42,056 bases of DNA from Candidatus Aenigmatarchaeota archaeon (GTDB lineage: Archaea; Aenigmatarchaeota; Aenigmatarchaeia; CG10238-14; SCSR01). How positions within the stretch are numbered: position 1 is the first letter of the stretch; every line of letters starts with the position of its first letter. Shown one piece after another: positions 1 to 42,056 of the stretch. The notes under the pieces were generated by a model that worked only from the letters and a program-made list of their open reading frames with translations, did not search any database and had not been told where the DNA came from. The stretch is taken from NCBI GenBank assembly GCA_018304615.1, contig JAGVVV010000014.1, positions 1 to 42,056 of the forward strand, written 5' to 3'. Made by a program: the position numbers and the translations under genes.

Positions 1-75
1 TAAGTGCCATTAGCCGAACTTTAACCTTTAGGCGATATTTTATTTTTAAATCGCTATTATAGAGATGGTGCATTT

Positions 76-237
76 GTGAGATTCAGAAAACAATTTTGTT
101 CCAAGTGTGGAGGCCCTGTCTTTCCATTCGTAGGATTCAATGCAGGCATGATCTACGAGTGCAGGAAATGCGGTTACCACGGCCCTCTCGCGCTGAACGA
201 GGAGAAAAGAAAAATTTCTAAGAGACGGCGCATTTAG
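76..237 (+). CDS. Small zinc-ribbon protein, TFS/RPB9 N-domain-like (53 aa)
   Basis: A 53-residue basic protein with two CxxC knuckles (CSKC at residues 8-11, CRKC at 29-32) and the FCSKCGG...YECRKCGY pattern typical of the N-terminal zinc ribbon of RPB9 and archaeal transcription factor S. The C-terminal ribbon of a full TFS, with its catalytic acidic pair, is absent. The last 15 residues are mostly Lys/Arg, which suggests nucleic-acid binding. The frame is open upstream to a stop at 22-24 but has no ATG, so GTG at 76 is the chosen start; no strong Shine-Dalgarno precedes it. It could equally be an unrelated rubredoxin-like ribbon. The family match is from pattern recognition only. Confidence 0.6.
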   Translation: MRFRKQFCSKCGGPVFPFVGFNAGMIYECRKCGYHGPLALNEEKRKISKRRRI

Positions 238-243
238 TGCGTC

Positions 244-567
244 CTAAATTTTGATCTCGTCTATCTTCGCAGCAAGGATGAAGTCGTTTTCAGACAGGCC
301 TTTTATAGAATGCGTCCAGAGCTCGAGTTCTACTTTGTTATATTTGATTTTTATGTCTGGATGATGGTCTTCTTGCTCAGCTATCTCAGCCACTTTGTTC
401 ACGAATCTCATAGCTTGTACAAAATCCTCGAACCTGAACGTTTTCTCTATATGATTTCCGTCCAATTCCCAGTTTTTTACCTGAGATAGATACTCTTTTG
501 CCTGTTTTTCAGTAAAAGGAGCAACTCCGCCTTCGCATGGCACGCATTTCTTCTCTGATAATTTCAT
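244..567 (-). CDS. phhB: Pterin-4a-carbinolamine dehydratase (PCD/DCoH)
   Basis: A full-length 107-residue member of the 4a-hydroxytetrahydrobiopterin dehydratase family, which dehydrates 4a-hydroxy-tetrahydropterin. The family signature is present: EDHHPD at residues 66-71, the aromatic W84, H86 and a downstream D95, with the usual spacing. An N-terminal Cys-x-x-Cys (C8, C11) is an extra not needed for catalysis. It converges on the small zinc-ribbon gene to its left and has no pterin-dependent hydroxylase beside it, so its substrate here is unknown; in archaea the family may act in molybdopterin-related or general pterin recycling. The family call is secure, the physiological role is not. 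Confidence 0.9.
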   Translation of the reverse strand: MKLSEKKCVPCEGGVAPFTEKQAKEYLSQVKNWELDGNHIEKTFRFEDFVQAMRFVNKVAEIAEQEDHHPDIKIKYNKVELELWTHSIKGLSENDFILAAKIDEIKI

Positions 568-629
568 ATCTAGACCATTATTTTTGAACGAGATAAATTT
601 TGACTGCTTACATACTGCGTATTTAGTGG

Positions 630-746
630 ATTCTTATTATTTTCTAACATATAAATTAAATAATATGTTTAAATTCTATATATATTATATAATATTAATC
701 TAATTTATCTTGTTTATTACTTATATATTATAGTCAATATTGATGT
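630..746. other. Extremely AT-rich intergenic tract
   Basis: This part of the 379-bp gene-free stretch 568-946 is almost pure A/T, with runs such as ATATATATTATATAATATTA. No ORF with a plausible start is seen. It sits immediately before the GTGAGAGT-type repeats. Such a tract could be an easily melted element, a nucleoid-protein site or simply a promoter region. I see no canonical Orc1/Cdc6 origin box near it. Confidence 0.5.
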
Positions 747-757
747 TTTGGGACAAA

Positions 758-900
758 GTGAGAGTTGACAGGTAAATTGTCGATTTGTAATGTTATGGAA
801 TAATGATCATATCTTCTGTCTGTGAGAGTCATTTTAGAAAGTGAGACTTAGTGTTTTTTAAAAATAGTGAGGGTTAGTCATATTTTTTTCTTGTGAGAGT
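758..900 (+). repeat. Five degenerate direct repeats, consensus GTGAGAGTT
   Basis: Copies begin at 758 (GTGAGAGTT), 822 (GTGAGAGTC), 841 (GTGAGACTT), 867 (GTGAGGGTT) and 893 (GTGAGAGTA). The last three are exactly 26 bp apart, and the second and third are 19 bp apart. The copies at 841 and 867 share a longer core, GTGAG-R-STTAGT. They end 46 bp before the ATG of the PD-(D/E)XK gene, so they may be operators or iteron-like sites. They are too short and irregular for a CRISPR array. Confidence 0.6.
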
Positions 901-946
901 AGAGGTAAATCTTTAATACAACTAAAAACCAAGTATTTTTGATCAT

Positions 947-1990
947 ATGAGCTTCCTATCATGGCTTATGCGCCGTCCTAAAGCACCTGAATCACTTCAA
1001 AGCGATGTTAAATCGCTAGAAAGCGCTTCAAAATCGCTTCAAATCTCTGATATTCCAGATACTGTTAACTTATCCTCAAAACCTTCTCTGTCTGTCGAAT
1101 ATTTTAAGCCATCTCCTCCACTTTCACTAGAAAAAGAGTCTTTCGGATTAGGACTTGCCGCCGGTTTTACTGGCAAATCTCTTAGAGAAATCGAATATTC
1201 TTTGAATAGAATTGAGAATCAAATGACTACTAAGGATTGGTTTTTAGCTACTTTTGAGGATAGGACACCGGAGCTTTTGGAACTAATTAGGACCTTAGAT
1301 CAAAATGGACAATCAAGATATGAAGCGATTCAAAGCTCTATAGATAAATTAAAAGAAATGTCTAAAACTCTCCCAGAACCAATTAAATCGTCCCTGTCTG
1401 CCGAAATAAGTGCTATCGAGCTAAATCTTCCTCTAACACCCAAGATGGAGGAGGCTTTGTCTGCTATAAAGGAAGCTGTAGAAATTAGTTACGAGGACTT
1501 AGCAAAGCGGCTAAACCTTGCAGAAGTTTCAGGTCTTCGCGGTCTAATGGCTAATATGACCAAACGAACAAAAAACATAGAAAGATTCACGAGAGGCGGC
1601 AAAGGATGGGTAAAATATGTTGAAAAAGGCGATTTAAATCTACCTAAAAGCGATTTTAAACAAGGAGAAGCTGCATTTAGCGATGTTTTCGAGGCATTTC
1701 TAAGAAAAGAAGGCTATAATATCAAAAGAAAACTCTATCAGACCTCCCCAGACTTCATAATCGAGAAAGAAACTAAGCTAATAGGTGTAGAATTGAAGGT
1801 GAAAGCCGACGCTACCTCACTTCAGAGGGCATTAGGACAACTTCTTTATGCCAAATCAGCATATAATCTAGACGAAATATGGCTTGTAATGCCACCCCAT
1901 CAAACAATTGCAGGCGATTTCCTTAAAAATATTCAAAATCAGAGCATCAAAACCTTCATTTTGGATCAAGAAAGGCTTATACAAGTATAA
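947..1990 (+). CDS. Coiled-coil / winged-helix / PD-(D/E)XK nuclease-like protein
   Basis: A 347-residue protein in four parts. Residues 1-60 are low-complexity, Ser/Pro-rich. Residues 75-160 are long amphipathic helices, probably coiled coil. Residues 164-226 resemble a winged helix (ISYEDLAKRLNLAEVSGLRG recognition region). Residues 238-347 look like a restriction-endonuclease fold: E241, then SPD (267-269), a beta strand, VELKVK (281-286) giving the D...ExK triad D269/E282/K284, and Q298 in the following helix. This suggests DNA binding and cleavage, perhaps defence- or mobile-element-related. No methylase or helicase is next to it. The start is the ATG at 947, behind a possible TATA (CTTTAATAC) at 911-919, consistent with a short leader. 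I do not recognise a named family. Confidence 0.65.
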   Translation: MSFLSWLMRRPKAPESLQSDVKSLESASKSLQISDIPDTVNLSSKPSLSVEYFKPSPPLSLEKESFGLGLAAGFTGKSLREIEYSLNRIENQMTTKDWFLATFEDRTPELLELIRTLDQNGQSRYEAIQSSIDKLKEMSKTLPEPIKSSLSAEISAIELNLPLTPKMEEALSAIKEAVEISYEDLAKRLNLAEVSGLRGLMANMTKRTKNIERFTRGGKGWVKYVEKGDLNLPKSDFKQGEAAFSDVFEAFLRKEGYNIKRKLYQTSPDFIIEKETKLIGVELKVKADATSLQRALGQLLYAKSAYNLDEIWLVMPPHQTIAGDFLKNIQNQSIKTFILDQERLIQV

Positions 1991-2028
1991 AAATGGTCTT
2001 CTACAGACAATTTGAGGCAGAAATTAAG

Positions 2029-2157
2029 CTAAAGTCCCCATTTTGAGTTGCAGAAAGGACAGAAAGCTATTTTTTCCTCTACACCCATCTTGACCAAGTT
2101 ATTGCACTTTCTACAAGGCACGTTTACCTTGAGCATGTAACTATTGAACTTACCTAT
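2029..2157 (-). CDS. Tiny zinc-ribbon protein (35-42 aa), possible AUA start
   Basis: Two CxxC pairs (PCRKC and FCPFC) separated by about 15 residues form a minimal zinc ribbon ending in NSKWGL. The first ATG is at 2136 and would give 35 residues. However, a TATA-like GTTTAAGTA (2193-2201) would place transcription near 2171. GGTGTC (2166-2161) then lies just inside the transcript and is followed after three bases by ATA at 2157, in frame and open through to the ATG. GGTGTC-N3-start is the geometry seen at several other genes here, so an AUA start giving 42 residues is offered; the conservative alternative is 2029-2136. Function unknown. Confidence 0.45.
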   Translation of the reverse strand: MGKFNSYMLKVNVPCRKCNNLVKMGVEEKIAFCPFCNSKWGL

Positions 2158-2249
2158 ATCGACACCTGATTACCAATATATGTGTTTCAGAATACTTAAA
2201 CTCGCTAGGTAGGGAAATAGAATATTTATGACAAATCATAGAAATTATT

Positions 2250-2525
2250 TCACGTTTTTGTGCCTTTCAGCTTCTGCATAATCGTCAAATGCCTGAAAAT
2301 CGAGTTGATTTCTATCCCAGGCTTCAACCTGATCATCCTCACATTGAAAGGTTCCATCATCTGCTGGTCTGTGAACATGGTCAAATGAGAATCTACGAGT
2401 CTGGCCACAGTCTTATGGTGCAGATTGCAGCGTCTTCCTATCTCTGTTATCCATAACCAGCCTTCTTCTGCCTCTTTCAGGCATTTCACGATTTTAATTA
2501 TGTTTTCAATCGCGTCTTTTCTCAC
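2250..2525 (-). CDS. Small winged-helix protein (91 aa)
   Basis: Residues 1-55 show helix-turn-helix character: an amphipathic first helix, then WITEIGRRCNLHHKTVARLVDS, which reads as helix 2-turn-recognition helix. It is followed by a short beta-rich wing (NVRMIRLKPG). There is no ligand domain, so it is probably a DNA-binding dimer of the ArsR/MarR-like archaeal type. It is a stand-alone gene on the minus strand, 79 bp downstream of another small winged-helix gene. Target unknown; it could regulate the local zinc-ribbon genes, but nothing here shows that. Confidence 0.6.
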   Translation of the reverse strand: MRKDAIENIIKIVKCLKEAEEGWLWITEIGRRCNLHHKTVARLVDSHLTMFTDQQMMEPFNVRMIRLKPGIEINSIFRHLTIMQKLKGTKT

Positions 2526-2604
2526 AAAAATCCCATTGGCGCCGATATGTGCAATTCCACTATTAATTTGGTATTAGGTCGGTAAATATCTCACAGAAAA
2601 CAAT

Positions 2605-2814
2605 CTATCTTCTGACTATCCTTTCCGGAGCTTTGAGGAATCCCTTCTTAGTCAGCCTTCCGTCTGCCGTTATGAACTTGTGGTGGACCAACCAGTCCAG
2701 ATGTTCTTTCACAACAGCGAAATCCACGTTCAGCTCGTCTGCAATCGCCTTCGGCTCCCTTATCCTAGAACGGATGCACTTTAGAATTTCTATTGACAAT
2801 ACCGAAAGCGCCAT
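2605..2814 (-). CDS. Small winged-helix regulator (69 aa)
   Basis: A minimal winged-helix fold: helix 1 (VLSIEILKCIRSRI), helix 2-turn-helix 3 (EPKAIADELNVDFAVVKEHLDWLVHHKF) and a wing (ITADGRLTKKGFLKA). This pattern (local wing plus conserved Gly-Xaa-Leu-Thr-Xaa-Lys-Gly) is common in archaeal one-domain transcription regulators. A TATA-like CATATAAAAA region lies at 2831-2840 between it and the divergent gene at 2899, so the two may share a control region. The regulated target is unknown. Confidence 0.6.
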   Translation of the reverse strand: MALSVLSIEILKCIRSRIREPKAIADELNVDFAVVKEHLDWLVHHKFITADGRLTKKGFLKAPERIVRR

Positions 2815-2889
2815 AAAATAACTTAACGGCCATATAAAAAAGCTTTACAAAGTTTAAGTATTCAAGAACCAAAATAAATTAATCTCGGA

Positions 2890-2898
2890 GGTGTCGTA
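2890..2898 (+). promoter_or_regulatory. RBS GGAGGTGTC three bases before ATG
   Basis: GGAGGTG is a strong match to the archaeal Shine-Dalgarno sequence but is followed by TC and then only three bases before ATG 2899. A TATA-like GTTTAAGTA is at 2852-2860, so the leader is short. This is one member of the GGTGTC-N3-start set. Confidence 0.6.
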
Positions 2899-3078
2899 AT
2901 GGCATATTCACACAAGAACACTAGAGGGCAAACCTATTGGTTGCACTCCAGAGAGGGTAGAGGAGGAGCAAAGCTTTTCTTCTTCTCGAAGGATTCAAGT
3001 GACTCGACAGATTTACCTGATCATTTGACCGTAATTGAAAACGAAAGAACCGGTTTACCAATGGTCAAGAAAAAATGA
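2899..3078 (+). CDS. Conserved small archaeal protein, RGQTYWLHS type (59 aa)
   Basis: The pattern TRGQTYWLHSREG...AKLFFFSKD...DLPDHLTVIENERTGLPMVKKK matches a small hypothetical family I recall from archaea, especially DPANN-type genomes: RG-x-TYYLHS near the N-terminus, an aromatic beta strand, then vEN.RTGLP.lKKK at the end. The length is right (about 55-65 residues), so this copy looks intact. It has a strong ribosome-binding site. It has no known function; the compact beta-rich fold and basic tail could contact RNA. The recognition is from memory of the family's look, not from a search. Confidence 0.65.
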   Translation: MAYSHKNTRGQTYWLHSREGRGGAKLFFFSKDSSDSTDLPDHLTVIENERTGLPMVKKK

Positions 3079-3132
3079 TCCTGATTTGATATTTTATACC
3101 AATTGCCGTTTGGCAGTTGGTGGTTTAATTCT

Positions 3133-3294
3133 TCACCTGTATTTGCTCTGTACTCGCGATCTGGCAGAACTGAATTTTGCAAGGGAACTTGCTAGGGAGA
3201 ATCCGCAGTTGCTGCATTTGCCACGAGTGATTTTCAATAATTTCTTCTGCATCTGCTTTCCACATTTAGGACATTTTATTCTAGCAAGACTCAT
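3133..3294 (-). CDS. Small zinc-ribbon protein (53 aa)
   Basis: A 53-residue minus-strand ORF with CPKCGKQM at residues 8-15 and CSNCGFSL at 27-34: two CxxCG knuckles, hence a single zinc ribbon. The C-terminal tail is rich in Ser, Arg and Lys (SSARSRVQSKYR), which suggests RNA or DNA contact. It converges on the 59-aa gene to its left and is followed upstream by map on the same strand, 59 bp away. Function unknown. It lacks the helix expected of a larger ribosomal zinc protein such as L37e or L44e. Confidence 0.55.
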   Translation of the reverse strand: MSLARIKCPKCGKQMQKKLLKITRGKCSNCGFSLASSLAKFSSARSRVQSKYR

Positions 3295-3353
3295 GTCTAC
3301 ACTCTGGCTAAATAGTATTTGTCCGTCCGGTTATATAAAATCGGTAAAAATTT

Positions 3354-4217
3354 TCACAGCAAGACTGTCTGCTCTGTCTGTGCTACAAGACCGCCAGAAA
3401 CTTCTTTCAACACAGGAAAGCTCTCAATCGCTTCAATCTCCTCAAGCTGCCTGAGAGCGAAATCCAATTTGATAGGGGAAATCTTTTTTGCAACCCACCT
3501 CTTCGCGAACGGTAGCATGAAATAATCCTTCTTAGCCATGTCCAAAACTTTCCTCGCCTCAGGCATCCTCACAGGCCTGTCTTGTACGAATTTGTAAATC
3601 ATCGTTGGCGAAGAGTCCTTGACAAGCCCTTCACCATCCGTAACAAAGACTTCCATGGCATATGCGTGCCCTTCTTCCAACACTTCCTTGCTCTTGTTTT
3701 TCCCGTTTGGAATAGAAGGATGCCCATGCTGGTTGAATCTTTCCAGTCCATGTCCGCACAGATTCCTCACAGGCCTGAACCCTTTTTCCACAAGAGTGTT
3801 TTCCACTACCTCAGAGATTTCCCAGACCTGACTCCCAACTTTCATAATTTTCAACGCTTCGTTCAATGCCGACTCGGAAGCTTCGACGAGCGGATGGGTG
3901 TTTTTCCCTATGCAGACTGTGAAAGCAGCATCATTGATGTATCCGTCAACCTGAACTCCTGCATCTATCTTCACCAAGTTGCCTTCCTTCAAAACTAAAC
4001 CATCGTTCAATTCTGGAGTGTAGTGCGCAGCTATTTCATTTATCGATATGTTGACCGGAAAAGCAGGAAACCCCCCCATCTCTTTTATTTTTTCCTCAAT
4101 CTTCTCTGCCAAGTCGAACGCTCGAGTGTTTATCACAGCCATCTCCCTGACCGTCTTCATCACAGTGTCAGATATCTCCATCGCTTTCTTGTGATTTTTC
4201 AGCGCCTCCTCTTCCAT
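3354..4217 (-). CDS. map: Type II methionine aminopeptidase
   Basis: Removes initiator methionine from nascent proteins. It has 287 residues, the normal length for archaeal MetAP2. All metal and catalytic residues can be placed: H65 (AAHYTPE), D85 and D96 (KIDAGVQVDGYINDA), H156 (CGHGLERF), E189 (AMEVFV) and E282 (VAQTEQTVLL). The segment LERFNQHGHPSIPN and the helical insert before the final strands mark it as type II. It starts at the ATG at 4217, gives a complete N-terminus and stands alone, divergent from the DUF4382 gene. Apo-archaeal MetAPs commonly use two Fe/Co/Mn ions (family knowledge). Confidence 0.95.
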   Translation of the reverse strand: MEEEALKNHKKAMEISDTVMKTVREMAVINTRAFDLAEKIEEKIKEMGGFPAFPVNISINEIAAHYTPELNDGLVLKEGNLVKIDAGVQVDGYINDAAFTVCIGKNTHPLVEASESALNEALKIMKVGSQVWEISEVVENTLVEKGFRPVRNLCGHGLERFNQHGHPSIPNGKNKSKEVLEEGHAYAMEVFVTDGEGLVKDSSPTMIYKFVQDRPVRMPEARKVLDMAKKDYFMLPFAKRWVAKKISPIKLDFALRQLEEIEAIESFPVLKEVSGGLVAQTEQTVLL

Positions 4218-4313
4218 AAAAGTAATATGGAAAACTCACGGATATAATTAGGATAATTTCTCTTTAAAAGAACTTGTTTAAGCTTTAATTGCTAGTCACA
4301 TAAAATATTTAGT

Positions 4314-5018
4314 ATGGTGTGGAAAAATTACTGGAAGCACTACTCAGGTCCTGACTACAAATTCTATGCGTTCGCTATAATTATCTTGGTCCTCGCAGTT
4401 GCTGTAGCTTATTCAGGATACAAACCACAAGTTCAGACTCCTGCCACCACAACGACTACAACATCTACAACTCCTCAAATTACAACAGGAACTTTGTACA
4501 TAGGAGTTAAGGATGCCAAGTACAGGCTTCCTGGAGGAAATGACATCATAGGTTTGAACATCACAATAACAAAAATAGAAGTTCACATGGCCACAGAAAA
4601 CGAATCGGATGAATCAGGCTGGGTGACTGTTTACGAAGGGAGCAAGAATGTAGATTTGATAAAATACAACGATACTATTGCGCTTATAGCTCAGAAGGAT
4701 TTGGATCCAGGAAAATACACGCAAATAAGACTGTATATTGACGAAGCAAGCATCAAAATAACTAACATATTCCAGCAATTTTATAATAAGACTTATACAG
4801 TTATCATCAAAGACCAAGACAAACCATTCAAAATAATCCATCCTTTCTCTATACAAAGTGGCGAAACTTTGACTCTAACGTTTGATTTTGACATTCTCAA
4901 CAGTGTAAGCAAAGATTCTGAGGGGTACAAATTAAAGCCAGTTTTGGCAAAGGTGGGGCCTGCTTCCGACGGTATTCTTGAAGAAAATGGCAAACCACCT
5001 AATTCAGAAACAATTTAG
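4314..5018 (+). CDS. Membrane-anchored DUF4382-like surface protein
   Basis: A 234-residue protein with one N-terminal transmembrane anchor (about residues 19-37), then a Thr-rich linker (47-60) that looks like an O-glycosylated stalk, then a beta-sandwich domain. The domain has the features of DUF4382: TGTLYIGVKDA at its start, the NITITKIEVH strand, and PGKYTQIRLYIDEASI in the middle. It is predicted outside the cell. The rhomboid gene starts 6 bp after its stop, so the two are probably co-transcribed, and this anchor could be a rhomboid substrate (inference). No lipobox Cys is seen. Confidence 0.75.
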   Translation: MVWKNYWKHYSGPDYKFYAFAIIILVLAVAVAYSGYKPQVQTPATTTTTTSTTPQITTGTLYIGVKDAKYRLPGGNDIIGLNITITKIEVHMATENESDESGWVTVYEGSKNVDLIKYNDTIALIAQKDLDPGKYTQIRLYIDEASIKITNIFQQFYNKTYTVIIKDQDKPFKIIHPFSIQSGETLTLTFDFDILNSVSKDSEGYKLKPVLAKVGPASDGILEENGKPPNSETI

Positions 5019-5024
5019 TTTCTT

Positions 5025-5588
5025 ATGAAAATTCCAGAAAGGACAGTAGTAACGTTAAGTTTGATTGGAATAAACGTTTTCATATTCTTCATAGAACTAA
5101 TCTCACCAATAGAAAATTATTTTTCTTTCGTTCCCGCCCACGCCTTTAGCGAACCGTGGACCTTCGTCACTGCAATGTTCCTCCACGCAGATTTCACCCA
5201 CATCTTTTTCAACATGTTTGCGCTTTTTATTTTTGGAACTTATCTTGAGGCAAGAATCAGCAAAAAATATTTTCTCCTTATCTATTTTGCCTCAGGCATC
5301 GTAGGAAATGTCGGATACATGATCACCTCTCCTGGATCTCTCATCCCAGGTCTCGGTGCTTCAGGAGCTATCTATGGAGTCATGGGTGCTCTGGCGATGA
5401 TAAGCCCAACTGCAATAATTTATCTTTACGGAGTCCCGATGCCGATGATTGTCGCTTCATTCTTCTGGTTCATATCAGAATTTTTCGGGATATTCGTCCC
5501 CAGCGGGATTGCTTACGGCGCTCATCTTGGTGGTTTGTTCCTTGGAGTAATTTTCGGACTTTATTTGAAAACCAAGTACAAGGAATGA
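5025..5588 (+). CDS. Rhomboid family intramembrane serine protease
   Basis: A 187-residue six-helix rhomboid core. The catalytic dyad is S113 (GASGAIYGVMGAL) and H167 (AYGAHLGGLFLG). The oxyanion/structural residues H59 and N63 (HADFTHIFFNMFALF) are present, as is the L1-loop region before them. It cleaves transmembrane helices within the bilayer. It follows the DUF4382-like gene by 6 bp, implying one transcript and possibly an enzyme-substrate or quality-control relation. There is no extra cytosolic or zinc-ribbon domain. Confidence 0.92.
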   Translation: MKIPERTVVTLSLIGINVFIFFIELISPIENYFSFVPAHAFSEPWTFVTAMFLHADFTHIFFNMFALFIFGTYLEARISKKYFLLIYFASGIVGNVGYMITSPGSLIPGLGASGAIYGVMGALAMISPTAIIYLYGVPMPMIVASFFWFISEFFGIFVPSGIAYGAHLGGLFLGVIFGLYLKTKYKE

Positions 5589-5637
5589 AATTTATTAACC
5601 TATCTTTTCTTAATAATATTTAATCTAGGTGAAATGT

Positions 5638-5748
5638 TTGCCAAAAAAACTTTCCAAAAAGAAAATACAAAAATTTGCAGAACAGCAATTAGAGAAATAT
5701 ATCAGAATCCACAAAGAGCATGAGAAAGACTTGAGTTACATAGGATAA
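5638..5748 (+). CDS. Small Lys-rich helical protein (about 36 aa), TTG start
   Basis: The chosen frame reads MPKKLSKKKIQKFAEQQLEKY... as one charged amphipathic helix. The start is set by GGTGA at 5628-5632, six bases before TTG 5638. In the same frame, GTG at 5629 would overlap the ribosome-binding site. The competing ATG at 5634 opens a 29-codon frame with a less protein-like composition and one base of spacing. A TATA-like TTTATTAACC lies at 5591-5600. Function unknown. Confidence 0.4.
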   Translation: MPKKLSKKKIQKFAEQQLEKYIRIHKEHEKDLSYIG

Positions 5749-5820
5749 TTATTCTGATGTTCTGAAATTCTAGAAATGTCTAATTCCATGAATTTATATC
5801 GTCCTCATTAATTAATTCTT

Positions 5821-7107
5821 ATGTCTATCCTGGTTAAGGACGCTTCTTATGTGGTTACTCAGAACAAGAAGAGGCAGGTCCTGAAAGACGTGGACATCTT
5901 CGTTGAAGACAATGAGATAAGAGAAATCGGAAAGAAATTGAAAGCAAAAGCTGAACATGTGATAAATGGAAAATGGAAGGTCGTGCTTCCAGGTTTGGTC
6001 AATCTCCATACCCATGCTGCGATGACTCTTTTCAGAGGTTTCGCAGACGATATGGATCTATTCGAGTGGTTGAACAAGAGAATATGGCCCATAGAAGACA
6101 AGCTGAATGAAGAAGACGTATTCTGGGGAACCATGCTCGCGAACATCGAGATGATCAAAAGCGGGACGACGTCTTTTCTTGACATGTATTATTTCATGGA
6201 CGAAGTGGCAAAAGCATCTCAGAAAACAGGCATGAGAGGATTCCTTTCCATACCAGTCACCGACAAGGAGTTTTCTGGCGATAAAGACAGAATAACTCGA
6301 GCAGAATCTTTCATAAAAAAATGGAAAAACACACCACGAATTTATCCTTCTGTCGGGCCCCATTCAATTTATCTTTGCTCTGCAGAAAATCTGCAGAAAT
6401 CAGACGAAATATCCAAAAAAAATTCCACGATTTTAAATATTCACCTCTCAGAAACTGAGAAGGAAGTGAAAGACTCTCTGAAAAAATTCGGCAAGACGCC
6501 TGTCTCCTATATGAAAAAGTTGGGAATGCTTTCTCCAAGACTAGTGACTGCCCATTCCATTTGGGTTTCAGAAAAAGAAATACAACTTCTCGCTAAGAGT
6601 GGAACCAATGTAGCGCACTGCCCAATATCAAACATGAAACTTGCCAGTGGACTTGCTCCTATCTATCAGATGATTAGGCATGGCGTCAACGTAGGATTGG
6701 GAACTGATTCTGTCGCATCCAACAACAACCTGAACCTTTTCGAGGAAATAAAGATTTCTGCACTTTTGCAAAAGATGAAGCATAAGGATTCTAAGATTGT
6801 TAACGCACAGGAAGCTCTTGACATGGGTACCTTGAATGGGGCCAGAGCTCTTGGAATGAAAACAAAACTTGGGTCTGTAGAAAATGGGATGCTGGCAGAT
6901 TTGATTACTATAGACATATCAAAACCGCATCTCTATCCTGTTCATGACATTGTTTCTCATCTCGTCTATTCAGCTAGTGGTTCTGATGTCAACGACAGCA
7001 TAATCGACGGAGAGATTGTAATGAAGGACAGAAAAATCATGAGCGTTGATGAGACAGAGACTATCCACAAATTTGAATCACAAGTTCAAAACCTTTTCAG
7101 CAGATAG
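5821..7107 (+). CDS. Amidohydrolase: 5'-deoxyadenosine / SAH / MTA deaminase type
   Basis: A 428-residue metal-dependent hydrolase of the TrzN/ATZ-SAH deaminase clade. The metal site is intact: H63 and H65 (VNLHTHAAM), H208 (LNIHLSE), H245 (VTAHSIW) and D296 (LGTDSVASNN). SNMKLASG and the C-terminal beta-sandwich residues (ADLITIDISKPH) also fit. The family deaminates S-adenosylhomocysteine, methylthioadenosine or 5'-deoxyadenosine. Its stop directly abuts the convergent metK, which fits a role in recycling SAM by-products, including 5'-deoxyadenosine from radical SAM enzymes such as Elp3. The exact substrate cannot be read from sequence. Confidence 0.85.
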   Translation: MSILVKDASYVVTQNKKRQVLKDVDIFVEDNEIREIGKKLKAKAEHVINGKWKVVLPGLVNLHTHAAMTLFRGFADDMDLFEWLNKRIWPIEDKLNEEDVFWGTMLANIEMIKSGTTSFLDMYYFMDEVAKASQKTGMRGFLSIPVTDKEFSGDKDRITRAESFIKKWKNTPRIYPSVGPHSIYLCSAENLQKSDEISKKNSTILNIHLSETEKEVKDSLKKFGKTPVSYMKKLGMLSPRLVTAHSIWVSEKEIQLLAKSGTNVAHCPISNMKLASGLAPIYQMIRHGVNVGLGTDSVASNNNLNLFEEIKISALLQKMKHKDSKIVNAQEALDMGTLNGARALGMKTKLGSVENGMLADLITIDISKPHLYPVHDIVSHLVYSASGSDVNDSIIDGEIVMKDRKIMSVDETETIHKFESQVQNLFSR

Positions 7108-8268
7108 TCAAAGCCCTGCTTCTTTTTTCAAAACCTTTTCCATGTCAGTTTTCTCCCACGTGAAGTCGGGGTCATTCCTTCCAAAGTGCCCATATACGGC
7201 TGTCTTCTTGTAAATTGGTCTACGAAGGTTCAAATTCTTTATTATCGCTCCCGGCCTCATGTCGAAATGTTTTTTTATCAACTCAGTAAGTTTTTCGTCA
7301 GAGATCTTCCCAGTTCCGAATGTGGTGGCGTAAACAGACAATGGTTGGGAAATTCCGATCGCATATGCAATCTGTATTTCGCATTTGTCAGCAATTCCAG
7401 CTGCGACAATATTCTTTGCAATGTATCTTGCCATGTAAGAACCAGATCTGTCAACCTTAGTAGGATCTTTCCCTGAAAAACACCCCCCTCCGGTCCTCCC
7501 AACTCCTCCATAAGTGTCGACCACAGTTTTTCTTCCTGTTAGTCCAGTATCAGCTAGCGTTCCCCCTATGGAAAATCTTCCAGTTCCATTCACGATGAAT
7601 TTAGTATTCTTGTCAATCATGTTTGTAGGAACCACATGCTTGATGACTTTCTCTATCACATCTTTTCTCACAGTTTCTATATCGGCCCCATTTTCGTGCT
7701 GAGCAGCTATCACTACCGTGTCGACTCTCTTTGGTTTGTCATCTTCATATTCGACTGTCACTTGAAATTTTCCATCAGGCCTGAGATAAGGAATAATTTT
7801 TTCCTTTCTGCATTCTGCAAGTCTCATTACCAATCTATGTGCCAACATTATCGGCAATGGCATCAGCTCTGGAGTCTCATTTGTCGCATAACCGAACACA
7901 AATCCCTGGTCTCCTGCTCCTATGTCCAACCCCTTACTCTCGTCCACTCCTCTAGCTATGTCCGGCGATTGCTCTTCAATAGATTTTATCACTCCACAGC
8001 TTTCCCAATCTAATCCGTCTTTTGCATTGTTGAGTCCTATTTCTTTGATGGTATTTCTAACCACTCTAGGAATGTCGACATAAGTGCTCGTAGTAATCTG
8101 GCCAGTCACAACAACTGTTCCCTGCATTATCAAAGTCTCGCAATCAACATGAGCGTCAGGATCGTCCTTGATTATGGCATCAAGAATTGCATCTGATATC
8201 TGATCTGCAACTTTATCAGCATGTCCTTCTGTCACACTCTCAGATGTGAATAAAAATTTCTTCGCCAT
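7108..8268 (-). CDS. metK: S-adenosylmethionine synthetase, bacterial type
   Basis: A 386-residue MAT of the bacterial/eukaryotic family, not the distinct archaeal MAT. It has [20 protein letters not shown] (residues 9-28), [16 protein letters not shown] (flexible gate and ATP contact), and [19 protein letters not shown] in the central domain. It joins Met and ATP to make SAM. Small departures from the usual motif are Ala for Pro in EGHPDK and Thr for His in the RHGGGAFSGKD stretch. It is convergent with the deaminase gene and 35 bp from polB, which is upstream on the same strand. A bacterial origin by transfer is likely (inference). Confidence 0.95.
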
Positions 8269-8303
8269 TCAAATCAATTGATAAAAGTTCGTAATTCGTC
8301 TAT

Positions 8304-10766
8304 TTATTTCTTCGTCCATGCCTCTAATCTCTTTTGAATTTTGCCACCTTGAACTTCTTCTTCAGTATACCCCAAACCTTTCAGCACCCTCATGCTAGCA
8401 GGAAGAATCTGGTGCTCTACATAGTAGTCTGGATCATATTGATTCTGTTTCACGTCCTCAACAGGTTCCGCCCTTTCAGAAATGCTCCCCCTTCCTTTGA
8501 CGATTATAAACGCAATTAGGTTTCCTTCCCCAACAGGTCTTCCTCTCTCTATCGATTTCATGGCCGCCCTGACATGAGGTCCCATCTGTTCATATTGTGA
8601 AATCGGTCTAGTAATCTGCTCGAGAATAATCAATTGATCCAATGGAACTTTCCCTTCCTTGACTTTTTTAATCGTCTCCCTTACTAAGGTGACGGCTTTG
8701 ACTGGATCTTTTTCTTTCAGCACTACTGTGAGCACTTCTCTTTGGATGTCCTTGCTCAGCTGGCACCAATCTCTTCTCACAGTTTCGAATCCTCTTATCT
8801 CGAGTCCACCCTTGTGATCTAAAAGAGCATATCTTTTCTTCGCTCCGACTTCCCCCTTCTGTCGCGCAACGAAAATCCCGCCTTCATATACAGCTCTGAA
8901 CTCGAGTTCGATTATTCCCGGGAGTTTCTTGTTTATGGTAGCTTCAAATTTCGAACCCATATTTTCTAATTTTTCCGTGCTCGTCTTTCCAAGGCTCACC
9001 ATCAGTGAATCTGTATCTCCGTATATCACTTCGAAACCAAATTTCTTCGCTTCCTCTACTACCAAACCTATGTAATGCCTCCCCCACGAAGCGGCCGCAG
9101 CCCCCGCCTCCCTCTTGTACCATTTGGCTCCGAAGTATCCCAGGTATCCATAAGTAGCATTCGCAAGAATCTTCAGCGCATACTGTTCGTTCTCGTATAG
9201 TTTGTGCTGCCCGCTCTCTTTCTTCTCCTTATTCATCATCGCCTTGATCTGTCTTCTTCTTTCTATAATCTCCTCAAGATGTTTTGGTATGAATCCCTTC
9301 GAATCAGCGCAGAAGTACGAATCACTCTGAGGAATTTGTTCTTTCTTCTTGCAGGGTTTGAAGTTGTACGTCCAAGGATCTATGTTGTGAGTGACTATGA
9401 TTGTCGGGTAGAGGCTCCTGAAATCGAAAACTAGAATGTCCGAATGTATTCCCTTCTTCGGTTCTATAACAATCGCACCCTTGTATGCTGGCTCTTCCTT
9501 CCTTGCTTCAATCTCTTCTGTTATCGGCCTGTTCGGAACCAAAACTTTGTCTTCGGAAGCCTTTCTCATGTAGAATCCTTCGACAAGCTGTGAGTATGTG
9601 TATCTTCCCGCATCAAACGGCAGCTGTCCTGTCAATCTGCTTATAGCAATTATCTGGGGAAGGACATGCTGAGCCAATCTCAGCGTTAGTTCAGAATCCC
9701 ACATGTTGTATTCTGCCAATCTTTCCAGTTCTTTCTTCTTCGACCATATCTCAACCATCTCCTTGTATGTCATGTCTTTTTTCCCTGCCCCAAGGAGTTC
9801 TTGTGCAACTTCGTCAAGAGAAAAGACTTCGCTCTTCATGGACGGTCCGAGTATGTGCTTGATGAAGCCGAAGAGGTCTATATGGATTCTCCCTTTAGAT
9901 TTCGCAGAACTTATCCTCCCTCTCCTCACGACAAAAATCTGCGAATCGTCCCTTCCTATCCTCATTTGCAATTTAAATTCAGAAGCTTTGTCCCTTAATT
10001 CCGGAAAATCGAAACCGTCAGAGTTGTATCCGACAATGATGTCTGGATCTTCCTTTTCGACCAACTCAAGAAACCTTTCTATTATCCCCTTTTCGTCCTT
10101 GACACTCTCGACATATGGAGGCTTGTTTTCCCAGTCGTATGTCGTGATAACTTTCTTCAATCCGTCGCTTGTTGAGAGGCTCAGCATTATCAGTTTTGAT
10201 TCGTTCCTCTCTTCTATCCATTCGGTGTCGAAAGCTGCGACTCTGGTGTCAAATGCCTTCTTCGTGCCCAGGAACTTCACAGAAGTGGCTTTGATCACAT
10301 AATCAACTTTGAATTTTCCTTTGTCTTTTGAAACTTCTCCATTGACTTCAAGCCATCCCATCGGCTCCAGCCTCTTGTCGATAAGGTATCTCTTGTAATA
10401 AGTGATGTCGTATTCGAATGTGTCATCTATTTCTTTCCAGTGTTTTACAGCATCCCTCACATCATGAATTCTCCTCGGATTTTCAATCACAACCTTCAGG
10501 ACCTTTTCGTTTTTGTTCAGCCAGTTCATCTCAAAAACTTCTACTCCTAAAATCCTCGTTCCTGTTTTCTTTTCATCTATTTCATGAATCTTTTTCTTGA
10601 CTTCGTCTATCCTGCCAGTTTTTGGAAGGACATAGAAGTATGTGTTGAAATTCTTATCTTTCACAAGAACCGACTTGCCTTTAGAATCTCTGCAATATAG
10701 GAGAATGACCCCCTTATTTTCGTCAAGCTCGTAATCTGCGTCGAATAAAACAAGCTCTTCTCTCAA
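8304..10766 (-). CDS. polB: Family B DNA polymerase
   Basis: A replicative/repair DNA polymerase of 820 residues. The 3'-5' exonuclease is intact: D180/E182 (FDTEW), N248 and D254-region (GYNSDGFDFP), and YNMWDSE (353-359). Polymerase motifs: A DFRSLYPTII (448-457), B KILANATYGY (532-541), C YGDTDS (582-587). Palm, fingers and thumb are continuous; no intein interrupts motifs A-C. The start is TTG at 10766, chosen because AGTGAT lies four bases upstream and the conserved beta strand begins at once. It lies 23 bp downstream of ogg, so the two are probably co-transcribed. Confidence 0.97.
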   Translation of the reverse strand: MREELVLFDADYELDENKGVILLYCRDSKGKSVLVKDKNFNTYFYVLPKTGRIDEVKKKIHEIDEKKTGTRILGVEVFEMNWLNKNEKVLKVVIENPRRIHDVRDAVKHWKEIDDTFEYDITYYKRYLIDKRLEPMGWLEVNGEVSKDKGKFKVDYVIKATSVKFLGTKKAFDTRVAAFDTEWIEERNESKLIMLSLSTSDGLKKVITTYDWENKPPYVESVKDEKGIIERFLELVEKEDPDIIVGYNSDGFDFPELRDKASEFKLQMRIGRDDSQIFVVRRGRISSAKSKGRIHIDLFGFIKHILGPSMKSEVFSLDEVAQELLGAGKKDMTYKEMVEIWSKKKELERLAEYNMWDSELTLRLAQHVLPQIIAISRLTGQLPFDAGRYTYSQLVEGFYMRKASEDKVLVPNRPITEEIEARKEEPAYKGAIVIEPKKGIHSDILVFDFRSLYPTIIVTHNIDPWTYNFKPCKKKEQIPQSDSYFCADSKGFIPKHLEEIIERRRQIKAMMNKEKKESGQHKLYENEQYALKILANATYGYLGYFGAKWYKREAGAAAASWGRHYIGLVVEEAKKFGFEVIYGDTDSLMVSLGKTSTEKLENMGSKFEATINKKLPGIIELEFRAVYEGGIFVARQKGEVGAKKRYALLDHKGGLEIRGFETVRRDWCQLSKDIQREVLTVVLKEKDPVKAVTLVRETIKKVKEGKVPLDQLIILEQITRPISQYEQMGPHVRAAMKSIERGRPVGEGNLIAFIIVKGRGSISERAEPVEDVKQNQYDPDYYVEHQILPASMRVLKGLGYTEEEVQGGKIQKRLEAWTKK

Positions 10767-10789
10767 TTTATCACTAATTTAATGAGTGG

Positions 10790-11422
10790 CTATTTGAAAA
10801 TAAATCCAGTCTCTTTTGACCAGAGCAGGATGTCAAGTTCTGCCAAAGGGATTCCTAGGTTGTCTGCGAAATCCTTCATCTTTGTCTCTATCTCAACATA
10901 CTTCCTTTCTGTCATCGTCTCAGGTATGTTATCCAATATCCCATGCTTGTGAAGATTTCTAAGTATATGCCTGTCAAGTATGGCCACATTCTCCCCCCTT
11001 CCTACATTTCTCATGAAATGGCTGGCTTCCTTCATCCCGAAACCTTCCACATTTTTTACCAACCACTCTCTCAATGTTTTATCGTCTTCCGTCCCCTCTA
11101 AAACTTTTTTTATTTTGAAATTTCCATCTGCGAAAAATTTCTCTCTGGCCCTGACTATCCTTTTCGCTTTTGTCTTGTGGAATCTCACACCCTTCAGTAT
11201 TTTTTCTATTTTTTTATTACTCCCTTCCACCAGAGTTCCGTTCTCGTTTAATTTTTTGACAGCGTCCCAGCACATGGTTGCTTTTGATTGAGGTGTGCAC
11301 AGGCAGAAAACTAACTCGGAAAACATCCTTCTTCCATCCATTTCCTTTACCTTTGAAAATTCTTCCAAACTGTTTTTTATTTCATTTTTTCTTTGGTCGT
11401 AAAGATGCAATAAGTCTTCCAT
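10790..11422 (-). CDS. ogg: 8-oxoguanine DNA glycosylase/AP lyase, Ogg2 (archaeal) type
   Basis: A 210-residue HhH-GPD glycosylase that removes 8-oxoG. The helix-hairpin-helix and catalytic lysine occur in VEGFGMKEASHFMRNVG (about residues 124-140), and the catalytic aspartate in AILDRHIL. The compact size and the end in Trp-Ser-Lys...Phe-Lys match the archaeal Ogg2 group (Methanocaldococcus type) rather than AGOG or EndoIII; there is no Fe-S cluster Cys set. AAGTGATTCC just before ATG is a clear ribosome-binding site. It overlaps neither neighbour and sits between the kinase-like gene and polB. Confidence 0.85.
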   Translation of the reverse strand: MEDLLHLYDQRKNEIKNSLEEFSKVKEMDGRRMFSELVFCLCTPQSKATMCWDAVKKLNENGTLVEGSNKKIEKILKGVRFHKTKAKRIVRAREKFFADGNFKIKKVLEGTEDDKTLREWLVKNVEGFGMKEASHFMRNVGRGENVAILDRHILRNLHKHGILDNIPETMTERKYVEIETKMKDFADNLGIPLAELDILLWSKETGFIFK

Positions 11423-11426
11423 GGAA

Positions 11427-11963
11427 TCACTTTATTTTTTCTAGAATGACATTTACAGTCTCGTCGGTGCTCATGTTAGAGCTGTCTAAAATTAAATCCG
11501 CTTCCTTTTTCTGGTCAAAATAGTCAAACCCATACATCTTCTTCCATTCTTCCCTCTCGATTCTTTCCCTCTCAGAGACATCTTTTTTTGCCTGCTCAAA
11601 TGTCATACCGTCCCTCTCAGCAGTCCTCCTCGCCCGGACATCAATTGGAACATCTAGCCAAACACTAAAAGTTGCATATTTTTTCAGGAAATGGATTGAA
11701 AGTTTCCCGCACATGACTACATTCCCCTTCTTGGCTATCTCTGTCTGGAGTCCATCCAAATCGCTGTGGAATTCTTTGCTCCTCCCCTTTTCAGTCTTCC
11801 ACACTTTTATCGCAGCTTCACTCTGGTTCAATCCTTTCGCAAGGCTTTTCTGCAAGAAACCAGGTGAAAAGAAATCTAACTTCAACCTCTTTGCTATTTC
11901 CTTAGAGATTGTAGTGCTGCCCGCTCCCGGAGGTCCCGATATTACCAACACAGTCTTTTTCAT
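11427..11963 (-). CDS. cmk: Cytidylate kinase-like P-loop protein lacking the Walker lysine
   Basis: A 178-residue nucleotide-kinase fold close to archaeal CMP kinase: an N-terminal P-loop (GPPGAGSTT at residues 10-18), a base-binding segment DFFSPGFLQKSLA, WLDVPIDVRARRTAERDG in the lid, and SERERIEREEWKKMYGFDYFD, which matches the archaeal Cmk C-terminal pattern. In the P-loop the usual Lys is Ser (AGC codon), while the following Thr is kept. It is clustered with pyrG (CTP synthase), 5 bp apart, which supports a pyrimidine role. Activity is doubtful unless this subgroup uses another residue, as the cytidylate_kin2-like relatives with GSGGST loops may do. Confidence 0.7.
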   Translation of the reverse strand: MKKTVLVISGPPGAGSTTISKEIAKRLKLDFFSPGFLQKSLAKGLNQSEAAIKVWKTEKGRSKEFHSDLDGLQTEIAKKGNVVMCGKLSIHFLKKYATFSVWLDVPIDVRARRTAERDGMTFEQAKKDVSERERIEREEWKKMYGFDYFDQKKEADLILDSSNMSTDETVNVILEKIK

Positions 11964-11968
11964 AATCT

Positions 11969-13588
11969 CTATTTTATAGTCGCCTTAATTAATCCATCGA
12001 ACATAGGATTAGGCCTGAGAGGCCTTGAAGTGAATTCTGGATGCGCCTGAGTCCCTATGAAATAATTGTGCTTCGGCAACTCGCCAATCTGCATGATTCC
12101 CTCATCCTTAGCAGATTTCCCTGAAAATACAAACCCATTTTCCTCCAAGGTCTTCACATATTCAGGATTTATCTCGTACCTGTGCCTGAACCTTTCAATC
12201 ACAGAATCTTTCCCGTATATTTTGTGAGCAAGTGTTTCTTTCTTTATCTCTATCAACTGACCCCCCAACCTCATCGTCGCGCCATAATTAGATTCTTCAA
12301 GAATTTTTTTCTGCCATGGAAGCAAATCTACGACTGGGTATTTTGTCATCAGATCAACTTCTGTTGAGTTAGCACCTTTCATCCCGCATACGTTTCTTGC
12401 AAACTCTACCACAGCAAGCTGAAGTCCGTAACACAGTCCAAGAAAAGGAATATTATTTTCCCTTGCATATTTTATGGCAAGAATCTTTCCCTCGACACCA
12501 CCCTCCCCAAACCCTCCAGGAACTATCAGTGCATCCACACTTTTCAGTTTCTGCAGGTTCTTCTCATCCTTTTCGAATTCTTTAGAATCTATCCATATGA
12601 TTTCAGGAATTCGTGAATTGTTCCAAGCCGCATGCTTTATCGCTTCTAAAACTGTCACATACGAATCAGTCAAATAGAACGATCCAATGTCAAAATACTT
12701 TCCTACTATTCCTATTCTTACTTTCTCTTTAGAATTCTTTATCTTTTGAATTAAACTTTTCCATTCATCCAACTTGCTTTCTCTAGGCTGCAATCCCAAT
12801 TGTTTCAATATCTTGTTACCCAAATCCTGTTCTTCTAAAATGAGCGGCAACTCATAGATAGGCTCAATGTCATGATCAGAAATAATTCTCTCTTTAGGTA
12901 CATAACAGAAAGTTTCCAATTTCCTTTTTCTAACTTCGTCTATAGGCTTTTCCCCCCTACACATGAGGAAATCTGGTTGGATACCTAATTTTCCTAGTAC
13001 TTCTACAGATTGCTGCGCTGGTTTTGTTTTCATCTCACCAAGATGTTTCAAAATCGGCAAATAAACAGTGTGAACAAAAAGTACTCGTTCACCTTTAGTC
13101 TTCATCATCCTCGCAGCTCTGAAATAAATTTCATTCTGATATTCACCGACAGTGCCTCCGATTTCTACAATTACGAATTCTGCCTGAGTGTTGTCCGCTA
13201 TATTCCTTAATCTTCTGTAGACCTCGTCAATGACATGAGGGATTGCTTCGACAGTCTGGCCTAAGTATCCACCTTTCCTCTCTCTTCCAAGAACATTCCA
13301 GTAAATCTGGCCGGTGGTGATGTTGTTCTCTTTAGGAATTATCAGATCTAGAAATCTTTCATAATGCCCGAGGTCTTGGTCTATTTCCCCACCATCTTCA
13401 GTAACCCAGACCTCTCCATGCTCGGTAGGTCTCATAGTTCCAGCATCGAAATTAAGATAAGGATCTATCTTGACTGGGATTACCCTGAATCCTTTCGCCT
13501 GAAGTATCTTAGCTATAGAAGCGGTAGTTATCCCTTTTCCAATCCCAGAACTTACTCCACCACTTACGAAGATGTAAAAAGGCTGCAC
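11969..13588 (-). CDS. pyrG: CTP synthase
   Basis: Converts UTP, ATP and glutamine to CTP. Length is 539 residues. The N-terminal synthetase domain begins FVSGGVSSGIGKGITTASIA (P-loop) and contains the conserved DPYLNFDAGTM and GEVWVTEDGGE. The C-terminal class I glutamine amidotransferase has the nucleophile elbow FLGLCYGLQLAVVEFA (the Cys) and the His/Glu pair at QAHPEFTSRP. The start is GTG at 13588. It is the first gene of the pyrG-cmk-ogg-polB run. Allosteric GTP regulation is family knowledge. Confidence 0.97.
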   Translation of the reverse strand: MQPFYIFVSGGVSSGIGKGITTASIAKILQAKGFRVIPVKIDPYLNFDAGTMRPTEHGEVWVTEDGGEIDQDLGHYERFLDLIIPKENNITTGQIYWNVLGRERKGGYLGQTVEAIPHVIDEVYRRLRNIADNTQAEFVIVEIGGTVGEYQNEIYFRAARMMKTKGERVLFVHTVYLPILKHLGEMKTKPAQQSVEVLGKLGIQPDFLMCRGEKPIDEVRKRKLETFCYVPKERIISDHDIEPIYELPLILEEQDLGNKILKQLGLQPRESKLDEWKSLIQKIKNSKEKVRIGIVGKYFDIGSFYLTDSYVTVLEAIKHAAWNNSRIPEIIWIDSKEFEKDEKNLQKLKSVDALIVPGGFGEGGVEGKILAIKYARENNIPFLGLCYGLQLAVVEFARNVCGMKGANSTEVDLMTKYPVVDLLPWQKKILEESNYGATMRLGGQLIEIKKETLAHKIYGKDSVIERFRHRYEINPEYVKTLEENGFVFSGKSAKDEGIMQIGELPKHNYFIGTQAHPEFTSRPLRPNPMFDGLIKATIK

Positions 13589-13634
13589 ACTCTATTATGA
13601 ATCTTAAACTTAATAAGTTTTTTTGTTCGAGAAT

Positions 13635-13955
13635 TCAGTCTTTCAACTGTATAGAAACGTGAACCCCTTGAGGAATAGAAACTCTCATTATCTGCCTGAG
13701 TGCTCTGTCGTCCGCCTGGACGTCAATCATCCTCTTATGAATTCTCATTTCCCATTTGTCAAAAGTAGCATTTCCATGTCCGGTCCCATCTCCGCAAGGA
13801 GTTTTCAATGTGACCACTTTCATAATCTTGGTTGGAAGAGGGATGGGTCCGTGATAATCAACGCCAAATTTTTTCGCGACTTCCCTAATCTCTCCGCTAA
13901 TGTTGTCCAATTCCTTCGGGTCTTTTCCTGACAATTTTATTCTTGCTATTTGCAT
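13635..13955 (-). CDS. rps10: 30S ribosomal protein S10 (uS10)
   Basis: A 106-residue archaeal S10: the N-terminal strand QIARIKLSGKDPKELD, the extended loop GPIPLPTKIMKVVTLKTPCGDG, then WEMRIHKRMIDVQADDRALRQIM and VHVSIQL. It is part of the 30S head. An AGTGATTGG ribosome-binding site precedes ATG. In archaea rps10 normally follows the EF-1A gene directly; here they are 348 bp apart and separated by a divergent small membrane-protein gene. Confidence 0.97.
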   Translation of the reverse strand: MQIARIKLSGKDPKELDNISGEIREVAKKFGVDYHGPIPLPTKIMKVVTLKTPCGDGTGHGNATFDKWEMRIHKRMIDVQADDRALRQIMRVSIPQGVHVSIQLKD

Positions 13956-14021
13956 CCAATCACTCTAATCTCTTGTATCTATCTAACATTTAAAGGTTCC
14001 TACTTAATAAAATTTATCATT

Positions 14022-14285
14022 ATGACATCGATAAAAGAAGAAATAGAAAAAATCAAAGCAAGAAATAAGAAAGTAGAAGCAGACAAATCATGGGAAACCA
14101 GTTTAACTAGAAAAATTTTAATTGCTTTCGCCACTTATGTTGTAATTTCATTATTTCTTTTTGTCGCGAAGATACCAGATCCACTTACAAATTCTTTGGT
14201 TCCAACAATCGCTTTCTTCATCTCTACATTGACAATTTCATTTTTCAAAAAGCTATGGATGAAATATATTTACAAAAGGAAATAA
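14022..14285 (+). CDS. Small two-TM membrane protein with N-terminal coiled coil (87 aa)
   Basis: The first 30 residues form a charged helix (EEIEKIKARNKKVEADKSWE). They are followed by two hydrophobic segments (about residues 32-51 and 57-76) and a short basic tail, so both ends are probably cytoplasmic. The pattern LNSLVPTIAFFISTLTI resembles a small conserved hypothetical membrane family I recall from DPANN-type archaea. ATG 14022 is chosen over an upstream in-frame ATG at 13950, because TTAATAAAATT at 14004-14014 looks like the promoter and the extra residues overlap S10. It is inserted on the opposite strand between S10 and EF-1A. Confidence 0.55.
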   Translation: MTSIKEEIEKIKARNKKVEADKSWETSLTRKILIAFATYVVISLFLFVAKIPDPLTNSLVPTIAFFISTLTISFFKKLWMKYIYKRK

Positions 14286-14302
14286 TTTTTAGAATCAATT
14301 AG

Positions 14303-15580
14303 TTACTTTGCTTTAACTACTTCTAGACACACACCGGCTGCGACAGTCATCCCCATGTCCCTTATCGCGAATCTAGAAAGTTCTGGGAAGTCCGCATTCT
14401 TTTCGATTACAAAAGGTTTGGTTGGTGTGACCTTGATCTTAGCAGCGTCCCCAGTCTTGATGAAATCAGGCTTCTCCTGAACAACTGCTCCTGTTCTTGG
14501 ATCAATCTTCGCGATTATCTCAGTGATTGTGCACGCAACCGATTCTGTGTGGCAGTGGAAAACAGGAGAATATCCATTTGTAATTACTGTAGGATGCTGC
14601 AAAACAATAATCTGTGCTGTGAATTCCTTCGCAACTGTCGGAGGATTGTTTGGATGGCCGACTACTTCCCCCCTTCTCACGTCAGCCTTGTTTATGCCTC
14701 TCACGTTGAATCCGACATTATCACCAGGCTTTGCTTCTTGGATCTGTTGGTGATGAACTTCTATTGTCTTTACTTCACCTTTCACTCCCGAAGGTTCGAA
14801 AACTATGGTATCATTTGTCTTCATCACTCCTGTCTCAACTCTTCCAACAGGAACCGTTCCTACACCGGTGATTGAATAAACATCTTGAATTGGCAATCTC
14901 AACGGTTTTGTTACTGGTTTTTCAGGCTCCTTGATGTAACTGTCCAGAGTCTCGACCAGTGACTGTCCCTTGTACCAAGGCATCTTGTCTGATTTCTTAG
15001 CTACATTGTCCCCAACAAAAGCAGAAACTGGAATGAATGGAATATCTTCGACCTTGTATCCAATCATCTTCAAAAGTTTGCTGACTTCCTCTTTCAAGGT
15101 ATTGAATCTCTTCTCGTCATAATTGTTCGCGTCCATCTTATTCAAAACTACAATCATCTGTCCGATTCCAAGGACTTTGAGCAACCATGCATGTTCCTTT
15201 GTCTGGTCTTGGATTCCTTCTCCTTCCTTTGCAGAAATGACAAAAATTGCAGCATCAGCCTGCGAAGCTCCAGTGATCATGTTCTTGACAAAGTCTCTGT
15301 GCCCAGGAGTGTCGATAATAGTGAAAAACCATTTCTGAGTCTCGAATGGTTTGTGTGCAATGTCGATTGTAACTCCTCTTTCTCTCTCTTCCTTCACTTG
15401 GTCCATGACGAACGCGAATTCGAATGTCTCTTTCTTCATCTCTTTGGCTATCTCTTTCAATTTTCTCATTTCCTCTTCCCTGATCGCACCAGTGTCGTAG
15501 AGCAATCTACCTATCAAAGTAGACTTTCCTGCATCTACGTGGCCTGCTGTCATCAGGTTAATGTGTGGTTTGTTAGGCAT
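14303..15580 (-). CDS. tuf: Translation elongation factor 1-alpha
   Basis: Delivers aminoacyl-tRNA to the ribosome as a GTPase. Length is 425 residues. G motifs: [16 protein letters not shown] (residues 13-28), [12 protein letters not shown] and NKMD; the archaeal/eukaryal form is shown by the long switch region and by domain [16 protein letters not shown]. There are no inserts or missing motifs. The start is preceded by ACGGTGTC with a three-base gap, and a TATA-like GTTTAATTAA (15608-15617) would start the mRNA at or next to that element. Confidence 0.97.
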
Positions 15581-15583
15581 TCT

Positions 15584-15617
15584 GACACCGTAAATTATGC
15601 TATACCCTTAATTAAAC
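15584..15617 (-). promoter_or_regulatory. EF-1A promoter and GGTGTC leader element
   Basis: A TATA-like GTTTAATTAA at 15617-15608 lies about 26 bp from ACGGTGTC (15591-15584), which is followed by AGA and ATG. The predicted leader is only about 6-10 bases, so GGTGTC may be both the 5' end of the mRNA and the ribosome-binding site. Confidence 0.5.
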
Positions 15618-15646
15618 GTAAAGCTTTATAAATATTATAGTTCTCT

Positions 15647-17839
15647 TCAAGTTTCTGGCTTTGGAATTCCCTCAGGAAGTCCTTTTCTCTTCCTTATTTC
15701 GGTGATTACTCCATCTCTCAAATCGTTCGGCAACTTTTCAAAAGCAGTTTCAACAAGACTGTAAAATCCTCTTCCTGAAGTCGCAGACTTTAATGTCGCA
15801 TCAAATCCAAACATATCTGAAACTGGAAGCTTCGCCGAAATAATCGAAGCTCCTCTCTCTTCCTTCATGTCGAGAATCTGCCCTCTCCTGTTTTCGACTT
15901 CCCTGATGACATTTCCTACAAGTTCTGATGGTAAATCTATTCTGATTATCTGTCTTGGTTCCAACATAGACGCATTTGCATGAAGCATCGCTTCTCTGAT
16001 AGCAAATCTAACCGCAGGAATTACTTGGCCAGGTCCTCTATGAACCGGATCCTCGTGAAGTTCTGCATCAGTGAGAATAATTTTCAGTTTCGTGCATGGT
16101 TCTTTCGCAAGAGGCCCCTCTTCCATCATTTCTATGAAAGCTTCTTTTACAAGTTCAATTACTTCGTTCATGTACTGCACTCCTTTCGTCTGGTCCATAA
16201 AAACATTCTTGTTATGTATAAGTATCATCGACTTCGCCTCGTCATAATCCATTCCCTTCTCTGCAAACTTTTTCGCCAATTCCACGTTCCTTCCTTTCAC
16301 CTCTTGCTTTGATGGCAATTCTCCGTCCAACATCGCCTGATAGACAGACTGTTCTAATGGTTTGACAATTACCTCAAACTTGTTGTGCTTGTTCGGAGAT
16401 TTCCCTTCGATTTCTGGTGAATTTTCAAAAATAGTTTCCCTGTAGACTACTATAGGTTTGGACATTTCGACTGCAATTCCTAAATCCCTAAGCTTGTGTT
16501 CGACTTTTATTTCTAAATGCAGTTCTCCCAATCCAGAGACTAGATATTCTCCTGTCTCCTGGTTGATCTTGATTTGCAGAGTCGTGTCTTCTCTTCCTAA
16601 TTTCTTTAGAGTATCGACAAGTTTCGGAAGCTCCATCGCGTTCTTTGGTTCGATAGCTTTTGTCACTACAGGCTCGAAAATGTGTTTGATTTCTTCGAAA
16701 GGTTCTATTGGTTTGTCAACATCGCAAACAGTTTCTCCAGAAAATGCTTCCTGAATTCCAACGATCGCTGCGATATTTCCTGCAACTACTTCTTCCACAG
16801 GAATCCTGTTGATTCCCTTGTACACTCCAACTTGCTGGATCTTTTGGTTCTGGTGCTGGGCAATCAGATGCACGTCTTTTCCCTTAAAAATTCTTCCTGA
16901 GAACAACCTCCCTGTCGCAACGAATCCTACGTGTGGATCTGGCACCATCTTCGTGATAATCATCGCAAGTCTTCCATCTGAATTGCAAGCTATCATGTCT
17001 TTTGCTGCTTCGCTATTAGGATCACCCTTCCAAACTTTTTCCAATCTGTATTTCTGTGCTTCCATGGGCGAAGGCAGATGTTTGATGATCATATCCAAAA
17101 CTACTTGATGCATAGGAGCTCTCCTTGCAAGCTCGTCTTCCTGCCCCGAGTTTGTGAGCTCTATGATGTCTTTGAAAGTTATTCCAGTTCTTTTCATGAA
17201 AGGAATTGAAATCGCCCATTTCCTGTATGCAGAGCCAATTGCAACAGTCCCGTCATTCACACTCACAAGCCATTTCTCCTTGTACTGTTCTTCGGCATAC
17301 TTTTGAATCAGAAAATTAACATCTCGCACAACTTCCTCGAATCTTTTTATCATCTGCTCCGGCGTCATCTTCAATTCTCTTATCAATCTGTCAGACTTGT
17401 TGATGAAGAGGACTGGCTTGACTCTTTCTCTCAGAGCCTGCCTGAAGACTGTCTCTGTCTGTGGCATTATCCCTTCAACTGGATCAACAAGAACTATTGT
17501 TCCATCAACAGCTCTCATCGCTCTAGTGACGTCACCTCCGAAATCAACGTGGCCTGGCGTGTCTACAAGATTAATCAGAAAATCTTTTCCTTCGAACTCA
17601 TGCGCCATCGAGACATTCGCTCCATAAACAGTCAACTGCCTCCGCCTCTCCTCAGGATCGAACCAAGTGTACATGACTTTTCCTGACATCTCCTCAGCAA
17701 TCATCCCTGCTCCTGCCATCAAATTATCTGTGAGGGTAGTCTTTCCATGGTGAACGTGAGATGAAGTAGCAATATTCCTAATCCTAGCTGGATCTCTCAT
17801 TGCCTCTACAATTCTTTCAGTCATGTCCTTTTTTGCCAT
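15647..17839 (-). CDS. fusA: Translation elongation factor 2
   Basis: The translocation GTPase, 730 residues as usual for archaeal EF-2. GTPase motifs: SSHVHHGKTTLTDNL (P-loop), DTPGHVDFGGDVTRAMRAVDG and INKSDR. Domain IV carries the diphthamide loop LHEDPVHRGPGQVIPAVR; the histidine to be modified is the one in VHRGP. All five domains appear. The start ATG is 3 bases after GGTGTC and the TATA box ATATAAAAAC is about 26 bp upstream of that. A transporter gene separates it from S7. Confidence 0.97.
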   Translation of the reverse strand: MAKKDMTERIVEAMRDPARIRNIATSSHVHHGKTTLTDNLMAGAGMIAEEMSGKVMYTWFDPEERRRQLTVYGANVSMAHEFEGKDFLINLVDTPGHVDFGGDVTRAMRAVDGTIVLVDPVEGIMPQTETVFRQALRERVKPVLFINKSDRLIRELKMTPEQMIKRFEEVVRDVNFLIQKYAEEQYKEKWLVSVNDGTVAIGSAYRKWAISIPFMKRTGITFKDIIELTNSGQEDELARRAPMHQVVLDMIIKHLPSPMEAQKYRLEKVWKGDPNSEAAKDMIACNSDGRLAMIITKMVPDPHVGFVATGRLFSGRIFKGKDVHLIAQHQNQKIQQVGVYKGINRIPVEEVVAGNIAAIVGIQEAFSGETVCDVDKPIEPFEEIKHIFEPVVTKAIEPKNAMELPKLVDTLKKLGREDTTLQIKINQETGEYLVSGLGELHLEIKVEHKLRDLGIAVEMSKPIVVYRETIFENSPEIEGKSPNKHNKFEVIVKPLEQSVYQAMLDGELPSKQEVKGRNVELAKKFAEKGMDYDEAKSMILIHNKNVFMDQTKGVQYMNEVIELVKEAFIEMMEEGPLAKEPCTKLKIILTDAELHEDPVHRGPGQVIPAVRFAIREAMLHANASMLEPRQIIRIDLPSELVGNVIREVENRRGQILDMKEERGASIISAKLPVSDMFGFDATLKSATSGRGFYSLVETAFEKLPNDLRDGVITEIRKRKGLPEGIPKPET

Positions 17840-17842
17840 TGC

Positions 17843-17873
17843 GACACCGTTAAAGTAAATTAGTTTTTATATC
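17843..17873 (-). promoter_or_regulatory. EF-2 promoter and GGTGTC leader element
   Basis: GATATAAAAAC (17873-17863) is a good archaeal TATA box. About 26 bp on, AACGGTGTCGCA leads straight into ATG at 17839. The layout matches that of EF-1A and the zinc-ribbon gene at 30589. Confidence 0.6.
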
Positions 17874-17896
17874 TTAACTCTTTTAAACCTATTCTC

Positions 17897-18763
17897 TCAA
17901 CCTAAAATAATCAAAACAGCCCCAAAAACCATCACCAACGCAATCAGAGATTTGAAAATCACTCTCTTCTCATGGAATAATTCGCCTCCGAAAAACGTGC
18001 TTATGACAGTACTTAATTTTTTTATCGGAATCACAAGACTGATTAAAGCCATAGAGGTTGCAGTTGCTTGGAGAAGCCTGTATGAAGTCGTGAAAATAGC
18101 AGTGAGCAGCACGTACTTCCCAGCATTCCTTATCCCATGCCTAATCGAATGCAGGCCATTTTGAAAAATCGAAATCATTATCACAAAATTTATCGAAATG
18201 AAAACCTGTGCAATCAGAATGTATTTTATCGGTTCGATGTAGCCCAATACAACTTTGTCTCCAATGGAAGTGAAAGCGTACAACACCATTGCAATAAAAA
18301 TCATGTGAATTGATTTTGACTTGAGGAAAACTCTTATCGGAGTTTTAAAATTCAGATTCTTGGGAAGTTCCAGAAGATAACCGCTTATGACTATTATCAA
18401 AATCCCAGCTAACTGTATTTTCGATACAGCCTCTCCTAAAACCAAACTCGCAAGAACTACAAGGATCACAGTTTCGAAATTCAGCAGTGGTGATTCAATG
18501 GAAATGTTCATATGCCTCAGCGCTTTTGAGACAAGGTAGAACGCAATCGTCGCAAGTATTGAAACAAGATAAATCAGAAGCAAAAGGCTGTAACTGATAC
18601 TCCAGCTCACGAAAAAAAGAATCGGCAACGAAATCAATGCATTGAAAAGCGCGAGGACAGTGGAAAATTCAAGAGGATTCTCCTTCAAAAGAGTCTTCTT
18701 CTCAATTATCGCAGATATCGCGCCAAGAACAGCAGAACCAAACGCGAAAACATACCATTCCAT
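17897..18763 (-). CDS. EamA/DMT-superfamily membrane transporter
   Basis: A 288-residue polytopic protein with about ten hydrophobic segments in two repeated halves, the layout of EamA-type drug/metabolite transporters. A small-residue helix start (FAFGSAVLGAISAIIEKKTLL) and a Lys/Glu-containing second helix are typical, and the second half repeats the pattern (ALSIGDKVVLGYIEPI-like region, then PIKKLSTVISTFFGGELF). The substrate cannot be predicted. It is in the minus-strand block between S7 (24 bp away) and EF-2, where a transporter is unexpected. Confidence 0.8.
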   Translation of the reverse strand: MEWYVFAFGSAVLGAISAIIEKKTLLKENPLEFSTVLALFNALISLPILFFVSWSISYSLLLLIYLVSILATIAFYLVSKALRHMNISIESPLLNFETVILVVLASLVLGEAVSKIQLAGILIIVISGYLLELPKNLNFKTPIRVFLKSKSIHMIFIAMVLYAFTSIGDKVVLGYIEPIKYILIAQVFISINFVIMISIFQNGLHSIRHGIRNAGKYVLLTAIFTTSYRLLQATATSMALISLVIPIKKLSTVISTFFGGELFHEKRVIFKSLIALVMVFGAVLIILG

Positions 18764-18786
18764 ATTATTTATTCATTCAGGATAGT

Positions 18787-19389
18787 TTATCTTGCACCCT
18801 CGGCTTCTCTCTCTATTCTCTCTTTCTCTTTAATGGCTTCAGATTTCTGTCCGTCTTTGTTGTAAGCTCCGAGAATCTCGTTAGTCAGAGTATCTACCAT
18901 AGTGTCTTTCTTTCCGAACGATTTCCTATAAGCAGCTTGGACTATGTTACTTAGTGACAAATCAACTCTTCTCTGCGGAGAAGTAATTACAGCCCTTCTG
19001 ACCATTATCCCTCCGACCTGGTATTGGGTAATCTCTTCTCTCAATGCAGAGTTTTCAATCGCTTTCACCAAAACTTCTATAGGATTCTTCTTCGTCTGCT
19101 GTTCAACTCTTTCAAAAACAGCTTTCAAAATCTTGTAATGTATGTTTGTCTTTCCGACTGCTTTGCCAGATGTGATAACATGCTTCCTGCTTCTGTGACC
19201 AGGAACTTGCAGCTTGTTCATCAACCTCTCTACGATATTCATCTTGCTCTTGTGCAATTGATGTTTTGAATATCTTCCGCCACTTCTTGGTACTAGCACA
19301 GGTCTGAGGTTGATGTACTGTTCGAGCCCCTTGTCTTCTACTTTAACATCCTTAACTGGCCACCTGTCAAAAATTTTAATTTCCATCAC
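18787..19389 (-). CDS. rps7: 30S ribosomal protein S7 (uS7)
   Basis: A 200-residue archaeal S7 that nucleates assembly of the 30S head. Recognisable blocks: PRSGGRYSKHQLHKSKMNIVERLMN, KNPIEVLVKAIENSA, VGGIMVRRAVITSPQRRVDLSL and the C-terminal helix. A basic/acidic tail (KEKERIEREAEGAR) ends it. Two Met codons begin the frame (MMEIKIFDRW); either could be used. It follows S12 by 2 bp, so the two are translationally coupled. Confidence 0.97.
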   Translation of the reverse strand: MMEIKIFDRWPVKDVKVEDKGLEQYINLRPVLVPRSGGRYSKHQLHKSKMNIVERLMNKLQVPGHRSRKHVITSGKAVGKTNIHYKILKAVFERVEQQTKKNPIEVLVKAIENSALREEITQYQVGGIMVRRAVITSPQRRVDLSLSNIVQAAYRKSFGKKDTMVDTLTNEILGAYNKDGQKSEAIKEKERIEREAEGAR

Positions 19390-19391
19390 AT

Positions 19392-19817
19392 CTACCTAGC
19401 TGGTTTCTGTTTCTTTCCTGAAAGAATCTCACTGAGGGCTACCCCGTTTACAGCAGTGACCTTGTATTTGATTCCCCACATACTTCCCTTAGGTCCACCT
19501 TGCGCCCCACCTATGCTTTCAATCAGAACCTCGTCATGTTCATTCACTTTCTCAATCGCTCCATCCCCAGGAACGTGAGCAGTGACTTGGATATTATTTT
19601 TTATCAATTGGACTCTTACTGCTTTGATCAAACCCGATGCAGGCTTTCTCTGCTCCACAGCTCTCTTATCAAGAACAATACCTCTTCCCTGCGGAGCTCC
19701 TTCCAAAGGATCCTTTTTCCACAGTTGCAGCATCCTTCTCTTGTAGGAAGTCTTCTTCCATCTAAATCTTTGCCTAGTCTTTCTAAGTTTTCTTGCTGCA
19801 AATTCTCCTCTTGCCAT
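19392..19817 (-). CDS. rps12: 30S ribosomal protein S12 (uS12), divergent decoding loop
   Basis: A 141-residue archaeal S12: [19 protein letters not shown] at the N-terminus, [44 protein letters not shown], and [16 protein letters not shown] at the end. It lies at the decoding centre of the small subunit. The loop that is nearly always (K/Q)PNSA(I/L)RK reads KPASGLIK here, and the second loop (usually GRSMGDIPGVRYKV in archaea) reads [19 protein letters not shown] seven bases before ATG is a good ribosome-binding site. It overlaps no neighbour and is 4 bp from nusA. Confidence 0.96.
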
Positions 19818-19821
19818 TCTT

Positions 19822-20244
19822 TCACCTAACTATCAGATCGTTGACATTATGACTTCTTTGAAGTAATTCTTTAAATAACTTTAGATTTCTCGCATCCCTT
19901 CCTATTACCATTGCCTTATCCTTCTTGTCAACCTTAATCTCAATCACAGTCTTGTCATCTTCGCTCTTGATTTTTATGCTGGTTGCCTGAGGAACAAGTT
20001 TTTTCACGAAATCCGTCACATCTTTCGAGAACTCGAACAGCTTGATGCTCTTTCCAATCATCCTCTCGGCTTTCTTGACTGCAGCCCCGTTCTTCCCTAT
20101 CGCAACTCCTACCTTGTCCTCTTGTATAACAAAATAAACAATCCCATTCTCATTATCAATCAGGCAATCTTTCACGGGCGCCCCTGTGATGTTCTCAAAA
20201 AGATTCATCAGTCTTATAGTGTCATTATCGAAAGTAAGCGTCAT
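19822..20244 (-). CDS. nusA: NusA-like KH-domain transcription factor
   Basis: A 140-residue archaeal NusA made of two KH domains only: GxxG loops at AIGKNGAAV (about residues 48-56) and VIGRDARNL (about 113-121). The second loop is GRDA rather than GxxG, as is common in KH2 of this family. There is no N-terminal or S1 domain, which is normal for archaea. Its place between L30e and S12 downstream of the RNA polymerase genes is the standard archaeal order. Start and stop are separated from its neighbours by 2 and 4 bp. Confidence 0.93.
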
Positions 20245-20246
20245 GT

Positions 20247-20510
20247 TTATCCTTTTATCACTAGAGTGCTCACAGGAAAAGGTTTACTGCAGATTATCCC
20301 CAATTCCTTGCTTGTGCCGTTGAAAGTCTCGACCTTCGCACCGCTAACTTTTGCATTGTGATCTATTTCCTTTCTGACCTTCTCAGGCAAATTGTTAGAT
20401 ACCACAATTAGTTTGGGGGAGTTCAGTTTTATAAACTTGATTGAACGCCTGTATCCGAGTATCGCTTTGTTGTCCTTCAATGCCGTCTGAACTTCTTCTT
20501 GGACATTCAT
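20247..20510 (-). CDS. rpl30e: 50S ribosomal protein L30e
   Basis: An 87-residue L7Ae/L30e-fold protein: a helical start, KLIVVSNNLPEKVRKEIDHNAK, and the diagnostic end FNGTSKELGIICSKPFPVSTLVI. Slightly short but complete. Its start overlaps the rpoA'' stop by 4 bp, so translation is probably coupled to RNA polymerase production. Confidence 0.95.
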   Translation of the reverse strand: MNVQEEVQTALKDNKAILGYRRSIKFIKLNSPKLIVVSNNLPEKVRKEIDHNAKVSGAKVETFNGTSKELGIICSKPFPVSTLVIKG

Positions 20511-21646
20511 TTCTTATCTTCCTCTTTTCTGAATTGCGCGACCAAGTCGAACATTCCTGTTCCTGAAGGAATCACTTGTCCGATCATGACATTTTCGAAA
20601 ATTCCTTGGAAATTATCAACTTCGTTTCTCACAGAAGCTCTGACAAGGTGCTTGATCGTCTCTTCGAATGCAGCTCTAGCTAGAATGGAAGTCTGCGAAC
20701 CTGCAACTCCATATCTACCAATGGATTTGACTGCTCCGGTGAGAGTCATGATGTCTCCGACGAGCATTACATGCCTTACATCAACATCCAGACCCTGCTC
20801 TTGCATTGTCTTGAGTGCCTCGTTCATAATCATGTTCCTCGCTCCTTCTATTCCTAGGACTTGCGAGATCTCATGGATGTTATTTGTGACCGTCCTATTC
20901 TCGTCAATTTCCTTCAAGTTCAACACTTCCTGAAGATTAGAACCAATAGTATTAATAAGCCAATCGTCCCCTTCTCTCCTGACTACAGCATTTCTTATTT
21001 CCTCTATCCCGTCAACATGCAGATTCATAATCTTCTCTTTTAATTTCTGCAACTCCCTCACAGTCAGTTCAGTCTTTGGCTTGATTGAAATCGAGTGTGT
21101 CTTTTCTTTGATTTCCAAATCTTTCAAATTCTCTTTTATGTTCCTTGCGATTTTTCCTGCCTTCTTCATGTCCGTCAGCTCAATCTCAATCGAGTTGTCG
21201 TTCAGATTTATCGAGAAAGATTTCGATACCCCTAAAACATTTTTCTCTATTATGCCTTCAGCAATTTCAGTCGCAGCCTCTCTGTTGTTGAACTGGTGCT
21301 TAAGATAAATGGTCATGACAGGGGTCTCTGGTTCTTTCTTAGCGTCAAAAATTTCTATCAATCTAGGCAATCCATAAGTAACTCTTACACCAGCCGATCC
21401 TGCGAAGTGGTATGTCCTCATTGTCATCTGAGTTGCAGGTTCGGAAATGCTCTCTGCAGCCAGAATTCCAACAGTCTCTCCAGGCTCGAATCTGCTCTTG
21501 ATGAAATATTTCTTCACTTCTTCCTCTAATTTTATTCTCTGCTCTTTATTCAGCTTTCTGCTCTTCACTACTGCATCTATTTCATCCACAAGTTTCTTTG
21601 GCAAACCTATTTCATCCGAAGAGCCTGTCTGCGATTCTGTCGACAT
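20507..21646 (-). CDS. rpoA2: DNA-directed RNA polymerase subunit A''
   Basis: The C-terminal part of the largest subunit, 379 residues. EPGETVGILAAESISEPATQMTMRT holds the bridge/trigger-loop region, SQVLGIEGARNMIMNEALKTM and GRYGVAGSQTSILARAAFEETIKHL follow, and the end is IPSGTGMFDLVAQF. Its frame starts 35 bp inside the end of rpoA' in another frame, an unusually long overlap for these genes, and overlaps L30e by 4 bp. Confidence 0.97.
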   Translation of the reverse strand: MSTESQTGSSDEIGLPKKLVDEIDAVVKSRKLNKEQRIKLEEEVKKYFIKSRFEPGETVGILAAESISEPATQMTMRTYHFAGSAGVRVTYGLPRLIEIFDAKKEPETPVMTIYLKHQFNNREAATEIAEGIIEKNVLGVSKSFSINLNDNSIEIELTDMKKAGKIARNIKENLKDLEIKEKTHSISIKPKTELTVRELQKLKEKIMNLHVDGIEEIRNAVVRREGDDWLINTIGSNLQEVLNLKEIDENRTVTNNIHEISQVLGIEGARNMIMNEALKTMQEQGLDVDVRHVMLVGDIMTLTGAVKSIGRYGVAGSQTSILARAAFEETIKHLVRASVRNEVDNFQGIFENVMIGQVIPSGTGMFDLVAQFRKEEDKK

Positions 21647-24104
21647 CTAATCCTCCTCTTTCAATTTTTGACGGATCCAATCCATCTTCACCTGGCACAA
21701 ACTGTACTATTCTGTTCGCCGAGTCTCTAACTGTGTCATCATATTCCACTTTCAAATCTTGCAGAGCTCCGACAAGTCTTCTCTCCATGTAACCAGAGTG
21801 TCTGGTCTTCAGTGACTTGTCCATTAAGCTCTCCCTGGAATTGATTGCATCAAAGAAAAATTCAAATGGAGTGAGTCCGCTCTTGAATCCTCTCCCGACA
21901 AATCCCTTAGCTTCAAGACTAATGTCACCTTTCTTGAAGTGTGGGAAAGTTCTATCAATGTAACCTCTCTGCATTCTTTCACCCATGATTGTTTCCTGTC
22001 CAATCATTGCAGCAGTCTGTACCATGTTGACTAAACTTCCTCTTGCACCGCTCTTTGCCATCATCAGAGTATAATTATTCTTCAAATGCTTGTTCAAAAC
22101 TTCTTCAATCTTATTCAAGGATTGGTTAAGTGTTATTTTAATCGCATGCTCAAGACTTTCCTTGGGCGTTCTTCCAGCCAAAATCTTTATCTCTCCTCTC
22201 TCGAACTGTTCAATCGATTGGTCGACTTCCTTCCTCACTCCTTCTATCATGTTTTTGATTTCTTGCGTGGCTTGAGGGGGGAGATCTTGATCTGAAATGC
22301 TGATTGAGAATCCACTTTTCATCAAAACTTCTATGGCAAGTCTGGTTATGCTGAACAAAAATTTCTTGAATGCTTCAGCCCCATATTCCCTCTCAATCTT
22401 GTCCAAAATTTTTCCATCTTCTGCCCCAACTGCAGCTTTGTCTATGGGTCCTTCAATCAATTTTCCATTCTTGATTACGACTTTTTCTCCTGACTTTGCT
22501 TTCAATTCGATTGAAAAGTTTTTCGGCAGGAATATGCTGAAAATTTCTTTCCCTGTCATGTATTCCTTTTCGGGAATTTCTATCTCGGTATCGACAGCCC
22601 TGATAAGCTGAGTGAATTCCTCTCTGCTGAATTTCTTCTCTCCTTCTGTCAACAAATACAAACCAGAAATCTGATCTCTGAACGCCCCAATGATAGGGCC
22701 TGAGAATCTTGGACTCCTAATGTGTTTCTGAACAGACATTAATATCTGGGCTTCCACCTGCGCCTCTTCTGTCTGAGGAATGTGTAAGTTCATCTCGTCT
22801 CCATCAAAATCTGCATTGTAAGGTGGGCATACACTAAGGTTCAATCTGAAAGTCTTTCCAGGCATCACTCTAACTCTATGTGCCATCACACTCATCCTGT
22901 GCAGGCTCGGCTGCCTATTGAACAGGGCTATGTCCCCGTCTTTCAAATGCCTTTCGATCACATATCCAGGAGTGATTTCTTTTACTATCTCTTCCTTGTT
23001 CTGTGGCGTAATTTTCTTTCTTCTTCCATCAGGTCTTATGACATAATTAGCCCCAGGCCAAATGTCCGGACCGTTCACGACAAATTTTTTCATCGTCTCC
23101 AGATTGTTCTCACTGACTCTTACAGGTACTGTCAACTCCATTGCTATGACTTCGGGAACACCAACTTCATCAATATTTATCATTGGATCAGGGCTGATTA
23201 CAGTTCTTGCTGAAAAGTTTACCCTCTTACCTGCGAGATTTCCCCTGAACCTTCCCTCTTTTGTTTTTAATCTCTGCGAAAGAGTTTTCAAAATTCTTCC
23301 AGATCTATGTCTCGCTGGCGGGACTCCTGAAATTTCATTATCGAAATAAGTTCCTATGTGATATTGCAAAAGTTCCCACAAGTCTTCGATGATAAAATCC
23401 GGTGCTCCCAAATCTATGTTTTCTTTCAACCTCTCGTTTATCCTGACTATATCTACAAGCTTGTGAGTCAAGTCGTCTTCAGATCTCTCTCCTGTTTCAA
23501 GAGTTATCGATGGTCTCACGGTCACTGGCGGGATTGGTAACAGAGTCAATACAAGCCATTCAGGCCTCATCTTTTTGAATCCGATGACTTCAAGGTCTTC
23601 GTTCGGAATTTTTTCCAATCTCTCTCTCAATTTGACAGGACTTAACAGTTCTGCCCCCTCGCTGAAAGAATAAGGTTTTATGAACTTCAGTTTTCCCTGT
23701 TCCGAATTGCAGTAAGGACATTTTTTCCTTGTCAGTTTCATCAGTTCTTTCAGTCCCAATCTCTTCGATTGGATCTTCTCAATCTCTTTAGGATCGATTA
23801 GTATTCTACTGCATTTTCTGCATATCAATTTCAATAATCCGAAAAGAATCTTTGCATAATGAACATGAACGACAGGTTTCGTCAATTCGAGATAACCAAA
23901 ATGTCCCTGACATTCACCGACAGATCCACCGCATGTCCTGCATCTTACTCCTGGATCTACCACACCAAGTCTCGGATCCATCAACCCTCCTTCAATCGGG
24001 TAACCCTCCTGGTCATAAATTTCTGTCTTCGACAGTTTTGCTACTGCCAATCTCTTGACCATTTCCGGATTAATTATTCCAAATTCAATTCTTTCTACTA
24101 ACAT
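21612..24104 (-). CDS. rpoA1: DNA-directed RNA polymerase subunit A'
   Basis: The N-terminal part of the largest subunit, 830 residues. Zinc sites: CRTCGGSVGECQGHFG (about 56-71), CRKC and CPYC near residues 95-135. The catalytic Mg-binding loop is YNADFDGDEMNLHIPQ. The clamp, rudder (FRGNLAGKRVNFSARTVI) and funnel (GFVGRGFKSGLTPFEFFFDA, GYMERRL) are all present. It starts immediately after the last B' fragment (24105), with no gap. Confidence 0.97.
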   Translation of the reverse strand: MLVERIEFGIINPEMVKRLAVAKLSKTEIYDQEGYPIEGGLMDPRLGVVDPGVRCRTCGGSVGECQGHFGYLELTKPVVHVHYAKILFGLLKLICRKCSRILIDPKEIEKIQSKRLGLKELMKLTRKKCPYCNSEQGKLKFIKPYSFSEGAELLSPVKLRERLEKIPNEDLEVIGFKKMRPEWLVLTLLPIPPVTVRPSITLETGERSEDDLTHKLVDIVRINERLKENIDLGAPDFIIEDLWELLQYHIGTYFDNEISGVPPARHRSGRILKTLSQRLKTKEGRFRGNLAGKRVNFSARTVISPDPMINIDEVGVPEVIAMELTVPVRVSENNLETMKKFVVNGPDIWPGANYVIRPDGRRKKITPQNKEEIVKEITPGYVIERHLKDGDIALFNRQPSLHRMSVMAHRVRVMPGKTFRLNLSVCPPYNADFDGDEMNLHIPQTEEAQVEAQILMSVQKHIRSPRFSGPIIGAFRDQISGLYLLTEGEKKFSREEFTQLIRAVDTEIEIPEKEYMTGKEIFSIFLPKNFSIELKAKSGEKVVIKNGKLIEGPIDKAAVGAEDGKILDKIEREYGAEAFKKFLFSITRLAIEVLMKSGFSISISDQDLPPQATQEIKNMIEGVRKEVDQSIEQFERGEIKILAGRTPKESLEHAIKITLNQSLNKIEEVLNKHLKNNYTLMMAKSGARGSLVNMVQTAAMIGQETIMGERMQRGYIDRTFPHFKKGDISLEAKGFVGRGFKSGLTPFEFFFDAINSRESLMDKSLKTRHSGYMERRLVGALQDLKVEYDDTVRDSANRIVQFVPGEDGLDPSKIERGGLDVDRIADRLFG

Positions 24105-24488
24105 TTAATCCTCTTTCAGCACCAACTTCGGATAAATCAACATACTCTTCAGCTCGTCCAACATCAGCTTGAACGCATAGCTTATCTCCACTTCAAGTAT
24201 CTTCGTATCGCCACAAACAGAACAGTACTTTTTGTTTTTTATTCTGTCCCAGATAGCTACCAATCCACACTCACTGCAAATTTGCACTAGTGTCTTGTCC
24301 GAGTCAAATCTTTCCTTCAAGACCAGCGCAGCTCCATGTGAAATTATCACGTCTTTTTCCATTTCGCCCAATCTCAATCCACCCTCTTTGCTTCTTCCTT
24401 CAGTCGGCTGTTTCGTGAGAAGCGTGACAGGACCTCTAGATCTTGCATGAATCTTATTCGAGACCAGATGATCAAGTTTCTGCGTCAT
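24105..24488 (-). CDS. rpoB1: RNA polymerase subunit B', C-terminal fragment
   Basis: The missing end of B': [15 protein letters not shown] (hybrid-binding/clamp anchor), [19 protein letters not shown], the zinc ribbon CSECG...CSVCG, and [15 protein letters not shown] 24488 is the candidate start because residues from QKL onward match the family. The frame is open to TTG 24521, but the added residues (11, including MMGRKPC) are the shadow of the other frame. It is in the +1 frame relative to the N-terminal fragment, whose TGA is at 24474-24472. Either it is translated separately, helped by GGGAAGG upstream, or the gene is broken by a deletion. Confidence 0.75.
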
Positions 24489-25848
24489 ACATGGTTTCCT
24501 TCCCATCATTTCTGAAGCCAAAACTTTCCAAGAGTTCTCTTATTTGTTTTTCATCAGTAGGATTGAATGCCGGCGAATAAACGTATTTTGAAGACATCGC
24601 TGCTGCTTTTCCTGCTATTATCTCTAGAAGTTGGCCGATTGTCATTCTTGATGGAATTCCGTGCGGGTTGAAAATTATATCTGGCACTATCCCGCTTTCA
24701 GTGAACGGCATATCTTCCTGCGGAACCATAAGACCGATGATTCCTTTCTGCCCGTGCCTGCTTGCCATCTTATCCCCAATCTCAGGAACTTTCAAATCTC
24801 TGATTACAACTTTCACAAGTTTCGTCCCATCATTAGTCTCGCTCAAGAAAACTCTGTCAACAATCCCCTCGTCGCCATGCCTCAACCTGATTGAAGTTTC
24901 TCTGATATTCTCAATTCCAGTGATGAACTGATCCATGCTTCCCAAAAATCTCAGTGGTGAAACTCTTCCTACAAGAACATCATCTGATTGTACAATTGAT
25001 TCAGGGTTGATAATTCCATCTTCTGGAAGATGCTTGTATGCATCTTCGCCTGCATAGCCTCTAACACCAGCTTCAGGAATTCCTAGTATGTCTTCCTGTC
25101 CACCCATGTATCTCTTCTGTTCAGCTTCATAAGTCCTGAACATCACAGATCTCAAAAGCCCTCTTTCGATAGAACTCTTGTTCATTATTATCGCATCTTC
25201 TGTGTTGTAACCTTCATAAGATGCTAAAGCTATAACCACATTCATCCCGTTCGGATGCTTGTCAAAATCAATTATCGTGTGAGCATAAGTCTGGACAAGC
25301 GGTCTCTGCGGGTACAGCATGACATTTGTCTTCGTGTCAACTCTATTCAAGAAATTAGTCGTGAAGAGTCCGATGCTCTGCCCTACCATTTTCGCTCCGT
25401 AATTGACTCTGTCCCCTCTGTTGAATTCAGGATAAGGAATGAAAGATGCCGACAGGCCGAGTATTATCGACGGGTCTAATTCAAGATGTGTATGTTCCTT
25501 CGTTACCATCTCTGGTCTGAGAGCTATGTATGTGTTCTCCTCCTCTTCTGCGTCTAGATATTCTATGATTCCTGTTTTCATCAAGTCGTCCCAAGTGAGC
25601 TCTCCTTTCTTCAACTTGTCAACATGTTCTTGTTTCAGTCTCGGTTCCCCATTTTTTACAATTATCGCAGGTCTTCGTGTCCTTCCACTGTCGCTCAAAA
25701 CTTTTATCTCGTCAAGGTGTTTGTAGTAAACCACATTAACCTGACTCGAAATCAGATCATTCCTTCTCTTCTCTCTTATATCTTCTACAAGTTTCTCAGG
25801 CTCTTTCGTGTTACCTATGAACCTTCCATCTAAAAATATGTCTGTCAT
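24472..25848 (-). CDS. rpoB1: RNA polymerase subunit B', N-terminal fragment (gene interrupted)
   Basis: 458 residues of B'. Present are [59 protein letters not shown] (nucleotide-binding lysines), [17 protein letters not shown] and [10 protein letters not shown], after which TGA ends the frame. In intact B' subunits this point is followed by about GxxxExxIFxGxxYYQKL, which is missing here; the remainder of the protein resumes in another frame. The start overlaps B'' by 4 bp. Total coding length of both fragments is near that of a normal 600-residue B', minus about 15 residues. Confidence 0.85.
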
Positions 25849-27341
25849 TTCGAATCAGCCGCCTTTTCCAAATAATTTGTCAGACCCTTCTTTTCTTTTT
25901 CTGCGACGCCTTTCGTCACTTCAGCCATAATAGCCAAATATTTTCTCAGTCCGATTGTCGCTCCTTCTGGCGTCTCGCTTGTGCATAATTTTGCCCAGTG
26001 AGTTGGATGGAGCTCTCTTGCTTCGAAGTGTTCTTGAGTTGATGTCAATGGAGAAAGAACATTTCTCATATGAGAGACTGTCTTGATGTAGCTTCCTCTC
26101 TCAAGCCTCTGGCTGACTCCAGTCCTTCCGCCTACCCACGATCCTATTGCCAAGGCCGAAACCAACTGGTTTGTCAGCACATTGGACTCTACGATTGCCT
26201 GCAGTGGGGGGAGTCTACCTCTCTTCGTCAGCTTCTGGTAGTTGTATGTGATTCTTGTTATCAGTCCCCACTTTCCTAAAAGTATCGCTCTCAATAAAAT
26301 CTCCAGGAGGTCTCCAGCCTGTTTCAGTCTCTTATTCGAATAATGATCCAAATCATCAGGCTCGATCTTGTTCAAGTGGAGCTTCATGAGTTTTCCTACA
26401 GCCTTCGCCAAGAACAATGCTTTTTCCAATCTATTTTCTGGCGTCTGCCCCAGGTGCGGGAGTAAATATCTGTCAATCAACTTGATCGCTCTATCGATTC
26501 TGTACTCTTTCTGCGGAATCTTTATGTGAGTTCCGATTGCATCTAGTCCATCATGCTTGGTCTGCACTTCTGATTCGTAAAGGTTGATGTAAAATTCTTC
26601 CTGGACTTGTGGATCCAGTGAGATTGCATTTACCAAGTCCTTGTCTGCCTCAAGTCCGAGAGCCTTCAAAAGAATCACTACAGGCAGCTTGTTAACATTC
26701 GCAAAGCTTATCGTGACAGTCCCGTCATTCTTTCTCTCGATAAGATGCCTCTGAATATAACCGTCTTTCTCCGAATGAATTCTTGCAATGTCTGTCACAT
26801 TCCCAGAGCTAACTTTTGCAGTGATCACTCTGTTTGATGCAATCTCTTCAACTAAAACCAGAATCCTCTCAGTCCCGTTGATGATGAAATACCCTCCAGC
26901 GTCTTCAGGATCTTCTCCGTTTTCTATCAACTCCTGTTTGCTCATAGTCGAGAGCGGACAGATCTTCGACTTCACCATCACAGGCAAGTCTCCAAAATTA
27001 ACAACTATCGTGTCGCTTTCAATCTTGTTCAACACAGGAGTCATTTCGATGAACATAGGTGCCGAGTAGGTAAGATTTCTAATCCTTGCTTCCAAAGGAA
27101 GTATCGGTCTCACAGAACCGTCTGCTTCCTTCACTTGAGGCTCGCCGATCTTGAACTCTCCCAATTTAATCTTGAACTCTCCCAATTCTGGAACTTCAGG
27201 TTTGATTGTTCCAATCTCGCTCAAGACTTTTGGAATCCTTCTTGTGACAAAATCATTGTACGAGTCTATCTGGAATCTTACAAGTCCCTTCTCTTTGGTG
27301 AAGGTGTCTAGCAATGTCAAAAAATTTTCGTTCATTTTCAT
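25845..27341 (-). CDS. rpoB2: DNA-directed RNA polymerase subunit B''
   Basis: The N-terminal half of the second-largest subunit, 498 residues: protrusion and lobe (GGYFIINGTERILVLVEEIASN), fork region (RGSYIKTVSHMRNVLSPL) and the end HPTHWAKLCTSETPEGATIGLRK. The B''/B' split site lies downstream of the ETPEG motif, as in archaea that split rpoB. It overlaps rpoH by 4 bp and B' by 4 bp. Confidence 0.97.
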   Translation of the reverse strand: MKMNENFLTLLDTFTKEKGLVRFQIDSYNDFVTRRIPKVLSEIGTIKPEVPELGEFKIKLGEFKIGEPQVKEADGSVRPILPLEARIRNLTYSAPMFIEMTPVLNKIESDTIVVNFGDLPVMVKSKICPLSTMSKQELIENGEDPEDAGGYFIINGTERILVLVEEIASNRVITAKVSSGNVTDIARIHSEKDGYIQRHLIERKNDGTVTISFANVNKLPVVILLKALGLEADKDLVNAISLDPQVQEEFYINLYESEVQTKHDGLDAIGTHIKIPQKEYRIDRAIKLIDRYLLPHLGQTPENRLEKALFLAKAVGKLMKLHLNKIEPDDLDHYSNKRLKQAGDLLEILLRAILLGKWGLITRITYNYQKLTKRGRLPPLQAIVESNVLTNQLVSALAIGSWVGGRTGVSQRLERGSYIKTVSHMRNVLSPLTSTQEHFEARELHPTHWAKLCTSETPEGATIGLRKYLAIMAEVTKGVAEKEKKGLTNYLEKAADSK

Positions 27342-27577
27342 CCCTTTATGACAACTCTGAAATAATCTGCCTGTCCTGCAGTGAGACTCTTCCTCTCAAT
27401 CATGACCACATCACCTGGCTGCCCGTTAAGCAGTTTGATTACGGGATCTGATGCAAGTATTCTGGGCAACTGTTTTAATGTGATGTTGTATCTTTTCAAC
27501 AATTCTTCTTTCTCTTTCTCGTTCAGCAGAGTGTGCTTAGGAACAACTTCGTGTTTGCGTATATCAATCTCCTTCAT
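27338..27577 (-). CDS. rpoH: DNA-directed RNA polymerase subunit H
   Basis: A 79-residue archaeal RpoH (RPB5 C-terminal domain): HEVVPKHTLLNEKEKEELL, LPRILASDPVIKLLNGQPGDVVMI and DYFRVV. It is the first gene of the RNA polymerase operon. The start ATG is preceded by GGGTGTTGTC. A 20-codon reading frame ends at the edge of that ribosome-binding site, so initiation may be coupled to it. Confidence 0.97.
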   Translation of the reverse strand: MKEIDIRKHEVVPKHTLLNEKEKEELLKRYNITLKQLPRILASDPVIKLLNGQPGDVVMIERKSLTAGQADYFRVVIKG

Positions 27578-27586
27578 GACAACACC

Positions 27587-27649
27587 CTACTCGATAGTCC
27601 TAAGGCAGAAAAATACACGTTCATGTGTGTGTAGAAACGAACTAATCAA
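27587..27649 (-). CDS. Possible 20-aa leader peptide upstream of rpoH
   Basis: TTG at 27649 is preceded by GGTGTC and exactly three bases, the same geometry as other starts here. The frame runs 20 codons (MISSFLHTHERVFFCLRTIE) to TAG, just 9 bases before the rpoH ATG and touching its GGGTG. A TATA-like ACTATATATT at 27698-27689 would start the mRNA near 27668. There is no homology evidence, so it may be chance. Confidence 0.3.
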   Translation of the reverse strand: MISSFLHTHERVFFCLRTIE

Positions 27650-27686
27650 TTCGACACCCAGAGACCGGCCTTCGACTATATTGTAT

Positions 27687-27700
27687 TGGAATATATAGTC
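27687..27700 (-). promoter_or_regulatory. TATA box for the rpoH-led operon
   Basis: GACTATATATTCC lies 110-123 bp upstream of rpoH and about 26 bp before the predicted transcript start near 27668. The alternative TTTAAATG (27709-27702) would shift the start slightly upstream. Confidence 0.45.
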
Positions 27701-27737
27701 ATTTAAATCTTTTAAGTTTAACTGTTTGAGGAAAAAG

Positions 27738-27823
27738 CGCCTCGAACGGGATTTGAACCCGTGTCACAAGCGTGACAGGCTTATACCTACCAGTTTGTAT
27801 CCTAGCCGCTAGACGATCGAGGC
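27738..27823 (-). tRNA. tRNA-Asp(GTC) with 14-nt intron at 29/30
   Basis: Acceptor GCCTCGA/TCGAGGC, D arm with GG, T arm ACGGG/CCCGT with TTCAAAT, discriminator G, CCA not encoded. Anticodon loop CTGTCAC gives GTC. The gene is 14 bases too long; removing ACTGGTAGGTATAA (27794-27781) restores a perfect anticodon stem CAAGC/GCTTG. The precursor forms a BHB: outer helix TAGG/CCTG, 3-nt bulge AA|A, four-pair core ATAC/GTAT, bulge AA|G, and inner CT/AG with loop GGT. A TATA-like ATTAAATAG lies about 27 bp upstream. Confidence 0.93.
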
Positions 27824-27847
27824 TTGCTTTAGTTTTACTATAGATTA

Positions 27848-27856
27848 CTATTTAAT
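27848..27856 (-). promoter_or_regulatory. TATA box for tRNA-Asp
   Basis: CATTAAATAG on the minus strand lies about 27 bp upstream of the tRNA-Asp 5' end (27823). It falls in the gap between 5S rRNA and the tRNA, so the tRNA may have its own promoter. Confidence 0.4.
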
Positions 27857-27867
27857 GCTGTCGACTA

Positions 27868-27879
27868 AGAAGAAAAAGA
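27868..27879 (-). terminator. T-rich terminator after 5S rRNA
   Basis: Just past the 5S 3' end the minus strand reads ATCTTTTTCTTCTT, an oligo-T run of the type that ends archaeal RNA polymerase transcripts. No hairpin is required or seen. Confidence 0.4.
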
Positions 27880-27885
27880 TAATTG

Positions 27886-28000
27886 CGTGGCAGCGTCCTG
27901 GAGTTCCCGAACTTTCGTTCAGTACAAACCAGATCTCTGGAGGGCTTAACTTCCGTGTTCGAGACGGGAACGGGTGTTACCCCTCCGATTTGGCCGCCAT
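27886..28000 (-). rRNA. rrf: 5S ribosomal RNA
   Basis: The minus strand contains the universal 5S core: ACACCCGTTCCCGTCTCGAA and CACGGAAGTTAAGCCC, the latter with the conserved GGAAGTTAAGCCC block. Helix I pairs TGGCGGC (27999-27993) with GCTGCCA (27894-27888). Length is about 115 bases; ends are estimated to a few bases. It has its own TATA box and lies between tRNA-Tyr and tRNA-Asp. No 16S or 23S gene is in the window, so this 5S is not in a visible rRNA operon. Confidence 0.95.
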
Positions 28001-28022
28001 CAGTCTATTAATAGAATCTCGT

Positions 28023-28033
28023 ATCTTTTATAG
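28023..28033 (-). promoter_or_regulatory. TATA box for 5S rRNA
   Basis: CTATAAAAGAT on the minus strand lies about 27 bp upstream of the predicted 5S 5' end. It is the best TATA box in this RNA-gene cluster. Confidence 0.6.
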
Positions 28034-28052
28034 TTTTCTGTTTAAAGAAAAA

Positions 28053-28167
28053 TCCCCAGGGGGAGAGTTGAACTCCCAACCTTACGCTTACTATACGAGC
28101 AGGTCCTTCTAAAAAGTACGACTGTACTCTTCTACAGGCGTCTGCTCTGCCATTGAGCTACCCGGGG
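28053..28167 (-). tRNA. tRNA-Tyr(GTA) with 43-nt intron at 37/38
   Basis: Acceptor CCCCGGG/CCTGGGG (C1-G72 as in archaeal tRNA-Tyr), D stem GCTC/GAGC, T arm GGGAG/CTCCC, discriminator A. Exon 1 ends CTGTAG (anticodon GTA then G37) and exon 2 starts A38-GCGT. The 43-base intron (28131-28089) gives a BHB with core CTGT/ATAG (one G-T pair) and bulges AG|A and TA|A. It contains a small hairpin AGTAC-AGTC-GTACT. Pair 27-43 is G-A, a weak point. A TATA-like TTTTTATATG lies upstream near 28184-28193. Confidence 0.93.
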
Positions 28168-28206
28168 CATTACTAAAATAACATATAAAAAGAATATAAA
28201 AAGGTT

Positions 28207-29628
28207 TTATCTTATCATTACGCCCTTGGAGAGAACTACTTTTCTCTGCTGTTTCTTGTCAAGATATTTGATGTGAGCGTTGGGCAATTTCATCGCACCG
28301 ATTACTTCAGTAGAAGGTCTGGCTCTGTATGTGATTACTCTCTCTTCGAAAGGTTTGAGAAGGTCGAACTTCCAAATCAGTTCAGTCCCGTTCATCGCTC
28401 TTCTTATCATTGGCTTCACTGTGTCGAATTTTTCGACCACATTCATTATCGAAGGCAGAAAATCTCTGACTATCACATCTCTCATCTCATGCCTTGATCT
28501 GTTCCTGACATCAATTGAAATTATTATCTCTCTCTCACCTGCAATCGATTTCCCGACCCTGTAATTTTTATTGATTTGTGGGGAGAAAACGAAGTTGAAA
28601 GCCACTATGATTACCGCGGCAAGAGCCACGACCACGATAATTATGTTCTGAAGGTTGAACTGGTATTTTATCAGCCTCTCTTCTCCAGGTTGTAGGTTGG
28701 AAACTTGCCATGTGTACTCGACCTTGTCAGGAAGATCTTTTATTTCACTCGTGTTTGTTATGGTAGTTGAAAGACCTTTTGCAAAACCTGGAACAGTCTC
28801 GACAACAACAAAATCGGAAACCGGGACATTGTTTTCATTCTTCACAGTGAGAGTGACAGTTGAAAACAAAAGACCGAACCCAGTCGATTTAGATATTGTA
28901 GGTTTGTCATAAGTTGGAACTATCTCAATTACATTTTTTGAATTCGTGCTGATAGTCGTACCTATGTTATTTGACAGAGTTGAGATCACAGAATAATTGC
29001 CAGGCGGAGTATATTTCTCAGGAGTGAAAGTGAAATTTATTTGGGTCTGACTTTTTGGGCCGAGATAGTTTATCACTTGATCGAAAGTCTTCAGTGTTCT
29101 TGTGTCGCTTTTTATCTGAGTCTGCAATCTGTACTGTGAAAACGAATTGTCAGCTACATTACTGACTATAGTAGTTATCAAAGTCTGGTTGTCAGGCCTC
29201 ATTCTTGGATTTTCAACAATCACAGCAGAAATGCAAACCGGTCCCTCGACTCTTAATACGGTGGAATTAGTTGCATTGAAAACACTTGAGAGAGACTTGG
29301 CAGTCACTCGGAATTCTTGATTTTGCTTGTCAACGCATGCTGGAATGCTGAAAGACAATTCAATAACATCTGTAGATTTTGGAGGAAGTGTCAATACATA
29401 TTTGTCAAGAGCTGCACTCACCCCAAACCAATATTGGGGGAAAACAGTCAAGGAAAAAGTATCAGTCATATTCTCATTGTTCGTGATTGTAACATTCGTC
29501 TTCCTTATCTCACCGACATTCCCATGTATTTCTGAATTCCCAATCGCTATTTTCACTTCATCTATCGCTGCTACTAAGCTAGGAATCAAAATCAAGATAG
29601 CTAAGAATGCGAAGATTATTTTGGCCAC
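28207..29628 (-). CDS. Secreted/membrane beta-sandwich protein with a domain on each side of its TM helix
   Basis: 473 residues. Signal peptide at 1-21 (FAFLAILILIPSLVAA). Several beta-sandwich, Ig-like units follow: about 25-125 (with N-x-S/T glycosylation sites), 130-235 and 240-326. A transmembrane helix lies at about 328-348 (IIIVVVALAAVIIVAFNFVF), then a further domain at about 356-465. The domain before the TM and the one after share a pattern: (V)xN/R N/S...D-V-V/I-V-x-E/D-x-x-P ... W-x-x-x-x-L-x-P-x-E-E-R. The type resembles DUF11/CARDB-like repeats of archaeal cell-surface proteins. No function is known. Its promoter region adjoins the nitroreductase gene. Confidence 0.65.
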   Translation of the reverse strand: MAKIIFAFLAILILIPSLVAAIDEVKIAIGNSEIHGNVGEIRKTNVTITNNENMTDTFSLTVFPQYWFGVSAALDKYVLTLPPKSTDVIELSFSIPACVDKQNQEFRVTAKSLSSVFNATNSTVLRVEGPVCISAVIVENPRMRPDNQTLITTIVSNVADNSFSQYRLQTQIKSDTRTLKTFDQVINYLGPKSQTQINFTFTPEKYTPPGNYSVISTLSNNIGTTISTNSKNVIEIVPTYDKPTISKSTGFGLLFSTVTLTVKNENNVPVSDFVVVETVPGFAKGLSTTITNTSEIKDLPDKVEYTWQVSNLQPGEERLIKYQFNLQNIIIVVVALAAVIIVAFNFVFSPQINKNYRVGKSIAGEREIIISIDVRNRSRHEMRDVIVRDFLPSIMNVVEKFDTVKPMIRRAMNGTELIWKFDLLKPFEERVITYRARPSTEVIGAMKLPNAHIKYLDKKQQRKVVLSKGVMIR

Positions 29629-29676
29629 AGAGGTTCTCCTTAAAATTAGTTTGATTTGCAGAAACTTAAAATAATG

Positions 29677-30366
29677 TCACTTGCTGAGTTTCCTCAAGAA
29701 TTCTTCGAACGTTGGTATTTTTCTCTTCTTCCCCCTCTTCTTGATCTCTTCTGCATATTTTTCCACATACTTGTTAAGAGGTTCGAAGAGCTGGTAGTCG
29801 TATTTGGTTCCTGGTTGAAGTGAATATGAGATGTCATATTTCTTTCCGTACCTGTCGACATAAGTGAGATTCTCAAAATCTATTCTTTTGAACTTCTCTC
29901 CCTCTTCTACAGGATATCCTACAGTCAGGATGCCAATTGGCCTGACATTCTCTGGGAGATTTAAAATATCCTTGACCTTTTCTTCGTCAATCGCTGCCAC
30001 CCAGCTTGTTCCCAGTCCGAGTTCAGTGGCTGCGAGCATCATCACCATCGCTGCGCTTGAGATGCTTTCGATTGCATATAATCTTTCTCCCCTCTCGCCA
30101 AATTTCAATGCGGACTTTCTTATATCTGCACAAAGAACGATGTCCACTGGCGCATCCTTCACCCATTCTTGGTTGAGAGCTGCCTTCGCAAGTTTAGTTT
30201 TAATCTCTAAATCTCTACTCACTATGAAAATCCATTCTTGGGCATTCCCTGGCGTGTTTGCAAAGGTTGCAAGATGAAGCATCACGCCGATTATTCTGTC
30301 TTCGACATCCTTCTTTTCATATCTCCTCACAGCAAGCCTGTTCATGACAGCTTCGAAAACGTGCAT
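29677..30366 (-). CDS. Nitroreductase-family FMN oxidoreductase
   Basis: 229 residues. FMN-binding features: RLAVRRYEKKDV near the N-terminus (RRS/RRY motif), PGNAQEWIFIV (residues about 39-49), and GLGTSWVAAIDEEKVKDILNLP with VRPIGILTVGYP in the C-terminal half. Members reduce nitro compounds, quinones or flavins with NAD(P)H, and many have unknown natural substrates. A Lys/Arg-rich tail (KKRGKKRKIP) is unusual and could be a nucleic-acid or membrane contact. It is upstream of the surface-protein gene on the same strand, 48 bp away. Confidence 0.88.
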   Translation of the reverse strand: MHVFEAVMNRLAVRRYEKKDVEDRIIGVMLHLATFANTPGNAQEWIFIVSRDLEIKTKLAKAALNQEWVKDAPVDIVLCADIRKSALKFGERGERLYAIESISSAAMVMMLAATELGLGTSWVAAIDEEKVKDILNLPENVRPIGILTVGYPVEEGEKFKRIDFENLTYVDRYGKKYDISYSLQPGTKYDYQLFEPLNKYVEKYAEEIKKRGKKRKIPTFEEFLRKLSK

Positions 30367-30424
30367 ACTCTCTAATAGGAATTTAATTCTTATCGTTAAA
30401 GCCTTTTCGTCTTTTAATTCAGAA

Positions 30425-30589
30425 TCAGAGCTTTTTGTTCGAACCGCACTGGGGGCATACCCAATATTCTACCGAGGATTTAGAGTCGTCATATGTTGAG
30501 ACAAGGTTCTCTCTCAACATCAACACTTTCTCATGTGCATTTCCAATGCAATAATCGCAAAATGAATACGCCCAATTCAAACCTACCAT
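30425..30589 (-). CDS. Small zinc-ribbon protein (54 aa)
   Basis: CDYC at residues 11-14 and CPQCG at 45-49 form a single zinc ribbon with an acidic, helical spacer. The start ATG follows ACGGTGTCAT, and the TATA-like CATTTAAAAGG at 30632-30622 puts the mRNA start near 30600, next to that element. It is divergent from DNA ligase, with the two promoters overlapping. Function unknown; it may be a small regulator, but nothing further is visible. Confidence 0.55.
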   Translation of the reverse strand: MVGLNWAYSFCDYCIGNAHEKVLMLRENLVSTYDDSKSSVEYWVCPQCGSNKKL

Positions 30590-30629
30590 ATGACACCGTA
30601 TCTAAACATTTAAACTTCAATCCTTTTAA

Positions 30630-32345
30630 ATGTTGAATATGGACTACTCTTTGCTCACCGATTATTATGAGAAACTAGAAGCTGTCTCTTCCAAATTGAA
30701 AAAGACAGAAATACTTTCAGAATTATTCAAAAAAACTCCGACTGGGGAGTTGGGAGATGCAGTTCTTCTTCTTTCTGGCAGAGTATTCCCGTCATTTTCT
30801 CAGCTTGAACTCGGTGTTGCAAAGCAGATGATGATAAAAGCAATCTCGAAAGCCAGCGGATTCTCTCAGGACGAGGTAGAAGAGAAATTCAAGAAGACTG
30901 GGGATCTCGGTCTTGCAGCAGAACAATGCTTCGGTTCAAGAAAACAAACTACCCTTCTTAAAAAGAAACTGACGATAAGTTCAGTTTTTGAAAATTTGAA
31001 AAAGCTTCCATTCATTTCTGGCGAAGGATCTCAAGAGAAAAAGCTTCAACTTATTTCAGAACTTCTTGTTTCGTCCAAAGCAAAAGAGGCCAAATACATA
31101 GTCAGGACTGTTCTTGGCGAATTGAGAGTGGGTGTGGCAGAAGGCCTGATAAGAGATGCTATTGTTTCCGCGTTCTTGCTGGAGAAAGGCATGCCCAAAG
31201 AAAAGAAGAATGAAATCACCGATGTAGTCGATTATTCATGGAATCTTCTTTCTGATTATGGCCAAATCGCAGTTATTGCAAAAGAAAAAGGAATTGAAGG
31301 ATTGAAAAAAGTCAAGGTCCAACTAGGAAATCCGATTCAAGTGATGCTTGCAGAAAAAGCGGAATCAATCAAAGAAGTCATCGAGAAGTATGGAAAAATA
31401 GCAATCGAGACCAAGTATGACGGCATGAGAGCCCAGATACACAAAAAGAAAAATCAGATTTGGGTTTACACGAGGAGATTGGAAGACGTGACAAAACAGT
31501 TTCCAGATCTCGTCGAACTTTGCCAGAAATCTTTGAAGGCAGACGAATGCATCGTCGAAGGAGAAGTTTTAGCAATAGACAAGAAAACGAACACGCCGAT
31601 GCCATTTCAGATGTTGTCCCAGAGAGTGCAGAGGAAATATGACATCGATGAGATGTCCAAACAGATACCAATCCAGATGAATCTTTTTGACATACTTTAC
31701 CTGGACGGAAAAATGCTGTTTGATAAACCTCTTATTGAAAGAAGGAAAATTTTAGAAAAGCAAGTCAAAATAATTCCTAAAAAATTCCAGCTGGCCAAGA
31801 ATTTAGTCACTGATGATTTGAAGAAGGCTGAAAAATTCTACAAAGAAGCTCTCGCAGAAAGGCAGGAAGGAGCCATGATAAAAGTTTTGAATTCTCAATA
31901 TGTTTTTGGTAGACATGTTGACGGCTGGATAAAAATAAAACCCGTGATGGAGACTCTTGATTTGGTTGTAGTTGGTGCTACCTGGGGTGAAGGGACCAGA
32001 GCCAACTGGCTGACTTCATATCTGCTTGCCTGCAGAGATGCAAAGTCCGGAAAACTCTTAGAAGTTGGAATGATGTCCACAGGACTTTCTGAAGAAGAAT
32101 ACAAGATGATGACTTCGGCTTTGAAACCTTTGGTAAGAGAGGAGAAGGGGAGAACAGTCAAAGTCTCTCCTAAGATAGTGATCGAAGTGAAATACCAAGA
32201 AATTCAGAAATCTCCAACATACGAATCTGGATTTGCATTGAGATTCCCTGCTCTGGGAAAAATAAGATTCGACAAAGGCCTTGAAGACGTTGACACGATC
32301 GAGAGGGTAAAGAAACTTTACGAAAGTCAGGGTCGGGCAGGATAA
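30630..32345 (+). CDS. lig: ATP-dependent DNA ligase
   Basis: 571 residues. An N-terminal DNA-binding domain (about 1-225) leads to the adenylation domain with motif I ETKYDGMRAQIHKK (active-site Lys in KYDG), motif III VEGEVLAIDKK, motif IV EGAMIKVLNS and motif V WIKIKPV, then an OB-fold ending VDTIERVKKLYESQ. Length and order match archaeal replicative ligase. Two in-frame ATGs begin the gene (30630 and 30639). TTTAAAC about 20 bp upstream supports a leaderless start at 30630. Confidence 0.97.
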   Translation: MLNMDYSLLTDYYEKLEAVSSKLKKTEILSELFKKTPTGELGDAVLLLSGRVFPSFSQLELGVAKQMMIKAISKASGFSQDEVEEKFKKTGDLGLAAEQCFGSRKQTTLLKKKLTISSVFENLKKLPFISGEGSQEKKLQLISELLVSSKAKEAKYIVRTVLGELRVGVAEGLIRDAIVSAFLLEKGMPKEKKNEITDVVDYSWNLLSDYGQIAVIAKEKGIEGLKKVKVQLGNPIQVMLAEKAESIKEVIEKYGKIAIETKYDGMRAQIHKKKNQIWVYTRRLEDVTKQFPDLVELCQKSLKADECIVEGEVLAIDKKTNTPMPFQMLSQRVQRKYDIDEMSKQIPIQMNLFDILYLDGKMLFDKPLIERRKILEKQVKIIPKKFQLAKNLVTDDLKKAEKFYKEALAERQEGAMIKVLNSQYVFGRHVDGWIKIKPVMETLDLVVVGATWGEGTRANWLTSYLLACRDAKSGKLLEVGMMSTGLSEEEYKMMTSALKPLVREEKGRTVKVSPKIVIEVKYQEIQKSPTYESGFALRFPALGKIRFDKGLEDVDTIERVKKLYESQGRAG

Positions 32346-32468
32346 TTTTTCATTACTATTTAGATTCCTAATACGAAACTTGAACTACATTCTGTAAAAA
32401 CAGAAAAAAATTTTTTGTTCGAGAAGAGTGAAAAATGTTTTTATAATTTGTTTACACTACTGGCAAGA

Positions 32469-32478
32469 TATAAAAGCT
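32469..32478 (+). promoter_or_regulatory. TATA box of the trmB-like gene
   Basis: ATATAAAAGC lies about 50 bp before the ATG, placing transcription start near 32500. An imperfect inverted repeat TTACTACTTAGTTAA at 32490-32504 covers that start and is a candidate autoregulatory operator. Confidence 0.45.
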
Positions 32479-32522
32479 TATATAGTGAATTACTACTTAG
32501 TTAAAACAAGGGAAGTTTTCGC

Positions 32523-33341
32523 ATGTTGGCATCGACAAAAGTCATGGACGCACTGAAAGGAATTGGCCTCAATCTTTACGAAAGGAGATTGTGGGTAGCA
32601 CTTCTTGCGAGAGGAACTTCTTCTGCGGGCGAACTTTCTGAAATAGCGAACGTTCCTAGATCAAGAGTTTATGATGTTCTTCAGGGATTGGCGGACAAGG
32701 GTTTTGTAGTTGTGCAGACAGGAAAGCCAATAAGATATGTTGCGATGGCTCCTGGTGAATCTCTTGAAAGAGTCAAGAAGAAAATGGAGGAGGAATTTAG
32801 AGAGACCCAGGAAAGAATTGACGATTTGAAATCTTCCCCGCTGATAAAAGAACTAAGTGAATTATTTTCTTCTGGAATGAAAGTTACCACACCTGAAGAC
32901 ATGACAGGATCTCTGAAGGGAAAATATTCATTCCACCAGCAACTCGATACCATGTTCAGAGATGCAAACAAACACATCAACATCATAACAACACCTGAAG
33001 GTTTGAATGATCTTTATAACACTCATTACGAGGCTTTGAAGAAGGCAAAGGAAAGGGGAGTAAAAATTAAGATTGCAACATCGGGTACTGAAAAAGCTTC
33101 CGAAGCAATCAAAGCGATAAATGGTGTTGGCGAGGTCAGGCACATAGACGACAAGGAAGCCGATGTTTCTGGTAGATTTGTCGTCGTTGATGACAAGCAG
33201 TTAGTCCTTGCACTGACAGACCAGAAAGGAGTCCATTCGACTCAGGAGATGGCTATTTGGAGCAAGAGCGAGCACGCAGCAGGAGATGTCCTTTCTCCTT
33301 TATTCAACATGGTTTGGAATCGTTCAAAATCAGTCGGTTAA
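32523..33341 (+). CDS. TrmB-family transcriptional regulator
   Basis: 272 residues. The N-terminal winged helix (residues 8-75) has YERRLWVALLARGTSSAGELSEIANVPRSRVYDVLQGLADKGFV, then the wing GKPIRYVAMAP. A coiled-coil linker (about 76-115) leads to a C-terminal domain of the phospholipase-D-like type (FHQQLDTMFRDANKHINII...GRFVVVDDKQLVLALTDQ). TrmB proteins often sense sugars; this one lacks an obvious separate sugar-binding module, so the ligand is unknown. It converges on thrS with a 4-bp overlap of stop regions. Confidence 0.9.
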   Translation: MLASTKVMDALKGIGLNLYERRLWVALLARGTSSAGELSEIANVPRSRVYDVLQGLADKGFVVVQTGKPIRYVAMAPGESLERVKKKMEEEFRETQERIDDLKSSPLIKELSELFSSGMKVTTPEDMTGSLKGKYSFHQQLDTMFRDANKHINIITTPEGLNDLYNTHYEALKKAKERGVKIKIATSGTEKASEAIKAINGVGEVRHIDDKEADVSGRFVVVDDKQLVLALTDQKGVHSTQEMAIWSKSEHAAGDVLSPLFNMVWNRSKSVG

Positions 33342-35023
33342 TTTCTTTTCTCAATCTGTTTCTTCAATTCCTTTACGAAATCTTCTAACTTAACTTTGAA
33401 CTTCACTTTCCCTTCCCTGTCTCTAACTGCTATACTTTTACTATCTTCTTCCTTCTTCCCAATGATAATCATGTAAGGAATCTTTTGCAGTTGCGCCATT
33501 TTAATTTTATATTCTATTTTATGCGAATCAAAATCCCCCTCGGCTCTAATGTCATTTTCTAAAAGTTCATTCAAAAGTTTTTGTGCATGCTTGTTGTTGT
33601 CATCAGAAATCGGGAGAATCCTGACTTGAACTGGAGCGAGCCAAACTGGGAATTTACCTTGGTAATGCTCGACAAGAATCCCCATGAATCTTTCTAAGGC
33701 TCCGTAAATCACACGATGGATCACTATCGGAATGTGTTCCTTTCCATCTTCTCCAATGTAACTTGCCTTGAATCTTTCCGGCATCACGGAATCGAGTTGA
33801 ACAGTAGCTAACTGCCACTTCCTGTCCATGGAATCTTTTATGTGGAAATCTATTTTCGGTCCGTAGAAAGCCCCTTCGCCTGGATTTTTAGAATATTTTA
33901 TTTTCGCATCTTTCAGAGACTTTTCTAGAGCTTCCTCTGCCTTTTTCCAAATCCTTTCATCGCCCATCGCCTTCTCTGGTTTCAAAGAAAGTTCTACAGA
34001 ATATTCAAAACCAAAAACATCATAGAAGTATTTCACCAAATCGATGACTGCAATGATTTCTTTCTCCAGATTCTTCTCGTCGACAAAAATGTGTGCATCG
34101 TCCTGAACGAACGCCCTCAGCCTGAATAAACCGGACAAGACTCCGCTAAGTTCATTTCTGTGGACAAGACCCAGCTCATTGTATCTTATCGGGAGATCTC
34201 TGTAGCTTCTTGACTTGTTTTTGAACACAAGCATCGCGTTCGGGCAATTCATAGGCTTCAGTCCGAATCCTTGGTTCTCAACTTCAGAGAAGAACATGTT
34301 CTCCCTGAAATGGTCCCAGTGCCCGCTCACCTGCCAGAGAGCATTGTTCAAAAGAATTGGTGCAGAGATTTCTTGATACCCTCTCTTGCTGTGTTCCTTC
34401 CTCCAGAAATCTATTAGAATGTTCCTCAGAATGACCCCCTTGGGATGGAGGAAAACCATACCAGGCCCTACTTCCTGGAAACTGAAAAGATCTAACTGCT
34501 CTCCTATAATCCTATGATCCTTTTCGCTTAATCCCTCAAAGTCGCTTCTCTTTATCAGAACCATCGGATTTTTAATTTCCCTGACAGATTTCATTTCCAC
34601 TTTCTTTTCTTTCGAACTCCCGAATACCTTTGACTGCTCGGCAAGAGGATGGGCCTTCACCTTTATTGCGAGAGCCTTGTTCCAACCGAATGGAGCTCTG
34701 TAAACTTCTATCTTCAGCTTCTTCGCATGAGCTTCCATTTCTTTTATAATTTTCAATGCTTCGTCAGGTTTTGCCAGACTCCTGCTGAGATGAGCGAACG
34801 GATAAATCAATATTTTATTCACTTTGACATTTTTCAAGAACTTTTCAACTTCGTCGACTGCCTCAATCCCAACTTTTGGACCGTCTCCTTCTTCTACAGA
34901 CACGAACAAAACTAGGATTTCCTCTAACCTGTATTTCTTCTTCTCTACTTCCTCGGCCCCAGAAATCTCCTTCCTCACAGGCTCGTATTCTATCCAGTCC
35001 GCATGCATCTGAAGAATTCTCAT
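33338..35023 (-). CDS. thrS: Threonyl-tRNA synthetase, archaeal type
   Basis: 561 residues. The N-terminal 145 residues are the archaeal D-aminoacyl-tRNA-deacylase-like editing domain (MRILQMHADWIEYEPV..., HLSRSLAKP). The class II core follows: MVFLHPKGVILRNILIDFWRKEHSKRG (motif 1), zinc Cys in MNCPNAM, His in DDAHIF, motif 2 with RAFVQDDAH, and zinc His plus motif 3 (VIHRVIYGALERFMGILVEHY). The anticodon-binding domain ends it. An AGAGGGG ribosome-binding site precedes ATG 35023. It charges tRNA-Thr and edits Ser-tRNA-Thr. Confidence 0.97.
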   Translation of the reverse strand: MRILQMHADWIEYEPVRKEISGAEEVEKKKYRLEEILVLFVSVEEGDGPKVGIEAVDEVEKFLKNVKVNKILIYPFAHLSRSLAKPDEALKIIKEMEAHAKKLKIEVYRAPFGWNKALAIKVKAHPLAEQSKVFGSSKEKKVEMKSVREIKNPMVLIKRSDFEGLSEKDHRIIGEQLDLFSFQEVGPGMVFLHPKGVILRNILIDFWRKEHSKRGYQEISAPILLNNALWQVSGHWDHFRENMFFSEVENQGFGLKPMNCPNAMLVFKNKSRSYRDLPIRYNELGLVHRNELSGVLSGLFRLRAFVQDDAHIFVDEKNLEKEIIAVIDLVKYFYDVFGFEYSVELSLKPEKAMGDERIWKKAEEALEKSLKDAKIKYSKNPGEGAFYGPKIDFHIKDSMDRKWQLATVQLDSVMPERFKASYIGEDGKEHIPIVIHRVIYGALERFMGILVEHYQGKFPVWLAPVQVRILPISDDNNKHAQKLLNELLENDIRAEGDFDSHKIEYKIKMAQLQKIPYMIIIGKKEEDSKSIAVRDREGKVKFKVKLEDFVKELKKQIEKRN

Positions 35024-35148
35024 GAGAAACCCCTCTTCATATTACTTGAATTATTTTGGATAAAAAAGGCTAAGCAAGAATTAGATTCTGAGTACTGTTT
35101 GGCCTTCACCTTTCATGTTTGGCACCTAAGAATTATATCATACTGAAG

Positions 35149-35157
35149 TTTATATAA
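35149..35157 (+). promoter_or_regulatory. TATA box for tRNA-Gln
   Basis: TTTATATAA lies about 30 bp upstream of the tRNA-Gln 5' end at 35186, in the thrS-tRNA intergenic region. A second AT-rich segment (ATATTATAT, 35174-35182) follows. Confidence 0.5.
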
Positions 35158-35185
35158 CTGTCGGATGTTGAGAATATTATATCAC

Positions 35186-35279
35186 AGCCCCGTCGTCTAG
35201 TGGCCAAGGATACGGGCCTCTGGAGCCTGGGACGCCTGTTCGAAACTTTCATAAGAAAGCGAAATTCAGGCCGGGGCTA
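35186..35279 (+). tRNA. tRNA-Gln(CTG) with 21-nt intron at 59/60 in the T-loop
   Basis: Acceptor AGCCCCG/CGGGGCT (A1-U72, as in archaeal Gln tRNA), discriminator A. Anticodon arm CGGGC-CTCTGGA-GCCTG gives CTG. The T stem is GCCTG/CAGGC, but 28 bases lie between instead of 7. Removing 35245-35265 leaves the classic T-loop TTCGAAT. The precursor is a textbook BHB: T stem (5 bp), bulge AA|A, core TTCG/CGAA, bulge AT|T, inner stem CTTTC/GAAAG with loop ATAA. The 3' end overlaps the pyrB stop codon by 3 bp. Confidence 0.95.
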
Positions 35280-36245
35280 ATTTCTTCCTATTAGCGAATG
35301 TAAAATTGCCATTCTAACATATACTCCATTATCAGACTGATCGAAATACGATGCGTTTGGAGCATTATCCACTCCATAACTTAGTTCATCAATCCTCGGC
35401 AACGGATGCATTACTATGAGGTCAGGTCTGCCTTCTTTTATCAGTTCTGGAGTTACAGTAAAATCTTCCTTTACTCTTAGATAATCATCCAAGTCTTGCC
35501 TGTCTTTAATTCTTTCTTGTTGGGTTCTTGTTTGATAAAGGACATTAATGTGACTGATAACTTTTCTCGGATTATCAACTCTTTCTACCTTCACTCCTTT
35601 ACTTACAACTCCCTCAATTACTTCATTTCTTACTTGGAAAACTCTTGGAGCAATATAAAATATAGAGATGTTTCCATAATTTGCCAAAGCGTAACTCAGA
35701 GAAGGTACAGTCCTTCCATAATACAAATCACCCATGATCCCCACATTCAAACCGTCTAATCTTCCAATTTTTTCTCTCATAGTAAACAAATCTAACATCG
35801 CTTGTGTAGGATGTTCTTCAGAACCAGTGCCTCCATTAATTACAGGAACTTTTAGGTTGTATTTTTTCATTATATCTGAAACTTGTCTTGCAGCTCCATC
35901 TGCTTCGTGCCTCATGACAAGTGTACTCATTCCATAACCAGCTATAACTCTTGCCGCATCTGACAGACTTTCCCCTTTTTTGAATGACGATATGCTAGGA
36001 TCAGTAATGCCATTGACCAAACCCCCCAGAAAATAAGTCGCCTGCGTAAAACTACCAACAGTTCTAGTTGAAGGTTCGCAAAAAAGAAGTCCAACTATTT
36101 TTCTCTCGAGAGATCTTCTGTAATTAGGAAAATCTTCTTTCCTCTCGCTTTTTATTTTTGCCGCCAAGTCCAAAATAAAATCAAGTTCTTCTCTTTTGAA
36201 TTCTTTAATAGAAATTATATCTCGATTTCGAAAGGAAGAAGCCAA
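35277..36245 (-). CDS. pyrB: Aspartate carbamoyltransferase catalytic subunit
   Basis: Makes carbamoyl-aspartate in pyrimidine synthesis. Carbamoyl-phosphate loop EPSTRTVGSF (usually STRTRxSF; Val replaces Arg), then MRHEADGAARQ, GGTGSEEHPTQAMLDLFTM, GIMGDLYYGRTVPSL, MHPLPRIDEL and NGVYVRMAIL. No Met is near the N-terminus; TTG 36245 is chosen because it gives about 322 residues starting just before NRDIISIKEF, close to the usual 310. The frame is open to TTG 36290, which would add 15 residues. No pyrI regulatory subunit is adjacent. Confidence 0.92.
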   Translation of the reverse strand: MASSFRNRDIISIKEFKREELDFILDLAAKIKSERKEDFPNYRRSLERKIVGLLFCEPSTRTVGSFTQATYFLGGLVNGITDPSISSFKKGESLSDAARVIAGYGMSTLVMRHEADGAARQVSDIMKKYNLKVPVINGGTGSEEHPTQAMLDLFTMREKIGRLDGLNVGIMGDLYYGRTVPSLSYALANYGNISIFYIAPRVFQVRNEVIEGVVSKGVKVERVDNPRKVISHINVLYQTRTQQERIKDRQDLDDYLRVKEDFTVTPELIKEGRPDLIVMHPLPRIDELSYGVDNAPNASYFDQSDNGVYVRMAILHSLIGRN

Positions 36246-36334
36246 TTCAATTTCTGTTGTCGTTAGGACCCACAATAATTTTAGTAACAAAGATATTTAT
36301 TCTAGTTTCGGATTTTTCACAAAATAGAAAAGTA

Positions 36335-36385
36335 GGAAGGGTTAGGAACATCTTTTTGGTGTCGATATAGGTCCTAAACCCTACC
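36335..36385 (+). promoter_or_regulatory. Inverted repeat around GGTGTC, upstream of the methyltransferase
   Basis: GGGTTAGGA (36339-36347) and TCCTAAACCC (36372-36381) form a near-perfect inverted repeat with one bulged base, looping out TCTTTTTGGTGTCGATATAG. The loop carries GGTGTC. The gap between pyrB and the methyltransferase is short and divergent, so this may be an RNA leader hairpin or an operator. Confidence 0.4.
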
Positions 36386-37053
36386 CGAACAAAAATTTGA
36401 TAAAGATACTTAAATCAATTTGTATAGTGGAGAATCAGAATCACTCGAAAGAAGTAAAGAAGAATCTGAGGGAAGTTTACGACACAATTGCTGACTCGTG
36501 GACGAATTTGAGAGTCAAACCTGATGAATTTGTGAATGATTTTGCTGAAAAAAACATTGGAAGTCCTTTGCTGGATCTGGCCACTGGAAATGGAAGAAAT
36601 CTTGTCCCTTTCTTGAATAAAAATATAAAATGCATAGGAATTGATTTTTCAAGAAATATGATTAAAGAAGCGAAGAAATTTCTGAGCAGAAGAAAATTGA
36701 CAGCAAATTTTATCATAGCAGACATCACAAAACTGCCGTTCAAAGAAAAAACCTTCAAAACAATTTTGGCTGTTGCAATCATCCATCATCTCGAAACGAG
36801 AGAGAAGAGACTGAAAGCTCTGAGAGAGGTCAAAAGAGTTTCAAACAATTCTAATGTTCTAATCTCTGTTTGGAAAGATGAGACTGCAGCTCCCAATGAA
36901 TATAAACTCTGGAGGTATCATGGAAAAGAATATAAGAGATTCTATCACTTCTACTCTCTCGAAGAGATTGATCAAGATTTGAAAGAGTCAGGTTTTGTTA
37001 AATTTAATCACAGAGATGACAAGAAGAATTTTGTAATAGAAGAGAAGTTATGA
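36367..37053 (+). CDS. Class I SAM-dependent methyltransferase
   Basis: A Rossmann-fold methyltransferase. Motif I LLDLATGNGRNLVPFL, acidic end of strand 2 CIGIDFSRNM, FIIADITKLPFKEKTFKTILAVAIIHHL (motifs II-III), then SVWKD. The pattern NLREVYDTIADSW...LLDLATGNGRN resembles Trm9/ABH8-type tRNA wobble-uridine methyltransferases, which would fit the Elp3 gene 310 bp away (inference). Start is uncertain: ATA 36367 follows GGTGTC-GAT, TTG 36397 and GTG 36427 are alternatives. GTG 36427, giving 208 residues from VENQNHSKEV, is the conservative choice. Confidence 0.75.
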   Translation: MGPKPYPNKNLIKILKSICIVENQNHSKEVKKNLREVYDTIADSWTNLRVKPDEFVNDFAEKNIGSPLLDLATGNGRNLVPFLNKNIKCIGIDFSRNMIKEAKKFLSRRKLTANFIIADITKLPFKEKTFKTILAVAIIHHLETREKRLKALREVKRVSNNSNVLISVWKDETAAPNEYKLWRYHGKEYKRFYHFYSLEEIDQDLKESGFVKFNHRDDKKNFVIEEKL

Positions 37054-37057
37054 GTAA

Positions 37058-37213
37058 TCACTTGTTCAATTGGGTTGCCTTTTCTCTCAGATAATTAATC
37101 TTGTTTTGGATGAACTTGATTTCCCTTACAGTCTTAGCTGCGAACAAAGCATGTCTGGCTTCATACAGCTGTTCTTCAATGAACCTGATTTGCTCCAAGT
37201 TTCTTGTGTTCAT
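37058..37213 (-). CDS. Small coiled-coil protein (51 aa)
   Basis: 51 residues forming two amphipathic helices (EQIRFIEEQLYEARHALFAAKT and EIKFIQNKINYLREKATQLN). This is a heptad-like hairpin with no cysteines. AGTGATTGAAA before ATG is a good ribosome-binding site. It is convergent with the methyltransferase and divergent from elp3, sharing a repeat-rich control region with it. Function unknown; it may be a small dimerising or protein-binding helix pair. Confidence 0.55.
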   Translation of the reverse strand: MNTRNLEQIRFIEEQLYEARHALFAAKTVREIKFIQNKINYLREKATQLNK

Positions 37214-37220
37214 TTTCAAT

Positions 37221-37282
37221 CACTAATGTTATTCACTTATTAGTGGTAATAGTATATAAAGGTTACTATTCTCAGGTAGTAA
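37221..37282. promoter_or_regulatory. Nested inverted repeats in the coiled-coil/elp3 divergent promoter region
   Basis: Three perfect inverted pairs: CACTAAT (37221) with ATTAGTG (37239); AATAGTA (37248) with TACTATT (37264), whose spacer TATAAAGGT contains a TATA-like element; and TTACTA (37263) with TAGTAA (37277). The half-site TACTA/TAGTA recurs. This could be an operator cluster for a dimeric regulator. Confidence 0.45.
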
Positions 37283-37362
37283 TTTATTACATATGGGATA
37301 GGAACTCCTTGTAGCCTCCTTATAAACTAGCATTTTAGCCTCAGAGGACAAAATAAGGAAAT

Positions 37363-38949
37363 ATGGAGTTTGAACAGTCATTTCTTAGAGAGGCAGTAGA
37401 AAAGCTGGCTTCTACCCCAAATCTTTCCAGAAACAAAGCCGAGCTTGTGACAAAGTCTGTCGCAAAGAAATACGGTCTTCACTTCCTTCCTACAAATGTC
37501 CAGCTCTTACAGGCCTGTAACGAGGAAGAAAAATCCAAGTTGAAACAGGTCCTCCTCAGAAAGCCTATCAGATCCATTTCAGGCGTCAACATCATCACAA
37601 TAGCTGCGACTTCTGCTTCAAATTCCTGCATATGGGCCCAGTGCATCTACTGCCCTAAAGGCTCTAACTCCCCGCAAAGCTATGTCGGAACAGAACCTGT
37701 AATTCAAAGAGCCATACGAAGAAACTATGATCCGTTCTTGCAGGTCTCAGACAGGCTCAGACAGTACAGCCTCATGGGGCATGGCCAATTCGGCAACAAA
37801 ATAGAGGTAATAATAGTTGGAGGAACTTTTCCCGGTTTGGAAGATGATTACAAGGAATGGTTCATCAAGAGGATGTTCGACGGATTGAACAATTCTGAAT
37901 CAAAAACCCTTGAAGAGGCCCAACTGTTAAATGAAACCGCGCCAAACAGATGCGTGAATCTCACTATTGAGACTAGGCCTGACTATTCCAAAGAAAGAGA
38001 CGTCGACGAAATGCTGAGATTCGGAACTACCAGAATAGAGATAGGAGTGCAGTCGATATACGAAGATGTAATTGATTTTGCGAAAAGAGGCCATACGATT
38101 CAGGATGTCATTGAAGCAACAAGAACAGTGAAAAATTCTGCCTTGAAAATAAACTACCACTTGATGCCTGGACTTCCATTCTCCGATTTTGACAAAGACC
38201 TTGACATGTTCAGGGAATTGTTTGCGAATCATGACTTCAAACCCGATTATCTGAAAATCTATCCTACCATAGTCTTGAAAGGGACAAGATTGTACGAGCT
38301 CTGGAAAAATGGCGAATACAAATCTTATTCGAGCGGGGAGCTTGTTGAAATGTTGGCCAAGGCGAAGAAGTTCATTCCAAAATATTGCAGGATACAGCAC
38401 GTTGGAAGATTGATTCCTGCCAACGAAGTCGAGGCAGGATATAAAGAAACAAACATCAGGCAACTTGTCCAGCAAAAGGCGAGACAGCTTGGAATAAATT
38501 GCCAGTGCATAAGGTGTCGTGAGATTGGGTTCAAAATAAGGGATGGAATTCTCCCTGAGAAAATAGAGATGACCAGAATGGATTACGAGGCTTCTGGAGG
38601 ACACGAAATTTTTCTTGCGTTTGAAGATTTGAAGAAAGATATCATTTTTGGATTTCTGAGGTTGAGATTTCCACCTTCCAGCCACAGGAAAGAAATAGAT
38701 TCGAACACAGCCCTTGTCAGGGAACTGAAAGTCATGGGAACTACAGTCCCCATCGGGCTCGATCCTGAGAAAATTCAATGGCAGCATCGAGGATTTGGAA
38801 AGCAGCTGATGAGCGAGAGTGAAAGAATTTCAAAAGAAGAGTTCGACAAGAAAAAGATGATTGTCATCAGCGCGATTGGAACAAGAGAATACTACAAGAA
38901 ACTTGGATATGAGAAGGAAGGAGTCTATGTTTCCAAAGTTTTAAACTAA
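37363..38949 (+). CDS. elp3: Elp3: radical SAM/GNAT tRNA wobble-uridine modification enzyme
   Basis: 528 residues. Radical SAM cluster C89-x4-C94-x2-C97 (CIWAQCIYCPKG), then IEVIIVGGTFPG, NLTIETRPDYS and RIEIGVQSIYEDV. The C-terminal GNAT domain has the acetyl-CoA loop QHRGFGKQLM and YYKKLGYE. A cysteine pair (CQCIRCREIG) is the zinc site between domains. It makes carboxymethyl-U34 in tRNA; archaeal Elp3 acts alone. It heads an apparent elp3-cca-rnz tRNA maturation cluster. Confidence 0.95.
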   Translation: MEFEQSFLREAVEKLASTPNLSRNKAELVTKSVAKKYGLHFLPTNVQLLQACNEEEKSKLKQVLLRKPIRSISGVNIITIAATSASNSCIWAQCIYCPKGSNSPQSYVGTEPVIQRAIRRNYDPFLQVSDRLRQYSLMGHGQFGNKIEVIIVGGTFPGLEDDYKEWFIKRMFDGLNNSESKTLEEAQLLNETAPNRCVNLTIETRPDYSKERDVDEMLRFGTTRIEIGVQSIYEDVIDFAKRGHTIQDVIEATRTVKNSALKINYHLMPGLPFSDFDKDLDMFRELFANHDFKPDYLKIYPTIVLKGTRLYELWKNGEYKSYSSGELVEMLAKAKKFIPKYCRIQHVGRLIPANEVEAGYKETNIRQLVQQKARQLGINCQCIRCREIGFKIRDGILPEKIEMTRMDYEASGGHEIFLAFEDLKKDIIFGFLRLRFPPSSHRKEIDSNTALVRELKVMGTTVPIGLDPEKIQWQHRGFGKQLMSESERISKEEFDKKKMIVISAIGTREYYKKLGYEKEGVYVSKVLN

Positions 38950-38967
38950 AAATCAAAGATTATTATT

Positions 38968-40398
38968 ATGTCTAAAGATTATGCGAGAGTTCTGAATGAG
39001 GTTTTGAAAGAGATTACTCCAAAATCTGGCGAGAAGAAGAACTTAGTTTCTCTTGCTAAAGGTGCGGTCTATATCGCGAAAAAAGAATCTGCGAAATTTA
39101 AAGGCAAACCTATGCTGGCTGGTAGTTTGACAAGAGACACGTGGCTTCCAGGAAAGAAAGAGTTCGATGTTTTCATTCTTTTCCCTCCTAAGCTTGATGT
39201 AAAGAAGATGGAGAAGTTCGGTTTGGAAATAGGAAAGAACGTCATAAAAAAGATGAACGGAACTTTTGTGATCGAATACGCCCAGCATCCTTATGTCTCA
39301 GGAAATGTTCAAGGTGCTAGAATAGATATCGTTCCAGCATTCGAGATTAAATCGACTAAAGAGTTGAAGTCAGCTGTCGACAGAACTCCTTTTCACGTCA
39401 GATACATAGAGAAGAGACTTTCCAAGAAATCTGCAAAGGAAGTCAGGCTGCTGAAACAATTCTGCAATGCAAACGGTCTTTACGGGGCTGATGCGAAGAC
39501 AGAAGGATTCTCAGGATACGTATGCGAACTGCTGATTGTGAAATACAAGAAATTCATGGAAGTTTTGGAGAATGCCAGCGAATGGGAACCTGGGGCTGTC
39601 ATTGATTTGGAGAATCAACATTCTAAATCAGAATACGGAAAACTAATGAAGACTTTCAAAGGCCAGCCTCTTATTCTCATTGACCCGACAGACGAGACTA
39701 GAAACACTGGTGCAGCAATTTCTTCATACAACTTCTTCAAGTTCAAGAAACTTGCAGCTGACTTTCTAAAAAATCCAAGCAAAGAACATTTCTTCCAACC
39801 TTCTATAAAACCGTTAAATAAAGACGAGCTTATAAGTTGGCAGCTTAAGAGACGAACTGAGATTATTTTTGTGAAATTTAAAACCCCAGATGTGGTTCCT
39901 GACATACTCTGGCCGCAACTGAGAAGATTCGCAGAAAGGTTGAAGTCCATTCTTGAAGAAGTCAAGTACGAGTTCAAGGTTTTTGGCAAGGACGTCTACT
40001 CCGATAAGGAGACTTGTGTTATTTTGCTGGAAATGGAAATTTCTAAACTTCCTTCAATCCAGAAAAGAATTGGACCGAATGTCTTCGATCACAAGGATGC
40101 GAGAAACTTTGTAGAAAAATACAAGAAGCAGGCTCTGGCAGGTCCATATGTGGAAAATGGGTTTTGGGTAGTCGAAGTTAGCAGGAAGTTCATGTCTGCA
40201 AGAAAAAAATTAGAGGATTCTCTGAAAGCAAGCGAGAATGTTTTGAAAGCAAAAGGGATTCCAAACTTCATCGCATCCCAGCTCGTGAAAGAAGTCGAAA
40301 TAATTACAGAAACCCAGAAGATAATAGATCTGATTAAGAAAGATCAAGAGTTTGGAAAATTCTTGAGGAGATATTTCGAAAAAGAGAGTTTAGTATGA
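38968..40398 (+). CDS. cca: CCA tRNA nucleotidyltransferase, archaeal class I
   Basis: 476 residues. The nucleotidyltransferase motif is GSLTRDTWLPGKKEFDVFI (residues about 48-66), with the E-x-D pair (EFD) and a third carboxylate in ARIDIVPAFEI, as in the archaeal enzyme. Tail, body and head domains follow. It adds CCA to tRNA 3' ends. All four tRNA genes in the window lack an encoded CCA, so this enzyme is needed. It overlaps rnz by 4 bp (ATGA). Confidence 0.95.
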   Translation: MSKDYARVLNEVLKEITPKSGEKKNLVSLAKGAVYIAKKESAKFKGKPMLAGSLTRDTWLPGKKEFDVFILFPPKLDVKKMEKFGLEIGKNVIKKMNGTFVIEYAQHPYVSGNVQGARIDIVPAFEIKSTKELKSAVDRTPFHVRYIEKRLSKKSAKEVRLLKQFCNANGLYGADAKTEGFSGYVCELLIVKYKKFMEVLENASEWEPGAVIDLENQHSKSEYGKLMKTFKGQPLILIDPTDETRNTGAAISSYNFFKFKKLAADFLKNPSKEHFFQPSIKPLNKDELISWQLKRRTEIIFVKFKTPDVVPDILWPQLRRFAERLKSILEEVKYEFKVFGKDVYSDKETCVILLEMEISKLPSIQKRIGPNVFDHKDARNFVEKYKKQALAGPYVENGFWVVEVSRKFMSARKKLEDSLKASENVLKAKGIPNFIASQLVKEVEIITETQKIIDLIKKDQEFGKFLRRYFEKESLV

Positions 40399-41303
40399 TT
40401 GAGATAACTTTTCTTGGGACAGTGTCTGGAGTTCCGACGAGAGATAGAAACCATCCAGCCATTGCTTTAGAATACTACGGTGAAGGAAAAGACACCCTGC
40501 TTTTCGATTGTGGTGAGGGAACCCAGAAACAACTAATGATATCTGGGATAAGTTTCATGAGGATAAATAAAATCTTCATCACGCACTGGCACGCAGACCA
40601 TTTTGCAGGATTGATTCCTATGATTCAGACAATGAATTTGGAAAAGAGAAAACATGATCTGAAAATTTTCGGACCGGAGGCTGAAAGATTCGTGGAAGAC
40701 ATAATAGATCTTGGGTACTTCGGTTTGAGATTTCCTGTTGAAGCAATCAACGTTCCATTCGAAGGAAGTGAAGTGACTTTGATCGATGAAACTGAGGATT
40801 ATCAAATATTTTCTTCTCCCATGCTTCATACAGTTCCGACTACTGCTTTCTGCTTTCAGGAGAAGACAAAATGGAGTGTGGATACAAAGAAACTGAAGGA
40901 GATGGGGATTAAAACAGGTTTCTGGCTGAAGAAGTTGAAGAAAGACGGGAAGGCAGAATACAAGGGAAAGATGATTAAACTGGAAGATGTTTCTGTCCCC
41001 AAATCAGGATTGAAAGTGGTTTATTCAGGGGATACGAAACCGAATGAGAACATGCTCAAGCTGGCAAAGGATGCCGATTTGCTCATTCATGATGGCACTT
41101 TTCTAGAAGAAGATGAGAACAAAGGGCATACGGACGTGAAAGCGGCTGCAAAGTTGGCGAAAAAGGCGAATGTCAAGGAATTGATTCTCACACATTTCAG
41201 CAGAAGGTATACTGATTTGAAGGAACTTGATGAAGAAGCAAAAAAATATTTCAAGAACACTAAGCTTGCCCATGACTTCATGAAAGTGAAATTGAAAAGC
41301 TAG
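40395..41303 (+). CDS. rnz: Ribonuclease Z (tRNase Z)
   Basis: 302 residues, short-form tRNase Z. The metallo-beta-lactamase zinc motif is THWHADHFAG (HxHxDH), with further metal ligands in PMLHTVPTTAF, VYSGDTKPN and LTHFSRRYTDL. The exosite arm is in the middle (KTGFWLKKLKKDGKAEYKGKMI). It removes tRNA 3' trailers before CCA addition. It is co-transcribed with cca, and its stop codon abuts the convergent tRNA-Arg gene with no spacer. Confidence 0.95.
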   Translation: MIEITFLGTVSGVPTRDRNHPAIALEYYGEGKDTLLFDCGEGTQKQLMISGISFMRINKIFITHWHADHFAGLIPMIQTMNLEKRKHDLKIFGPEAERFVEDIIDLGYFGLRFPVEAINVPFEGSEVTLIDETEDYQIFSSPMLHTVPTTAFCFQEKTKWSVDTKKLKEMGIKTGFWLKKLKKDGKAEYKGKMIKLEDVSVPKSGLKVVYSGDTKPNENMLKLAKDADLLIHDGTFLEEDENKGHTDVKAAAKLAKKANVKELILTHFSRRYTDLKELDEEAKKYFKNTKLAHDFMKVKLKS

Positions 41304-41377
41304 TGTCCCCACTGGGATTTGAACCCAGATTAAAAGGTCCGCAACCTCTCGTTCTATCCAAGTTGAACTATGGGGAC
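41304..41377 (-). tRNA. tRNA-Arg(GCG), no intron
   Basis: Acceptor GTCCCCA/TGGGGAC, D stem GTTC/GAAC, anticodon arm AGAGG-TTGCGGA-CCTTT with anticodon GCG, T stem CTGGG/CCCAG with TTCAAAT, discriminator A. CCA is not encoded. The 3' end abuts the rnz stop codon. A TATA-like GTTTATAAC lies about 27 bp upstream (41399-41407). Confidence 0.96.
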
Positions 41378-41429
41378 GAGTAATCTATAAAAAGTATTAG
41401 TTATAAACTAAATAATCTAAAGTGATTGA

Positions 41430-41591
41430 ATGGGAATGAAGTGCACTTCATGCAGAACAAACATCTTGGCTAAGGATAATTTTGTCAAGTTTCTGTGTCC
41501 TGATTGCGGAAAGAACGAGATAGTTAGATGTAAGAACTGCAAGGACCTCAGCAACAAATACAATTGCACGTGCGGTTTTGTCGGTCCCTGA
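41430..41591 (+). CDS. Zinc-finger protein, DUF1610 / HVO_2753-like (53 aa)
   Basis: 53 residues with four zinc knuckles: CTSC (5-8), CPDC (23-26), CKNC (34-37) and CTC (46-48). They form two zinc ribbons. The family (COG2888-type, small RNA-binding zinc proteins) is conserved in archaea directly upstream of EF-1beta, as here (16 bp away). AGTGATTGA precedes ATG. Its role is thought to be RNA- or translation-linked; the exact function is open. Confidence 0.88.
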   Translation: MGMKCTSCRTNILAKDNFVKFLCPDCGKNEIVRCKNCKDLSNKYNCTCGFVGP

Positions 41592-41606
41592 TTTTGAGGT
41601 TGTCAA

Positions 41607-41867
41607 ATGACAGACGTGATAGTTTCATTCAAAGTCATGCCTAGGGACACTGATGTAAATCTTGACGATTTAGAGAACAAGATCAAGAGTTCTATCTCTC
41701 CGGAGAGGATGGAGAGGCATCCGATTGCTTTTGGAATAGTAGCTATTCATGTAACCAAACTTGTTCCTGACGAGGGCGGAGGCCTAGTTGACAAGATAGA
41801 AGACAAACTAAGAGCAATACCAGAAGTCGGTGAAATCGAAGTCATCGAGGTAACCAGATCACTGTAA
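41607..41867 (+). CDS. ef1b: Elongation factor 1-beta
   Basis: An 86-residue archaeal aEF-1beta, the nucleotide-exchange factor for EF-1A. It has the ferredoxin-like fold with VIVSFKVMPRDTDVNLD at the start, PIAFGIVAIHVTKLVPDEGG in the middle and VGEIEVIEVTRSL at the end. Complete. A GAGGTTGTC ribosome-binding site is about 6 bases from ATG. Confidence 0.97.
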   Translation: MTDVIVSFKVMPRDTDVNLDDLENKIKSSISPERMERHPIAFGIVAIHVTKLVPDEGGGLVDKIEDKLRAIPEVGEIEVIEVTRSL

Positions 41868-41898
41868 ACTTTTATTAACCAAATCACTAATTCTACTT

Positions 41899-42056
41899 AT
41901 GGCCAGACGCAACTTGAAGATGGTTTTTTTCTGGATTATCGGTTCGTTAAGCATACTCGTCGGAGCGATGATTGCCGGAAATGTCGAGAGGACTCTCGGC
42001 ACAGACGATCAGAGTTTTGCCGCGGCTGTGTTCATAGCTTTCATCCTGATAATGCT
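41899..42056 (+). CDS. Membrane protein, truncated by the window end
   Basis: The first 52 residues: a basic start (MARRNLKM), a hydrophobic helix (residues 9-26), a polar loop (NVERTLGTDDQS), and the start of a second helix. The gene runs off the window. A TATA-like TTTATTAACC is at 41871-41880. No family is recognised. Confidence 0.6.
   Translation, partial: MARRNLKMVFFWIIGSLSILVGAMIAGNVERTLGTDDQSFAAAVFIAFILIM

Follow-up and report, generated by a model that had tools for sequence, protein, structure and literature searches.

A 94-nt tRNA-Gln(CTG) gene of a member of the Aenigmatarchaeota (DPANN) carries 21 additional nucleotides within its T loop, which raises the questions of whether this insertion is an intron and, if so, what its removal says about the tRNA splicing endonuclease (EndA) of the organism. 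The gene lies in a 42,056-nt stretch of DNA (the window) belonging to an assembly of 785 kb in 22 contigs, about 89% complete. The original prediction had placed a 21-nt intron at position 59/60 of this tRNA and had taken it, together with a second intron in tRNA-Asp, to imply an alpha-beta heterotetrameric or epsilon-type EndA of broad specificity.

A strict bulge-helix-bulge intron in tRNA-Gln(CTG)

Analysis of the locus revealed a tRNA-Gln(CTG) gene with a 21-nt bulge-helix-bulge (BHB) intron at 59/60 (Table 1). The acceptor strand CGGGGCT is fully paired with AGCCCCG at 35186-35192 (7/7). A strict BHB, with two 3-nt bulges around a 4-bp helix and both outer and inner helices, is the predicted minimum-energy fold of the isolated T arm (-11.9 kcal/mol; z -3.3 against dinucleotide shuffles, 1/200 of which were equally good), and the full 94-nt gene, in its best fold, retains this T-arm structure. 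The BHB/cloverleaf parse gave a 4/4 core with 5 bp in each of the outer and inner helices. Application of the BHB rule, with the cut after the second bulge base, places the intron at 59/60 and leaves the T loop TTCGAAT, identical to that of the intronless orthologue (L033) of a close relative, G004, which has TTCGAATC at the intron site and shows 91% identity over the 5′ 58 nt. Furthermore, in silico excision of the intron between bulge positions 2 and 3 restored a 73-nt tRNA named tRNA-Gln(ctg) by ARAGORN. Sequence, fold and virtual splicing thus agree with the intron as first described, and the predicted fold is identical to the BHB proposed for it, from the T stem to the ATAA loop.

Table 1. 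Features of the tRNA-Gln(CTG) locus and related genes. Positions are those of the window unless a contig or locus is given.
Feature	Position	Strand	Description	Basis
TATA-box-like element	35149-35156	+	TTTATATA, ~33 nt upstream of tRNA-Gln	Read by eye
tRNA-Gln(CTG) gene	35186-35279	+	94 nt including intron	Sequence
5′ exon	35186-35244	+	Mature positions 1-59	Sequence; ARAGORN on spliced gene
Anticodon	35220-35222	+	CTG	Sequence
Intron at 59/60	35245-35265	+	21 nt, ACTTTCATAAGAAAGCGAAAT	BHB fold; BHB/cloverleaf parse; related introns L092 and L047
3′ exon	35266-35279	+	T60, 3′ T stem, acceptor strand CGGGGCT, discriminator A	Sequence
T arm	35234-35271	+	Complete BHB, outer helix formed by T stem	Fold; covariation over six sequences; model match
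T stem	35234-35238 / 35267-35271	+	GCCTG / CAGGC, 5 bp	
BHB core	35239-35242 / 35260-35263	+	TTCG / CGAA, 4 bp	
BHB bulges	35243-35245 and 35264-35266	+	AAA and ATT, 3 nt each	
Inner stem	35246-35250 / 35255-35259	+	CTTTC / GAAAG, 5 bp	
Apical loop	35251-35254	+	ATAA, 4 nt	
tRNA-Asp(GTC) gene	27738-27823	-	14-nt intron at 29/30, outer TAGG/CCTG, core ATAC/GTAT	Hand parse
tRNA-Gln(TTG) gene, same genome (L092)	G000:C10:49800-50300	-	Introns at 37/38 (40 nt) and 59/60 (16 nt)	
tRNA-Thr genes, same genome	L020 1501-1585; L028 1501-1586		Introns at 27/28, no inner helix	
EndA gene, only one found in the genome	G000:C10:75542-76111 (L001:1474-2046)	-	190 aa	

The unspliced gene was missed by ARAGORN and by Rfam at gathering threshold, which would fit a tRNA pseudogene undergoing decay, or an artefact of assembly in which a hairpin had arisen by chance. 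This explanation is scarcely credible, since the spliced gene yields a good cloverleaf and the genome has a second gene with a related intron at this site, as does another genus. The second gene came to light in a genome search for the pattern TTCRAA...CGAAA, whose matches were mostly noise (107 vs 65 with the reversed control): tRNA-Gln(TTG), on contig C10, has the 16-nt intron ACTGAAAAAGCGAAAT at 59/60. In the Gln(TTG) gene of G005 (L047), a member of the same family but of another genus, the 59/60 intron is ACTTAAAAAGCGAAAT, also of 16 nt. The ends ACT...AAGCGAAAT recur in both 16-nt introns and in the 21-nt intron, which makes it likely that the introns have one origin or were copied from one isoacceptor gene to another. 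All three introns keep TTCGAA and CGAAAT, and their T stems and inner stems vary with compensation.

Covariation was assessed on six T-arm introns collected by outer and core pairing, the inner helix being no selection criterion; one of them (L042) was used in a form with its long apical loop trimmed. In this set 97% of the cells were paired and 9 pairs had changed on both sides, with a covariation score of 0.72 vs a shuffled mean of 0.21, and all slid registers scored far worse. Both Gln isoacceptor genes found in the genome contain a T-loop intron, and therefore at least one such intron must be excised for Gln to be decoded.

T-loop introns are widespread in the class

Position 59/60 is among the listed noncanonical tRNA intron positions (PMC4090602), and noncanonical BHB introns at 25/26, 29/30, 56/57 and 59/60 have been described in Crenarchaeota, above all in Thermoproteales (PMC4090602, PMC8450103). 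The introns studied here resemble those of Crenarchaeota in their position at 59/60, their strict BHB, their short length and their occurrence several times per genome and per gene, but differ in their host and in being accompanied, in the family of the source genome, by an alpha-only EndA. The view that T-loop introns are known mainly from some Crenarchaeota fits this literature, yet the position proved to be common in Aenigmatarchaeota: a covariance model of the T-arm BHB gave matches in 49 of the 145 genomes of the class (E up to 0.01). The splicing check covered the 27 top loci with usable coordinates; three loci shortened by contig ends (L228, L231, L248) were left out of it. A cut at 59/60 produced an ARAGORN tRNA in 24 of these 27 loci, vs 5 when unspliced; controls with the cut shifted by -6 and +6 gave 2 and 9 tRNAs, respectively, and the T loop that remains after a +6 shift can be an equivalent one. 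T-loop introns were also seen separately (L060, L147) in G053 and G032, the two genomes to which the three omitted loci belong. The isotypes concerned include Gln, Gly, Ser, Leu, Trp, Met, Lys, Asn, Pro, His, Arg and Val.

These data indicate that introns at the previously known 59/60 position occur widely in the Aenigmatarchaeota class, and extend T-loop introns to a class of DPANN archaea. Standard tools of the ARAGORN type mostly miss tRNA genes with T-loop introns until the intron is removed. In the open-licence literature, we found no report of tRNA introns or a splicing endonuclease specific to Aenigmarchaeota or Nanohaloarchaea. As a side observation, three loci of family f8 (L250, L251 and L255, in G037, G044 and G062) have tRNA genes with long introns at 59/60 whose ends are nearly the same (AGAACCTTTTT...GGTTC.GAAA), possibly through spread of the intron or through common ancestry.

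A single alpha-type EndA gene accompanies the intron

The genome search returned one EndA gene, whose product has one N-terminal and one C-terminal tRNA_int_endo domain, the architecture of the alpha4 enzymes encoded by a single gene (~180 aa, N and C domains) and not that of the epsilon2 enzymes, which are three-unit proteins of ~390 aa. No second EndA homologue was detected in the genome at protein E values up to 10 or profile E values up to 1, and no gene for the second subunit of an (alpha-beta)2 enzyme was found in the ~89% complete assembly, where a very divergent beta could escape the search. An alpha-size EndA gene is present in 14/14 genomes of the family, with a single PF01974 match in 13 and two in G002, and the nine genomes of the sister family f6 with a PF01974 match have one alpha-size EndA each. 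The nearest named relatives are 60-77% identical and nearly all labelled Candidatus Aenigmatarchaeota.

By sequence, the closest solved structure is the alpha4 EndA of Methanocaldococcus jannaschii (M. jannaschii; 1A79, E 3e-30). The AlphaFold model of the homologue from G011 (pLDDT 89, pTM 0.86) also has its best fold match in 1A79 (TM 0.77 by query and 0.85 by target), with alpha subunits ranking above beta. The EndA of the source genome is like 1A79 in being encoded by one gene and in keeping the catalytic Tyr and His, and unlike it in having Ala in place of Lys156 and inserts of 4 aa (at the ASL position) and 6 aa (before the catalytic His).

Reviews count the strict hBHBh′ motif among the substrates of every EndA type (PMC6379350, PMC4033280). 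Because the motif is strict and the EndA found is alpha-only, the Gln intron does not support the inference of an alpha-beta or epsilon enzyme. The lineage is rich in noncanonical introns, some of which have no inner helix, and EndA forms of 360-430 aa, epsilon-like at ~400 aa, occur in other families of the class (f4, f8, f9, f15, f21), so that an intron requiring, and hence revealing, a broad-specificity (alpha-beta)2 or epsilon2 endonuclease could be imagined. Against this stand the strict Gln BHB, the single alpha-type gene and the single PF01974 matches in 13 of 14 family genomes and in nine f6 genomes. Moreover, T-loop introns occur with alpha-only EndA and with the ~400-aa relatives alike, and therefore the intron does not predict the EndA type. 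We regard such a requirement as very improbable. Noncanonical tRNA introns are thereby separated from the two-subunit or epsilon-type EndA to which the literature ties them.

In our preferred reading, this is an archaeal tRNA intron of the protein-spliced kind in a noncanonical position, cut by the sole alpha-type EndA and ligated by RtcB, for which one gene is present in the genome; we hold it with high confidence. In this proposal, the TATA-like site ~33 nt upstream would direct transcription of pre-tRNA-Gln, and the intron would fold with the T stem and the T-loop TTCG into the strict BHB. The presumed cutter, EndA, would cleave at 35244/35245 and 35265/35266, and RtcB would join the exons into a tRNA-Gln(CTG) with a standard T loop, which would then undergo normal maturation. 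We infer the cleavage, the ligation and the action of EndA alone, and even the activity of EndA is presumed, because the usual catalytic lysine is absent.

Relaxed introns point to some breadth of specificity

The BHB/cloverleaf parse of the tRNA genes of the genome revealed many introns, with two in several genes. Introns at 37/38 were found in Gln, Asn, Glu, Met, Ser and Ile genes, and D-loop or D-stem introns in Lys, Phe and Ile genes; several multi-intron tRNAs with ambiguous parses (L030, L093, L097, L029 and L094 plus strand) were excluded from the counts. Thr(TGT) and Thr(CGT) contain 13-nt relaxed introns at 27/28, and Ser(CGA) and Ser(GCT) contain 12-nt relaxed introns at 37/38. In these introns the core and outer helix are present, with no space for an inner helix; in the Thr introns the core draws on the 3′ D-stem strand.

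The published rule is that removal of a relaxed intron requires an (alpha-beta)2 or epsilon2 enzyme (PMC6379350, PMC4033280), and alpha4 enzymes reportedly do not cut such forms. An alpha′2 enzyme has been reported to remove 37/38 bulge-helix-loop introns from full-length precursors (PMC6379350). It is the relaxed introns, above all the Thr pair, that bear on specificity, and not the T-loop intron of tRNA-Gln. Broad specificity, as originally proposed, does not follow from the strict Gln BHB, but some breadth is likely because the Thr 27/28 and Ser 37/38 introns lack an inner helix, which speaks against an alpha4-like restriction to strict BHB.

The genome also resembles ARMAN-1/2 (PMC6379350, PMC12397907) in combining a DPANN host with noncanonical and relaxed introns, and the loop at the ASL position of the family EndA aligns without gaps to that of ARMAN-2. 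Unlike the epsilon2 enzyme of ARMAN-1/2, this EndA is a single-unit alpha protein instead of a three-unit one and has neither the ASL Tyr-Lys pair nor the catalytic lysine. ASL and CSL loops place a lysine beside the active site. In the family, the loop at the ASL position, YGKPLPEE, has a 4-aa insert; K36-P37 is present in it but the Tyr-Lys pair of the ASL (Y160-K161) and the basic residue that would follow K36-P37 (CSL K-P/V-K/R) are missing. The insert is acidic in sequence and absent from f6 and most others. A tie between this insert and T-loop introns was rejected, since G036, G049, G056 and G032 have such introns without it. tRNA matches of up to 77 nt numbered 25/96 in the family and 58/109 in f6 (three genomes each, with kinship uncontrolled); a link of the insert with overall intron load is a weak suggestion.

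An EndA branch without the catalytic lysine

Alignment with the Tyr-His-Lys triad of M. jannaschii (Y115, H125, K156) revealed that the EndA of the source genome keeps Y120 and H136 and has A167 at the Lys position (Mja K156, ARMAN-2 K282); Ala is found there in 14/14 family EndAs. Tyr and His are kept in every aligned sequence. The lysine is replaced by A, T or S in 67 aligned EndAs from Aenigmatarchaeota, Nanohaloarchaeota and one Micrarchaeota record, and kept in 47 other archaeal EndAs, including epsilon-like ones labelled Aenigmatarchaeota. On the EndA tree the loss is one change (support 79/99), and therefore one event inherited by many instead of repeated independent events. The branch thus has a natural alanine at a residue described as essential for catalysis. 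In 66 of the 67 lysine-less EndAs the loop before the His is longer (Tyr-His gap of 15-16 residues vs 9 in M. jannaschii); equally, 66/67 have a lysine aligned to K131 of this EndA, in a G-P-K motif, and a Trp at its position 171.

Alanine at the catalytic Lys position abolishes cleavage by ARMAN-2 EndA (PMC12397907), and some families of the class hold both a lysine-less alpha-size EndA and a longer one. These observations would suit a lysine-less protein serving as a non-catalytic structural subunit, with an unrecognised second protein making the cuts. We consider this unlikely, given the lack of a further homologue in the genome at the E values stated above, the retention of Tyr and His in all sequences, and best sequence and fold matches to catalytic alpha subunits instead of beta. 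We take the EndA of the source genome to be active because its gene is intact, conserved and the only one found; another basic residue, most likely K131, would then replace the catalytic lysine.

More broadly, EndA of Aenigmatarchaeota and Nanohaloarchaeota may have been rewired, the triad lysine being lost once and its role passing to the near-invariant lysine (K131 here) of the 6-7-residue insert before the His, and may, as the only EndA of intron-rich genomes, cut both kinds of motif, strict and relaxed, at many sites in tRNAs, among them the T loop. This proposal is tentative, plausible but somewhat short of probable. If true, it contradicts the rule that reserves such breadth for (alpha-beta)2 and epsilon2 enzymes.

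Further tRNA genes in the window and the genome

The Rfam match to tRNA-Asp(GTC) spans 27738-27806 only and begins inside the gene. A tRNA-Tyr(GTA) with an intron of ~43 nt lies at 28053-28167 (minus strand) of the window, beside a 5S rRNA gene (27885-28001). Elsewhere in the genome, a tRNA-Arg(TCT)-like gene (L029, ~1501-1610, minus) and a tRNA-Asn(GTT)-like gene (L094, ~1185-1290, plus) have added sequence between the acceptor strand and the D arm, possibly introns near positions 7-9. Around tRNA-Gln(CTG), the region 33338-41377 of the window is a tRNA-related neighbourhood, in which the gene is adjoined by that of ThrRS (33338-35023) and followed by those of an Elp3-like radical SAM protein, a CCA-adding enzyme, a tRNase Z-like protein and tRNA-Arg(GCG).
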